A DNA stretch of 51,439 bases, taken from the NCBI GenBank assembly GCA_003576755.1, contig QEVT01000004.1:1-51439 (forward strand). Reading direction: 5' to 3'. How positions within the stretch are numbered: position 1 is the stretch's first letter; each line of letters opens with the position of its first letter. Below, piece after piece: positions 1 to 51,439 of the stretch. The translations under genes were made by a program, and so were the position numbers. The notes under the pieces were generated by a model. It was not told the origin of the DNA, did no database searches, and worked only from the letters and a program-made list of their open reading frames with translations. The stretch comes from a bacterium (GTDB lineage: Bacteria > Chloroflexota > Anaerolineae > Epilineales > Epilineaceae).

Positions 1-2289
1 GTGCCGGGCTGGCCGCTGAAGGACCAGACGCCGACCAAGGACCCCGATCTGACCAACAACACCGACACCGAGACGACGAAGATCGAGTGCCCGGCCATCA
101 AGGTCGAGAAGACCGTGTCGTACGATGGCCAGTGCCCGGGCAGCCCGGTGCCGACGGTGTTCCGGCAGGGCGCGATGGTGACGTTCTGCATCGAGATCAC
201 CAACGTGGGCACCACGTACCTCGACCAGATCGAGATCGTCGACACGCTGCGGACCAGCATGGGCGAGCAGGTGTTCAAGAAGACGGTGACGTACGGCAAG
301 GACCCGAAGATGCCGGTCGCGCCGGGTGAGACGGTGATGGAGACGATCATGGTGCCGCCGCTGACGGACATGTGCGGCACGGTCTCCAACACCGTCGAGG
401 TCACGGCCATCCCGGTCAACTCCGGGCGGACGGTCTACCCGTGCCTGTCGCCGGTCGCGCACGACGATCGCGTCGAGATCTTCGTGCCGTGCAGCGGGGC
501 GGACTTCCGCATCCAGCTGCCGGCGCTCGACACCGGCGAGTGCGAGACCTGGCTGCAGGTCCAGAACGTCGGCAGCGCGCCGACGGTCGGGTTCCTCGTG
601 GTCTGGGGCGAGGCGGGCGCGTGCCCGCCGCAGGCGGCCGGTCCGTTGAAGGTGGAGTGCACTGGCCTGCTCAAGCCGGGCAGCGCGTGGACCTACACCA
701 CGCAGAACCTGCCGCCGGGCATCCGCAGCGGGATCATGTACTCGCTGAACGCGACCAACCTCATCCAGGACGAGCGCGGCAATGAGCTGCCGTTCTCCGA
801 CCTGGCCTGCGACGAGCTGTTCTTCGCCATCGTGGGCGACCACGACGAGTGGCTGCGCTTCGACTACGCCTACTCGTCGGGCGGCCGGTACGTCCTGCCG
901 AACCGCATCGTGCTGGACTTCGGCGACAACCAGGGCCAGCCGCTCGTCGTCAGCGTCAACCGCACGTGCCCCGACCCGGTGGACCCGAACCGCAACGTCA
1001 GCGCGGCGTACGTCGGTGTCGGCACCTATCTCGAGGGCGCCATGGACCCGGTGTTCGGCCAGTTCGCGTACTACGCGCCGCTGGTGTTCGCCAACAAGGG
1101 CGGCCTCAACAGTTGGCTGTGGATCCACAACTCGGGCACGCGCTGCTCGTCGATCGAGATCTGGTTCAAGGGTCAGGACAACTGCCTGCGGCCGATCCTC
1201 GGCGACGTGCTGGCCGTGGCGCCGGGTGAGAGCGTCCACTTCGACCCGAACACGGTGGTCGGTCCGGACTGGATCGGCAGCGCTTGGATCCGTGCGAGCC
1301 AGCCGCTGGGCATCGTGGTCGACACGATGGGGCCGAACCACTTCACGAGCTACGTCGGGTTCCCGTCGGATACGTACGACGACGCCAAGGAGACGACGTA
1401 CTCGATCGGCAGCCAGGTGAACTACGCGCCGCTGATCTACAGCGAGTACCAGGGCTGGGACGCCGCGATCCAGGTGCAGAACCTGTCCGGGTCGACGGCT
1501 GCCAAGGTCAAGGTCTACTTCCTGGACCGCAGCGGCGACGTGATCACCACGGTGGTGGACTGGATCTGCCCGCGCGGCAGCCAGACGTTCTTCTTGCCGG
1601 TGATCGCCGGGTTGAGCGGCAACTGGGTGGGTCATGCCCGCGTCGAAAGCCAGGAATGGTGGACGCCGGGGACCCTCCAGGTGGACCCGCCGCGCATCCA
1701 GTCGGTGGTCTTGCTCGAGAAGTGGGCCGACCCGGCCCGCAGCGAGCGCCGCGAGGCGGTGGCGTACAACGCGCTGACCGAGCAGGTGGCGTTCGACTGG
1801 CAGGTCGGCAAGCTCGCCGGCGGCACCCAGAGCGGCTCGGCCGTCCTCGCGGTTCCGCTGCTGGCCAAGGGCAACCGCGGCGTGAACAGCGAGCTGGCCA
1901 TCACCAACCTGGTCACCAAGCCGGGCTTCACCGACTTCGCGATCATCCTGTACGACCAGAACGCCTTGATCGACTTCGTGTGCCAGAAGCTGCACGACCG
2001 GCAGGTCGAGTACATCGACCTGGCGACCTGGGGCTACGTGCCGCAGCGCTTCCTCGGCTCGGCGGTCATCTCGGCCACCTTCTGGGAGCACGAGGTGTTC
2101 GATCCGAACGGTGGGTTCCAGCGCAACCTGGTCGGCCTCGGCGGTGTGGTGGTCGAGCGGATCAACGGCACCCTGGGTGCCCCGGACGTGCCGGGCGACG
2201 AGTCCAAGGCGTTCGAGGCCGTGCCGATCTTCGACTTCTTCACGCCGCAGCGCAAGCCGACGTGCACCGGACAGCCGTCGTTCCCGTAA
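1..2289 (+). CDS. Secreted surface protein with DUF11-like domain and repeated beta-sandwich modules (5' end cut off)
   Basis: The frame is open from base 1 to the TAA at 2287-2289, so the true start and any signal peptide lie outside the window. Residues about 30-145 look like a DUF11-type repeat domain (ITNVGTTYLDQIEIVDTL), common in bacterial cell-surface proteins. The rest holds at least four related modules that begin with an aromatic-X-X-[IV]-X-N core: WLQVQNVG (nt ~550), WLWIHNSG (~1120), WDAAIQVQNLSG (~1456) and SELAITNLV (~1888), each followed by a beta-strand with an aromatic/aliphatic run. Many Cys are present (for instance CSSIEIWF), which fits an exported, disulfide-bearing protein. 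The substrate or partner is unknown. There is no PT-rich tail or membrane anchor in the part seen. A double hairpin follows the stop codon. Confidence 0.75.
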   Translation: MPGWPLKDQTPTKDPDLTNNTDTETTKIECPAIKVEKTVSYDGQCPGSPVPTVFRQGAMVTFCIEITNVGTTYLDQIEIVDTLRTSMGEQVFKKTVTYGKDPKMPVAPGETVMETIMVPPLTDMCGTVSNTVEVTAIPVNSGRTVYPCLSPVAHDDRVEIFVPCSGADFRIQLPALDTGECETWLQVQNVGSAPTVGFLVVWGEAGACPPQAAGPLKVECTGLLKPGSAWTYTTQNLPPGIRSGIMYSLNATNLIQDERGNELPFSDLACDELFFAIVGDHDEWLRFDYAYSSGGRYVLPNRIVLDFGDNQGQPLVVSVNRTCPDPVDPNRNVSAAYVGVGTYLEGAMDPVFGQFAYYAPLVFANKGGLNSWLWIHNSGTRCSSIEIWFKGQDNCLRPILGDVLAVAPGESVHFDPNTVVGPDWIGSAWIRASQPLGIVVDTMGPNHFTSYVGFPSDTYDDAKETTYSIGSQVNYAPLIYSEYQGWDAAIQVQNLSGSTAAKVKVYFLDRSGDVITTVVDWICPRGSQTFFLPVIAGLSGNWVGHARVESQEWWTPGTLQVDPPRIQSVVLLEKWADPARSERREAVAYNALTEQVAFDWQVGKLAGGTQSGSAVLAVPLLAKGNRGVNSELAITNLVTKPGFTDFAIILYDQNALIDFVCQKLHDRQVEYIDLATWGYVPQRFLGSAVISATFWEHEVFDPNGGFQRNLVGLGGVVVERINGTLGAPDVPGDESKAFEAVPIFDFFTPQRKPTCTGQPSFP

Positions 2290-2308
2290 CCGGAACGGCG
2301 GGTAGAGA

Positions 2309-2385
2309 GGGGCGGGTTCACCCGCCCCACCCGTAGCAAGCCGCACCGGGGCCGCGCGAATCTCGCGCGGCCCCGGTCGTTGTTT
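2309..2385 (+). terminator. Two consecutive hairpins ending the first gene
   Basis: The first hairpin has an 8-bp perfect stem (2309-2316 with 2321-2328, loop TTCA). The second has a 15-bp perfect GC-rich stem (2345-2359 with 2363-2377, loop ATC) followed by the T-rich stretch CGTTGTTTC. The second has the form of an intrinsic terminator. Confidence 0.8.
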
Positions 2386-2543
2386 CGGTCGTCTTGGCAA
2401 CCTGGCCGTTACGGCGACTCGACCCACAACGTCATATGAACGTGGGCCGCACGTGTTTGCGTGTGCCTGAGCACCGTTGAAACAAGCGTTGACCGCCCGG
2501 GCTCGGGTCTGGGCGCCGTCCGAGAGGGTTGTGAGACTCATCC

Positions 2544-5500
2544 ATGCAGCGATTTGCCAGCCCATCGTCGAGGCTCTTCCAGCACCGCCGGACCCTCCGA
2601 GCCCTTGGCGTCTTCGTCTGCCTCGTGCTCGGCGGCTTGGCGCACCCGGCCGCGGCCCGTCCCGCCGGCGGGTTGCCTGCGGGCCAGTGGACGACGTTTG
2701 CCAACGGCGACGACATCCTGTCCCTCACCTTGGAGGGCGGCACCATGTGGGCCGGCACGCGTTCGGGAGGGGTGGTCCGGTGGGATCTGGCGTCCGGCGC
2801 GTATCGCCAGTACCTGCGCCCACAAGACCCGATTGCCGGCAACACCGTTCGCGACATCGCCGTGGGCCCAGATGGTCGCAAGTGGCTGGGCACCGACGCC
2901 GGGTTGACGATGTACGCCGAGGGCGACCCGACGACGTCGGCGGACGACGCCTGGCACACGTTCAATGTCGCGAACACCGCGGGCGGCCTCTCGTCGAACG
3001 ACATCCGCGCGCTCGTGGTGGACGGGAACCTCGTTTGGGTCGGCATGGCACAGGTGTGGGATGCCGAGCTTGGCACGTGGTCGGGCGGGGGCGTGGGGCG
3101 GCTCGACACCCGTGGCACCCAGACACCCACGGACGACACGTGGGCGCCCATCGCCACGTTTGCCTCGACGTACAAGCGCACGCCGGACGGAACCGAGACG
3201 TTCGGGCTCGTGTCCGACAACGTCAACGATATCGCGCTGACCGCCAGCGGCGACCTCTGGGTCGCCACCTCGCCGCACTGGGGACTCGAGAAGACCGCCG
3301 ACCCCGATGAGCCGCCGACGTGGTCACGGATGCATGGCGGCGTGAGCTTCCTCGACACAAAGGGCACGCCCAGCCCGGCCGATGACCGTTGGCAAGGGAC
3401 CAGCTGCTACAGCATGCAGGTGACGCTTACCTGTCACGTCCAATCCCTGGCCGTCGATGCCAGCGGCTGGGTCTGGGCGGCCATCCAGGGCCGCGGCATC
3501 ATGTACTGGCGGGCCAACGAGCCGCAGCTCGTCGACGATCGCACCCGCCGGATCGACATCCCCGAGCGGCGCGGCGGCGACACCGTCAACGCCATCGGGC
3601 TCGGACCGCCCGACGTGCCGGCCCTGGCCAACACCGTGTGGCTCGCCCGCAGCAGGGGCGGGCTCAGCGTCCTCGACCACAAGGGTACGTTGCGGAACCA
3701 AGAGGACGATGTCTGGAACTTCGGTGTGAGCCTGGCGTTCACCACCGAGGATGGCCTGGCACGCGACGTGGTGCAGTCGCTGGTGATCACCCGTGACACG
3801 GCATGGATCGGCTCGGGCGCGGTCAACGGCATCGCGGGTGGCATCGACCGCATGAGCATCAAGGACCTCACGTTCGGTGATCGCCTGGTGACGCGCCGTG
3901 CGCCGACGACCAACTTCGTCGCCGACATCGACTTTGGCCAACCGGGCACAGCTTGGGACGGGCATGTCTGGTTGGCCACCGGGAGCCGCGCGCAGCGTCG
4001 CTTTGGCGCCGGCGTGATCGACCTCGACACGCGGGGCACCGCCGACGTCGGAGACGACGTCTGGACGGCCCACTCGACCGCCAGCACCGACCCCGACGGC
4101 AAGCTGCCGTGGACGGGGCTCATCGGCGACAACGTCCATGCCGTGAAGGTGCAGGGAGACCGGGTCTGGTTTGGCAGCACCGAGTCGCTGTGGGATGCCA
4201 AGAACCGCAAGTACGTCGACGGCGGCCTCAGCGTGTTCGAAGGCGGCGCGTGGACCTCCCGCACGGTCGAGAACACCGGAGGCGGCACGGGCGGCCTGCG
4301 CGACGGGAGCGTGTCGAGCCTCGCGCTTGGGTGTGACGGAACATTGTGGGTTGGCACCGGCAGCCCTTGGGATGCGCTCGGCGCCGGGGTGGACGTGCTC
4401 ACCCCGGGCGCCTCGGTGCATCAGCGAACCCAGGACACGTGGAAGGCCCACAGCTACGCGACGCTGGCGTCGAACAACACGACCGGGATCGCGGTCGACT
4501 GCGCCGCCGGCCAGGTATGGGTGTCCGCGGCCCATCATATGTCGGTGCCCGACGGCACGAGCCCGGGGGGAAACCTGGTTGGCGGTGGCGTGGCGCGATA
4601 CGACATCGCCGCCGGCACGTGGGAGAAGTTCGACACCCGCAATGGGCTGGTCACCTATGCCGAGAGCGCGTTGCGCGCCGAGGCGTTGTCGGTGGCTGCA
4701 GGCCCGGGCGGCCGGGTTTGGGTCGGCGGCTACGGCACCGCCGCGACGTCGACCGAGGCGCTCGTCAACGACAAGCCGTTTTGGCCGGCCGTGATCAACC
4801 AGTGGAACGCACCCGGTTGGCGCAACGCCGTGTTCGAACGCTCGGGATGGGTCAGCGACATCGCGTTGGATGCAGGCGGCCGACTGTGGGTGGGCACCAC
4901 GCGTGGCGGCACGGCACGGGATGCGGCGGCGCCGGAGAGTTGGCGCACCGATGGCGAAACGGGCGGGCTGTGGGTGTTCGATTCCCTCGACGTCACGGCG
5001 TCACCGCTGGCGGTTCTCAGGCCCGAGACCTCGGGGATCGTGGCCGGGGACATCTCGGTGGTGGCCGTGGCCCCCAACGGCGACATCTGGTTCGGCACCG
5101 AGGGCTGGGGCGTGGCCCGCTATCGAATGAACGGCGATGCGCCGACCCCTACGCCGACGGGGCCCGCATCGGCCACCACGCCGAGCACGGCCACCCAGGT
5201 GGCCACGGCCAGCAGCACGGCCACCCCGCGCGCGTCGGCGTCGCCGACGCGCGCCACCGTCGAAGCCACACCGACCCGGCAGGCCACGCCGACGGCGGGA
5301 ACGGGCGGCGGGCGAGCGTTCCTGCCGATCGCGCGTCAGGTCCGTGCCAGCGTCGGCCCCACGGCCACCCGGCCGCGGGCGTCCGCCACGCCGCGCGCGA
5401 CCCGGACGTCGACGCCCACGGCAGGCGCGACCACACCCGGCACGCCGACCCCCGGCATCGGGGCGACTCCGACGGCGACGGACGACGCCACGGCGGCCGC

Positions 5501-5588
5501 CAGCCCATCGCCGACGCGCATGGCCACGGCCGATCCGGATCGGCACAGGAACTACCTGCCCCGCTTGTTCCAGCGTCGCCAACGGTAG
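2544..5588 (+). CDS. Secreted beta-propeller protein with Pro/Thr-rich stalk and two [YF]LP tags
   Basis: 1014 residues. An N-terminal signal peptide (basic RRTLR, then hydrophobic ALGVFVCLVLGGLA, cut near AAARPA) is followed by about twelve propeller blades with W-[VA]-G-[TS] strand ends, such as GTMWAGTRSGGV and DRVWFGSTE, like the Reg_prop blades of two-component sensors. From about residue 865 the protein becomes a TP/TA/ATP-rich linker. It is interrupted by RAFLPIARQV (nt ~5311-5340), and the protein ends in NYLPRLFQRR (nt ~5550-5580). Such stalk-plus-tag endings recur in this window. No histidine kinase domain is fused, so a sensor role is not supported; adhesion or display of a propeller at the cell surface is my inference. 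No convincing Shine-Dalgarno precedes the ATG. The 155-base gap upstream shows nothing clear. Confidence 0.8.
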   Translation: MQRFASPSSRLFQHRRTLRALGVFVCLVLGGLAHPAAARPAGGLPAGQWTTFANGDDILSLTLEGGTMWAGTRSGGVVRWDLASGAYRQYLRPQDPIAGNTVRDIAVGPDGRKWLGTDAGLTMYAEGDPTTSADDAWHTFNVANTAGGLSSNDIRALVVDGNLVWVGMAQVWDAELGTWSGGGVGRLDTRGTQTPTDDTWAPIATFASTYKRTPDGTETFGLVSDNVNDIALTASGDLWVATSPHWGLEKTADPDEPPTWSRMHGGVSFLDTKGTPSPADDRWQGTSCYSMQVTLTCHVQSLAVDASGWVWAAIQGRGIMYWRANEPQLVDDRTRRIDIPERRGGDTVNAIGLGPPDVPALANTVWLARSRGGLSVLDHKGTLRNQEDDVWNFGVSLAFTTEDGLARDVVQSLVITRDTAWIGSGAVNGIAGGIDRMSIKDLTFGDRLVTRRAPTTNFVADIDFGQPGTAWDGHVWLATGSRAQRRFGAGVIDLDTRGTADVGDDVWTAHSTASTDPDGKLPWTGLIGDNVHAVKVQGDRVWFGSTESLWDAKNRKYVDGGLSVFEGGAWTSRTVENTGGGTGGLRDGSVSSLALGCDGTLWVGTGSPWDALGAGVDVLTPGASVHQRTQDTWKAHSYATLASNNTTGIAVDCAAGQVWVSAAHHMSVPDGTSPGGNLVGGGVARYDIAAGTWEKFDTRNGLVTYAESALRAEALSVAAGPGGRVWVGGYGTAATSTEALVNDKPFWPAVINQWNAPGWRNAVFERSGWVSDIALDAGGRLWVGTTRGGTARDAAAPESWRTDGETGGLWVFDSLDVTASPLAVLRPETSGIVAGDISVVAVAPNGDIWFGTEGWGVARYRMNGDAPTPTPTGPASATTPSTATQVATASSTATPRASASPTRATVEATPTRQATPTAGTGGGRAFLPIARQVRASVGPTATRPRASATPRATRTSTPTAGATTPGTPTPGIGATPTATDDATAAASPSPTRMATADPDRHRNYLPRLFQRRQR

Positions 5589-5598
5589 CGCCTGAAAC

Positions 5599-5616
5599 GG
5601 CCGTGAGGCCACGGCC
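5599..5616 (+). terminator. Weak hairpin after the propeller gene
   Basis: A 7-bp perfect stem GGCCGTG/CACGGCC with loop AGGC lies 10 bases after the stop codon. There is no T-tract, so function as a terminator is uncertain. Confidence 0.4.
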
Positions 5617-5754
5617 ACCGGGGCCGCAATCCGTGCCACCACGGGCGACAAGCGCCGAGCTCGGGCTGGGGCTGCCGCAGCATGCACCCAGGCGGGTCTG
5701 GCTCGTTACGCCCCGAACGCACCGCCCTCCCTGCGGCGGCCGGCTGACCGCGCG

Positions 5755-5763
5755 TGCTATAAT
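5755..5763 (+). promoter_or_regulatory. Extended -10 promoter of gyrA
   Basis: TGCTATAAT is a perfect extended -10 (TGn + TATAAT). No good -35 lies 16-18 bases upstream, which is usual for the extended type. Transcription would start near 5770, giving a leader of about 50 bases before the gyrA ATG. Confidence 0.7.
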
Positions 5764-5820
5764 TTGACGTAATCACCGGTCACCCCGACTTCCCGCTCCC
5801 GAGAAAGCTGCGCACGCCTC

Positions 5821-8361
5821 ATGGATACAGGATCCGTTCAACTCGTCGACATCGAACGCGAGATGCGCGAGGCGTACCTCGACTACGCCATGAGCGTGAT
5901 CACGTCGCGCGCCCTCCCCGATGTCCGCGACGGCCTCAAGCCCGTGCAGCGACGCATCCTCTACACCATGTACGACAACGGGCTGCGGCCGGATCGGGCC
6001 TACAAGAAGAGCGCCGCCACGGTGGGCGACGTGCTCGGCAAGTACCATCCCCACGGTGATTCGTCGGTGTACGATGCCATGGTGCGGCTGGCACAGGACT
6101 TCTCGATGCGCTACCCCCTGGTGGATGGCCAGGGGAACTTCGGATCCATCGACGGCGATCCGCCTGCCGCGCATCGTTACACCGAGGCACGACCGTCTCA
6201 GATGGCGATGGAGATGCTGGCCGACATCGACATGAACACCGTCGACACGCGGTCGAACTACGACGATTCGCGCCAAGAGCCGGTGGTGATGCCTGCGCGT
6301 GTGCCCAACCTCCTGGTCAACGGCGCCAGCGGCATCGCGGTGGGCATGGCCACCAACGTCCCGCCTCACAACCTCAACGAGGTCTGCGCCGCACTGATCC
6401 ACATCATCGACCACCATGCGGATGTCGAGGACATCACGCCCGAAACGCTGATGCGCTTCATCCCCGGACCCGACTTCCCGACCGGTGCGAGCATCATGGG
6501 ACGGGAGGGCATCCTCAGCGCTTACGCCACCGGTCGCGGCCGGGTGCTGATGCGCGCCAAGGCGCACTTCGAGGAGGTTCGGCCCGGCCGCGACGCGATC
6601 ATCGTCACCGAGATCCCGTTTCAGCTCAACAAGACCACGCTGCTCGAGCGCATCGCAGATCTGGCGCGGACCAAGCGCATCGAGACCATCCACGACCTGC
6701 GCGACGAGAGCGACCGGACCGGCATCCGGATCGTCATCGAGCTCAAGCGGGGCGCCGACGCACGCATCACGCTGAACCAGCTCTACAAGTACAGCCAGCT
6801 CCAAGCCACCTTCGGCGTCAACATGCTGGCGCTCGTCGATGGCGAGCCGAAGGTGCTGCCGCTCAAGCGCTTGCTGCTGCACTACCTCGACCACCGGCGC
6901 GACGTGATCCGCCGCCGCACGGCGTTCGAGCTCGAGCGCGCGCGCCACCGACAGCACGTGCTCGAGGGGCTGCGGATCGCCATCGCCAACCTCGATGCCG
7001 TGATCGAGACGATCCGCCGCTCCGAAGACGCCCAGGCGGCGCGCGGCAACCTCATCACGCGCTTCGGGCTCTCGGACGTGCAGGCCCAGGCCATCCTCGA
7101 CATGCAGCTCCGGCGCCTGGCGGCGCTCGAGCGCGAGAAGATCGAGGAGGAGTACCGCACCATCACGGAACGCATCGCCTATCTCGAGCGGTTGCTGGCC
7201 GACGAGGGAGAGATCTTCGCCGTCATCCGCGAGGACCTCGAGGACCTCGTGCGGACGCACGGCGACGCGCGCCGCACCACCATCGAGATCGACGTCAGCG
7301 AGCTGAACATCGAGGACCTGATCGCCGAGGAGAACGTGCTGATCACGGTCACGCAGCGCGGCTACGTCAAGCGCGTGCCGGCCAGCACCTACCGTGCGCA
7401 GCACCGCGGCGGCAAGGGCATCATCGGCGCGCGGACCAAGGCCGACGACGCCGTCCGCGACAATTTCGTGGCCAACACGCACGACCGGCTGCTGTTCTTC
7501 ACCGACCGCGGGCGCGTGTTCCAGCTCCCGGCGTTTCAGGTGCCGGAGTCCAGCCGCGAGGCTGCGGGAACCCCCTTGGCCAACCTCATCCAGATCGACG
7601 CCGGCGAGCGCGTGACGGTCACGCTGGCGGTGCGCGCCGGCCAGTTCGACCAGGGTGGCTTCCTGACCATGGCCACGGTCAACGGCCGGATCAAGCGCAC
7701 GGTGTTGCGCGAGTTCGCAAACGTCCGTACCAGCGGCCTCATCGCCATCCTGTTGGACGAGGGCGATGCGCTCGGCTGGGCGAAGATCACATCCGGCACC
7801 GACGAGATCATCCTCGTCACCCGGCGCGGCATGGCGCTGCGCTTCCGCGAGACCGACGCGCGGGCGATGGGGCGGCCGGCTGCCGGCGTCAACGCGATCC
7901 GGTGCAAGCGCGGTGACACGCTGGCCGCGATGGACGTGGTTCGGATGGGCGCCGACCTGTTCGTCGTCACGGCTTCGGGCTACGGCAAGCGTACCCCGCT
8001 GGCGGAGTACAAGGTCCAAGGCCGGTTCACCCAGGGCATCTTGACGGTCGACGCTCGCCGCCTGGCGGAGATCGGCGAGATCGTCGACGCGCGGGTGGTC
8101 GAGGACGGGCACGACTTGGCGCTCATCACGCGCAACGGCATCGTCATGCGCACCGAGGTCGAGGCGATCAACCGAATGGGGCGTGCGACGCGCGGGGTGA
8201 TCGTGATGCGCCCCGGCGAGGGCGATGCCGTGGCGTCGTTGGCCTACCTGACCGAGCGCGAGCCGGTGGCGGGCGACGACGAGGCGGCCGGGGACGTCGG
8301 CGCGGCGGGGGCGGCGGATGCCGTCACGCCCGCGTCCGAGGGGGACGCCGACGGCGGCTGA
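5821..8361 (+). CDS. gyrA: DNA gyrase subunit A
   Basis: 846 residues, the normal length. GyrA is the DNA-cleaving subunit of gyrase, which puts negative supercoils into DNA with GyrB and ATP. The catalytic Tyr is Y120 in AAHRYTEAR. The quinolone-pocket residues are S81 and D85 (GDSSVYD), matching the wild-type S83/D87 of E. coli. A GyrA box QHRGGKG is at residues 527-533; His replaces the usual Arg/Lys at its second place, but the box marks gyrase rather than topoisomerase IV. The C-terminal pinwheel follows, then an acidic Ala-rich tail from about residue 815. It has its own extended -10 promoter. No gyrB is next to it. Its last 118 bases overlap the convergent selA. Confidence 0.98.
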
Positions 8362-9749
8362 TCCGCCCAGGCGGCCGCCACGGCGGCCACGAGGCCGGCG
8401 TCCTCATGCGGGGCCACGGTGCGTGGATCGAGGACCACGCGGTGCTCGGCGATCCGGGCGACCACGGCGGGATCGGCCCTGCGCAGCGCGGCGGTGAACG
8501 CGTCGCAGTCCGCGGGCCGCAGCGCCACCAACATGGTGGCCAACGTCTCGCCCGGCAGCGCTCCGCCCCCGACGGTGGAATGGCCTGGAAGGATGTCGGC
8601 CGCGACGCCGCGCGCGGCCAGCGCCGCGCGCCACGCGGCGGCCCGTGCGGCCGTCTCGGCCAGCGGCATGGCGATCATGCGCCACAGCGGCACCTCGGTG
8701 AGTGCCCGGCCTTCGGCGTAGTGCACCAGGGTGGCGTGGAGCCCGGCCAGCGTCGCCTTGTCGGGACGCATCGCGCGCGTCAGCGGGTGACGGCGCAGGC
8801 GCGCGACGAGGTCGCGGTCGCCGACGATGATCCCGGCCTGGGGGCCGCCGAGCAGCTTGTCGCCGCTGAAGCACACGAGCGCCGCGCCGCGCGCCACGCT
8901 GTCGCGCACCATCGGCTCCGCCACCAGGCCGAAGGCGGTGGTGTCGACGAGGCTTCCGCTGCCGAGATCGTCGACGACCGGCACGCCGGCGGATCGGCCC
9001 AACGCCACGAGCGCGTCCAGAGAGGCTTCTTCGGTAAAACCGACGATGCGGTAGTTGCTGGCGTGCACGCGCAAGAGCAGCGCCGTCAGGTCGTCGATGG
9101 CGGCGCGGTAGTCGTCGATGCGGGTGCGGTTGGTGGTGCCGACCTCGACCAGGGTGGCGCCGCCGGCGGCCATGACGTCAGGGATGCGGTAGCCGCCGCC
9201 GATCTCCACGAGCTGACCGCGCGAGACCACCACGCCGCGTCCACGCGCCAGCGCCGAGAGCATCAACAGCGTGGCACCGGCGTTGTTGTTGACCACGAGC
9301 GCCGCATCGGCACCCGTGAGGTGGCACAACAGCGGCGCCACGGCGTCGTGACGCGATCCGCGCCGCCCATCGGCGAGCCTGTACTCGAGGTCGGTGTAGC
9401 CTTCGGCCGCGGACCGCATCGCCTCGGCCGCCGCGACGCTGAGCGGTGCGCGCCCGAGGTTGGTGTGGAGGATCACGCCGGTGGCGTTGACCACGCGCCG
9501 CGGGCGAGGTTCCAGCCAGTCCGCGAGCGTCGCCACGACGGCGTCGACGACCATCGCGGCGATGTCGGCCGGCGTCGACGCCGGTCCGTTCACCGCGGGC
9601 GGATTGGCGCGGAGCGCGGCGCGCATGTCGTCCAGTCGCGCCCGGGCAGCCTCGACGACCACGGTGTGCCCGTGCCGAGCGACCGCCATGGCGAGGCGGG
9701 GATCCGCCAGCAGGGTGTGGACGGCCGGAAGGCCGCGCAGCGTCGTCAT
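8244..9749 (-). CDS. selA: L-seryl-tRNA(Sec) selenium transferase
   Basis: 501 residues. SelA is a PLP enzyme that converts Ser-tRNA(Sec) to Sec-tRNA(Sec) with selenophosphate. Diagnostic blocks are [17 protein letters not shown] (residues ~88-104), NNNAGAT (~154-160), VGTTNRTR (~203-210) and [13 protein letters not shown], where K298 is the PLP lysine. The start at 9749 is chosen because the ATG overlaps the sortase stop (ATGA), giving translational coupling. The body of the enzyme ends near residue 460; the last ~40 residues are Ala/Ser/Pro-rich and are encoded antisense to the end of gyrA. No selB, selD or tRNA-Sec is in the window, so the rest of the pathway must be elsewhere. Confidence 0.95.
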
Positions 9750-10567
9750 GGCGCCGCGGCCGCCTGCACGACGGTTGCGATGCTCGGTCGCGCCACGATG
9801 ATCACCCGATGGGTGTTGCCCCAGCGCGGATAGCACGACACGAGGGTCAGCCGCTCGTCGGGCGTGGGCTCGATCCAGCGCGCGTTTTGCCGGCGCCGCT
9901 CCGCGCTGGCCTCGGACTCGCGCACCACGAGCTTGTGCGCCACCGTGTAGGCCCACGTCCGTTCGCCGGCGTAGAGGTAGATGGGGTCGCCAGCGTCGAG
10001 ATCGTACAGGTTCTGGAACACCGCGCCCTTGACGTTGTTGTGTCCCGAGATCACGATGTTGCCGACATCGCCGGGGCGCGCCGAGTCGGTGTGGAAACCG
10101 GCCGCGAAGTCGGCCGTCTCCCAGACGTTCCCCTGGGCCTCACCGTTGACGATCCGCGCTTCCCATCCCACTTCGACGACGGGAGCCTCGACCCCGATTG
10201 CCGGGATCATGATGTGGTCCGGCATCGGTGACGCACTGCCCTCTGCGCCCGCCCCAAGGTCCTTGCCGTCACCGACGCCCACAGCCGCAGCGGCCGTCCG
10301 CGACACGGGTCGATCGTCCAAGCGCATGGGAGCCGGGGCCGAGGCCCCGGTCCCGCCATCGACGACCGCCGGGCTGGGCAACGCGTCGAACGCAAGGGAC
10401 GCGTCCGCCTGCCGTTCGATCGCGGCCATGTCATGCTCGCGCCAACCCTGAACCACGGCGGCGACGCCGAACAAGGCGGCGCCGAACAACAGCAGCGACG
10501 TTCCGAAGTACGCGATGAAGGCGTTGGCCAACCGGCGGCCGGCGCCGCGAATGGAGTGGGTCATCAT
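9746..10567 (-). CDS. Sortase-family transpeptidase
   Basis: 273 residues. Sortases cut a C-terminal sorting motif (LPxTG type) and link the protein to the cell envelope. An N-terminal membrane anchor (residues ~16-40) is followed by a low-complexity spacer and the catalytic barrel. The catalytic residues are H176 in VISGHNN, C245 in TLVSCYP and R254 in THRVIIVARP, so the enzyme looks active. It lies 40 bases after rsmG and overlaps selA by 4 bases. A good promoter within the end of rsmG serves it. An ATG pair (10567, 10564) could both start; no Shine-Dalgarno is visible. The class cannot be assigned by eye. A candidate substrate with LPETG is at 29446-32172. Confidence 0.9.
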   Translation of the reverse strand: MMTHSIRGAGRRLANAFIAYFGTSLLLFGAALFGVAAVVQGWREHDMAAIERQADASLAFDALPSPAVVDGGTGASAPAPMRLDDRPVSRTAAAAVGVGDGKDLGAGAEGSASPMPDHIMIPAIGVEAPVVEVGWEARIVNGEAQGNVWETADFAAGFHTDSARPGDVGNIVISGHNNVKGAVFQNLYDLDAGDPIYLYAGERTWAYTVAHKLVVRESEASAERRRQNARWIEPTPDERLTLVSCYPRWGNTHRVIIVARPSIATVVQAAAAP

Positions 10568-10582
10568 GTCACAACCAAATTA

Positions 10583-10611
10583 AGTCTACTGTTACCGCGC
10601 GGTCTCGTCAA
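10583..10611 (-). promoter_or_regulatory. Promoter for sortase-selA
   Basis: On the minus strand TTGACG (10606-10611), a 17-base spacer and TAGACT (10583-10588) form a good sigma-70-type promoter. The predicted start is near 10576, leaving a leader of only about 9 bases before the sortase ATG. Confidence 0.7.
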
Positions 10612-11627
10612 TCCCCTCGACGGTTGCGCTTGGCGGTCTCTGACCGACCCCCGTGGCGCGACGGCCGCGCACGCCTGGGCGCATGCGCCCGACCCGGCGG
10701 CGGGCGCCAGGCGGCCGTCAACGGCGCCCGTGCCGGCTCACCTGCGCGCCGCGGGAACACCTCCGGCGTCGGCGCGACCTTGTCGACGACGACGAGGTGG
10801 CGCGGATGCTCGATGCCGGGAAGCCGATACGGCACCACATCCGTCAAGCGTCCACCGAGGAGAGACAGCGCGGGTGTCAGGGCCGCCAGCTCGTCTTCGA
10901 TCCGGTCGCCCTTGAGGGCGAGCATGCGGCCGCCGACGCGCACGAGCGGCAGGAGGTACTCCGCCAGCACGGGCAGCGCGGCGACGGCGCGCGCCACCGC
11001 CACGTCGTAGGCGGCGCGGTGGGCGGCCTGGCGCGCCACGTCCTCGGCACGGGCGTGCAGCACGGTGCAGGTGTCGAGATCGAGGACCGCGGTGACGTGC
11101 GACAGGAACGCCGCCTTCTTGCCGACGGCCTCGACGAGGGTGACCCGCCAGGTCGGTCGGGCGAGCTGCAGCGCGATTCCCGGCAGGCCCGCGCCGGCAC
11201 CGACGTCGATGCAGGACAGCGGTCGCCCGGGGATGCCGGCGTCGCCCACGCCACGCAGGCAGACCAGCGAGTCGACGACGTGGAGGATCGCGATCTCGCC
11301 CGGACCGGTGATGCGGGTCAGGTTGACGCGCTCGTTCCAGCGCAGCATCTCGGCTGCAAAGCGCTCCAACTGCGCCACGACGGGCGGCGTCAACGCGTCG
11401 CCGAGCCCGAGCTCGGCGGCGGCGCGCTCCAGCAACGCGGTGTCGAGCGGCCTGACCGCCGCCGGGGGCTGGCTCGATCCGACCGGAGCCCGTTCTGGCT
11501 CTGCCGCGGGCTGGCGCGTGGGATCGGGCGCGCCAGCCGACGGGGGCTCGGGTTCGGATGGCGGCGGATGCCCTCCGGGGCTGATGTCGCCAGGCATGGT
11601 CGCGGGGGGTCGCTGGGGCTGAGTCAT
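10608..11627 (-). CDS. rsmG: 16S rRNA (guanine-527-N7)-methyltransferase
   Basis: 339 residues from the ATG at 11627. RsmG methylates N7 of G527 in 16S rRNA using SAM. The SAM-binding loop is [17 protein letters not shown], followed by [14 protein letters not shown] and the family block [11 protein letters not shown]. It is longer than the usual ~210-240 residues because of a ~70-residue Pro/Ala-rich N-terminal extension and a basic, Arg-rich C-terminal tail (~55 residues). A start further inside would remove the N-terminal extension. It is divergent from glyA. A TATACC box lies just before the ATG, so its transcript may be leaderless. Sortase and selA follow on the same strand. Confidence 0.93.
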
Positions 11628-11632
11628 GGCTA

Positions 11633-11641
11633 TGGTATACT
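11633..11641 (+). promoter_or_regulatory. Extended -10 promoter of glyA
   Basis: TGGTATACT (TGn + TATACT) lies 92 bases before the glyA start. The GTATAC core is palindromic, so it may also serve rsmG on the other strand. No clear -35. Confidence 0.55.
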
Positions 11642-11733
11642 GGAACCCCTGCAAGGCCGCTGCGTGCCAGCCCGCGAGACCGGGATCGGACCACGGACGG
11701 CGGCATCGAGGGCTCACACGAACGGATCGACGG

Positions 11734-13017
11734 GTGACCGAAGCATACTCCCTTTCACGGCCATTGCAAGAGGTCGATCCCGAGCTGGCGGCCATCATCC
11801 GCAAGGAAGAGGACCGTCAGCGTCAGGGCATCGAGCTGATCGCCAGCGAGAATTACGCCAGCCGCGCCGTGCTGCAGGCAACCGGTTCGGTGTTGACCAA
11901 CAAGTATGCCGAAGGGCTGCCGCACAAGCGCTATTACGGCGGTTGCGAGTGGGTGGACGCCGCGGAAGACCTGGCGCGGCAGCGGGCCAAGGCGCTGTTC
12001 GGCGCGGACCACGCCAACGTCCAGCCGCACTCCGGTTCGAACGCCAACATGGCGGCCTACATGGCGCTCGTCGAACCCGGCGACACCGTGATGGCCATGC
12101 GCCTCGACCAGGGTGGCCATCTGACCCACGGGAGCCCTGTCAACTTCAGCGGCGTGTTCTACCGCATCGTCAGCTACGGGGTCGATCCGGCCACCGAATG
12201 CATCGACTACGCGGCGTTGGCGGAGCTGGCCGCCGAGCATCGTCCCAAGGTCATCGTGGCGGGCGCCACGGCCTACCCGCGCCAGATCGACTTCGAGCGA
12301 TTCGCCGAGATCGCGGCCAGCGTATCGGCGCGGTTGATGGTCGACATGGCCCACATCGCCGGTCTGGTGGCCGCCGACCTGCACCCGGACCCGGTTCCTG
12401 TCGCGGACGTGGTGACGTCCACGACCCACAAGACGCTCCGCGGCCCGCGCGGCGGGCTCATCCTGTGTCGGGCCGAGCACGCCGCCGCCGTCGACAAGAT
12501 GGTCTTCCCGCGCATTCAGGGCGGACCGTTGGAGCACGTCGTGGCGGCCAAGGCGGTGGCGCTGAAGGAGGCGATGCAGGCCGAGTTTCAGGCGTACCAA
12601 CGCCAAGTCATCGCCAACGCGCGTGTGTTGGCCGAGGCACTGACCCGGCACGGCTTCCGCATCGTGTCCGGCAGCACCGACAACCACCTGTTGCTGGTCG
12701 ACCTGCGCCCGAAGCGCATCACCGGCAAGCTGGCCGAGCAGGTGCTCGACAGGGCCGGCATCACGACCAACAAGAACATGATCCCCTTCGATCCCGAAAA
12801 GCCGTTCGTGACCAGCGGGCTTCGGCTGGGCACACCCGCGGTGACCACACGGGGCTTCGGCCCCGACGACATGCTGCGGGTGGCGGCGTGGATCACCGAG
12901 GCCATCGAGCACGCCGACGACGAGACGGTGCTCGGTCGGGTCAGGGCCGAGGTGGCCGAGATGACGGCGGCCTTCCCAGTGCCGGGAATCCGCGACGACG
13001 TGAGCGTGAGGGGCTGA
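11734..13017 (+). CDS. glyA: Serine hydroxymethyltransferase
   Basis: 427 residues, the usual length. GlyA is a PLP enzyme that interconverts serine and glycine while loading tetrahydrofolate with a one-carbon unit. Family blocks are [34 protein letters not shown] and [14 protein letters not shown], where K233 is the PLP lysine. The start is GTG at 11734, because residues upstream do not match the family and [11 protein letters not shown] gives a normal N-terminus. It is transcribed away from rsmG. A long inverted repeat follows the stop and separates it from the convergent lipoprotein gene. Confidence 0.97.
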
Positions 13018-13030
13018 CGGCGAGGGCCGC

Positions 13031-13079
13031 CGCCTTCCCGGGGTGCATGGTCGTGTCGCCGGCACGCCCGGGGAAGGCG
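13031..13079. terminator. Bidirectional hairpin between glyA and the lipoprotein gene
   Basis: CGCCTTCCC plus GGGGTGC on the left pair with GCACGCCC plus GGGAAGGCG on the right, around a loop of about 15 bases. Its position between two convergent genes fits a shared terminator. Confidence 0.6.
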
Positions 13080-13094
13080 AGAGGCGTCGAAAGC

Positions 13095-13550
13095 CTACTT
13101 GGCGGTGACGTTCACGCTGGCCACCACCGGCGGGTTGAGGGGCACGTGTGCGCCATCGGCCACCACGGCCATCAGCTCGTGCGGCCCCGGCGACAGCTCC
13201 ACCGTGAAGCAGCTCGTGCCGTCCCCGAGGTGGAGGTGCCGCTCGTCCTTGGCCATCGGGTCGGTGCTGGTCCCACCGCCATAGGCCGCCTTCTCGTCGG
13301 CGGTCGGGTCGATGACCAGATGGTGGTGCCCGCTCGCTTCCTTGACGTCGCCGGCCGCCTCGATGGCCAGCCCGTTGGCCTCGACGCAGACCTCGGCAGG
13401 GCTGGTGAGCTCGGCGCCGTCCGCGACGTTGGTGAAACGCACCGCGGCCCCGCCACTGGTGTCGGTCGTCGTTCCCGCCCCGCCGCAACCGCTCACGCCG
13501 ATGCCGATGGCCAGGCCGGCGGCCCACGCGTGCCGTCCGTATCGCTGCAT
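13095..13550 (-). CDS. DUF4399 lipoprotein
   Basis: 151 residues. A signal peptide ends in the lipobox GVSGC (Cys about residue 22), so the mature protein should be lipid-anchored outside the membrane. The rest matches the DUF4399 pattern: GHHHLVID, ERHLHLGDG, SPGPHELMAVVADGAHVPLNPPV. The His clusters suggest metal binding, but the function of the family is not established. A Shine-Dalgarno CAGGAGAG lies about 10 bases before the ATG, and a promoter with TTGACG and TATAGT is upstream. It is a single-gene unit, convergent with glyA and divergent from the tRNA-Val/infC unit. Confidence 0.9.
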   Translation of the reverse strand: MQRYGRHAWAAGLAIGIGVSGCGGAGTTTDTSGGAAVRFTNVADGAELTSPAEVCVEANGLAIEAAGDVKEASGHHHLVIDPTADEKAAYGGGTSTDPMAKDERHLHLGDGTSCFTVELSPGPHELMAVVADGAHVPLNPPVVASVNVTAK

Positions 13551-13616
13551 GATGTTCGTCTCTCCTGTCTTACCGAGGGGATACCGTCACGTGCGGCCGC
13601 TTTGCCGCAGGGCGGC

Positions 13617-13644
13617 ACTATAGCCCGATCAAGCACGGCGTCAA
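13617..13644 (-). promoter_or_regulatory. Promoter of the DUF4399 lipoprotein
   Basis: Minus-strand TTGACG (13639-13644), 16-base spacer, TATAGT (13617-13622). The leader would be about 60 bases. Confidence 0.7.
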
Positions 13645-13676
13645 GTCCTGCCGCCTGAGGCCGATGCCGGAAGGAT

Positions 13677-13705
13677 TTGCCGTCCCCGAAGGAGCCTGCT
13701 AAGCT
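13677..13705 (+). promoter_or_regulatory. Promoter of tRNA-Val
   Basis: TTGCCG (13677-13682), 17-base spacer and TAAGCT (13700-13705). The predicted start near 13712 lies six bases before the mature tRNA end. Read-through would also express infC-rpmI-rplT. Confidence 0.65.
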
Positions 13706-13717
13706 ATGGGTTCGTTC

Positions 13718-13791
13718 GGGCGGTTAGCTCAGTTGGCTAGAGCGCCACGTTGACATCGTGGAGGTCAGAAGTTCAAGTCTTCTACCGCCCA
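13718..13791 (+). tRNA. tRNA-Val (anticodon GAC)
   Basis: A full cloverleaf can be drawn. The acceptor stem GGGCGGT (13718-13724) pairs with ACCGCCC (13784-13790). The D stem GCTC/GAGC encloses AGTTGGCTA. The anticodon stem CCACG/CGTGG holds loop TTGACAT, anticodon GAC at 13752-13754. The T stem AGAAG/CTTCT encloses TTCAAGT. The discriminator is A; CCA is not encoded. It reads Val GUC/GUU codons. Confidence 0.96.
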
Positions 13792-13897
13792 CTTGCGGAC
13801 GCGGTCGTGCTCCGCATGGGTGCGCCGCGAGGTGTGGATCCGAACATGCGAGGCTGAGTTGCGAAGCAGCCTCGTTGCTTTTGTGCGAGGTGAAGCT

Positions 13898-14641
13898 ATC
13901 AGACGAGGACAGAGCAAGCGACCGGAACCCACGCCGGATCGGCAGCGGGTCAACGAAGAGATCTTGGCGCCGCGGGTCCGGTTGATCGGTGCGAACGGTG
14001 AGCAGCTCGGGGTCGTGTCGTTGCGCGAGGCCTTGAACGCGGCACGCGAGCAAGGCCTCGATCTGGTCGAGGTCGCCTCCAACGCGGATCCACCCGTGTG
14101 CAAGGTGCTGGACTACGGCAAGTTCCAGTACTTGCAGATGAAGAAGCATCGCGAGGCTCGCAAGTCCCAGAAGGTCACCGAGGTCAAGGAGATTCGCCTT
14201 CGCCCGAAGACCGATGACTACCACCAGGGGTTCAAGGTCAAACAGGCGCGGCGGTTTCTGGCGGCCGGCATGAAGGTCAAGGTGCGCATCCAGTTCCGCG
14301 GCCGCGAGATCACGCACCCGGAGATTGGACGGGAGCAGCTCAAGGAGGTCGTCGAAGAGCTGGCCGACGTCGCGGTGGTCGAGCAGCACCCGAACATGGA
14401 GGGCCGCTCGATGCTGATGGTGATGGCGCCGCTGGCCGCCGGTGCCGTCCAGCACGCCCGACCGGCGGCCGACGCGAGCCGAGGAGCACCGGTGGTCGCG
14501 GCCGGGGACGCCTCAGAGCCCGCCGATGCTGCGCTCGACGATCTGGACGACGACCTCGATATCGGTGGCGCGCCTGAAACCGACGACGGCGATGTCGACG
14601 ACACCGACGACGCGGCGACGACGCCCGAGACGACAACATGA
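13898..14641 (+). CDS. infC: Translation initiation factor IF-3 (probable ATC start)
   Basis: 247 residues if started at ATC. IF-3 binds the 30S subunit and checks start-codon and tRNA choice. The N-domain (RVNEEILAPRVRLIGANGEQ), the linker and the C-domain (KTDDYHQGFKVKQARRFL, RGREITHPEIG) are all typical. No ATG is in frame near the expected start. ATC at 13898-13900 is preceded at 4 bases by the Shine-Dalgarno GAGGTGA (13887-13893), and its product begins just before the conserved N-domain. GTG at 13883 is an alternative but has no Shine-Dalgarno. Rare start codons (AUU, AUC) are the known basis of infC self-control. Unusual: after residue ~180 there is a ~65-residue Ala-rich then Asp-rich acidic tail absent from standard IF-3. 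Confidence 0.93.
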   Translation: MRRGQSKRPEPTPDRQRVNEEILAPRVRLIGANGEQLGVVSLREALNAAREQGLDLVEVASNADPPVCKVLDYGKFQYLQMKKHREARKSQKVTEVKEIRLRPKTDDYHQGFKVKQARRFLAAGMKVKVRIQFRGREITHPEIGREQLKEVVEELADVAVVEQHPNMEGRSMLMVMAPLAAGAVQHARPAADASRGAPVVAAGDASEPADAALDDLDDDLDIGGAPETDDGDVDDTDDAATTPETTT

Positions 14642-14665
14642 GCAGCCCACGATAGGATCGTTCCG

Positions 14666-14878
14666 ATGCCAAAGATGAAGACACACAAGTCGACAGCCAA
14701 GCGGTTCAAGGTCACCGGTACCGGCAAGCTGATGCGGACCAAGATCGGCAAGAGCCACCTCCGCCGCAACAAGGCCAAGCGGGTGCGCCGCCTGTTCGAC
14801 GAGTATCTGGTCGTCACCCACAAGCCCAACGTCAAGCGCGTGCGCCGGCTGGCGCCGTCGCTCTGGAAGCACCGCTAG
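14666..14878 (+). CDS. rpmI: 50S ribosomal protein L35
   Basis: 70 residues, slightly longer than the usual 64-66. It begins [21 protein letters not shown], the L35 signature, and is rich in Lys/Arg for binding 23S rRNA. It sits 24 bases after infC and 14 bases before rplT, the classic infC-rpmI-rplT order. A weak Shine-Dalgarno (ATAGGA) precedes the ATG. No separate promoter or L20-type leader fits in the short gap. Confidence 0.98.
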
Positions 14879-14892
14879 AAGGAGTTGCCCCG

Positions 14893-15243
14893 ATGCCACG
14901 CGTCAAAGGGGGACCGCAGACCCATCGTCGCCACAAGAAGATCCTGAAGGAGGCCAAGGGCTTCGACCAGGGCCGCCGCCGCCTCTTCCGCCGCGCCAAC
15001 GAGTCGGTGTTGAAGGCGCGCCAGTACGCGTACGTGCACCGCCGTACGCGCAAGCGAGACTTCAGGGCGCTCTGGATCCAGCGGATCAACGCCGCTGCCC
15101 GCGAGCACGGCTTGTCGTATAGCCGCTTCATGCACGGGCTCACGGCAGCGGGCGTCGACCTCGATCGCAAGAACCTGGCCGACATCGCCGTCAAGGACCC
15201 GTCCGCGTTCGCGGCCCTGGCCCAGCTTGCCGGCGCTGCCTGA
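14893..15243 (+). CDS. rplT: 50S ribosomal protein L20
   Basis: 116 residues, normal length. The N-terminus [19 protein letters not shown] and the block [24 protein letters not shown] identify L20, an early-assembly 23S rRNA binder. A Shine-Dalgarno AGAAGGAG lies before the ATG and overlaps the end of rpmI, so the two are probably translated together. The operon ends in a strong hairpin 60 bases downstream. Confidence 0.98.
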
Positions 15244-15303
15244 TGCTGGCGACGGGACCGACGCGGCACGTGGCGTTGGTTCTCTGACAACCCATCGAAG
15301 CAC

Positions 15304-15329
15304 GTCGAGGGCGCTCAGGCGCCCTCGAC
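15304..15329 (+). terminator. Hairpin closing infC-rpmI-rplT
   Basis: Perfect 11-bp stem GTCGAGGGCGC/GCGCCCTCGAC with loop TCAG. There is no clear T-tract. The next gene begins 34 bases later, so some read-through into the methyltransferase is possible. Confidence 0.7.
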
Positions 15330-15363
15330 TGCGTTCAGGGTCCGCGACAGGGGCGACCGTCGG

Positions 15364-16152
15364 ATGATCTCGAGCGCCAGCAACCCCAAGTTGCGCCACA
15401 TCCGAAGCCTGGCACGCGCCGCCGCCCGCGCCCGCGAGGGGCGCTTCGTGATCGAAGGCATGCGCCTGGTCGAGGACGCCCTCGACGCGGGCGTGGCACC
15501 GGCCTTGGCGGTTGTCAGCGCGGCGTGGGGCGAGTCGGAGCGAGCCGCCGCGTTGCTCGCCAGGCTGGGGGATCGATCGGTGCCGGTGTTCACGGTCGCG
15601 CCGGCGGTGTTCGCGGGGCTGGCGGGCACCGAGTCGCCGCAGGGCATCCTCGCGGTGGTGCCCAAGTCCGAGACACCCCTGCCGGCACGGCTCGACCTCG
15701 TGGTGGTGGTCGACGGCATGCGCGATCCCGGCAACCTCGGCACCCTCCTGCGTACGGCGGCGGCGGCGGGCGTCGACGGCGTGCTGCTGGCGCCTGGCAC
15801 GGTGGATGCCACCAACCCGAAGGTGGTCCGTGCCGCGATGGGGGCGCACTTCCGGATGCCCATTGCGGCCCGCGACTGGGCAGGCATCGCCGAAACCCTG
15901 CGCGCCGGATCGCCCGGGGGGGTGCCCGCGTGGCTGGCGGATGCCGGCGGCGAGCACGACTACGCGCGCGTGGATTGGGCCCTGCCGGCCGCGGTCGTGA
16001 TCGCCGGCGAGGCGCACGGTCCGTCCGATGCCGCGCGCGCGCTCGCCGCCGCCACGGTCCGCATTCCGATGCCGGGGGGCGTCGAATCCCTCAACGCCGC
16101 CACCGCGGCGGCGGTGATCCTGTTCGAGGCGCTTCGTCAGCGACGGGTGTGA
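15364..16152 (+). CDS. SpoU/TrmH-family RNA 2'-O-methyltransferase
   Basis: 262 residues. A small N-terminal RNA-binding domain (SNPKLRHIRSLARAAARAREGRFVIEGMRLVEDAL) is followed by the knotted SPOUT domain. The three family motifs are present: MRDPGNLGTLLRTA (~residues 119-132), MGAHFRMP and IPMPGGVESLNAATAAAVILFE near the end. These enzymes methylate ribose in 23S rRNA or tRNA; the exact target (G2251-like, or another site) cannot be told by eye. Such genes are often found after rplT in many phyla. It starts at ATG 15364 without a clear Shine-Dalgarno. The 109-base gap before the convergent oxidoreductase holds no strong terminator. Confidence 0.92.
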   Translation: MISSASNPKLRHIRSLARAAARAREGRFVIEGMRLVEDALDAGVAPALAVVSAAWGESERAAALLARLGDRSVPVFTVAPAVFAGLAGTESPQGILAVVPKSETPLPARLDLVVVVDGMRDPGNLGTLLRTAAAAGVDGVLLAPGTVDATNPKVVRAAMGAHFRMPIAARDWAGIAETLRAGSPGGVPAWLADAGGEHDYARVDWALPAAVVIAGEAHGPSDAARALAAATVRIPMPGGVESLNAATAAAVILFEALRQRRV

Positions 16153-16261
16153 GCCTCCAACGCCGTCGGTCGTGCCTTCGCACCGTCGAAGCGGGCTGGG
16201 CTTGCCACAGTCTCCCAGGATCCCGCCGCACCGTCAGGCGAGCCGCATGGCGTGGCCTGCC

Positions 16262-16894
16262 CTACGAGAACCGCTCCTCCGACCAGGGATCGCCGTGCAT
16301 GTGGTAGCCGTAGCGCTCCCAAAAGCCAGGCCGGTTGGCGTCGATGAACTCCAAGCCGCTCACCCACTTGGCGCTCTTCCACAGGTAGAGCTTGGGAACG
16401 AGCAGGCGCATGGGGCCCCCGTGTTCCGGCGCCAGCGGCTTACCCTCGTAGGTGTGGGCGAACATCACGTCGTCGTCGAGCAGCTCGGCCAGGGCCATGT
16501 TGGTCGTGTAGCCGCCGTGGCAGTGGATCATGACATGGTCGGCGCCGGGCAGCGGCTGGATTTGGCGCATCACCTCGGTGAACGGGATGCCGGTCCACTC
16601 GGTGTCGAGCTTGCTCCACCGCGTCACGCAATGGATGTCGCACACCTGCGTCCGGTTGGGGAGCGCCACGAAGGCATCCCAGCCCCACTCGCGGGGTTCG
16701 GCGACACGCCCCCACACCTGCAAGCGCCAGTCGGTTCGGCTCACGCGCGGCGTGCTGCCGTAGGTGAGGACCGGGAACTTGTCGGTCAGGACCTGGCCGG
16801 GCGGGACGCGCCCGGCACCGGGATCGTGCGCGCGCGAGGCATCGGCCTCGCGCAGTCGGCGGACGCGGTCGAAGGGATTGGGGAGGGTCGGCAT
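16262..16894 (-). CDS. Sulfite-oxidase-like molybdopterin oxidoreductase
   Basis: 210 residues, a single Oxidored_molyb domain. The probable Mo-ligating cysteine is C89 in CDIHCVTRWSKLDTEW, and the block GGPMRLLVPKLYLWKSAKWV is a hallmark of the short sulfite-oxidase-like family. No Tat or Sec signal is visible at the N-terminus (MPTLPNPFDRVRRLREADA), so it may be cytoplasmic, unlike YedY/MsrP. No YedZ-like membrane partner or heme domain is adjacent, so its electron acceptor is unknown. A Shine-Dalgarno CGGAG lies before the ATG. Substrate cannot be assigned from sequence. Confidence 0.9.
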   Translation of the reverse strand: MPTLPNPFDRVRRLREADASRAHDPGAGRVPPGQVLTDKFPVLTYGSTPRVSRTDWRLQVWGRVAEPREWGWDAFVALPNRTQVCDIHCVTRWSKLDTEWTGIPFTEVMRQIQPLPGADHVMIHCHGGYTTNMALAELLDDDVMFAHTYEGKPLAPEHGGPMRLLVPKLYLWKSAKWVSGLEFIDANRPGFWERYGYHMHGDPWSEERFS

Positions 16895-17214
16895 GCTTGG
16901 CTCCGAGGTCGGGACGGACGCGCACGGGGTCGGCGCGCCCGCACAGTCCGACGCGCCGTCGGCGGCGGGCCTTACGCGAGGGCGCGCTCCGCCAGGGCCC
17001 CGGCATGGTCAAGTCCTGCGTGCGCCACGCACGAGCGATCGAGGCTTGACGGCCGCTCGTTGCATCGCGTAGACTGCTTTCGGTATCGCTGATCGACCCA
17101 CGGGTCAACCGGGCACCGTGAGACGCCAAGTCGATGCGAGTCGGCGGATATCGGAGGCGAGTCGGTGTGCGCGTTCGTTCGGGAGAAAGGGACGTGCGGG
17201 GTGTCTGATGACCC
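16895..17214. other. Divergent intergenic region, 320 bases
   Basis: It separates the oxidoreductase from the O-antigen-ligase-like gene. I see one good plus-strand promoter (17046-17075) and no gene, RNA or repeat. A region of conflicting short frames near 17118 is not supported by codon pattern. Confidence 0.5.
17046..17075 (+). promoter_or_regulatory. Promoter of the polymerase-flippase pair
   Basis: TTGACG (17046-17051), 18-base spacer, TAGACT (17070-17075). Predicted start near 17082, giving a leader of about 130 bases. Confidence 0.7.
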
Positions 17215-18738
17215 GTGGATGGCCGCGACCACCGCATGACCGAAGGACGGGTGCGCTTGGGCGCGGCCCGTGTCCAGCGGCTGGACGTGGCTGCGGCGGT
17301 CGTGATCACCGGTGTGATGCTGGCGCCGTGGGCGCCGCTGGCCACGGCCGGGCTGGCGGTGGGCGTGGCCACGGCGATGGCCTGCCCGCTCCTCGGCCTG
17401 CTGGCGGCGGCATGGGCGGTGCCGTTCGGCAGCGCGGCGGCGCTCCCGATGGGAGCGGTGGCGCTGACGCCGGCTCCGGTCTTGCTGGCGCTCACGGCGT
17501 TCGGATGGGCGCTGTCGGCCGCGGCACGGCGGCGGCTGCCGGTGGTTCCGGCGGCGGGTCGCGTTGTGCTGTCCGGGCTGGCGGTGTTCGTGGCGGGCCT
17601 GGCCCTGTCGGCGCTGGCAGCACCCGACATCGCCGCCGGCGGGGCAGAGGTGGTCCGATGGGGGTTGCTGGGGCTCGCGCTGGCGCTGGCGGCGGCCCTC
17701 GGCCCAAGGCGGGGCGTGGTGCTCGCCGTGGCCATCCTCGCGGCTGGCGCGGCCGAGGCGGCGGTGGGGGCGGCGATGGCCGTGCAGCGGGTCGGGCCGG
17801 AGGCGTTCGCGGTGCTGGGCGGGCGCATCTACCGTGCGCACGGCACGTTCGGCCAGCCCAATCCGTTCGCCGGCTACATGAACATGGTGTGGCCGGTGGG
17901 CCTGGCGCTTGCGTGGACGGCGCTGGTCGGCGATGGTGCGCGCGCGCGGGGCGGGCCGCCACGGACGAGGTTGCCGCTGGGTCGCGGCCTTGCCGTCTTC
18001 GGGGCCGGTGCTGCCGGATTGTGCGGCGTGGCGCTGGTGTTGTCGTGGTCGCGTGGGGGCTGGCTGGCGGCGGCGGCAGGTGGCGGGACGATGGCGCTGG
18101 CGTGGGTGGCGCGGGCATGGGGTGGCCGGGTCGCGCGGCGGCGGTCGCTGGCGGTCGCCTGGGCCGCTTCGACGCTGGGCGTGGCGCTGCTGCTGGCAGG
18201 CGCGGTCGACCGCATCCCGGCCGGCATCGGCGACCGGCTGGGCAGCATCTCGCGGACGTTCGCGGTGTGGGGCGTGGCGGACGCCGAGGTGACCGACGCG
18301 AACTTCGCCACGGTCGAGCGGGTGGCGCACTGGGAGGCGGCAGCGGCGATGTGGGCGGAGCGGCCGTGGTTGGGCCACGGGCCCGGGACCTATGCGGAGA
18401 TCTACCCGCGCTTCCGCCTGCCGCGCTGGTCCGACCCGCTCGGGCATGCCCACAACATCTACCTGCACCTGTTGGCGGAGAGCGGGCTGGTCGGGCTGGC
18501 GTGTTACTTCGTGTTCTTCGGCGCGGCGCTGGCCGCCATCCTGCGTGCGGTCTGGCATCCGACGGGCCAGTTCGAGGCGGCCCTCGGACTGGGACTCGCC
18601 GGCGTGTGGGGCGCGCTGGCGTTCCACAGCCTGCTCGACAACCTGTACGTTCACGACATGACCATCCACCTCGGCCTTCTGCTCGGGGTGTTGTCGGGGC
18701 AGCGCGGCCGCGCACCGGCGCTCGGGGGGCAAGGATGA
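17215..18738 (+). CDS. O-antigen ligase / Wzy-like polysaccharide polymerase
   Basis: 507 residues from GTG 17215; ATG at 17236 is an alternative start. The protein is very hydrophobic, with about 10-12 membrane segments. The Wzy_C-type features are LSWSRGGWLA (a ligase/polymerase motif), and the large external loop GHGPGTYAEIYPRFR...GHAHNIYLHLLAESGLVG, where the acidic, His and Arg residues of this family sit. It would polymerise or transfer lipid-linked glycans on the outer face of the membrane. Its stop codon region contains the Shine-Dalgarno of the next gene (AAGGA), so the two are coupled. No glycan cluster surrounds them, so the substrate is unknown. Confidence 0.85.
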   Translation: MDGRDHRMTEGRVRLGAARVQRLDVAAAVVITGVMLAPWAPLATAGLAVGVATAMACPLLGLLAAAWAVPFGSAAALPMGAVALTPAPVLLALTAFGWALSAAARRRLPVVPAAGRVVLSGLAVFVAGLALSALAAPDIAAGGAEVVRWGLLGLALALAAALGPRRGVVLAVAILAAGAAEAAVGAAMAVQRVGPEAFAVLGGRIYRAHGTFGQPNPFAGYMNMVWPVGLALAWTALVGDGARARGGPPRTRLPLGRGLAVFGAGAAGLCGVALVLSWSRGGWLAAAAGGGTMALAWVARAWGGRVARRRSLAVAWAASTLGVALLLAGAVDRIPAGIGDRLGSISRTFAVWGVADAEVTDANFATVERVAHWEAAAAMWAERPWLGHGPGTYAEIYPRFRLPRWSDPLGHAHNIYLHLLAESGLVGLACYFVFFGAALAAILRAVWHPTGQFEAALGLGLAGVWGALAFHSLLDNLYVHDMTIHLGLLLGVLSGQRGRAPALGGQG

Positions 18739-18739
18739 T

Positions 18740-19897
18740 ATGCTTCACCGCCGTCGACCGCAGGGTCGGCGGTTCCGAGACGATCTGCTCCCAGACGTGG
18801 GCCCGATGAACGACGGTCGCGGCGACGACATCCTGGCACGCGGCGCCGCCGGCATCGACGGCGCGCCGGCCGATGCCCCACCGGCCCTCGGTGGCCGTCT
18901 GACGAGCCGGCGGACCCTGATGTCGCTGGTGGCGGCGGTGGGCTTGGTCGGGCTGTTCCTGTACAGCCAGGACCGCACCACCCTGGTCGATGCCGCGCGG
19001 CGCATCCGCGACGCCGACCCGTGGCTGTACGTCGCTGCGCTGGCAACCTACTACCTCGCGTTTCCGGTACGGGCCTGGCGCTGGCGGATCCTGCTGGGCA
19101 ACGCCGGCACGGACACGGCCCGCCTGCCGTCGACGATGGGCTTGGCCGAGATCATCTACCTCTCGTGGTTCGTCAACAGCCTCGTACCCGCCAAGCTGGG
19201 CGACGTGTACCGGGGATGGCTGGTGCGGCGATCGGGCGGAGTGCCGTGGTCCACCGCCATGGGCACCATCGTGGCCGAGCGGATGCTCGACCTCATCGTC
19301 CTCACCGTGCTGATGGTGACCACGGGCCTGGTGACCTATGGCGACGTGTTGGCGCGCGGGGTCGACGGCGGTGCCGTGGCGTGCATCCGGCGCGGCGCCC
19401 GGCTGGACGACCTGGGGTGCACCTTGTTCGACGTGTTCCTGATCGGCGGCGGCGCGGTCATCGGGATGCTGGTGCTGTTCGTCGTCATGGCACGCTACGG
19501 CGGCCACCTCGAACGCGTCCTGCCCGAGCGGGCGGGCCGCCTCTACCTCCGATTCGCCGATGCGCTCGTGTTGTCGTTCGGCCGGTTCGGGCCGCTCCTC
19601 GGCCTGTCCGCCCTGGCGTGGATGGCCGAGGGGATGGCGTTCTGGCTGGTGGGTGGGGCGCTGGGCTATCACCTGCCGCTGCCGCTGGTCGTGTTCTTCA
19701 GCCTCCTGCAGGCGTTCATCACCGCCATCCCGCTCACGCCCGGTGGGCTGGGGTTCGAGCCGCTCCTCACCGGTGCCTTGCGCCTGCGCGGGTTCGCGGG
19801 CAGCGGCGCGTTGGCGATGACGGGGCTCTACCGGACCATCAGCTATGGCAGCTTGCTGGTCGGCGGTGCCGTGGTGTACCTCGCCCGGCGGCGCTGA
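18740..19897 (+). CDS. Flippase-like membrane protein (LPG synthase TM family)
   Basis: 385 residues. About eight membrane helices match the LPG_synthase_TM/UPF0104 family, with the typical blocks [37 protein letters not shown] and [13 protein letters not shown]. Members are proposed lipid or lipid-linked sugar flippases, or the membrane part of lysyl-phosphatidylglycerol synthase; here the soluble acyltransferase domain is absent. ATG 18740 is taken because AAGGA at the end of the preceding gene is correctly spaced; ATG 18806 is possible and would shorten the soluble N-terminus. Pairing with a Wzy-like polymerase supports a role in surface glycan or glycolipid export. Confidence 0.85.
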
Positions 19898-19934
19898 CGA
19901 CCCCTCATCGTCCTCTCACGCGCCCGCGCTACAC

Positions 19935-19964
19935 TTTCGAGCATCATCCGGCGGTGCCTATAAT
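19935..19964 (+). promoter_or_regulatory. Promoter of the two-component system
   Basis: TTTCGA (19935-19940), 18-base spacer, perfect TATAAT (19959-19964). The leader to the response regulator is about 35-45 bases. Confidence 0.7.
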
Positions 19965-20004
19965 CCTGACTTCTGTCGCGCCGTGGGCGCGGGCCGGCCG
20001 GTGC

Positions 20005-20700
20005 ATGGGGGTGGTCGTGGCAGAGCAAATTCTGGTCGTCGAGGACGACGAGCGCATCGCGAGCATGCTGCGCCGTGGCCTGATCTTCGAAGGCTACGAG
20101 GTGCGGGTGGCCCATACCGGCACGGACGGGCTGGCGATGGCGCGCGAGCGACTGCCGGACCTCGTGATCCTGGATTGGATGCTGCCCGAGCTCGACGGCG
20201 TCGAGGTGTGCCGGCGGCTGCGCAGCGCCAGCACCGTGCCGATCATGATGCTGACCGCCAAGGAAGCCGTCCCAGATCGGGTGACCGGGCTCGACGCAGG
20301 GGCCGACGACTACGTGTCGAAACCCTTCGCGTTCGAGGAGCTGCTTGCGCGCATCCGCGCCCTCCTGCGGCGCCAGCAGCGGCCTGCGGACGGGCCGGAG
20401 GTGTTCACGTTCGCCGACCTGCAGCTCGACACCGGCACGCACCAGGCGCGCCGCGGCGCACGGTCCATCGACCTCACGGCCAAGGAATACGACCTCCTGC
20501 ACCTCTTCATGCGGCACCCCCGGCAGGTCTTGACGCGCGACCAGATCTTCGACGACGTCTGGGGCTACGACTTCGGCGGCGAGAGCAACATCATCGAGGT
20601 CTACGTGCGCTACCTGCGCACCAAGATCGAGGCCGACGGCGAGCCGCGGCTGATCCACACCGTGCGCGGGGTGGGCTATGCCCTGCGGGAGCCGACGTGA
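20005..20700 (+). CDS. OmpR/PhoB-family response regulator
   Basis: 231 residues. The receiver domain has the acidic pair E13-D14-D15, the phospho-acceptor D57 (LVILDWMLP), Thr in MMLTAK and Lys in VSKPF. The C-terminal winged helix is of the OmpR type ([49 protein letters not shown]). It binds DNA when phosphorylated. ATG 20005 is used; GTG 20017 (giving [11 protein letters not shown]) has a better purine-rich stretch in front. The stop overlaps the GTG of the kinase gene (GTGA), so both are made together. Confidence 0.96.
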
Positions 20701-22298
20701 CCCCGGCCATGCCCCCGACGTACCCCGCGCAGCCGGCCGTGCCCAGGCTCGCGGCGCGCTTCGGCCGGATCGGGCCCGGGCTTGGGCGCCTCGGCCGTGC
20801 CTGGCGGCCACCGACCATCTTGATCCGTTGGAAGCTCACGCTGTTCTACAGCGCCGTCCTGGCGCTCACCTTGATGTCGTTCAGCTTGGCCGTCTACACG
20901 TACATGGACCGCACGCTGATGGGCGACATCCGCCGGTCGAGTCAAGAACGCGCCGCCCAGGCGGCCGACGGCCTGTTGCGTGAGGCGCGGCGCCAGGAAG
21001 ACCGGGCGATGGCCGTCGCGTCTGGCCGCATCGGTTGGGCAGAGGCGAGCCTGCTGCGCGAATGGGACGAGCTGCAAGGCAGCTTCGAGCCATGGCGTTA
21101 CGAGGGCGTCGGCATTCGCTACTACCACTGGACCGGTCAGCTCGTGGGCACCAGCGACAAGTTCCTGTGGGATCGCGACCACGTGCCGATCGACTACAAC
21201 ATGTTCGTCGACGCCAGCCGCGGCATGGACCACGCCGTCGTCGTGTCGACGTCGAGCGTGTCCGTCGGCGGGCCGTTCTATTCCTACAGCCGCCCGGTCT
21301 TCCGCGATCAGCACCCTTGGGCCGTGGTCGAGATCCTGACGTCGCTCCAGAGCTACGACAGGACGATGGATCGTCTGGCACGGCTGCTCGCCCTGGCGAC
21401 GGTCCTGGCCACCGCGCTTGCGTTCTTCACGGGCGCCGCCGTCACCGAGGCGGCGCTGCGGCCGCTCGACGCCATTGCCCGGACGGCCCAGGAGATCAAC
21501 CAGAAGCGGGACCTCTCGCGCAGGATCGCCGATCGCGGCCCGCTCGATGAGATCGGCCGGCTGGCCACGACGTTCAACGACATGCTCGACCAGATTCAGG
21601 GCATGTTCGAGCGCCAGCGCCAGTTCCTCGCCGACGTGTCGCACGAGCTCCGCACGCCGCTGACGACCATCCGCGGCGAGGTCGATCTGATGCGCCGCTT
21701 CGACCGGCTGGACCCGGAAGGCATGGATGCCGTGCATGGAGAGGCCGAGCGCATGTCGCGCCTGGTCGAAGACCTCCTGCTCTTGGCGCGCAGCAACGAG
21801 CAGCTTGTCCGGCGCAGCGCTCCGGTCGCGCTCGACGGCATCGTCGAGGAGGTGCTGCGCCAGGCACAGGTGCTGGCCGGCGATCACCACGTCGTGAGCG
21901 CAGGCGACGTCCGGCCCGTTGCCGTCACGGGCGACGGCGATCAGCTCAAGCAGCTCCTGCTCAATCTCGTGTCGAACGCCCTGCGGCACACCCCGGCCGG
22001 CACGCGGGTGACGATGGGCTTGCGGCAGGTCGGATCGGAGGCCGAGCTGACGGTCGCCGACGACGGCCCGGGCATCCCGGCTGAAGACCTGCCGTTCGTC
22101 TTCGATCGGTTCTACCGGGTCGACAAGGCGCGTGCACGCGCAAGCGGCGGCACGGGGCTCGGGCTCTCGATCGTTCACGCCATCGCCACGGGGCACGGCG
22201 GGCGGGTCGCGGTGGCGAGCGACGTCGGCCGTGGGACGGTCTTCACGGTCCGACTGCCGTTGACGGCACCTTCGGCCGCGAAGCCCGAGGCGGGTTGA
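20697..22298 (+). CDS. Membrane sensor histidine kinase
   Basis: 533 residues. Order: short cytoplasmic N-terminus, first membrane helix (~52-74), extracytoplasmic sensor of about 150 residues, second helix (~228-250), HAMP domain, HisKA with H316 ([20 protein letters not shown]), then the ATPase domain with N box ([14 protein letters not shown]), G1 (DDGPGIP), F box (VFDRFYR) and G2 ([10 protein letters not shown]). It phosphorylates the regulator encoded just before it. The start GTG 20697 overlaps the upstream stop; ATG 20709 is an alternative. The sensor domain has no recognisable named fold. The HtrA-like protease gene downstream suggests envelope stress as the signal, but that is inference. 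Confidence 0.96.
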
Positions 22299-22424
22299 CC
22301 CGCGGCGCCACCGACATGCCGGGCCGCTGCCGGCAAGGCCCGAACCACAGAGAGAGGCAAACGGTCCGCCCGCGGCAATGCTCATGCACGGGCGCCGGGA
22401 TCGATGCGAAAGGAACGATGAGCC

Positions 22425-23633
22425 ATGCGCAAGCTGTTGGGGTGGCTGACGGTGACCCTCGCCCTGGTCGGCAGCGGGGCGGCCGCGGGCGGGCTCGCGG
22501 GGCTGGCCGCCGCACGGTGGTACGACCGCACACCGCGGGCGCCCGTCGTGCCTGCCACCCCACGGTCGGAGGCGATCAGCACCTTGGCCGGTGGCGGAGG
22601 CGCCGTGAGCGGCGAGGACGAAGCGGTGCTGGAGGCCGTCCGCGCAACGCGTCCGGCGGTGGTCACGGTCATGAACCTGCAGCGGGTGCGGGCCAACCCG
22701 TTCGCCCCGGTCCAGCTCCGTGCCGCCGGCTCGGGTTCCGGCGTCATCTTCGACGCACGGGGCTACGTGGCCACCAACGCCCACGTGGTCGAAGAGGCCC
22801 AAGCCATCGAGGTGGTGTTCATCGACGGCCGGCGTGCCCCGGCCGAGGTGGTGCAATGGGATCCGGCATACGACATCGCGGTGCTCCGACTGCCGCCAGA
22901 CACGGCCTTGCCCCGGGTGGCCTCGCTCGCCGACTCGGCCCACCTCGAGCCCGGCATGCGGGTGCTGGCGATAGGCAGCCCGCTGGGCACCGAGTACCAG
23001 AACACCGTGACCACCGGCATCATCGCCGGGCTCAACCGGCGCGTCAAGGACCTCGGCTTCGACACCCGGACGTGGACGGTCCGGGAGTTCGACGTGGTCG
23101 ACGTGCCGCTGATCCAGACCGATGCCGCCATCAACACCGGCAACTCCGGCGGACCGCTGATCAACCTGAACGGCGAGGTCGTGGGCCTCAACACGCTGAT
23201 CGTGCGGCGCGACCGGACCGGCGGCGGCCTCGTCGAGGGCCTGGGCTTCGCGGTGCCGAGCAACGTCGTGCGCGCCCTGGCCGCGGAGTGGATCGACGGC
23301 ATCGGCCGCGCCGACCTCGGGGCGACCTTCGAACCGCTCGACCCCATGACGGCGCGCGAGTCGGGGCTCGCCCGGGCGACCGGCGCCCTCGTCACGGCGG
23401 TGGCGCCTGACGGCCCCGCCGCACGTGCCGGCGTCGCGCCGGGCGACATCGTCGTGGCCGTCGACGGCGTGCCGCTCGACCTCGATCGCGCCCTCGAGGA
23501 TCTCGTGTGGGGTTATCATGAAGGCGCTCGCGCCACGCTGACCGTGGAGCGCTACGGCCGCACGTTGGACTTGGCCGTCACGTTCGGCGGACCCACCACC
23601 GCGCCGTCGCCACCCTCAGGAGACACGCCATGA
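22425..23633 (+). CDS. HtrA/DegP-like trypsin-type serine protease with PDZ domain
   Basis: 402 residues. An N-terminal signal anchor (TVTLALVGSGAAAGGLAGLAA) places the protease outside the membrane. The catalytic triad is H120 (TNAHVV), D150 (YDIAVL) and S241 (NTGNSGGPL). A single PDZ domain follows (GVAPGDIVVAVDGVPLD). It is a housekeeping or stress protease for misfolded envelope proteins. A Shine-Dalgarno AAAGGA is upstream. It lies 126 bases after the histidine kinase, and its stop overlaps (ATGA) the start of a small membrane ORF. No promoter was clear in the gap, so it may be co-transcribed with the two-component system. Confidence 0.95.
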   Translation: MRKLLGWLTVTLALVGSGAAAGGLAGLAAARWYDRTPRAPVVPATPRSEAISTLAGGGGAVSGEDEAVLEAVRATRPAVVTVMNLQRVRANPFAPVQLRAAGSGSGVIFDARGYVATNAHVVEEAQAIEVVFIDGRRAPAEVVQWDPAYDIAVLRLPPDTALPRVASLADSAHLEPGMRVLAIGSPLGTEYQNTVTTGIIAGLNRRVKDLGFDTRTWTVREFDVVDVPLIQTDAAINTGNSGGPLINLNGEVVGLNTLIVRRDRTGGGLVEGLGFAVPSNVVRALAAEWIDGIGRADLGATFEPLDPMTARESGLARATGALVTAVAPDGPAARAGVAPGDIVVAVDGVPLDLDRALEDLVWGYHEGARATLTVERYGRTLDLAVTFGGPTTAPSPPSGDTP

Positions 23634-23728
23634 CGCGCCGTCGCAAGCTGATCGCCATCGCGTTCCTCGTGATCTTCGTGGTCACCGAGATCGCCGTGCT
23701 CTTCACCTCGATGTCGACGGCGCCGTGA
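23630..23728 (+). CDS. 32-residue single-pass membrane microprotein
   Basis: A small frame, ATG 23630 to TGA 23728, coding 32 residues: a basic start (MTRRRKL) then one hydrophobic helix (IAIAFLVIFVVTEIAVLF) and a short outside tail. It begins inside the HtrA stop codon (ATGA) and its own stop overlaps the GTG of the peptidase gene (GTGA). A strong Shine-Dalgarno CAGGAGA lies 6 bases upstream. Coupling on both sides and a TM-like composition argue it is translated. The orientation, positive-inside, would place the C-terminus outside. Function unknown; a link to HtrA or the peptidase is inference from position. Confidence 0.65.
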   Translation: MTRRRKLIAIAFLVIFVVTEIAVLFTSMSTAP

Positions 23729-25701
23729 CCGGAGGTCGGCGCCGGCCGACGTGGCTCTCGGCGGCCGCGTTGTTGCTTGGAACGGTGGCCGTGGCGATGC
23801 TTGCATGGCGCCTGCGCGGAGGAGACGGAAGGACCGACCGCGTCGAGCGGGCGGTGTCTGAGGTCGCGTCCGTGAGCCCTCCGCCGCCGGGAACGCAACC
23901 GCCGTCCGGGGCCCCCACGCCCACGGCCGCCGACGTGCTGGCACGCCTGCGGACCGAGCCGCCGTCACGCGACCTCAACGACTTGGCCGTGCGGATGGGC
24001 CGGGCCACGTCCGGGCGTGTGACCATCGCCACGCCCGGGCCGGTGCGGCAGCCGGCCGTCGGCGACGAGGCGATGTTCTGGCTCCACGACATCAACAGCG
24101 AGCAGTACTTCCGCGTGCAGGCCCGCCTGGAGGTCGTGACCCGACACGCCTACCTGTGGGTGCAGTCCGGGCAGGCCGTCGACCGCACGGCGCTCGAGCG
24201 GGGCGGCGAGGTGTTCTCGGCCGAGGTCTACCCCCGCGTGCGAAGCGTCTTCGGGAGCGAATGGTCGCCCGGCATCGACGGCGACCCGCGCGTGCACGTG
24301 CTGCACCATGAGCCCGTGGCGGGCATCGCCGGCTACTTCTACAGCGCCGACGAGTACCCCGAGGCGGTCGAGCCGCACTCCAACCAGCGCGAGATGTTCT
24401 ACGTGAACCTGTCGGCCACCACGCCCGGCGCATACGACTACCAGGCGCTGCTGGCACACGAGTATCAGCACATGATCCACTGGCACCAAGACCGCGACGA
24501 GTCCGTCTGGGCCAACGAGGGGCTGTCCGAGCTGGCGGCGCGGGTCGCAGGCTACCCGGTGCAGACCGGCACGGCGTTCTTCGATGCGCCCGACACGCCG
24601 CTGATGGAGTGGGAGCACGAGGCGGGCGCCAACACCGCCCACTACGCGGCCGCCTACGCGTTCTTCACCTACCTGCGCGAGCGCTTCGGCGACGCCGTGA
24701 TCCGTGCCTTCGTCGCGGCGCCGGCCAACGGGGCATCCGGCGTCGAGGCGGCCCTGGCCGCGGTGGGCGCGCCGGCGCCGTTCGAGGCCGTGTTCTTGGA
24801 CTGGGCGGCGGCCAACGCCGTGCCGGCGCGGCGCGGCGCGGGCGTGCCCGAGCGCTACGGCTACGGCGACCTCGACATCGGCCGCGTGCGGCCGGTGCCG
24901 CTGGCCGACGTCGGCACGGCCACGGCGGTCGGCCAGTTCGCCACCGACTACCACGACGTGACCCCCCATGTGCGCGACGGCCGGCTCGCGCTGGGATTCA
25001 CGGGCGACACCACCGTGGGGCTCCTGGGAGCCGGGCCGGGGACGGCGGGGGGCGTGTGGTGGTCCAACCGCGGCGACAACATGGATGCCCGCATCACGCG
25101 CACCTTCGACCTGCGCGGGACGTCGGAAGCGCGGTTGACGTGGCGGGCATGGTACGATCTGGAGGAAAACTGGGACTACGCCTACGTCCTGGCCTCCATC
25201 GACGGCGGGGGGACATGGACGCGCCTGGCAACGTCGCGCACGACCGACGACAACCCCAACGGCAACAACTTCGGCGCTGGCCTCACCGGCACGAGCATCG
25301 GCTGGGTCGACGAGTCGGTCGACCTGGCGCCCTTCGCCGGCCAATCCGTCACGGTCCGCTTCGAAGTGGTCACCGACGACGCCGTCAACCTCTCGGGCCT
25401 GGCGATCGACGACGTACGGCTCGACGCCGTGGGGTTCCACGATACGGCCGACGCCGACGCGGGCTGGCACGCCGAAGGCTGGTTGCGGCTCGACCCGACG
25501 CTGCCACAGCGCTGGGGCCTGCAGGTGATCGTCGACGGCGCGGGATCGGGTGTGGCCGTGCACCGGCTGGCCGTTGCATCCGACGGTCGCGCCGCCATCG
25601 ACATACCCCGGATCCCACCCGACGCGACCGTCACGGTGGCGGTCAGCGCCTTGACGCCGGCCACCCGCAGCCCCGCCGGCTACCGGGTGGCGGTGAGGTG
25701 A
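23725..25701 (+). CDS. Secreted zinc metallopeptidase with C-terminal immune-inhibitor-A-like domain
   Basis: 658 residues from GTG 23725. A signal anchor ([19 protein letters not shown]) is followed by a Pro-rich linker. The zinc motif is H245-E-Y-Q-H249, with a third ligand probably E265 (ANEGLSE), the pattern of gluzincins (M6/M30-like). After ~residue 440 comes a beta-rich region with [16 protein letters not shown] and [13 protein letters not shown], like the domains of immune inhibitor A and related peptidases. It should act outside the cell on proteins; the substrate is unknown. It is coupled by 4-base overlap to the microprotein and through it to HtrA. The family level (M6 versus M30-like) is not settled. 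Confidence 0.85.
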
Positions 25702-25841
25702 CGATCGTGGACGGGCGTCGCGGCGGTGATCGGTTCCCGCAGGTGGCGCTCGCTCCATCCGTCGTCTCGATCGACCGATCCGCCGGCGTAAACCACGCTT
25801 CACCTTCATCATCCGATTCACTCCCGAAAGGCAACAGCGAC

Positions 25842-26321
25842 ATGCGGCAGTACGCACAACCGCCGGCGATGGCGATCGATCCGGCGAAAACGTATCGGGC
25901 CACCATCCACACCAATCGCGGGGACATCGCCCTCGACCTCTTTGCCGACAAGGCGCCCGAGACGGTGAACAACTTCGTCTGCCTGGCCCGCGACGGCTTC
26001 TACGACAACGTCAAGTTTCACCGTGTCATCGCCGACTTCATGATTCAGACCGGAGACCCGACCGGCACGGGGCGCGGCGGGCCGGGCTACCAGTTCGCCG
26101 ACGAGTTCCACGCCGACCTCAAGCACGACGGTCCCGGCGTGCTGAGCATGGCCAATGCCGGCCCGAACACCAACGGCAGCCAGTTCTTCATCACCCACGT
26201 CGCCACGCCCTGGCTGGACCGCAAGCACAGTGTCTTCGGTCGGGTGCACGACGGCCAGGACGTCGTCGACGCGGTGCGGCAAGGCGACGTGATCACCGGT
26301 ATCGACATCGCGGAGGCCTGA
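25842..26321 (+). CDS. Cyclophilin-type peptidyl-prolyl isomerase
   Basis: 159 residues. Cyclophilins speed the cis-trans isomerisation of X-Pro bonds. Active-site blocks are [47 protein letters not shown] and [12 protein letters not shown]. No signal peptide is visible, so it is likely cytoplasmic. The start at 25842 is chosen because an upstream frame does not resemble the family and a purine-rich GAAAGG lies before this ATG. The gap from the previous gene (140 bases) shows no clear promoter. Its neighbours are envelope proteases, but a shared role is not proven. Confidence 0.95.
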
Positions 26322-26335
26322 GCCACGGGCGCCAC

Positions 26336-26364
26336 TTTCCCGCACAGACGTTCTAGGCTACACT
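26336..26364 (+). promoter_or_regulatory. Promoter of the SMC-like ATPase
   Basis: TACACT (26359-26364) with a weak -35 TTTCCC (26336-26341) at a 17-base spacer. The start would fall near 26371, only about 4 bases before the ATG, giving an almost leaderless transcript. Confidence 0.5.
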
Positions 26365-26374
26365 CCCGGGTGCC

Positions 26375-29300
26375 ATGATCCACATCCGGCGGGTGACCGC
26401 CCACAACTTCAAGCAGCTCGTCGACGTCGACCTCGCCCTGCCTCCACGGGGCCGATTCCTGGTTCAAGGGCTCAACGAGGCCGGCAAGTCGACCCTGTTC
26501 GAGGCCATCTTCTTCGCGTTGTTCGGCCAGCCGCTGGCCACCGAGTCGGCCGGCGGGAAGCTCGACGACGTCATCCGCTATGGGGCCGAAGAGGCCTACG
26601 TGGCGCTGGATCTGTGCCTGGCCGACGGGCGGTGGATGCGTGTCACGCGTCGGGTGCGGCGGGGCCGGCCCAACGTATGGGAGCTGGATCTCGGCGCGCC
26701 CGACGGCGGCATCGAGGAGATCCGGTCGAACCGCACCGTCAACACGCGCGTCGAGTCCGAGCTTGGCTTCGACGGCGAGGCCCTGCTGAACACGTGCTTC
26801 GTCGAGCAGAAGAAGCTCGAGAAGCTCGAAGGCATGACGCTGTCCGGGCGCCAGGAAAGCCTGATGAAGCTGCTCAACCTGGACCGCCTGCTCGAGGTCG
26901 GCGAGCGACTGCGCGTCCGGCCCGCCGACCGGCAGCAGCTCGAGCGCCTTCGTGCGCGGGCAGACCTGGCGGCGCTGCAGGCCGAGCGGCCGTCCCTCGA
27001 GACACGCTTCGCCGCGGCGCGGCGCGCGCTCGAACAGGCGGCTGTCGCCGACGGCATCGCGCGCCTGCGGTCCGACCTCGACGGCCTGGCGGCGACCCTC
27101 GCCGATTTGGCGGCGGCCCGTGTGGTGGAGGCGGACCTGGCGGCGCGTGCGGCGGCGGCGGAGTCGCTGGCCGAGGCGCTCACAGCCTGGAGGCATGGGT
27201 GCACCGCGCACGAGCGGGTGCGCGACAGCCTCGCCGTCGGATCTCGAGCGGCAGACGAGCTTGCGGCCGCCCGTGCGGCGCGCGACGTCGAGGCGCCCGC
27301 GACGGTGGCTCGCGGCGTGGCGCTGCGGCGGTTGCGCGACGGGACGGCATGGCTGGCCTCGCGCGAGGCCGAGCGCCAGGTCCTTGCCGACGCGATTGCC
27401 GCGCGCGACGTCGAGCTGGCCCGCCTGGCGACCGACCGCGAAGCGCTCAACGACACCCGACGGGCATTGGTCGAGGCTCGCGCCGCCGGCCGCGAGGCAC
27501 GCGACGCCATCCAGGCATTGGAGCACGACTGGCGTGCCTTCGAGGTGCGCGACGCGCTCGTGGGGTGGATCGCCGCCCTGGCGGCGCGGCCGACGCCCGC
27601 TGAAGGTGCCGTGGCGCTCGCCGCGGCCCGCCAGGCCCACACGGCGGCGGTGCGCCGTGTGGCGGTCGGGGTGATCGGTGTCGTCGCGGCCAGCGGCGTG
27701 GCGGCATGGGCGGGGCTGGCGGGCGCGCCGGCGCCGTGGGTTCGCATCGCGGCCTTGATGGTCGCGGGTGCGGCTTGGTGGGCTTGGTGGCGCGGGTTTC
27801 AGCGCATGCAGAGCGCCGCACGCACCGTCGGTCGGCTCGAGGGGGCGGCTGCGCTGGCCGAGCGCGAGGCCGAGGCGCAGGCCCGGCGCGAAGCGGATGC
27901 GACGGCGCGGCTGCAGGCCGTCAACGCGGTGCGGCCCGCCGACCGCCAGCGGGCCGAAGCCGCGGTGGCGGAGATCGACGCGCGGCTTGGCGGGCGCGAC
28001 CGCGCCGCCGTGGATGCCGCGCTCCATGCGGCGCGCGCCCGCCAGGCGCAGGCCACGGCCCAGGCCGAAGCCTTGGGCGCGCGCGAGGCCGAGCTGCGCG
28101 ATGCGGTGGGCCGGCTCGATGGCGCCGCCATGGGGGCCGAACGCGATGCCTGGGCCGGGCGCATGGCCGGCATCGACCGGGTGCTGGCGGGATGGTGGCC
28201 GCGTGCCACGGCGGCCGCCGCCGCCCTGGGCGTGGGAAGCGACATCGCGGGGATCGACGGCGAGATCGGGGCGTTGCGGTCAGCGTTGGCGCAGCTGCGC
28301 GAACGGGCTGCGCGCATTCCGGCCCTGGAGGACGAGGTGGCGGCCAGCGAGGCCGCCGCCCAGCGGCATCGGGAGGCGGCGCGGTCGGCGTGGGAAGCGT
28401 TGCCATCGGCCATCGCCCGGCCCGGTTGGTCGCCAGAGCTTGGGGAGGCCGACTGGTCCGCGGCGGGCGAGGCACTCCGGGCGACCTATGCGGCAGCGGG
28501 CGGCGACGCGGTTCGGCAGAGGTTCGAACAGGCCGCGCGCGATGCGGCGGCGCTGGCCGGGGTGATTGCCGCCGCGCGCCGGGCGCTGTCCGAGGCCGCG
28601 GCCGTGTGGCGGGGTCGGCTGCAGGCGCTGGGAGCCCCCGCCGAAGTGCTGGCGGACATCGATGCCCATCTGGCATGGGACGACCCCGCGGCCGCCCAGG
28701 CCGCATGGGCTGTCGCCGCGGCGAAGGTGGCGCCGGACCCAACGACCGCGGTCGACGCCCTGCAGGACGAGCACGACCGGCTGCGCGCACGGCTCGACGT
28801 CGTCCGGCACGACGTCGAACGACTGGAGCGCACGCTCGGGCTGACGGGCGAGGTGCTGGATGCGGAGGTCGCCGAGCGGGTCTGGCAGGATGCTGCCCGC
28901 ACGCTGGCGGTGCGCGAGCGCGGTGCGATGATCGTGGAACACGCGAGCCGCAACGTGGTCAAGCGCGTGCTGCCGAGCACGATGGCGCACATGCGGCGCT
29001 TGCTGCCCGGCTTGACCCGCGGGCGCTACTTCGATGCCCAGCTCAGCGACGACTACCGGATCGAGGTCTACGATGAGCGGGCGGGCGCCTGGAAGAAGAA
29101 GAACATCTTCAGCGGCGGCACGCGCGACCAGCTGTCGCTCGCCCTGAGGCTGTCGTTCGCGTTGGCGACGCTGCCCGAAGAGCGCGGCACGGCGCCGAGC
29201 TTCCTGTTTCTCGACGAACCCCTCGGAGCCTTCGACACCGAGCGCGCACGCGCGCTGATCGACCTCATCACCGAAGGCGAGGTCGCCGACAGCTTCGATC

Positions 29301-29416
29301 AGATCTTCCTCATCAGCCATGTCGCTGTGGAGTCCAGCCTGTTCGACTACCACATCGAGCTGGTCGACGGGCGCGTGGCCGCCAGCGACCTGCCGGCGCA
29401 CGCGGCCTCCGACTGA
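26375..29416 (+). CDS. SMC/Rad50/YhaN-like ATPase with two internal membrane helices
   Basis: 1013 residues. The N-terminal half of the ATPase has Walker A GLNEAGKST (residues 32-40) and a Q-loop-type CFVEQKKLEKLEG. Long Ala/Arg/Glu-rich coiled coils follow on both sides of two hydrophobic helices at ~427-475 (VAVGVIGVVAASGVAAWAGL and IAALMVAGAAWWAWW). The C-terminus has the signature FSGGTRDQ (~912) and Walker B FLFLDEPLG (~943-951). The internal membrane hairpin resembles the YhaN/AAA_27 group rather than SbcC, RecN or SMC. No SbcD-like nuclease or YhaO/YhaM partner is next to it. DNA repair or stress response is a guess from family; membrane anchoring is read from the sequence. Confidence 0.88.
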   Translation: MIHIRRVTAHNFKQLVDVDLALPPRGRFLVQGLNEAGKSTLFEAIFFALFGQPLATESAGGKLDDVIRYGAEEAYVALDLCLADGRWMRVTRRVRRGRPNVWELDLGAPDGGIEEIRSNRTVNTRVESELGFDGEALLNTCFVEQKKLEKLEGMTLSGRQESLMKLLNLDRLLEVGERLRVRPADRQQLERLRARADLAALQAERPSLETRFAAARRALEQAAVADGIARLRSDLDGLAATLADLAAARVVEADLAARAAAAESLAEALTAWRHGCTAHERVRDSLAVGSRAADELAAARAARDVEAPATVARGVALRRLRDGTAWLASREAERQVLADAIAARDVELARLATDREALNDTRRALVEARAAGREARDAIQALEHDWRAFEVRDALVGWIAALAARPTPAEGAVALAAARQAHTAAVRRVAVGVIGVVAASGVAAWAGLAGAPAPWVRIAALMVAGAAWWAWWRGFQRMQSAARTVGRLEGAAALAEREAEAQARREADATARLQAVNAVRPADRQRAEAAVAEIDARLGGRDRAAVDAALHAARARQAQATAQAEALGAREAELRDAVGRLDGAAMGAERDAWAGRMAGIDRVLAGWWPRATAAAAALGVGSDIAGIDGEIGALRSALAQLRERAARIPALEDEVAASEAAAQRHREAARSAWEALPSAIARPGWSPELGEADWSAAGEALRATYAAAGGDAVRQRFEQAARDAAALAGVIAAARRALSEAAAVWRGRLQALGAPAEVLADIDAHLAWDDPAAAQAAWAVAAAKVAPDPTTAVDALQDEHDRLRARLDVVRHDVERLERTLGLTGEVLDAEVAERVWQDAARTLAVRERGAMIVEHASRNVVKRVLPSTMAHMRRLLPGLTRGRYFDAQLSDDYRIEVYDERAGAWKKKNIFSGGTRDQLSLALRLSFALATLPEERGTAPSFLFLDEPLGAFDTERARALIDLITEGEVADSFDQIFLISHVAVESSLFDYHIELVDGRVAASDLPAHAASD

Positions 29417-29445
29417 CGCGGCGCCGGGGTCGCGGGCGCGCAGCC

Positions 29446-32172
29446 CTACCAGAGCTGGCCGGATCGCGGGACGGCGCGGCGAACGGTGCCCGGCGCGCGG
29501 TCCGCCCGCCCGGTCTCGGGGAGGAAAGGCCGTGCGTTGCCGACCCAGAGCTCCGTCGGCGCCTCGTCGCACTCCAACGTCAGCGTGGTCTGATCGCGGT
29601 GTGCGATGTACCAGCTGCGGTCGAGCCGTCGATGCGGCGTCGTGATGGTCCAGAGGCCACCGACCTCGCGCAGGAGCTCGCGCACCTGCACCATGGCACG
29701 GTGGTCGAACGTGATGGTGATCAGGCCGGCGGCGTCGGTGCGGCGCTGGTGGACACGGTCGCCGCCCGTGGCGTTGACCTCGACGATGTCGAACGGCACG
29801 TCGGACAGCATCGGCTCGCCGACGTCGTACCGACCGTCGCGGTCGCGGTCCATGAACTTGTGGATGACCAGGCTGGCATCGCAGTTCCACGGCTCGGGCT
29901 CGTCGAAGATGGTCGTCCGCTCCGTCGGCTTGGGCGTACGGGGGGTCGGCACCTCCGGCGTGTCGGTCGGCGGCGGCGGATCGGTCGGCGGTGGCGTGTC
30001 CGATGGCGTCGGCGACGGTGTGTCGGTCGGCGTGCTCGAAGGCGTCGACGACGGCGACGGGGTGTCGGTGGGCGTGGGCGTCGGCGTCGGTGACGGTGTC
30101 GGTGTGTGGGTCGGCCGAGGCGTGTCCGACGGCGTCGGGGTGGATGACGGCGTGAAGGTTGGCGACGGCGTCGGCGTGTGCGATGGCGTGGGCGTGTTGG
30201 ACGGCGTCGGGGTGACCGACGGCGTGAAGGTCGGGGTCGGCGTGGGCGTCCGCGACGGCGTCGGGGTGACCGACGGCGTGAAGGTCGGCGTCGGCGTGGG
30301 CGTCCGCGACGGCGTCGGGGTGACCGACGGCGTGAAGGTTGGCGTCGGCGTGGGCGTCCGCGACGGCGTCGGCGACGGGGTGAAGGTCGGCGTCGGCGTG
30401 GGGGTGCGCGACGGCGTCGGCGTGTTGGACGGCGTCGGTGTGTTGGACGGCGTCGGTGTGCGCGTCGGCGTGCTGGAAGGTGTGGGCGTCCGGGTCGGCG
30501 ACGGCGTGCTGGTCGGCGTCGCGGACGGTGACGGCGTGGGCGTGCGGGTCGCGGACGGCGACGGCGTGTGCGTCGGTGTCGGCGACGCCGTCGGGGTATC
30601 GGACGGGGGCGGCGGCGGCGTTGGTGTGCTCGTCTGCTGCTGCTCGCAGCAGAAGTCGACGTCGACCCCGTCGACGAACAGCTCCACGCCGAAGTCCGCT
30701 TCCCACAGCAGCGTGAACGTGCCGGGGCCGCGCGCCGGGGCCTGGAGCGGCACGCTCTGCTCGACCCAGGCGTTGCGCGGGAACGGCGTGCGCTCGTCGA
30801 TGATGGGGACTTCGGGGCCGAACGGCTGGCCGTCGATGTCCAGCCGGGCGCGGAGGCTGAACTTGCCGTTGGTGTTGTCCATTCGGAACAGCCCGACCTT
30901 GACGACCGCGCGGTCCGGTCCGGTCTGGGTGACGGTGATCCGGTGCGACATCTGCCCCGGGATGAGCGGCAGCAGCTGCATCGAGGCCTTCTGGACGGCC
31001 GGCCAGTTCGGCAGCGCGGGCGACGGCCCGTTGCGTTGGGCGCTGATGATGTTGAACCACTCGTCCGGCGGGAAGTCGACGCGGGTCGGGCTCTCGAAGC
31101 CGCCGTTGTAGCCGAGGTACGTGTTGCCCTTGCACGACCGGGAGTCGTCCGGGTGGATCGCGCACAGCAGCTCCGGCGGCGGCGGCGTTTGCGGCGGCGC
31201 GCAGCGCCAGAAGAAGAACTTCTCCTGGATATAGCGGCCGTCGCCCTTGCGCACTCCGCGGCCCATGTCGAAGTCCTTCTGCTCGATGACCCGCACCGGT
31301 GGTGAGTTCGGGCAGATGGTGTAGCAGATCGGCCGGGTGTCGAGCAGCTTGATCTCGTATGGCGGCGGCTGGCACAGCGAGAACAGGAACGCCATGTCCT
31401 GGATGGGTTCTGTGCGCTGGAGCGTCTTCTGCACGTAGACGTTGAGCGGATTGCCGGCCTGGTGGATGATGACCTGCAGCGGCTGCAGCGGGCAATCGAT
31501 GGCCTGGTAGCGGTCGCCGTCCGACCAGAGCCCGTCGCAGCCGGTGCACTGATAGGGACCCTTGCCGACGGTGTCGATGAAGGCCCAGAACCGGATCTGC
31601 CACGGCCGGACGCACGGCGTCGGGCTCGGGGGCAGCGTTGGCCGAGGGGTGTTGGACGGCGTCGGCGTGTTGGACGGCGTGGGCGTCTCGGTCGGCAACG
31701 GCGTTCGGCTGGGCGTCGGCGACGGGCCGGGCGTGGGGGAAAGGGTGGCCGTCGGCGTCGCGGTCGCCGTGGGGCTGGGTCCGGGCGTCGCCGTCGGCGT
31801 GCGCGTCGGCGTACCCGGCGTGCCGGGCGTACCCGGCGTGCCGGGCGTGCCGGGCGTCGGCGTGGGCGCCGGCGTGTCGGTCAGCAGCTTGTAGGTCGCC
31901 GTCGGCTGCGGGGTGTGCGTCACCGGCAGCGGGGTGTGGGTCGGGCCGGGCGTTGGGCTGGGCGGCTGCGTCGGGCCGCCGGTCGGCAGTGGGGGCAGCG
32001 TCCCGGTGAGCGCCACGGTCGGCAGCACCGTCTCGGTGCCCTGCAGCGGAGCGGATTCGGCGGCGGGCGGCGCGGCGGATTGGCCGGCCAGCATGCCGAG
32101 GCCGAACATGCCGAGGAGGAGCGTAAGGGACAGCGCCCGATGTTCACTGCGGATCTGGTTCATGCCGTTCAC
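29446..32172 (-). CDS. Secreted Pro/Thr-rich protein with SdrD_B-like domain and C-terminal LPETG
   Basis: 908 residues from GTG 32172; ATG 32163 ([11 protein letters not shown]) is equally possible. A signal peptide ([17 protein letters not shown]) is followed by a PT-rich stalk (~45-185), a folded Cys-containing region of about 330 residues (unknown family), a second long TP-repeat stalk (~510-750) and an SdrD_B-like domain ([24 protein letters not shown]). Near the end is [15 protein letters not shown] (29509-29523) is the standard sortase motif. The 25 residues after LPETG lack a hydrophobic helix, which a usual wall-sorting signal has. A good promoter (TTGCGC/TAAAAT) lies upstream. Substrate of the sortase at 9746-10567 is inference. 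Confidence 0.85.
30203..30418. repeat. Four tandem 54-bp repeats within the PT-rich stalk gene
   Basis: Units begin at 30203, 30257, 30311 and 30365. They encode an 18-residue [18 protein letters not shown]-type unit on the minus strand. The first three are nearly identical, the fourth has changes. This suggests recent duplication and possible length variation. Confidence 0.85.
31808..31852. repeat. Five tandem 9-bp repeats coding Pro-Gly-Thr
   Basis: Units of GGCGTACCC/GGCGTGCCG follow without gaps and give GTPGTPGTP in the N-terminal stalk of the 908-residue protein. Collagen-like or flexible linker use is possible. Confidence 0.8.
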
Positions 32173-32270
32173 GATGGGTTGGAGACACGGCGCGCCCGCG
32201 GGGTGGACCCGGCGCGTTCCGCGTGGCCGCGGAATGCAGGCGATGGTCGCGTAGGCGAAAGTGCTTTAGC

Positions 32271-32299
32271 ATTTTATAACGACTTGCCGCCGAGCGCAA
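32271..32299 (-). promoter_or_regulatory. Promoter of the LPETG surface protein
   Basis: Minus-strand TTGCGC (32294-32299), 17-base spacer, TAAAAT (32271-32276) in an AT-rich patch that stands out from the GC-rich surroundings. The leader is about 95-100 bases. The rest of the 304-base gap (32173-32476) shows no gene or RNA; a plus-strand GATATCCT near 32427 is a weak -10 candidate for the next gene. Confidence 0.65.
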
Positions 32300-32476
32300 G
32301 TCCTGGTGACAAACTCGTTAAGCCGCGGGTGCGGGGCGACAGTCGACGGGCAGGCGATCTGCGCGTGACGCTGCCCCCCGGTCACGGGTTAACGAGGCTG
32401 TGCGAGCGCGGGCGGGCGGCGGTCGTGATATCCTTCCGCCCGCGTTTGCATACACCATGACGATGAGCGATGGACG

Positions 32477-34123
32477 GTGGTGATGACGACATCCAATGGT
32501 TTGCGCGTCGGGGAGCCCGGCGAGATGGAAGCCCGGTCGTGGCGACCGGCGGGCCGGCGGTGGCGGGAGGCTGCCGGGCTGATCGGCTTGGCCCTGGTGC
32601 TCGCCCCCTGGGCCCGGGGTGGCTTGGCGCAACCCGATGTGCACGCGCAGGCACGGCCCACGCCGACCGCCGGGCCGTTCGTGCCCGGCGGGAGTTGGCG
32701 CGGACTGCACTCCCCGAAGACCGAGCCGCTGTGGACGTCCGGCATCGCGCCGCGCGATCGGCCGTGCGGCGAAGAGGCGCGCAAGGTGCCGGCGCGGCGC
32801 GGCGCGGTCCCGCCGCTGTGCGGGGTGCACGGGCGGTGGGTGGACGGTGCCTGGACCGGCTGGGCCGTCGGCGAGGAGGGCTTGCTTGCCCGCTACACCG
32901 ACGGGGCCTGGCGGCGCGTCGACGACCTCGCCCCCCGCGCGACCGCTCCCAAGACGTACCATTTGCACGACGTGTTCGTCGTCGGTCCCGACGACGTGTG
33001 GGCTGTCGGTTGGATGGAAGGCGACCGGGGGTGCGAGGGCTGCGGCGTGGTGTTGCGCTACGACGGCATGCGCTGGCAAGAGCTCGACCGCTACGCGCTC
33101 GGCATCAACAGCTGCGTGCCGCCGATCAACGCGCTGGACCTCCAGCAGCGGCGAGACGGCTCGTGGTTCGGCTGGGCGATCGGGGACAAGAAGCCTTGCC
33201 TCAACGGGGGCGCCGTCGTCCTGGAGTTCGACGGCACGCGGTGGAAGTGGTTCCGCGCGCCGCAGCTCGCCGAGAACATGCACGACCTCCGGATCGTGTC
33301 GGAGACCGAGGCCTGGGCGGTGGGCGAGTTCGGCAGCGAGTCGTTCTACGACGGGCGCGGCAGCCGCACCGGCGACTGGCCGCTGCAAGGCCGGTCGGGG
33401 GCGCACGACCTGTTCGCGGTGGACCTGGTCGACGAGACGTACGGGTGGGACGGCGGCGTGATCGGACGGCTGAACCGTTATGACGGCAACTGCCACGACG
33501 ACAACCCCGACACCCCGTGCTGGTTCGACAATCAGGCCAACCCGATCCAGGACAAGGCCGGGCAGAAGGTGACCAACAGCGTGTACGCCATCGACCTGCT
33601 GACGCGCGACCAGGGTTGGCTCGTGGGCGCGCAGGACGGGCGGATCTCGCTCGTCGCGCACTTCCTGCAGGACCGTGCCTGGCGCAAGGTTGCCGTCGTC
33701 GACGATCCGGGCGAGAGCTTGTATGGGCTGGTCATGCTGGACCCCGCTCGCGGGTTTGCCGTCGGAGACGAGGGCACGATCCTGGCCTACGTCGACGCGG
33801 CTTCGACGCCGTCGCCCACGGCGACGGCGAGCCTGACGGCGACGCGAACTCCGCCTCCGGCCTCCCCGACGCCGCCCGCGACCGACACGCCGCCCGCGAC
33901 CGACACGCCGACCGCGACGGCGTTGGCAACCCCGGAGGAGCCGACCGCGACCGATGTTCCCCCGCGCCCGTCCGCCAGCATGACGGCCACGGCGACGTCG
34001 ACGCCGCAGGCCACCCCGACGGCCACCCGGACCGCGACCCCGTCGCCGCCCGCCCGCCCGACGCCGGGTGGGCACCGTGGGTTTGTGCCGGTGGCCTTCA
34101 AACGCGCCGGCCTCCGTCGCTGA
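32477..34123 (+). CDS. Secreted propeller-like protein with Pro/Thr tail ending in FVPVAFKR
   Basis: 548 residues from GTG 32477; ATG 32483 is a likely alternative. A signal peptide (AAGLIGLALVLAPWARGGLAQ) is followed by repeated strands of the type WAVGEEGLLARYTDGAW, VWAVGWMEG..VVLRYDGMRW and GWLVGAQDGRISLV, like Ycf48/HCF136-type beta-propellers. Paired Cys (DRGCEGCG, INSCVPP) suggest disulfides. From ~residue 445 the tail is TP/TA-rich and ends RGFVPVAFKRAGLRR. This matches the stalk-plus-[YF]-[LV]-P ending of the 2544-5588 protein. The function is unknown; surface display is likely. It is convergent with the C25 peptidase gene downstream. Confidence 0.8.
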   Translation: MVMTTSNGLRVGEPGEMEARSWRPAGRRWREAAGLIGLALVLAPWARGGLAQPDVHAQARPTPTAGPFVPGGSWRGLHSPKTEPLWTSGIAPRDRPCGEEARKVPARRGAVPPLCGVHGRWVDGAWTGWAVGEEGLLARYTDGAWRRVDDLAPRATAPKTYHLHDVFVVGPDDVWAVGWMEGDRGCEGCGVVLRYDGMRWQELDRYALGINSCVPPINALDLQQRRDGSWFGWAIGDKKPCLNGGAVVLEFDGTRWKWFRAPQLAENMHDLRIVSETEAWAVGEFGSESFYDGRGSRTGDWPLQGRSGAHDLFAVDLVDETYGWDGGVIGRLNRYDGNCHDDNPDTPCWFDNQANPIQDKAGQKVTNSVYAIDLLTRDQGWLVGAQDGRISLVAHFLQDRAWRKVAVVDDPGESLYGLVMLDPARGFAVGDEGTILAYVDAASTPSPTATASLTATRTPPPASPTPPATDTPPATDTPTATALATPEEPTATDVPPRPSASMTATATSTPQATPTATRTATPSPPARPTPGGHRGFVPVAFKRAGLRR

Positions 34124-34211
34124 CGCGCCGGTCCGTCGGCCGATCACCACCGGCGGCGCCGCCATCCACCGCTCCGCCGCGGGACGCACGAGCGGGGATG
34201 CGCCTGCCCGC

Positions 34212-36440
34212 CTAGGGCAGCTGCAGCGCAGGATCGCCGAGCAGCAGGAACGTCTGCATCACGTCGCGGCCGCCCGGCGCGTCGGTCGGCACGGCGCGCC
34301 AGGCGTCGAGCACCGCATCGCCCAGGCGGGCGTGGCGACCGTCGGTCAGCCCCTGCGCCAGGGCATGTGCGAGCGCGCGTTGGTCTCCGGCCAACGTGAG
34401 GCTGGTCGGCGCGAGCGCTGCCACCGCCCCTCCGTCTTCGTCCCACAGCATGGCTTCTGCCAGCGCGTCGAGCGTGGGGTGGGTGAACAGACCGGTGAGG
34501 CAGGTCAGGTTGAGCACGATCGGGAGTCGCGGCGCGTTGGCCAGGCTCGGGACGTCATCGACCGTGAAGATACGGTCCTTGCCCCACTGGTTCACGCTGC
34601 CATGGCCGAAGTAGGCGAGCACCCCCACGCCCTCGTGCAGTCGGTCGCGGACCGTGTCGGTCATGCCGCCACCGTCGGGCGGGGCGGTCAGCACGGTGCC
34701 GGCGTACGGCCGCGCCATCGCGGCGAGGAAGCGCTCGGCGTCGTCTTCGAACGAGACTTCCTCCCCGTCCGCCACCGCCAGCACACGGGTCCGCCAGTCG
34801 GCGTCGCCGGCGGACTCGTAGGCCAGGATCTTGGCGACGAGGACGTCTACCTGCGACGACGAGCGGGCCGGGATGCGCCCGATGGCCAAGTCGGGCACGA
34901 GATCGCCGTCGAGCCGGGCAAACCCGACGTCGCTGCCGGTCTGGCCGCCGAAGACGGTGCGGATGAGGAAGGTCGGCAGACGGTTGGCGGCGGCGGGTAC
35001 GGTGAAGCCGCGGGGGTCGAACGTCGCGTCACCGACGAGCACCACGTAGCGCGGCGCGGGTCGCCACGCGGCGTGCGCATGTCGCAGGAACGCGCGGATG
35101 CCGTCGGGTTCGGCTTGGCCGTGCCCGAACTGATCGAACACCGCGGCCAGCGGTACGGCCGTCGCCTCCAGCCCCTGCGCACGACGGTGCGCCGCGAGCG
35201 GCTCGAGTGCGGGCAGGAGGTCCGCCGGCCCGATCGCCAACCAGTCGGCTCCGCGCGCCGGGGCACGGAGGTCGGGGGCGAGTGTGGCAGGCTCGATGCG
35301 GTCCGGCGTGCGGGCGCTGCCGGCCACGGCGGCCGCATAGCGATGGCCCGGCACGGTTCGCAGCTGATGGGGGGGCGTGCGGTCGGTGTGCTCGGTCTCG
35401 GCCGGGCCGTCGCCTGGCTCGACGTCGACGGCCACCGGTTGCGCGGGGTCCGTCACGTCCCAAACCGCCGGCACGCCGCTGAAGCCCACCAGGGTCACCG
35501 AAGGGCCAAGCGGGGCAGTGAAGGCGAGGCGACCGTCGTCGGCACGGGCCGGGCGAGGATGATCCAGCGCGATCCAGTCCAGGATCGGGATGTCGACGGC
35601 GACCCCGGCCACGCCGGGGGTATCGACCGCGATCGCGTTGGCGCCCGGGCGCAGCACGCCGTCTGGGAGCACGGCATCGACGACGTGGCCGGTCCGGCCG
35701 TCCCACGTGTCGTCGGCGGCCGGACGGCCGTTGACGGTGATCCGCACGCGGTGGTCGGGCGTCGCCGGCGCCTCGGTGGCGCCCCACAACGCCACCCGCA
35801 GTCGCGACGGGCCGGCGGCAAGCGCGCCGACGGTGGCGGTGAAGACCTCGGTTCGAGGGGCCGGAAGCGCACGCCACAGCCACGGGTCGCCGTCGCCCCG
35901 TTCCGGCTCGTACACGGCGTTGACTTCGGCGTGCACCGTGGTCAGCACGATGCTCCCGTCGGCAGCGGCGGGTCGGTAGGCCTCCGCAAAGCGGTCTGGC
36001 GTGACGGCAGGGCCGACCGGCGATGGTGCCCGGGCAGCGTCGGTCCCGGGAGCGATCCAGTACACGTGTTCCGCGCTGTCCTGGCCAGGGTTGCGCGTGC
36101 CGTAGAACGCCAGGGTGAACCCGTCGCGCGACGTCGTGACGCGCAGCGGCTGTGCCCGCCCCCGCAGGCGCAGCGTCAAGGTCGCCGGATCGATGCCGGT
36201 CCATCCGAGATTCCGGGAAAGGTCGCGGGCGGTGATGCGATACACCCCCGGGTGCGAGACGACCATCCGTCCCGCGGCGGCCGGTGGCGGGGTCGCGGCA
36301 CGGCAGCCCGCGGTGGCCATGACGAGCGCGACCACCGGCCACAAGGCGACCGCCACGCCCTTGACGAGAACGTCGACCCGATTCCGCGGCGACCGTCGCC
36401 GATCCCCGCCCGCCGTCCGCCGTCGCGGTCCGGCGATCAT
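34212..36440 (-). CDS. C25 (gingipain/PorU-like) cysteine peptidase, lipoprotein
   Basis: 742 residues from ATG 36440, which overlaps the preceding gene's stop (ATGA). A basic start precedes a hydrophobic segment ending in a lipobox-like MATAGC, so it is probably a lipid-anchored exoprotein. The middle is beta-rich; the Peptidase_C25 catalytic domain holds H613 in YFGHGSVNQWG and C647 in LNLTCLTGLF, the His-Cys dyad, 34 residues apart exactly as in the other C25 protein. The family includes gingipains (Arg/Lys-specific) and PorU, the sortase of type IX secretion. The substrate here is unknown. It is the last gene of the minus-strand unit and has no PT-rich tail; it ends LLGDPALQLP, as C25 domains often do. 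Confidence 0.88.
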   Translation of the reverse strand: MIAGPRRRTAGGDRRRSPRNRVDVLVKGVAVALWPVVALVMATAGCRAATPPPAAAGRMVVSHPGVYRITARDLSRNLGWTGIDPATLTLRLRGRAQPLRVTTSRDGFTLAFYGTRNPGQDSAEHVYWIAPGTDAARAPSPVGPAVTPDRFAEAYRPAAADGSIVLTTVHAEVNAVYEPERGDGDPWLWRALPAPRTEVFTATVGALAAGPSRLRVALWGATEAPATPDHRVRITVNGRPAADDTWDGRTGHVVDAVLPDGVLRPGANAIAVDTPGVAGVAVDIPILDWIALDHPRPARADDGRLAFTAPLGPSVTLVGFSGVPAVWDVTDPAQPVAVDVEPGDGPAETEHTDRTPPHQLRTVPGHRYAAAVAGSARTPDRIEPATLAPDLRAPARGADWLAIGPADLLPALEPLAAHRRAQGLEATAVPLAAVFDQFGHGQAEPDGIRAFLRHAHAAWRPAPRYVVLVGDATFDPRGFTVPAAANRLPTFLIRTVFGGQTGSDVGFARLDGDLVPDLAIGRIPARSSSQVDVLVAKILAYESAGDADWRTRVLAVADGEEVSFEDDAERFLAAMARPYAGTVLTAPPDGGGMTDTVRDRLHEGVGVLAYFGHGSVNQWGKDRIFTVDDVPSLANAPRLPIVLNLTCLTGLFTHPTLDALAEAMLWDEDGGAVAALAPTSLTLAGDQRALAHALAQGLTDGRHARLGDAVLDAWRAVPTDAPGGRDVMQTFLLLGDPALQLP

Positions 36441-37537
36441 CCGCGGCGCAGAAGCCGCGTGACCCGCCACGCCAGGACCACGAACACCAGGCCCATCAGC
36501 GTGATGGCCAGCGGCCGAGAGCCCGCGGGGGCAGCCGCCGGGGGATTGCCCTGCCTCTCGTGCGGTGCGGGGATGCGGTCGTCCGGGGCGGCGGCCTCGC
36601 GGGTCGCGGGCGCGCCGGGATCGTCGGCGGCGGGGGCCCCGCTCGCATCACCCGGCCGGCCGACGTCGGTGCCCAACCGTCCGCCCGCGGCAACGCCGGC
36701 TGTGGTCGGCGGTGCTTGCCCCATGGGCGACGCGGCGGCCTCGCGGGTCGATGGACTGCCTCCCGACGGGCGGGCTGGCGGGCTCGAGACGACGGAGCCG
36801 AGCGGCGCTCCGCCTGCAACTCCGGTCGCCGGCATCGGCTCGCCGCGCCCGCCGCCTGCCGTGCTCACGGGCCGAAGGTACGAGGTGGTCGCCGCAGGTG
36901 CCGGGGTGGGCGATGGCTGGCTCGTCGCAGGCTTGACAGTACGGGTCGGAGCCGATCCCGTCGAACGGCGCGTCGCCGCCGCCGTCGGCGGCGGCCCCGC
37001 CGAAGGCCCCGTCGTGCTGGTGGCGACCGGCGAGGGCTGGTTGGGAGGAGTGCGGCTCGCCGTTGCGCGAGCCGTGCGATCGGGTGGCGGCGTCGCGGTG
37101 CTTGTGGCCTCCGCGTCACACGGCACGCCGTCCAACCGCGCGCAGATCGGGCCGTGGAAGGTGGTGTGCTGGTCCGCCGCCCGGTCCTCGAGCGAGTAGA
37201 AGTACGCGACGCCCGGGCTCACCTGGGCATCCGTCCAGGCATAGCGGTCGCCGACGATGGTGGTGCCGGTGGCGGGGACGAAGGCGCTCACGCGGGCATG
37301 CTGGTTCAGATCCGCGGTCGCGCCACGGCGGACCCAGAAGCCCACCGTGTCCATCTCGGTGCCCGTCTCCCACGTCACGACGATGGTCTGGCCCTGCGCC
37401 CGGGCCGCGAAGTTGGTCAACGTGATCGACGCCGCGGCCGGTGCCGTGCCCGCCAACACCGACAGCACGAGCACCGCCGCCGCAACCCGCCATGCCGCCC
37501 GGCCGCCGTGTCGGAACCCCGCGACGAGGCAGGTCAC
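36437..37537 (-). CDS. Exported protein with FN3-like domain, Pro/Thr stalk and C-terminal membrane anchor
   Basis: 366 residues from GTG 37537, which overlaps the PqqD stop (GTGA). A signal peptide (VAAAVLVLSVLAGTAPAAA) leads to a ~95-residue beta-sandwich with TIVVTWETGTEMDTVGFWVRRG and GVAYFYSLEDR, a pattern common beside C-terminal sorting domains in Bacteroidetes and Chloroflexota. A long TP/AP-rich stretch follows, then a C-terminal helix (PLAITLMGLVFVVLAWRV) and a basic tail TRLLRRG. That three-part ending resembles CTERM-type sorting signals. It is sandwiched by 4-base overlaps between pqqD and the C25 peptidase, so tight co-expression is expected. It could be a substrate or a cofactor of that peptidase. 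Confidence 0.8.
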   Translation of the reverse strand: MTCLVAGFRHGGRAAWRVAAAVLVLSVLAGTAPAAASITLTNFAARAQGQTIVVTWETGTEMDTVGFWVRRGATADLNQHARVSAFVPATGTTIVGDRYAWTDAQVSPGVAYFYSLEDRAADQHTTFHGPICARLDGVPCDAEATSTATPPPDRTARATASRTPPNQPSPVATSTTGPSAGPPPTAAATRRSTGSAPTRTVKPATSQPSPTPAPAATTSYLRPVSTAGGGRGEPMPATGVAGGAPLGSVVSSPPARPSGGSPSTREAAASPMGQAPPTTAGVAAGGRLGTDVGRPGDASGAPAADDPGAPATREAAAPDDRIPAPHERQGNPPAAAPAGSRPLAITLMGLVFVVLAWRVTRLLRRG

Positions 37538-37851
37538 GGGTCGCCGCTCGCAGCCTCGCCTGGATGTGCGGATGGCTCGAGCATGAGCAAGGACTTCGCC
37601 TCGAGGTCGGCGATGAAGGCGAGCGTGTCCGCTTCCGCGCGCTCCTGCTCCACCTCGTACTCGAGGCAGATCTCCGCGACGATGCTCCTCACCGTCCGCG
37701 TGCCGTCGGCCAGCTGCCAGACCCTGGCGCCGACGTCGTTGAGCACCTTGATCTGACCATGGTCCGGTTGCAGCAGCACGGCTTCCTCTCCGACCATGCT
37801 GGTGGTGACCGTGGTGGCACGAACCGGCCGATGGTTGAGCGTGGGCGTCAC
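37534..37851 (-). CDS. PqqD-family peptide-modification chaperone
   Basis: 105 residues from GTG 37851, chosen for the strong Shine-Dalgarno CCAGGAGC about 9 bases upstream and for the family's usual length (~90-100). PqqD proteins bind leader peptides and present them to modifying enzymes (a RiPP recognition element). The core is EEAVLLQPDHGQIKVLNDVGARVWQLADGTRTVRSIVAEI, ending in the typical helical LEAKSLL. PqqD-like proteins occur with HprK-like kinases and nucleotidyltransferases. No radical SAM enzyme is in the window. A candidate leader peptide is at 43083-43289. Confidence 0.9.
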   Translation of the reverse strand: MTPTLNHRPVRATTVTTSMVGEEAVLLQPDHGQIKVLNDVGARVWQLADGTRTVRSIVAEICLEYEVEQERAEADTLAFIADLEAKSLLMLEPSAHPGEAASGDP

Positions 37852-37895
37852 GATCGGTGCTCCTGGAGGCGGCCACTCCGACGGAGGGCGCGGGG

Positions 37896-38471
37896 CTAGC
37901 GGACGGGCCTCAGAGTGGGCAAGCGGACGAGCTGGCGCGTCAGACGCCGAAGCACACCGGCCGACAGGCGAGCAAGCCGTGCGGCAGGCCCCTCGGCTCG
38001 AGCGCCGAGCCTGCGCTCGAGGCTGCTCGAGGCACCGACCAGCCGATTGGCCATCGTCCACCGGGTTTGACGGAAGTCGAGCATCCGACCGCGCCGCTCG
38101 GCCGACACGACCTTGCCAAGGATGGCGGCGGCGGCGACGGGCGGGTCGGCTTCACCGACGTTGTCGCCCTTGGTATGCCAGCCCTGGCTGTCGACTGCGA
38201 TCAAGCGGTGGGTCAAGAGGTCTTCAGCCAATCGCACGAGCACGAGGTCGCCGCACTGCAGCCGCTTCGCGGGCATGGGTTCCACCCACACGAGATCGCC
38301 GTCGTGCAGAAGCGGAGCCATGCTGTGCCCGACCACGCGCAGGCGAAGTCGGCCATTCTCGCGCAGCGAGGCATGCGCCAGATCCAGCACCGTCGGCGAA
38401 TGGTACGGCCGACGCGCCGGCCGAGTCGGCGGCGCGCGGTCCGGGCGAGTGACATCGGTCATCGACAGCAT
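37896..38471 (-). CDS. S24/S26-like serine peptidase (signal-peptidase fold), soluble
   Basis: 191 residues. The catalytic Ser is S50 in RVVGHSMAPLLHDGD (box B of type I signal peptidases). Box D is DLLTHRLIAV, with H88 where the bacterial enzyme has Lys, so this is the Ser-His type found in SipW, archaeal and ER peptidases. Box E is TKGDNVGEADPPV. No membrane helix is seen at either end, unlike ordinary signal peptidases, so it may act in the cytoplasm, perhaps on a leader peptide. It begins 15 bases after the large C25 gene ends and 44 bases before pqqD. An extended -10 sits right before the ATG. Confidence 0.85.
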   Translation of the reverse strand: MLSMTDVTRPDRAPPTRPARRPYHSPTVLDLAHASLRENGRLRLRVVGHSMAPLLHDGDLVWVEPMPAKRLQCGDLVLVRLAEDLLTHRLIAVDSQGWHTKGDNVGEADPPVAAAAILGKVVSAERRGRMLDFRQTRWTMANRLVGASSSLERRLGARAEGPAARLARLSAGVLRRLTRQLVRLPTLRPVR

Positions 38472-38480
38472 CGAACACTT

Positions 38481-38489
38481 ATCATATCA
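38481..38489 (-). promoter_or_regulatory. Extended -10 promoter before the S26-like gene
   Basis: TGATATGAT on the minus strand (TGn + TATGAT) overlaps the stop codon of the C25 gene. Transcription would start about 7 bases downstream, right at the ATG, so the transcript may be leaderless. Confidence 0.5.
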
Positions 38490-41400
38490 CATGCCGGCGA
38501 TCTCGTCCGCCGCGACCGCCGGTCGAGGGCGGGAGCGAATCCGCCCGTGCCGCCGGTCGGGGCGCGCACGGCCGGCCGACGCTCCCGTGGGGGTGGCGTT
38601 GTACAGCGCCGGCAGGTACACGCTGCCGCGCCGACCCTCGACCGTGGGGGTAGCCCCTGGCGTCGGCGGCGACGCCGGCGTGGTGCGTGCCGCCGTCGAC
38701 GTCGGTGTCGGCTCGAACGGACCGACCGGCACCGGGATCCGCAGCGCCGGGTCACCGAACAACGTGTAGGTATGCAGCAGGTCGACGTTGGCGCCCGACC
38801 TGAACAACCGCAGCTTGGCGGCCACGGTTGCCGGCCCGAAGATGGTCTGGCCCGCGCCGTACACCGCGTCGTAGAACCCTGCCTGCAGCAGCTCGTGCCC
38901 CGTCATGACCCCGAGCCCGGTCGGCGAGAACGTGGCCACCGCCCCGGCGCGGGGGAGACGGACCAGGCTCTCGGCCATGCTCTGCCACGCGGGATAGCTC
39001 CAGTACCCGTCGAGGCACGTCCACGACAACACGATCGGCAGATGCTCGCCGTTGCGGAGCGTGGCCAGATGGGCCGTGTTGAGCATCTGCTCATGGCTCC
39101 ACCAATCCACCTTGCCGTGCCCGACGAAGTTGACCAGCAGCGCGCCGGTGATGTTGAGATGGCGCGTGATGGCTTGGCTGGCCTTCGCGCAGGCCGTGCC
39201 GTTGGTGCATGCTCCCGCGTCGATGAAACGGTCGAGGAAGATGCGGTCGGCGATCGCCCCGTCGGGGAGGTTGCTCTCGATGAAGCGCGCCGTGGCGCCG
39301 GCGAAATCGCCGGCCGCGTCGACGATCCCGGGCCGCACGAAGGTGTTGTCGGCGATGAACAGGTGCCGGCGGCCCCATGCCTGCGGTCCCGGCGCCTCGT
39401 AGGCCACGATCTTGTCGATGACGGCGTCGAGCTCGGCGGCCGTGCGGACCGGCAGTCGGCCGATCGCCACGTCCGGCATCGGATCGGCGCCGACGACGGT
39501 GGCCAGGCGGTTGGCGCTGTCGACCTCGCCCTGGACCGGGTCCACCCACTCCAGGTTCGGTGGCATCAAGATCGGGCTGGGATCGGCATGGGCTGGATGG
39601 CCCAGGAAGTTCCAGTGGCCGTCGCCGACGACCACGACGTACGCCGGCACCGGGGTCGGCCAGGTGGCCATCGCCCACGCGAGGAAGTTGCGGATGGCGC
39701 GCGGGCCGAAGATGCCGTGGTTGAAGGCATCGTAGAGGTCTTCGACGTCGACGACGGCCACGCGCAGCCCCTGCCGAGCGCGGTGATCGGCCAGGCGCTG
39801 CGCAGCCGCGTGCAGGCTGCGCGGGGTGACGACCACGTGGTCGGCGCCGGCGCCGGGCTGTGCCAGCGGCGAGGCCGGCAGCCAGGCGACGGCGGCCGGT
39901 GCCCGGTAGCCACCGGCGGCGGCGGCAACGAATCGGGCGTCGCCCGACGATTGGAAGGCCGCGGCATGGCGGTTGCCTTGCGCCGTGACCCGGGCGCCCG
40001 TGATGCGCACCGGGCTGTTGGGCCGAGTGATGTCGAAGACCTCGGCATCGGGCGTCGTGAAGCCGTCGACGTCGTAACGGCGTGTGCTTGCATCCAACGC
40101 GTCGAACGCCAACGCATCGGCCTCGACGGCGAGGCGTCGCGGGTAGGTCACCTCGAACCAGTCGAAGTACAAGGTGTCGCCCGTGGTCCCCGGCTGGAGC
40201 CGGGGATCCACCAGCAGCCGATTCGCGCCGTCGCGAAGTGCGGCGGCCGGGACTTGGCCCTGGAACGCGAACCGCGTCGCGCCGTCCCAACGGGCTTCCT
40301 GGACCACGGTGCGGGGGTCGTTGAACATGAACCGGACGTGGTGGTCCGGCGACCCGGCCGCCGACGCGTTGGCCACGATCTCGCCGCGCACCGTGGCGCC
40401 GGCCGCGCCCACGGCGACGCCGGGCAGCGTGATCGCGAACGACTTCGAGATCGGCACGGCGGGATCCGCCTCCACCACACGGAAGAGATGCCACAGCCAA
40501 ACGTCGTCGCTGGTGAAGTGGCGCGTGAACCACACCTTCGACTCCTCCGCGCGCACGGTTGAGCGGGCGTAGGCGGCTGCGGCGGTGTTGGGCCGTGGCG
40601 CGCCGTCCCGCGTGCCCATTCGGGCACCGCGTTGGCCGCCCGCGGCGAGCCAGTACACGTTGGTCTGGGTGTAGCGCGCGTCCCCCAGCGTGCCGGAGAT
40701 CGGCGTGCCGAGCCAGTCGATGGTGGAAGGAGGGCTCCGGAACGGCTCACCGTAGAACACGACGGCGTCGGTGGCGTCGAACCGCCCGTCCGATTCGCCG
40801 ACGACATGGATGGCGACGGGTTCGCCGCGGTTCGTGAGCGCGAACGTACGGGGATCCACCGCATCGACGTCCATGCCGGCGGCTTCGAGGTCGTCGTGGC
40901 CAAGCCGGTACAGCCCCGGCCGATCCACCGAGACCTTGAGCCGCGGTCCATCGCCGGCCTGGGCGATGGACTGCCGTGCGTCTGCCAGCGCCACCGCGTC
41001 GACGTGTTGGGCGAAGACGGCCCGGTCTGCCCGCCAGGCGCGGGCCTGGTCGCCGTTGGCCAGGCCGTGGCGCAGGAGGCGGTCGAACGGCTCGACGGCG
41101 CCCCGGTCATCGGCTGGGCGACCGGGCGTCATCGCGGCTGACGTGCCATCGCCCGGGGCCGCGAACCGGAGGGTCGCGCGGACCCGTCGGTGCTGCACCA
41201 GCGCGTGGCGGACCGCGTCGAACCGGTAGGGGCGAAAGGTGACGCGGACGACGCGTTGGTCGCGGACCCAGGCTTCGCCGGCCAGCGCGGCCGGCGCGTC
41301 GGGCCGCAGGCCACGCGGGTGCGCCACCTTGCCCTCGGCGGCACCGGACGGCGGTCCGGCACGCCAGCCGGCCGTATGGTCGGGCGTGCCGGTTTGCCCC

Positions 41401-41789
41401 ATCGATCCCGGGACGGCCCGGACGGCGTCCGTCGAGACATCGAGCGCGACGTCGGCACCGGGCGGGACGCCGACAAGCGCCGTCACGGCCGGGAGCGGCG
41501 GTCCGCCGCCTGCATCCGGCCATGTCAGCTCTCCGACGCCGGCCGCTTGGGGCTGGCCGGCCCGTGCCATCTCCGCCATCTCGGCCGCATGGATCAGCGC
41601 GGGCGCGGTGAGCTCGAGGCTCACGCCCGACGCGTCGGCCTGCACGAGGCGCACCGTGGGCTGCGCCGGACCGGGTGCCGCCGCACCCGGATTCGGCATC
41701 GAGAGGCCATGAAGGATGACCATCGCGAGGGCGCAGAAGCCCACGGCCCCCCCGAAGGCGGCGTTTCCGAGTGGATTGCGATGCTGCAT
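38487..41789 (-). CDS. Large C25 (gingipain/PorU-like) cysteine peptidase with Pro/Thr stalk and YLP tag
   Basis: 1100 residues. A signal peptide (GGAVGFCALAMVILHGLSM) precedes a propeptide-like region, a beta-rich middle and the C25 domain, with H891 in VNFVGHGKVDWWS and C925 in LSWTCLDGYWS. Its length and domain order recall PorU, the C25 sortase that removes sorting domains in type IX secretion. After ~residue 1040 there is a TP-rich stalk, then VYLPALYNA and a basic tail (~40 residues). The ATG follows GGGGAG at 6 bases, a strong Shine-Dalgarno. It is 103 bases after the HprK-like gene on the same strand. PorU function is not shown; no other type IX genes are visible. Confidence 0.88.
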   Translation of the reverse strand: MQHRNPLGNAAFGGAVGFCALAMVILHGLSMPNPGAAAPGPAQPTVRLVQADASGVSLELTAPALIHAAEMAEMARAGQPQAAGVGELTWPDAGGGPPLPAVTALVGVPPGADVALDVSTDAVRAVPGSMGQTGTPDHTAGWRAGPPSGAAEGKVAHPRGLRPDAPAALAGEAWVRDQRVVRVTFRPYRFDAVRHALVQHRRVRATLRFAAPGDGTSAAMTPGRPADDRGAVEPFDRLLRHGLANGDQARAWRADRAVFAQHVDAVALADARQSIAQAGDGPRLKVSVDRPGLYRLGHDDLEAAGMDVDAVDPRTFALTNRGEPVAIHVVGESDGRFDATDAVVFYGEPFRSPPSTIDWLGTPISGTLGDARYTQTNVYWLAAGGQRGARMGTRDGAPRPNTAAAAYARSTVRAEESKVWFTRHFTSDDVWLWHLFRVVEADPAVPISKSFAITLPGVAVGAAGATVRGEIVANASAAGSPDHHVRFMFNDPRTVVQEARWDGATRFAFQGQVPAAALRDGANRLLVDPRLQPGTTGDTLYFDWFEVTYPRRLAVEADALAFDALDASTRRYDVDGFTTPDAEVFDITRPNSPVRITGARVTAQGNRHAAAFQSSGDARFVAAAAGGYRAPAAVAWLPASPLAQPGAGADHVVVTPRSLHAAAQRLADHRARQGLRVAVVDVEDLYDAFNHGIFGPRAIRNFLAWAMATWPTPVPAYVVVVGDGHWNFLGHPAHADPSPILMPPNLEWVDPVQGEVDSANRLATVVGADPMPDVAIGRLPVRTAAELDAVIDKIVAYEAPGPQAWGRRHLFIADNTFVRPGIVDAAGDFAGATARFIESNLPDGAIADRIFLDRFIDAGACTNGTACAKASQAITRHLNITGALLVNFVGHGKVDWWSHEQMLNTAHLATLRNGEHLPIVLSWTCLDGYWSYPAWQSMAESLVRLPRAGAVATFSPTGLGVMTGHELLQAGFYDAVYGAGQTIFGPATVAAKLRLFRSGANVDLLHTYTLFGDPALRIPVPVGPFEPTPTSTAARTTPASPPTPGATPTVEGRRGSVYLPALYNATPTGASAGRARPDRRHGRIRSRPRPAVAADEIAGM

Positions 41790-41892
41790 GGCGCACTCCC
41801 CATGATGGTGCTTGCGCGGGTGACACGGTCGTCACGCGGCGCGGGTCGTCCTGTGCGCCGTCCACCGCCGATTGCCGTCCCGGCGCGCCGGC

Positions 41893-42792
41893 TCAGGCGG
41901 GTTCGAAAGCGGGCAGGTCGGCGGGCACCGGGGCCGGTGCGATGAGGGGCCAGAACGACGGGTCTGGGCGGCAGTGCAACCGGCCAAACGGTACGGCGCG
42001 CACGATCGCGTCGGCGCGCGCCATCAGGCGGGCGGCGCGGTCGGGGTCGAGACCCACCACGGGCGCGCTTGCGACGAGGTCGGCCACGGCCGTCGCCGCA
42101 TCCACGCGTTCGATCGCTGCAGCAGGCGCGTGGACCAGACGGTAGATGCCACCGAGCGGTGCCCACCGCGGCCCGCTCGGCGCGATCTGCGTCGGGTTCG
42201 AGAAGGGCGTGCTGAACGCGGACCAACCGGTCGGGCCGGGGCGCAGCACGATCAAATCGTCGTTGAGGGTCGCACCGGCGGAGTGCCGGGCCACCGTGGT
42301 CTTGCCGCTCCCCGACGGCCCGACGAAGGCGTACGCGACGCCGTCGCGCACCACGCCGGCCGCGTGCAGCAGCAAGCCATCCGCATCGACGGCCAGCAGC
42401 GCCACACACAGGCGCAGGAAGTAGTCGGTGTGCTCGGCGGCGCGGGCGCCGGTCAGCCGAAGGTCCGCCACACCGTCGGCGACGTCGATCTCACCAGCCC
42501 GGCCCGGAGCGCGATGCACGAGAACCCCGCGTGCGAATCGCGTACGCTCGCCTCGATCGTCTCGAGCGCTCGGCCAATCCCCTTCGGTGCCCTCGCTCTC
42601 GTCGTCGGCGTCCGACCAATGGACCCGAACCTTCATCGAGGGGGCGGCGGCGACGCGGTACGCCGCGTAGCGCGCGTCGAGCGCACGGCTCGGGAGCACG
42701 GCGTCGAACGCCACCGACAGCCTCAGGCCGGCGATGTCGAGCGTCCAGGAAGGCGGTTGGTTGTCGCGTGGTTCCGAGATGGTGCTCATCAT
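41893..42792 (-). CDS. HprK-related serine kinase-like protein
   Basis: 299 residues from ATG 42792 (ATG 42789 and 42822 also possible). The P-loop is VGPSGSGKTTVARH (~157-170), preceded by LLLHAAGVVRDGVAY, the usual strand-and-His of HprK-related proteins. LNDDLIVL follows as the Asp-Asp motif. It lacks the HPr-kinase N-domain and no ptsH is near, so it is unlikely to act on HPr. Members of this group occur in lasso-type loci, where one phosphorylates a peptide's C-terminal Ser, and in PqqD/nucleotidyltransferase cassettes. Target here unknown; the precursor-like peptide 290 bases upstream is a candidate. Confidence 0.85.
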   Translation of the reverse strand: MMSTISEPRDNQPPSWTLDIAGLRLSVAFDAVLPSRALDARYAAYRVAAAPSMKVRVHWSDADDESEGTEGDWPSARDDRGERTRFARGVLVHRAPGRAGEIDVADGVADLRLTGARAAEHTDYFLRLCVALLAVDADGLLLHAAGVVRDGVAYAFVGPSGSGKTTVARHSAGATLNDDLIVLRPGPTGWSAFSTPFSNPTQIAPSGPRWAPLGGIYRLVHAPAAAIERVDAATAVADLVASAPVVGLDPDRAARLMARADAIVRAVPFGRLHCRPDPSFWPLIAPAPVPADLPAFEPA

Positions 42793-42911
42793 CCGCCCAG
42801 GAAATCGCCGCGATGTGAGCACCGGCCCAAGGCCACGGCGCCGAACATCTCGTGGGGTGGCGCCGTCGGGCCTGCGGACCGGGCAACGCGTGGCGCTGGA
42901 TCAATCGCCAA

Positions 42912-42938
42912 AGCTTAGCACAACCAGGCTTCCGTCAA
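42912..42938 (-). promoter_or_regulatory. Possible promoter of the HprK-like gene
   Basis: Minus-strand TTGACG (42933-42938), a short 15-base spacer and TAAGCT (42912-42917). The hexamers are good, the spacing is sub-optimal. Confidence 0.4.
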
Positions 42939-43082
42939 TGCGCCGGTGTCTGTTGCCAAGGAAGACGTCGAGCAACCAAACCAACCTTCCGAAGAACACC
43001 CGTGCTCGCTGGTGGGGGCGGCGAGGCGCAGGGATTGGGTGGACGGCGTGCCGCTAAAATGCACGCCGCGCCCGGACCGGTG

Positions 43083-43289
43083 TCAGCGCTGCGACCCGGC
43101 GGCAGTCGGATCCCATGGATTCTGCGTCTGGCCGGAAACCGGGTCTTCCAGGAACAGCGGCGATCCCGCGCGCGCTTCGATCTCTACCTCGTGAATGATC
43201 GACGGGGTGCGGTAGGGCTTACGCAGCGAAGCCGCTCGCGGGCTTGCCGATCGCTCGTTCGCGATGCGGCGGGTCTCCATTGGCGTCAC
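43083..43289 (-). CDS. Candidate RiPP precursor peptide (KPYRTP leader motif)
   Basis: A frame from GTG 43289 to the stop at 43083-43085 codes 68 residues; ATG 43280 gives 65. GGAGGG lies 4 bases before the GTG. In the 65-residue numbering, the leader has KPYRTPSIIHEVEIE (21-35); Y23-x-x-P26 matches the YxxP motif that PqqD-like leader binders recognise in lasso-type precursors. After ARA comes GSPLFLEDPVSGQTQNPWD, which would be a core if cleavage is before Gly39. It lies between the nucleotidyltransferase and HprK-like genes, on the same strand. Evidence is short motif and context only. A -2 Thr, usual for lasso leaders, is absent. Confidence 0.5.
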   Translation of the reverse strand: MTPMETRRIANERSASPRAASLRKPYRTPSIIHEVEIEARAGSPLFLEDPVSGQTQNPWDPTAAGSQR

Positions 43290-43556
43290 GATACCCTCCG
43301 TGTGCTCGATATGGGCGAAGATCACTCGGCCAACCGACTCCTCGCCGTCGGATATGCGGGGAACCGACGGAAAGCATGCCATGGCGATGCTCACCTGGCA
43401 TTCTGTGGCGCACATACTAAAACGTATTGGCGCCGGAAATGGATACGCCGAAATGCCGGGCGGCCCAACGGCACTGCACGCTAGAATCCCGGAAGCGCAC
43501 GCGAGGCAACTGTCTGGCACGCGTCGGACCGGCGTCGGTCTGGCGGGAGGGTCGTT
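43290..43556. other. Intergenic region upstream of the candidate precursor
   Basis: 267 bases between the precursor and the nucleotidyltransferase end. It is less GC-rich than its surroundings. TAGTAT on the minus strand (43414-43419) could be a -10 but has no fitting -35. Other frames here do not look like genes. Confidence 0.4.
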
Positions 43557-44714
43557 TCATCGAGCGCGGCGCACGGCCTTGAGCCAGCGATAGACGTAGT
43601 AGCCCGGCGCCAGCCACGGGTGCCGGATCGCATAGCGACGTCGCATGTACGCCAGGGGCGGGACGAGCTTGGCCTGCACGTAGCGGGCCCGCATCGACCA
43701 TCCCGGAGTGTAGGCCAACACGACGCGCATCTCCGACCACAGCCCGTGCCGCTGGCGCTCGACGGCGGCCGCGGCACGGTGCTCGTCGGCCGAGGGGGTG
43801 AGCGCGGCCACGGTCCGAAGCACGGCGGACGGGATCCTTCCGGGCGCGGGCACGGCTGGCAGGATGCGCTGCAACGGCAGGACGAGGTCGCACGCCTCGG
43901 CCAGCCCCAACAGCGCGGGCCAATCGAAGGCGTCGCCCTGGTGCACGAGGACCTCGGCGATGTCGTGGAGCCAGCGCAGGGCGAGGCCTTGGCTGTCGGG
44001 GTGGTGCAGCGCCAGGTGGGCGCAGAGATGCAGCACGGTGGCTTCCGGGCTCAGCACCACCGCGGCGGCATCACCGACCGTCACGGGCCGGGCCGAACGC
44101 CAGAACGTCTCGACGGGAAGACGATGCCGGTAGGGCGGCCGGTCCACGAGGGTCCAGTGCAGGTCGACGATGGCGTGTGGCGGCGCTTGCCGGCGCAGCG
44201 TCGCCTGGCCCCCGAACGCGACGATCGCCTCGACGTCGGCGCCTGCCTTGCCGCGCTCCGCGAGCTCGTTGTTGCCCACCACGAGGTCGTACCCGTGCGC
44301 CCGCACGGCGCCGATGGCGGCCGAGGCGTGCTCCGGCGGCACCAGGATGTCGACGTCGCCGAGCGTTCGCAACCCGATGTGCTCGTAGACCGTCAGCACC
44401 AGGGCCGCGCCCTTGAGGAGCATGACGGGGATGCCGACGCTGGCCAGGGCGCCGATCAGTCGGGCGAGCTCGACCATCAGCCACGCGTTGGCCGCTGCCG
44501 TGTGGTAGTAGCGGTCGCGCAGGTGCTCACCCAACGCATCCGGCAGCGCCACACCGGCCTTGGTGACGACGTCGTACACCAGCGGCTCGACATCGTGCGC
44601 GTGCGCCGCCGCGGCGATGGCCGCCCACGGCCGCGCGGTCGTGGGGTCGAGGCGCACGCCCGGCTGCCGCGCGGCAAGGATGTCCAGCAGCGCCTCGGGG
44701 GTCGGACGCCGCAT
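43557..44714 (-). CDS. Nucleotidyltransferase family protein (NTP_transf_5-like)
   Basis: 385 residues from ATG 44714. The signature is PVMLLKGAALVLTVYEHIGLRTLGDVDILVPPEHA: K101-G-A-A-L and the metal-binding D120-x-D122 of a pol-beta-type fold. Conserved later parts include VDLHWTLVDRP and LCAHLALHHPDSQGLRWLHDIAEVL, typical of family PF14907. These are the nucleotidyltransferases found beside PqqD and HprK-like proteins, and in the paeninodin lasso locus; their reaction is not settled. The gene is 58 bases downstream of the DsbA-like gene and 267 bases upstream of the candidate precursor, all on one strand. Confidence 0.88.
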   Translation of the reverse strand: MRRPTPEALLDILAARQPGVRLDPTTARPWAAIAAAAHAHDVEPLVYDVVTKAGVALPDALGEHLRDRYYHTAAANAWLMVELARLIGALASVGIPVMLLKGAALVLTVYEHIGLRTLGDVDILVPPEHASAAIGAVRAHGYDLVVGNNELAERGKAGADVEAIVAFGGQATLRRQAPPHAIVDLHWTLVDRPPYRHRLPVETFWRSARPVTVGDAAAVVLSPEATVLHLCAHLALHHPDSQGLALRWLHDIAEVLVHQGDAFDWPALLGLAEACDLVLPLQRILPAVPAPGRIPSAVLRTVAALTPSADEHRAAAAVERQRHGLWSEMRVVLAYTPGWSMRARYVQAKLVPPLAYMRRRYAIRHPWLAPGYYVYRWLKAVRRAR

Positions 44715-44772
44715 GACCCGGTGCGACAGGCCGCCGGGCACGCCAAGGGCGTCATGGCGCACGGAGGGTGCC

Positions 44773-46704
44773 TTACGGCGCCGCCGTCTCGACCGCCTGG
44801 GACCGGGCCGCGGCGATGGCCGCCTCGAAGCGATCGAGTGGCTGTGCGCCGCTGAGCAGTTGTCCGTTGATGAAGAACGCCGGGGTGCCGCTGACACCGA
44901 GCGCCGCGCCTTGTGCCTGGTCGTCGAGCACGGCCTGCCTGTGCGTTCCAGCCTCGACGCAGGCCTGGACCGCTGCGCCGTCGAGGCCGGCCCCATCCGC
45001 AACGTCGGCGAAGGCGGCCGGGTTGCCCGACCAGTCGCTCTGGCGCTCGAAGAGGGCACGGTGCATGGTCCAGAAGCCCGTGTCGCCGCCCTGGTCGCGG
45101 GCGCAGCGCGCCGCCTCGGCGGCTTGGATGGCCTCCGGATGGATGGTGTCCAACGGGAAGTCCTTGAACACATAGCGGACTTGACCGGTCTTGACATAGC
45201 GCGCGACGATCTCGGGATAGACGGTCGTCGTGTGACGCTGGCAGAACGGGCACTGGTAGTCCGAGAACTCCACCAGCGTCACCGGGGCTTCGACCTCGCC
45301 TTGGGCCGGGGCGTCCCCGAGGTCCACCGCGGCGGGGGTGGCCGTGGCTGGCGGCGTGCCGAGGATCTGCGGCTCGAGCGTGGCGGCCAAGTCCTTCGGA
45401 ACCTCCATCGTCAGCTTCTCGCCGCGCTCGAGCTGCTCGATCATGTCGCGCAGCCCTTCGAGCGGCGGCACGCCGGCCCGGTAGTACCCGTTGACGAAGA
45501 ACGTCGGCGTGCCGTTGATGCCGATCGACGTCGCCTGCTGGACGCTGGCTTCGACCTTGGCGGCGTGCGTTCCGGCCGTCAGGCATGCCCGGAGGGCCGC
45601 GCCGTCCAACCCGCCGTCGGTGGCGAACCGGGCGAACACCTCGGCCGGATCGGGCAGCTCCGACCACTCGGCCTGGCCGGCGAACAGGGCGTCGTGCATG
45701 GCCCAGTAAGCGTTGTCGCCGCCCTGGTCGCGCGCGCAGTGCGCGGCCGCGGCCGCGGCCGGCGCGTTGGGGTGGATGCTGGTCAACGGGAAGTCCATCC
45801 ACACGTGCCGCACCCGCCCCGTGGCCACGAACTCCTCGACGTAGTCGGGGTAGACCTCGCTCGTGAACTTGGCGCAGAACGGGCACTGGTAGTCCGAGAA
45901 CTCGATGACGGTCACCGGCGCGTCGGGCTCGCCCTGGCTGGGGGCACCGGCGGCATCGATGTCGTACGTCGGGGCCGTGATCTCGACCATCTCCGGCGTG
46001 GGCTCGACGGTGGCGGTGGGCAGTGTTCCGCCGGCCACCACGATGTCGAGGCTGGTCTTGAACTCCTCGAACGGAAGGGCGCCCTGAAGGATCGCCCCCT
46101 GGACTTGAAAGCTCGGCGTGGCGCCGAGGCCGAGCCGTGTCGCCTCGGCAAGGTCGGCCTCGACCGCCTCGGTCTGTTGTCCTTCGTCCAGACAGGCCGC
46201 GAACGCGGCGGCGTCGATGGCGGGTTCGACGTCCAGCCCGGCGGCAAGCGACTTGAACATCTCGCCGGCGGCGTCGTTGCCCGACCACTCGTCCTGGGTC
46301 TTGAAGAGCTGGTCGTGCATGCGCCAGTATGCCGCGCTCCCGCCCTGCGCCCCGACACACCGCGCGGCCTCCGCGGCCTTGGTGGCTTGTGGGTGGATTT
46401 GCACCAGCGGCAGGTCGCGGAAGATCACCTTGACCTGCCCGCTGTCGACATAGGTCTCGTCGATCCGGGGCGCCGTCTCGGCGAAGTGCTGGGCGCAGAA
46501 CGGGCATTGGTAGTCCGACCACTCGACCAGCGTCACCTTCGCGGCGGGGTCACCCTTGACCATGTAGGCCGGCACGCCGTCGATGGTGCCGCCGCCCGCC
46601 GGCGCCGCGCCATCGTTGCCGGCGGGTGTGAAGGCTTGACAACCGGCGAGCACGGCTGCGGCCAGCAGGCCGGCGGACGACGTGCGATGGGGGATCCGGC
46701 GCAT
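44773..46704 (-). CDS. Lipoprotein with three tandem DsbA-like thioredoxin domains
   Basis: 643 residues. A signal peptide with lipobox VLAGC (Cys22) anchors it outside the membrane. Three Thioredoxin_4/DsbA-type domains follow, each with SDYQCPFC: C67/C70, C274/C277 and C485/C488, spaced 207 and 211 residues. Each also has a cis-Pro loop: GATPSFQVQG, GINGTPTFFVNG and GVSGTPAFFING. Domains 2 and 3 and their linkers are PT/AP-rich. Single-domain DsbA-like lipoproteins are common; three copies in one chain is unusual. It likely forms or repairs disulfides in exported proteins. No DsbB or VKOR partner is adjacent. Start at 46704 has no clear Shine-Dalgarno. A plausible promoter is upstream. Confidence 0.93.
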   Translation of the reverse strand: MRRIPHRTSSAGLLAAAVLAGCQAFTPAGNDGAAPAGGGTIDGVPAYMVKGDPAAKVTLVEWSDYQCPFCAQHFAETAPRIDETYVDSGQVKVIFRDLPLVQIHPQATKAAEAARCVGAQGGSAAYWRMHDQLFKTQDEWSGNDAAGEMFKSLAAGLDVEPAIDAAAFAACLDEGQQTEAVEADLAEATRLGLGATPSFQVQGAILQGALPFEEFKTSLDIVVAGGTLPTATVEPTPEMVEITAPTYDIDAAGAPSQGEPDAPVTVIEFSDYQCPFCAKFTSEVYPDYVEEFVATGRVRHVWMDFPLTSIHPNAPAAAAAAHCARDQGGDNAYWAMHDALFAGQAEWSELPDPAEVFARFATDGGLDGAALRACLTAGTHAAKVEASVQQATSIGINGTPTFFVNGYYRAGVPPLEGLRDMIEQLERGEKLTMEVPKDLAATLEPQILGTPPATATPAAVDLGDAPAQGEVEAPVTLVEFSDYQCPFCQRHTTTVYPEIVARYVKTGQVRYVFKDFPLDTIHPEAIQAAEAARCARDQGGDTGFWTMHRALFERQSDWSGNPAAFADVADGAGLDGAAVQACVEAGTHRQAVLDDQAQGAALGVSGTPAFFINGQLLSGAQPLDRFEAAIAAARSQAVETAAP

Positions 46705-46774
46705 CGGGTTGACCCGTCTTTCATGGTGCGATGGCGGTGCCGCCGCAGCGGCGATTCCCGGCGGGGCGGGCTAA

Positions 46775-46803
46775 AGGGTAGGTGCGAAGGCGGCGCGAGT
46801 CAA
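46775..46803 (-). promoter_or_regulatory. Possible promoter of the triple-DsbA gene
   Basis: Minus-strand TTGACT (46798-46803), 17-base spacer, TACCCT (46775-46780, a poor -10). The leader would be about 65 bases. Confidence 0.4.
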
Positions 46804-46812
46804 CGCCCCGCG

Positions 46813-46842
46813 TTGACCGGCGGATGGTTCACCGCGTAGAAT
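46813..46842 (+). promoter_or_regulatory. Promoter of citrate synthase
   Basis: TTGACC (46813-46818), 18-base spacer, TAGAAT (46837-46842). It is divergent from the DsbA-like promoter, whose -35 is 10 bases away. The leader is about 80 bases. Confidence 0.75.
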
Positions 46843-46930
46843 GAATGGGTTTGGCGCGCGGTCTTCGACGGCATGTCGCAGCTGGGGATCGAGCGGCGCC
46901 GCACGTTTTCGCGAGGAGAAGACATCCATC

Positions 46931-48073
46931 ATGACGTACATCCCTGGCTTGGAGGGCGTGGTCGCCGCACGCACTCGGCTCAGCTTCGTCGACGGCCAGG
47001 CAGGCGAGCTATTCATCGGCGGCTTCCCGGTTGAAGTGCTGGCGCCGCACGCCACGTTCGAGGAGGCCGCGTTCCTGCTGTGGCACGATCGGTTGCCGGA
47101 CGCCGCCGAGCTCCGCGATCTGCACGATCGGTTTGTCGCCGCGCGCGAGCTGCCGGGCGAGGTCGTCGACCTCCTGCGCGCGGCGGCGGACCGCAACGCG
47201 CCCGTCATCGACGCCCTGCGGATGGCTGCCGCCGCGCTGTCACTGGACGATCCCGACCCGCAGCACAACGATCCGGCCAACAACCTGCGGCGCGCGGAGC
47301 AGCTCTGCGCCCGCTTCCCGGTGGTGGTGGCGACGTACTGGCGGATGCGCCACGGCCAAGCGCCCATCGCACCCCGCGCCGACCTCGACCATGCCGCCAA
47401 CTGCCTGTACATGTTGAACGGGACGGCGCCGGACGCCGAGGCCGCGCGGGCGCTCGAGACCTACTTCGTCACCGTGATCGACCACGGCATGAACGCCTCG
47501 ACGTTCACGGCCCGCGTGATCACGTCGACGCAGTCCGATCTCTATTCGGCCATCACCGGAGCGATCGGCGCCCTCAAGGGACCTGCCCACGGCGGCGCAC
47601 CCGGCCCGGCGCTCGACATGGTGTTCGAGATCGGCCAGCTCGACAAGGCCGAGGCCAACATCCGGGGCCGTCTCGAGCGCGGCGAGCGCCTGATGGGCTT
47701 CGGCCACCGGGTCTACAAGGTGCGCGACCCCCGCGCCGACGTCCTGGCGGCCGCGGCCGACCGGCTCTTCCAGCGTGCCGGAGACCGCTCGCTCTACGAC
47801 ATGGCGCGCGGTGTCGAGGCAGTGGCGTTGCGGTTGCTCGAGGAGTACAAGCCCGGGCGCAAGCTGCAGACCAACGTCGAGTACTACACCGCGATGGTGC
47901 TCCACGGCGTCGGCCTGCCCACCGAGCTCTTCACCCCGATGTTCGCCGTCGGCCGTGCGGGCGGGTGGAGCGCGCATTGCCTGGAGCAGTGGACCGACAA
48001 CCGGCTGATCCGACCGTCGTCGGACTACCTGGGCGTGAAGGACCGCGCCTGGGTTCCCATCGACCGGCGGTGA
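46931..48073 (+). CDS. gltA: Citrate synthase
   Basis: 380 residues, the length of the short bacterial type. The enzyme condenses oxaloacetate with acetyl-CoA in the first TCA step. Signature blocks are IDHGMNASTFTARV, KGPAHGGAPG, MGFGHRVYKVRDPRAD and VEYYTAMVLHGVGLPTELFTP, which hold the catalytic His and Asp. ATG 46931 is used; GAGGAG is about 13 bases upstream. A 2-methylcitrate synthase cannot be excluded by eye, since the two share these motifs and no prp genes are near. A perfect hairpin follows the stop at once. The gene is a single unit. Confidence 0.94.
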   Translation: MTYIPGLEGVVAARTRLSFVDGQAGELFIGGFPVEVLAPHATFEEAAFLLWHDRLPDAAELRDLHDRFVAARELPGEVVDLLRAAADRNAPVIDALRMAAAALSLDDPDPQHNDPANNLRRAEQLCARFPVVVATYWRMRHGQAPIAPRADLDHAANCLYMLNGTAPDAEAARALETYFVTVIDHGMNASTFTARVITSTQSDLYSAITGAIGALKGPAHGGAPGPALDMVFEIGQLDKAEANIRGRLERGERLMGFGHRVYKVRDPRADVLAAAADRLFQRAGDRSLYDMARGVEAVALRLLEEYKPGRKLQTNVEYYTAMVLHGVGLPTELFTPMFAVGRAGGWSAHCLEQWTDNRLIRPSSDYLGVKDRAWVPIDRR

Positions 48074-48075
48074 TC

Positions 48076-48099
48076 GGGGGTCGCCGGCCGGCGACCCCC
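48076..48099. terminator. Bidirectional terminator hairpin after citrate synthase
   Basis: Perfect 10-bp stem GGGGGTCGCC/GGCGACCCCC with loop GGCC, 2 bases after the stop codon. No T-tract. It lies between convergent genes. Confidence 0.75.
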
Positions 48100-48130
48100 A
48101 CGATCCCGCGGTCGCGCTCGTGGCGCCGTG

Positions 48131-51100
48131 TCAACGCGACCCGGCCGCGGGATCGGGCGCCTCGACCTCGGTGAGGCGCAGCCGATCGTCGTCGACGGCG
48201 CCGCCGGCCGTCACGACCGCCCACCGTTGCAGGGTGTTCGGGTCGTAGAGCCCGACCCCGACGGTGAGACCGTCGACGTCGGCGACGTCGGGGACCGCGA
48301 TGACGTGGCGGTCGACCACCACCTCGCCGGGCAGCCAGCCTTCCATCGGACGCGCGCCATCGCCCGGGACGCCGTCGTGCTGTGCCACCGGCACGCCGTC
48401 CGGGCCGAAGAGGTGGACGAACACCTTCGCGCCCGCGGGCGGCGTGCGGTCCGACTGCCAGTACAGCGTCACGTCGAGCGGTGCGCCGGCCTGGATGCCC
48501 TGCGGCGCGACATCGTAGCCCAGCAGCCGGACCCCCTCGCCAAACCGGGCGTCCGACGCGTGCTGCATGGCCGGCGGCGTGAACCGGCGATCGCCGACGG
48601 CGATGTCGACGGTGCCCACGTCGAGCACCATCGGCCCCGGGGCGGCGCCGGCCGGGAGGCCCGACCCCGGCCATCCCCGGGTCGCCTGCAACAGGTACTG
48701 GCCTGCCGCCGCGTCGGGCGGGATCCGCAGGCGATAGCGCCCGCGCAGCACTTCGCGGTCGTCCCATGCGCGCGGAGGGTACCCCGCCGCGATCGGGGCC
48801 GTCGCGAGCGGGATCCAGCCCGCCGCGCCCGTCAGGGCGAACGACACGTCGCCCGAGGCATCGGCGTCGCCGCGGCGGGCCCAGGTGATCGCGACATCCA
48901 CCGTCGCACCCGGAGCCACCGGCCCGGCGGTGGCCGAGCGTTCGAGCACCGCCAGGCCGTCGGCAAACGTGAAGGCCGGCACGGTGTCGCGCCCGACCCT
49001 CTGCCGACCCTCGGGGTCCACCCACACGTCGGCGACGACCGTCGAGAGGCCGCCCGCCGGGGGCGGCGCGGCCGGCGCGGCCGGCGCCGACCCCGGCGGG
49101 CCTGGTGCGGGCGACAGACCCACCGCGTTCGATGGGGCCCGGACCCACGGCAGGGGCCGGCCATCCGCGTCGACGAGCATGAGGTGCGCCTCGTAGCGGC
49201 CGGGCGGCATCGCCCGATCGAGCGTCAGCGTGAACCAGCTCCGGACGTGATCGCCCGGCCGCCATTGCTCGGCCAGGTACCCGATTCCGTCGGCCTGCGC
49301 CCACGTGAAGCCCGCAGCGTCGCGGAGGTGGAGCGCGAACCCGCGGGCGGCAGGCGGCCGGGCGCGGACGGCCCAGTCCACCGCGACCACCAGCGGCTCG
49401 TCGCGCGGGGCGCGGATCCGCGGCGGGATCTCGAACAGCGGCGACACCACCTCCCCCGTGCCGAAGACCGCCTCGCCGTGAACCGCGCCGTCGATCTCGA
49501 ACCCGACCGGCCCGGCGGCCTGGTAGCGCACGATCTCGAGCCGGACGTCGTCGCGGTCGCCGGTATCGATGCGGCCGGGCACGATCACCGTGCGGTCCGT
49601 GGGTTGCAGGTGGGCGTCCAGCCACCGGGCCGCCGGGGCGTCGTCGGGCAGGAACGCGGACGGCCGGTAGTAGACGAGGCCGTGCGATCTGGCGGCGCCG
49701 CGCGCCGCCCGCCCCGGGCCACCGCCCGACTCTGGGGGTTCATCCGGGGGTGTCACCCGTGCGGTGCCCGTCGGCACGGTGTCCGCAGGCTCCGCGGCCG
49801 GGACATCCCGCCGCGCCGGGATCGGCAGCGCCAGCCGCGGCTCGGCCCACACGGCGCGGTCGGCCGTCGCGGGGGCGAGGAACACCACGGTGGGGTGCTT
49901 GAAGTGCTCCGCGAGCAGCACCACGGTATCGCCGGCCGCGAGGTCCCGGGCCGCGGCGGTGGCCATCGCGGCGTAGTCGGCGTTGAAGATGTGCGCCGTC
50001 TCGGGGCGTGGTGCCCAGCGGACGAAGTAGTCGCGCATCGTGACCCAGCCGTCGGTGCCGACGGCGAGCGCGACCAGGCACGCCGCGACGGCCGTTCGCC
50101 GACGCGAGGGGCCTGCGGGCGCCGGCCGCGACGCCAGGCGCGTCACCGATCGCGCTGCCGCGTCGGCGAGCGCCACCAACCCGATCGCGGCCGGGATCAC
50201 CAGCGCCGGGAACATGCCGAAGACGCGCTGGCCCGCCGGCTGCAGCTCATCGGTCAGGATGCCCGGAACCATCAGCACGGCGATCCACAGCAGCGGGATC
50301 GCGTGGCGCAGGTCGCGCATCCGGCGGAGGCTCAGCGCGGCGCCGGCGACGAAGCACACCGCGATCGCTGGTTGGAAGACCGCACGTCCCGGCAGGTTGT
50401 AGTGCCAACGCGGGTCGCCGAAGCCGGGCCAGACCAGGCCCTGGAGCGTGCGCACGCCGTTCCGCACGTAGAGGTCGAACAGCTCGCGGCCGGTCACCCG
50501 CTCCCAGGCCAGGACCTGGTTGGCGCGCTCGAAGAAGTCGGCCGGATGGGTCCAGAAGTGCCAGCCGAGCGGCGCGAAGGCCGCCGCTGCGGCCACGGCG
50601 GCGACGGCCACGCCCGACCAGCGCCGGCGCCAGGTGGGAAAGTCGACCAGGGCTGCGTACCCGATCAGCACGGCCAGGAAGACCGGGTAGAAGCGGGCGG
50701 CGAGGTACGTGTAGAGAACCAGGCCGGCCAGCGCGCCGCCGATGGCCCAGTCGCGCCGCCGGCCGTCCCGCCAGCCACGCCACAGCCAGCACGCCGACGC
50801 CGCCTCGATGGGCGGGATGAGGATGTTGGGATACCCGTTGCGGCTGACCGTCACGTGCCAGTAGCTGACGGCCAGCAGCGCCGCGGCCGTGAGCCCGATG
50901 CGCCGGCCGTGAAGCGCCCGGGCAAGCGTGTAGGCCAACGCCACGGTCGCGATGCCGATGAACGCCGACGTCAACCGGATGCCCAGGGCCGTCGGCCCGA
51001 CGACGGCGAAGACGGCCGCCATGACGTACATGTACAGCGGTTCGCGGCCGGTGTAGGCCGTGAAGTAGACGGGGCGCGCGCCGGCCCGGATCTCTTCGGC

Positions 51101-51310
51101 CATCAGCCCGTACACGGCTTCGTCGAAGTGAAGGCCGGGCGGGTGGTGCTCGAGCGCCAGCCAACGCAGCGCCGCCGCGCCCAACAGGACGCCGACCAAG
51201 GCCACCCGGTGTGCGCCGGGCAAGCCGGGCGGCGCCGCGCTTTCGACCCCTCTCACCGTCAGACCACCATTCCCATCAGCTCCCCGCGGTTCGGCTAGAA
51301 TATGGCGCAT
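48131..51310 (-). CDS. GT39-like membrane glycosyltransferase with large extracytoplasmic domain
   Basis: 1059 residues. A GT-C fold: about 10-12 membrane helices in residues ~35-440, with the acidic HFDEAVYGL (D63-E64) in the first external loop, the catalytic motif of PMT/ArnT-like enzymes that use lipid-linked sugars. The following ~600 residues are beta-rich and external, with repeated strands such as VDVAITWARRGDADASGDVSF and DVTLYWQSDRTPPAGAKVFVHLF. It may glycosylate proteins or lipids at the cell surface. ATG 51310 lies almost on the start of the divergent gene; GTG 51256 is a possible later start. The donor and acceptor are unknown. Confidence 0.9.
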   Translation of the reverse strand: MRHILAEPRGADGNGGLTVRGVESAAPPGLPGAHRVALVGVLLGAAALRWLALEHHPPGLHFDEAVYGLMAEEIRAGARPVYFTAYTGREPLYMYVMAAVFAVVGPTALGIRLTSAFIGIATVALAYTLARALHGRRIGLTAAALLAVSYWHVTVSRNGYPNILIPPIEAASACWLWRGWRDGRRRDWAIGGALAGLVLYTYLAARFYPVFLAVLIGYAALVDFPTWRRRWSGVAVAAVAAAAAFAPLGWHFWTHPADFFERANQVLAWERVTGRELFDLYVRNGVRTLQGLVWPGFGDPRWHYNLPGRAVFQPAIAVCFVAGAALSLRRMRDLRHAIPLLWIAVLMVPGILTDELQPAGQRVFGMFPALVIPAAIGLVALADAAARSVTRLASRPAPAGPSRRRTAVAACLVALAVGTDGWVTMRDYFVRWAPRPETAHIFNADYAAMATAAARDLAAGDTVVLLAEHFKHPTVVFLAPATADRAVWAEPRLALPIPARRDVPAAEPADTVPTGTARVTPPDEPPESGGGPGRAARGAARSHGLVYYRPSAFLPDDAPAARWLDAHLQPTDRTVIVPGRIDTGDRDDVRLEIVRYQAAGPVGFEIDGAVHGEAVFGTGEVVSPLFEIPPRIRAPRDEPLVVAVDWAVRARPPAARGFALHLRDAAGFTWAQADGIGYLAEQWRPGDHVRSWFTLTLDRAMPPGRYEAHLMLVDADGRPLPWVRAPSNAVGLSPAPGPPGSAPAAPAAPPPAGGLSTVVADVWVDPEGRQRVGRDTVPAFTFADGLAVLERSATAGPVAPGATVDVAITWARRGDADASGDVSFALTGAAGWIPLATAPIAAGYPPRAWDDREVLRGRYRLRIPPDAAAGQYLLQATRGWPGSGLPAGAAPGPMVLDVGTVDIAVGDRRFTPPAMQHASDARFGEGVRLLGYDVAPQGIQAGAPLDVTLYWQSDRTPPAGAKVFVHLFGPDGVPVAQHDGVPGDGARPMEGWLPGEVVVDRHVIAVPDVADVDGLTVGVGLYDPNTLQRWAVVTAGGAVDDDRLRLTEVEAPDPAAGSR

Positions 51311-51439
51311 GCGGATCGAAATGCGAAGTTCCGGCCGATCCGGGGCTCGGCCGCCGGCGGCCGGGGCGCCCCGCGGCCGATGGAGCGGTCCCCCCCGGCG
51401 TGCCGTGCCCTGGCTGCTCGCCGCTGCCGCGCTGGCGGC
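51309..51439 (+). CDS. Start of an exported or membrane protein, cut by window end
   Basis: ATG 51309 opens a frame with no stop to the window end (43 full codons). ATG 51321 is an alternative. After an Arg/Pro-rich start comes a hydrophobic segment (VPWLLAAAALA), as in a signal peptide or first membrane helix. TAGAAT at 51296-51301 would give a nearly leaderless message; no -35 is clear. The family cannot be recognised from so little. Confidence 0.45.
   Translation, partial: MRIEMRSSGRSGARPPAAGAPRGRWSGPPRRAVPWLLAAAALA

Follow-up and report, generated by a model that had tools for sequence, protein, structure and literature searches.

A putative LPP-like RiPP cassette joined to a C25 surface-protease module in Chloroflexota

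We found that the analysed window (51,439 nucleotides of contig QEVT01000004.1, assembly GCA_003576755.1) carries a nine-gene locus which probably encodes a RiPP system resembling the linear polyphosphorylated peptides (LPP) of Bacillota (Popov et al., 2026; PMC13381572), but located outside this phylum and equipped with an added surface-protease module. The peptide-modifying half of the locus, i.e., the PqqD, HprK-like, nucleotidyltransferase (NTase) and type I signal peptidase (SpI)-type proteins, is already known in kind from LPP. What appears to be new is the module composed of two caspase-like C25 peptidases and an anchored protein (C25a, C25b and ANCH), the occurrence of an LPP-like system outside Bacillota and the existence of radical SAM versions. 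Thus, of the new peptide-modification system proposed in the initial annotation, novelty is retained by the C25a/C25b/anchored module and lost by the modifying half. In this way, the plan of a phosphorylated RiPP family stated to be restricted to Bacillota (PMC13381572) would reach Chloroflexota as well as a few further MAG lineages and be linked to gingipain/PorU-type proteases, of which the conserved surface pair would offer a first handle on the possible fate of LPP-like peptides after export.

Re-inspection of the open reading frames confirmed that the nine genes share a single orientation and the order given previously, and that the pqqD/anch and anch/c25b pairs overlap by 4 bases (gap of -4 in each case; Table 1). 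The scan for promoters and terminators returned no site on the minus strand, a result with no bearing on co-transcription either way. The host genome is a 4.4-Mb draft of 489 contigs.

Table 1. Genes of the locus at positions 34212-46704 of the window.
Feature	Coordinates	Strand	Remarks
C25b, lipoprotein-type C25 peptidase, 742 aa	34212..36440	-	PF01364 3.6e-72; lipobox-like ATAGC
ANCH, anchored FN3-like protein	36437..37537	-	alignment of 18, structure model, fold search
PqqD, discrete RiPP recognition element (RRE)	37534..37851	-	PF05402 2.9e-19
S26B (SEC11/SipW-like; S24/S26-like) soluble peptidase, proposed leader peptidase	37896..38471	-	invariant Ser/His/Asp; SEC11C profile match
C25a, secreted C25 peptidase, 1100 aa, PorU/gingipain-like	38487..41789	-	PF01364 8.3e-78
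HprK/PEPCK-like kinase	41893..~42792	-	start codon uncertain; alternative GTG at 42822
Precursor peptide, 68 aa, type A	43083..43289	-	GTG start 43289; GGAGG 5 nt upstream; leader ...RKPYRTPSIIHEVEIEARA, core GSPLFLEDPVSGQTQNPWDPTAAGSQR; C-terminal end ...RKPYRTPSIIHEVEIEARAGSPLFLEDPVSGQTQNPWDPTAAGSQR
PF14907 (NTP_transf_5) nucleotidyltransferase, accessory	43557..~44714	-	1.9e-53; start uncertain
DsbA-like lipoprotein, three domains, three CPFC motifs	44773..46704	-	three Pfam DsbA domains; NF041057 2.7e-128

The small precursor protein matches no Pfam or NCBIfam family up to E 0.1. It possesses no hydrophobic stretch (the highest 15-residue mean is 0.27) and is therefore not an obvious Sec substrate. 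Its family was first found in 12 loci upon clustering of neighborhoods, and with an E-value cut-off of 0.01 the profile of the resulting alignment (A1) matches 96 out of 396 genomes from the class of the host (Anaerolineae), a count which includes the seeds and the window precursor itself and in which weak matches could stem from different YxxP precursors. A second type A precursor is encoded elsewhere in the host genome (L078), and the two share a QNPWDP tail. Some genomes hold scattered extra precursors, e.g., five matches in G115, none of whose four fetched stretches contains a C25 match. For 37 precursors a same-strand C25 gene lies downstream in the fetched stretch, and in 26 of these it is at most 1 kb away.

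We aligned 69 precursors on the Tyr/Trp of the [YW]xxP motif, in which Tyr/Trp and Pro are fixed by construction. The leader consensus is YxxPxIIxExxLExxA, with Ile/Val at Y+5 in all 69 sequences, Glu at +8 in 55, Leu at +11 in 63, Glu at +12 in 62 and Ala at Y+15 in 67. Position Y+13 is occupied by A/V/T/I/L/S in 67/69 precursors, and at Y+14 there are in addition R (35), Q, F, K, H and E; as the entropies of the two positions are close (2.24 vs 2.43 bits), the case for A-x-A rests on residue identities. Read from the sequences, the A-x-A ending at Y+15 has the form of a signal-peptidase-type -3/-1 cut pattern. Among the Cys-free precursors, 48 of 50 place a hydroxyl residue directly after A-G, at core position 2 (Ser in 42, Thr in 5, Tyr in 1); this count is used here since the type A pattern itself demands S/T/Y, which renders a residue count within type A circular.

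The C25-PqqD grouping exceeds chance. In one set of 60 genomes searched for PF14907, PF01364, PF05402 and the HprK-like protein, 16 of the best 46 PqqD matches (in 15 genomes) have a C25 gene within 8 kb, vs 0.45 expected, and none of 200,000 random placements gave more than 5 pairs; the pairing was based on the strongest 93 C25 and 46 PqqD matches, with weaker ones dropped, and the null ignores contig ends. Among the best 93 C25 matches, 26 lie within 15 kb of PqqD and many stand alone. Stretches centered on the precursor carry C25 in 15 of 40 cases and lack it in 25, the proportion being 10/20 among those of at least 10 kb. The fetched neighborhoods display the cassette precursor-C25a-S26-PqqD-ANCH-C25b, with HprK nearby in part of them. 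The conserved PqqD-C25 neighborhood anticipated in the initial annotation was thus recovered in many genera.

For a wider view, the GTDB contig collection was scanned with the C25b alignment, which yielded 79 loci that are C25b-fetched and hence uninformative on C25 frequency. Overall, once 13 duplicates had been removed, there were 172 unique loci with one representative each, 104 of which carry C25 at 300 bits or more. These split evenly into 52 in which C25 has PqqD or a precursor no more than 12 kb away (further referred to as core loci) and 52 with neither in that range. In the core loci we found PqqD (45), precursor (38), ANCH (35), S26 (34), HprK (28), radical SAM (22), Wzz-type polysaccharide genes according to our own reading of the clusters (13), ABC (11) and NTase (8). 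The exact order C25a-S26-PqqD-ANCH-C25b occurs in 13 of the 172 unique loci, with the precursor upstream in 10 of these, and C25-S26-ANCH-C25 in 11 further ones. The suggestion that the C25, PqqD, S26-like, HprK-like and anchored proteins form one conserved set is thereby borne out. Cassette modules accompany C25 as well in MAGs named Anaerolineales, Thermoflexales, Ardenticatena, Caldilineales and Candidatus Aquidulcis, while the six nearest relatives of the host (G001-G006) show neither a match to the A1 precursor profile nor a C25-PqqD pair among the strong matches; this patchy distribution suggests horizontal movement.

The remaining two genes of the locus fared differently. The NTase, placed in the set by the initial annotation, is present in the window, but is found within 12 kb of C25 in only 8/52 core loci, and is an accessory of the cassette. 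A DsbA-like match occurs in only 2 of the 172 unique loci (the window and L131), many stretches ending close to the cassette; on these grounds the triple DsbA was rejected as a cassette member, and the three-domain DsbA-like lipoprotein, earlier taken as the thiol oxidase of the system, probably stands outside it.

The PqqD family profile finds its best solved relative in the lasso RRE TbiB1 (5v1u/5v1v, 4.6e-15). Family matches of the HprK-like protein are sub-threshold only; it contains a Walker A motif (GPSGSGKT) and has a Lys and a His that are invariant in 15 aligned sequences. Its structure model (pLDDT 90.1), on which the proposed kinase-type fold is based, gives PEPCK as the best PDB matches, and in profile searches of the alignment against solved structures mostly P-loops of ABC proteins were retrieved, with HPr kinase at 3e-4. 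In the S26 peptidase, the Ser, His and Asp positions are invariant in 17/17 sequences and the profile matches SEC11C (2.4e-13); judged by sequence, it would be an archaeal-type SpI (SipW-like) enzyme, for which we propose the role of leader peptidase.

Set against LPP (PMC13381572), the locus shares a discrete RRE, an HprK-like kinase, an NTP transferase and an archaeal-type SpI with Ser/His/Asp, and a cyclase is absent from both. Likeness extends to the YxxP leader, a cut after the residue 15 places beyond Tyr, a hydroxyl residue near the core N-terminus, and polysaccharide genes near some of the loci. The RRE, HprK-like kinase and NTP transferase, which serve as LPP criteria, are all present in the window, and individually in 45, 28 and 8 of the 52 core loci. 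There are also clear differences. The LPP leader reads YxxPxVLxHQxIxFETxxS, which agrees with the consensus obtained here in YxxP and register, but not in HQ or FET. The hydroxyl residue is Ser at core position 3 in LPP and Ser/Thr/Tyr at position 2 in our precursors. LPP loci encode an MsbA-like transporter, whereas our locally built ABC exporter profile found no match in the window, and ABC genes lie near 11/52 core loci. LPP are stated to be confined to Bacillota, in contrast to the Anaerolineae and few other MAG lineages found here. The C25a/C25b/ANCH module and radical SAM variants are particular to our set, and the terms C25 and Chloroflex are absent from the main text of PMC13381572.

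On this basis, the following route can be proposed. PqqD would bind the [YW]xxPxI leader of the precursor, as lasso and LPP RREs do. The HprK-like kinase would then phosphorylate a core hydroxyl, in type A the Ser of A|G-S-P at position 2, comparable to the core Ser3 phosphorylated by LppK (PMC13381572), and in loci that have an NTase, this enzyme may further decorate the phosphate; for LppN, the LPP counterpart of the NTase, no effect was seen in the expression host used (PMC13381572). The SipW/SEC11-like S26 enzyme would cut after the near-invariant Ala at Y+15, as the -3/-1 pattern and the LPP register indicate; in LPP, LppS and LppB cut after Thr-1, which by the LPP motif corresponds to Tyr+15 (PMC13381572). 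The linear peptide would subsequently be exported by a transporter that was not found in the window. Outside the membrane, lipoprotein C25b and secreted C25a may be involved in processing of the peptide or serve it in another way, with the membrane-anchored FN3-like protein as a possible platform for the work of the pair. We consider the case for leader binding by PqqD, phosphorylation of the core Ser and cleavage after Ala by S26 as fairly strong because LPP shows each of these steps, and that for C25a/C25b and ANCH acting on the peptide after its export as weak.

Several observations speak against this LPP-like reading. LppK does not phosphorylate S3T and S3Y variants (PMC13381572), and yet 6 of the 50 Cys-free precursors have Thr or Tyr. 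The numerous precursor stretches without C25 (25/40), the commonness of lone C25 genes and the lack of a precursor in G001-G006 also count here, as do the presence of HprK in 28 and of S26 in 34 of the 52 core loci, the window without an ABC exporter match, and the weak radical SAM signal in the type A locus L019.

The modifying half is similar as well to phosphorylated lasso peptide systems of the paeninodin/pseudomycoidin kind, with a PqqD-like B1, an HprK-like K, an NTase N and a bound leader; PMC8498205 deals with the K and N enzymes of the paeninodin type and with binding of the leader by B1, and PMC12710340 gives YxxP as the lasso recognition motif. As noted previously from the sequence of the locus, lasso cyclase and B2 protease are missing: no profile match was found in the window or within 12 kb of C25 in any of the 52 core unique loci. 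PF13471 has no match in the host genome (82% complete), and the three PF00733 matches of that genome are all on other contigs. A decayed lasso cluster was rejected based on the absence of cyclase/B2 from the window and the core loci and of PF13471. The exception is L109, a stretch dropped as a duplicate, where B2 and cyclase matches are located 10.6 and 9.7 kb from C25.

The SynChlorMet cassette (SCM, TIGR04248-04251) presents another relative, as it combines PqqD, a ScmC-like HprK relative and radical SAM in Chloroflexota. It was rejected since PqqD scores 40.6 vs a cut-off of 100 and the HprK-like protein 17.5 vs 125, and the window has no radical SAM profile match; the L051 proteins are likewise far below the SCM cut-offs. 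One true SCM locus was encountered (L043), which also encodes S26, ABC and NTase and shows no C25 in its 10 kb.

Both window C25 proteins have the His/Cys catalytic domain of PorU and gingipains and match the PorU profile in part. By sequence, PorU 6za2 is the solved structure nearest to C25a (4.9e-13). The dyad of window C25a lies in GHG (890-892) and TCL (924-926). Both catalytic residues, His and Cys, are retained in 35/35 C25a, 39/40 C25b and 25/26 other C25 near PqqD or a precursor (window C25a counted as reference); the single misses among C25b and the other C25 are partial frames, that of C25b being broken before the site. A tree of 90 of the 146 C25 catalytic domains fully separates its 37 C25b from its 17 C25a. 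The lipobox is typical for C25b (27/40, including the false-looking L022, vs 0/35 C25a), while a C-terminal Y-L-P-L-V-like motif is found in 25/35 C25a vs 1/40 C25b. Some of the 10 C25a without this motif carry near-variants, and in window C25a a VYLPAL lies some 40 residues from the C-terminus. C25b sequences also split by precursor type (20 sequences, 1 change vs a shuffled mean of 6.5; 0/500 shuffles as low), as do C25a together with single C25 when all precursor groups are considered (22 sequences, 3 changes vs 8.3; 0/200). The 56 sequences left out of the tree and the 21 left out of the precursor-type comparison reflect a simple pattern that missed the catalytic stretch, not absent residues. 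Such splits would be expected from a coupling to the peptide, although taxonomy may account for part of that of C25b.

According to the alignment of 18 sequences, the model and the fold search, ANCH consists of a signal, one FN3-like domain, a Pro/Thr-rich stalk and a C-terminal transmembrane helix, the model (pLDDT 64.7 overall) being confident only over the FN3-like domain and the terminal helices. S26 and ANCH form one in-frame fusion in 4 unique loci (L032, L033, L081 and L105); therefore, the peptidase is tied to the membrane protein. Further secreted proteins encoded in these loci, those of clusters c12 and c14, likewise carry the FN3-like domain.

It is conceivable, if unlikely, that two systems merely neighbor each other, i.e., an LPP-like cassette beside a general surface protease/adhesin module (C25a, ANCH, C25b) that makes no biochemical contact with it. 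The combination of two C25 genes with ANCH is not always accompanied by PqqD or a precursor (detected in 26 and 24, respectively, of the 37 unique loci with this combination), C25 genes often stand alone, and the c12 and c14 proteins share the FN3-like domain, all of which would agree with independence. However, the absent parts may sit past contig ends, and pqqD interrupts the series of C25 and ANCH genes, overlapping its neighbor by 4 bases in the window and keeping this location in 12 further unique loci. Moreover, the two halves are linked by the S26-ANCH fusions, the C25b sequences divide according to precursor type, and C25, PqqD, HprK and radical SAM are found together in MAGs labelled Spartobacteria (L172) and Thermoanaerobaculia (L196).

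The same precursor-C25 pairing, including three tandem C25-precursor pairs in the single L196 MAG, and the tracking of precursor types by C25 types would also be expected if the peptide were not a substrate but a ligand or regulator of the C25 proteases (an activator, inhibitor or pheromone-like propeptide). Such a role would also suit clan CD peptidases, which are commonly produced as zymogens. We regard it nonetheless as quite unlikely, given that the cores are short and variable and that scattered extra precursors exist away from C25 matches, as in G115.

The relationship with PorU raises the question of protein sorting. A genuine T9SS was rejected, as the two C25 proteins reach 247 and 192 bits vs 420 for the PorU equivalog, and TIGR04183 is marginal (23.8 bits in a 3864-aa frame); here, too, a two-enzyme arrangement is tied to an RRE and a precursor peptide, which differs from PorU. 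A PorU-like reaction, in which C25b or C25a acts as a transpeptidase that trims or joins the C-terminal tails of surface proteins with the modified peptide as acceptor or anchor, is hardly likely at all. The T9SS sortase PorU as the closest solved relative of C25a, the Y-L-P-L-V-like end characteristic of C25a over C25b, and the Wzz-type genes read near 13/52 core loci are in its favor, but the PorU equivalog cut-off is not reached, the T9SS tail signal in the genome is only marginal and there is no known acceptor. We also hold as very unlikely a RiPP-coupled form of surface sorting, in which a phosphorylated or radical-SAM-modified peptide would be the acceptor or tag and the PorU-like lipoprotein C25b would re-join the cut Y-L-P-L-V tails of secreted proteins, C25a included, to the peptide or its glycan for surface display. 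Literature searches for the YLPLV motif gave only unrelated papers, and those on C25 with RiPP, PqqD or radical SAM, or on signal peptidase with PqqD and leader peptide, gave no link and nothing relevant, respectively, in a coverage that excludes preprints and most subscription papers; PMC10352776 holds nothing relevant on C25 or PqqD.

Returning to the LPP-like system with its added C25 module, the cassette has sister versions that keep the leader, PqqD and C25 and add a radical SAM enzyme and Cys-bearing cores. None of the 48 type A precursors has a radical SAM gene of >100 bits within 5 kb, vs 17 of 21 other precursors, and most of these 21 have cores with one or two Cys. One leader serving both phospho-type and radical-SAM-type cores would represent a clear and testable case of module swapping. 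C25, HprK, PqqD, radical SAM, S26 and NTase are assembled in L158 from an unclassified MAG, there together with a precursor, and in L172. Reduced sets comprise C25, HprK, PqqD and radical SAM in L196, C25, PqqD and radical SAM in L174 (Coatesbacteria-labelled), and C25, PqqD and S26 in L182 (delta proteobacterium-labelled), with the reservation that MAG labels such as those of L172, L196, L174 and L182 can be wrong. Among type A loci, L019 contains a pair of low-scoring radical SAM fragments (29 and 48 bits), below the 100-bit line, which are perhaps the remains of a decayed gene.

Some genomes encode more than one short YxxP-leader precursor peptide. In a locus from a MAG labelled Thermoanaerobaculia (L196), three C25 peptidase-precursor pairs are arranged in tandem and adjoin genes encoding radical SAM, HprK-like and PqqD proteins; all three precursors have a core of the LFATVCNPPAK..A(T/I)CSSGPISS type. 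The host genome of the window possesses a second precursor (L078), which is located at a contig end, belongs to the same type as the precursor of the window (type A) and shares the QNPWDP tail with it. Five precursor matches were detected in genome G115, where none of the four stretches examined (L087, L091, L097 and L098) gave a C25 match and one carried PqqD together with HprK; therefore, a single maturation set may serve many peptides in this genome.

Positions of the DsbA-like lipoprotein and of additional precursor loci
Feature	Location	Positions	Family
DsbA-like lipoprotein	window	44773-46704	NF041057, Rcas_1661 family
Tandem C25-precursor pairs	L196	102-13151	
Second precursor of the host genome	L078 (contig C94)	11-148	

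The DsbA-like lipoprotein of the window consists of three thioredoxin domains in tandem, each with a CPFC motif.

Many secreted proteins encoded in the cassette loci terminate, at their extreme C-terminus, with a (Y/F)-L-P-(L/M)-(V/L)-x-(R/K)-like motif. Such tails occur in the secreted C25 peptidase (e.g., L019, L020 and L110) and in proteins of the c12 cluster of other secreted proteins (L038 and L056). In this they resemble a sorting signal; a literature search for the YLPLV motif retrieved no related papers.

In four loci (L032, L033, L081 and L105), the anchored FN3-like protein and the S26 peptidase domain form one in-frame fusion. In L109 (genome G138, contig C71), a C25 cassette of the radical SAM kind has matches to lasso-type B2 and cyclase proteins on its upstream side, at a distance of approximately 10 kb. 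Locus L043 (genome G059) represents a SynChlorMet cassette, with ScmC, ScmD and ScmE exceeding the NCBIfam cut-offs, and it also contains S26, ABC and NTase genes.

Follow-up and report, generated by a model that had tools for sequence, protein, structure and literature searches.

The closest described system to the one reported here is that of the linear polyphosphorylated peptides (LPP), which are encoded by the lpp clusters of Bacillota and were described in 2026 as restricted to that phylum and of unknown role (Popov et al., Nat Commun 2026, PMC13381572). An LPP cluster encodes a SipW-like S26 peptidase, a PqqD-like RRE, an HprK-like kinase, an NTP transferase and an MsbA-like transporter, and its precursors carry the motif YxxPxVLxHQxIxFETxxS (PMC13381572). 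The leader peptidase LppS requires S29, H68 and D93 for cleavage, residues D70 and N33 of LppB hold Tyr-16 and Pro-13 of LppA, and LppK adds phosphate to Ser3 of the core several times (PMC13381572). A second point of comparison comes from lasso peptide clusters, in which homologues of HPr kinase phosphorylate the C-terminal Ser of precursors.

Four of the five LPP core genes (S26 peptidase, RRE, HprK-like kinase and NTP transferase) are found together in the window, by which we mean the whole 51,439-nucleotide stretch analyzed here, from an Anaerolineae assembly that is 81.7% complete. Along the minus strand, the genes run NTP transferase (43557..44762; PF14907, E 1.9e-53), precursor peptide (43083..43289), HprK-like kinase (41893..42792; Walker A GPSGSGKTT and a DD motif), a PorU/gingipain-family protease, C25a (38487..41789), an S26 peptidase of the archaeal/SipW type that lacks a membrane segment (37896..38471), the PqqD-like RRE (37534..37851), a secreted, membrane-anchored protein with an FN3-like domain (36437..37540, start approximate), and a second C25 protease, C25b (34212..36470). 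The locus thus takes in the surface protein, the peptidase and both C25 proteases, none of which the initial annotation of the frame had connected with the peptide. Directly upstream of the NTP transferase gene is a triple thioredoxin/DsbA-like protein of the Rcas_1661 family (44773-46704, minus strand), and similar proteins occur near C25 and surface-protein genes in two relatives (L139 and L165). No MsbA-like transporter was found among the cassette genes (34.2-46.7 kb); ABC exporters are encoded elsewhere in the genome, and also beside the peptide in one relative (L040).

The likeness to LPP extends to the peptide, which has a YxxP leader with Tyr at -16 and Pro at -13, hydrophobic residues at -11, -10 and -5, and a Ser near the core N-terminus, with no cyclase encoded nearby; in some relatives of the window polysaccharide genes lie beside the cassette. 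However, this family belongs to Chloroflexota rather than Bacillota, its junction falls between AxA and G rather than after FET, its conserved Ser is Ser2 rather than Ser3, the HQ and FET elements of the LPP motif do not match, and its gene sets include two C25 proteases, a surface protein and, in sibling cassettes, radical SAM enzymes. We call the system LPP-like, with LPP as its closest known counterpart, and not proven LPP: four of the five core genes and the leader geometry agree, and the phylum, junction, transporter and C25 proteases differ.

The initial annotation, made from the letters of the DNA, had proposed the frame as a RiPP precursor, and translation bears out its description of 65 to 68 residues with a Shine-Dalgarno GGAGGG and a Y-R-T-P motif. 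Translated from the minus strand, 43083-43289 gives VTPMETRRIANERSASPRAASLRKPYRTPSIIHEVEIEARAGSPLFLEDPVSGQTQNPWDPTAAGSQR and a stop, with 68 residues from a GTG at 43289 or 65 from an ATG at 43280. GTG suits the ribosome site somewhat better, since GGAGGG lies 4 nt ahead of it and 13 nt ahead of the ATG. Although the frame is open upstream to 43520, a short start is likely because the conserved homologues are only ~31-70 residues long. The same genome encodes a paralogue (C94; L031:2-160, plus strand) with 59% identity (E 9e-11); QNPWDP is C-terminal in both copies, and a gene for a 609-residue lipoprotein-like protein follows the paralogue. Between the two copies, 12, 6 and 17 differences fall at codon positions 1, 2 and 3 across 28 codons, with third positions changed most, the pattern of a translated gene. 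We considered a spurious open reading frame and rejected it, given the paralogue, the homologues in relatives and the third-position-rich differences. Thus, judged on its sequence, the frame is a real gene, with a precursor peptide as its predicted product. No Pfam or NCBIfam model matched the window peptide, nor did any PDB entry; only one of ten peptides from relatives gave an NCBIfam match, far under the cut-off, and Rfam, promoter and terminator scans found nothing. Our literature searches found no published description of these peptides.

A profile search (E<=0.01) detected homologues in 39 of 150 related genomes of Anaerolineae, counting the window's own, and a one-sequence search (E<=0.1) in 44 of 150; these genomes are mostly drafts. 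A draw across the whole phylum recovered the family in only 7 of 400 genomes; therefore, the peptide family is concentrated in Anaerolineae. A scan of named genomes with the window peptide as lone query found no relative. A scan with a tighter alignment found 20 loci, all in Chloroflexota; where the lineage of these named contigs is resolved, it is Anaerolineae, Anaerolineales or Thermoflexales. At syntenic loci the homologues have a conserved leader and a variable core, so that the check proposed in the initial annotation holds, and neither of the outcomes that it gave as speaking against its proposal, the lack of a homologue at the corresponding place in relatives or frame-breaking changes there, was observed.

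The leader part (43167..43289, minus strand) contains the YRTP motif (43203-43214) and ends E-A-R-A at the predicted cleavage site, and the 27-residue core part, GSPLFLEDPVSGQTQNPWDPTAAGSQR, occupies 43086..43166. In 83 distinct peptides, the Tyr or Trp of [YW]xxP stands at -16 and the Pro at -13, at a constant distance from the junction, which has Ala at -1 in 77/83, Gly at +1 in 68/83 and mostly Thr, Ala or Val at -3. Three core types share this one leader. Type 1, to which the window peptide belongs, comprises 64 peptides without Cys that begin GSPL and continue in a variable tail; conservation is confined mainly to GSPL, with Ser2 in 57/64. Type 2 cores have two Cys around a Gly-Lys stretch and a C-terminal Ser in 12 of 13, the latter as in the kinase-modified lasso precursors; the last residue of the window core is not Ser. 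Type 3 peptides have a WxxP leader, a core that begins with Gln or Asp and usually one Cys near the end. Two of the three types are accompanied by a radical SAM enzyme, whereas the window's type is not.

These comparisons bear on the suggestion of a lasso peptide, which the initial annotation had raised with a Tyr and Pro one residue off the lasso rule. The positions it gave relative to the Gly of the RA-GSPL junction, -16 and -13, are correct, as are the acidic residues at core positions 7 and 8 (Glu7 and Asp8), but the lasso hint is not supported, and the spacing is exactly that of LPP and not a deviant lasso spacing. Paeninodin- and pseudomycoidin-type lasso clusters do share with this locus the RRE, the HprK-like kinase, the NTP transferase and the [YW]xxP leader, and a lasso precursor might be served by a cyclase and a B2 peptidase encoded elsewhere, given three Asn-synthase-domain (PF00733) matches at other places in the genome. 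However, no B2 leader peptidase (PF13471) was found in this genome, at 81.7% completeness, or in most peptide-bearing genomes, the window locus has no Asn-synthetase-like cyclase, and an acidic residue is present at core positions 7, 8 and 9 in only 16, 10 and 12 of the 64 type-1 peptides, leaving no fixed ring residue. Thus, we rejected a lasso pathway for this locus, and consider a lasso precursor with remote enzymes very improbable.

The surrounding gene set recurs with the peptide. A cassette of peptide, C25a, S26, PqqD and C25b is found in several relatives (L053, L054, L055, L058 and others), the surface protein lies between PqqD and C25b in many peptide loci, and L099 has the order HprK, peptide, C25a, S26, PqqD, C25b. 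In the type 2 order (L134, L135 and L137), HprK, PqqD and a radical SAM/SPASM enzyme precede the peptide, C25a, S26 and C25b; at other loci HprK/PqqD or HprK/PqqD/radical SAM genes adjoin the peptide. Sibling cassettes with the same leader and two-Cys or GGFC-type cores were seen in L133, L134, L135, L137, L139, L141, L144 and L149, with a radical SAM/SPASM enzyme identified by Pfam in L133, L134, L137 and L149, and radical SAM profile matches adjoining the peptides of L135, L139, L141 and L144. A profile search found no radical SAM enzyme of the cassette family in the window's own genome. HprK was found in 35 of 39 genomes with the peptide and 18 of 111 others (P 1e-16), and C25 in 39 of 39 and 65 of 111 (P 4e-8), in both cases with genomes treated as independent though they are related.

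The best evidence that the PqqD-like protein is the peptide's partner is the paired change in RRE and leader sequences. The RRE residue at the Tyr-binding position of LppB is Asp with Tyr leaders in 25/25 cases and Ser with Trp leaders in 5/6 (P 3.5e-5, uncorrected for kinship), and the Asn is kept in 40/41. In an alignment of the window RRE to the LppB structure (9X8Z), both the Tyr-binding Asp and the Pro-binding Asn are kept. The proposal that the peptide is the substrate of the PqqD/kinase/NTP transferase set is thus well supported by the leader and core pattern at syntenic loci, the association with the kinase and the Tyr/Trp-Asp pairing. We also considered that the peptide might be an unmodified, conserved small regulatory or structural protein, with the RRE and kinase acting on some other substrate. 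Modification of the peptide is only predicted, type-1 loci have no radical SAM enzyme, and some copies are distant from the genes for the kinase and the RRE. Nonetheless, the co-variation with the RRE, the constant junction spacing beside a variable core and the strong co-occurrence with the kinase make this explanation quite unlikely, and we think that the encoded peptide is probably modified.

The SM, HR and GD..D (Ser/His/Asp) motifs are intact in the S26 proteins, and a membrane segment is absent from most of them. The window protein matches TIGR02228 (E 7.9e-12, 45.3 bits, against a cut-off of 51.85). Four of the frames are long, with an S26 part that overlaps or continues into a membrane-anchored protein. 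We infer that S26 probably removes the leader, the role of LppS in LPP, because its motifs are kept, it mostly lacks a membrane segment and the junction is AxA-like. Cleavage by an Arg-specific C25 protease after the Arg of RAG was rejected: R-2 is replaced by Phe, Gln, Met, Thr, His and others in 40 of 83 peptides. With this position variable and A-1 nearly fixed, an S26-type AxA cut fits better. The N-terminus of the window S26 protein (38390-38412, minus strand; RRPYHSPTVLDL) has a YxxP-like stretch that weakly matches the peptide profile (E 0.7); this region is not conserved in S26 homologues. Adjoining or near two type-2 cassettes is a B2-like PF13471 protein (G113:C124:70725-71075 and G138:C71:2223-2555); therefore, some siblings may use another leader peptidase.

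By sequence, the assignment of the kinase to HprK is weak, with its motifs joined by weak NCBIfam matches. An AlphaFold2 model (pLDDT 82.8) matched PEPCK structures (E about 1e-6); the structures listed as sharing its fold are of PEPCK, not of HprK itself, and HprK has the same fold as PEPCK. Several type-1 cassettes have no nearby kinase, and none was detected in 4 of the 39 peptide-bearing genomes; like the weak HprK assignment, the Ser at position 2 rather than 3, the window core's lack of a terminal Ser and the lack of an MsbA-like transporter, this counts against the LPP-like reading. Ser2 of the core (43161-43163) is the predicted candidate for phosphorylation, by analogy with the lasso kinases and LPP. 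The kinase and RRE also resemble ScmC and ScmD of the SynChlorMet system, and in relatives of the window the cassette gains a radical SAM/SPASM enzyme, but the ScmC and ScmD matches are weak (17.6 bits against a cut-off of 125 and 34.7 against 100, respectively), and the window cassette has a pair of C25 proteases and no radical SAM enzyme.

Over its catalytic region, C25a resembles PorU and gingipain R and retains the His891/Cys925 dyad. It differs from the PorU of type IX systems in scoring below the cut-off of the NCBIfam PorU model (NF033707; 247 bits against 420), in having no other type IX component in the locus and in being tied to genes of a RiPP pathway. Our literature searches returned nothing relevant that links C25, PorU or gingipains to Chloroflexi or to RiPPs. 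Many of the relatives' peptides are encoded directly downstream of secreted proteins that end in a shared tail, P-T-A-[VI]-x-L-x-x-[FLM]-x-A followed by a transmembrane stretch and an Arg/Lys cluster. This tail, with examples in L034, L041, L051, L063, L066, L090, L097, L134 and others, resembles a sorting signal, and no NCBIfam sorting model scored above cut-off in the examples scanned. For 25 of 87 peptides, a same-strand tail gene ends no more than 400 bp upstream, compared to 1.5% of random positions, a count that is partly circular because the tail profile was built from these peptide-neighboring proteins. Moreover, tail and peptide share one open frame in two cases (L032:9246-12131, minus strand; L170:3872-6127, plus strand), which may be assembly errors. 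The company of gingipain-type proteases and cell-surface proteins suggests that the peptides act at the cell envelope, and a link between the two is likely.

If the peptide were mainly a part of surface-protein processing, as a docking tag or attached group, PorU-like C25 proteases would process or join the proteins with the PTAVTL, transmembrane and RRR tail. The upstream tail genes, the two fusions and the presence of C25 in every peptide-bearing genome favor this explanation. Against it, apart from the origin of the profile and the doubt over the fusions, the window's own genome has no tail detectable by that profile, the tail is matched in 82 of 150 genomes, many without a detected peptide, and cassette copies often lack an adjoining tail gene. 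We consider it unlikely, if less so than the other alternatives. A version in which the RiPP pathway feeds surface-protein sorting, such that leader removal exposes an N-terminal Gly or other small residue and PorU-like C25 transpeptidases join the modified core to PTAVTL-type C-terminal signals, is also doubtful; if true, it would mean peptide-decorated or peptide-anchored surface proteins in Chloroflexota.

We conclude that the window gene is likely to be the precursor of a linear, LPP-like RiPP of Anaerolineae (Chloroflexota). Sequence shows the gene, its division into leader and core, the gene set and the pairing of RRE and leader, while phosphorylation and cleavage are drawn from the LPP and lasso literature. 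In the pathway that we propose, the PqqD-like RRE would hold the leader by Y-16 and P-13, and the core would be phosphorylated by the HprK-like kinase, most likely on the conserved Ser2 of GSPL, with a phosphate that the NTP transferase may extend. The S26 peptidase, a soluble enzyme placed by the RRE, would cut after Ala-1, between E-A-R-A and G-S-P-L, and the freed 27-residue core would then work at the cell envelope alongside both C25 proteases and the membrane-anchored surface protein. A related, distinct system in Chloroflexota would widen the LPP class beyond Bacillota, and the C25 partners, together with the adjacency and fusion to surface proteins, would give the unexplained role of LPP a testable direction, the cell envelope.
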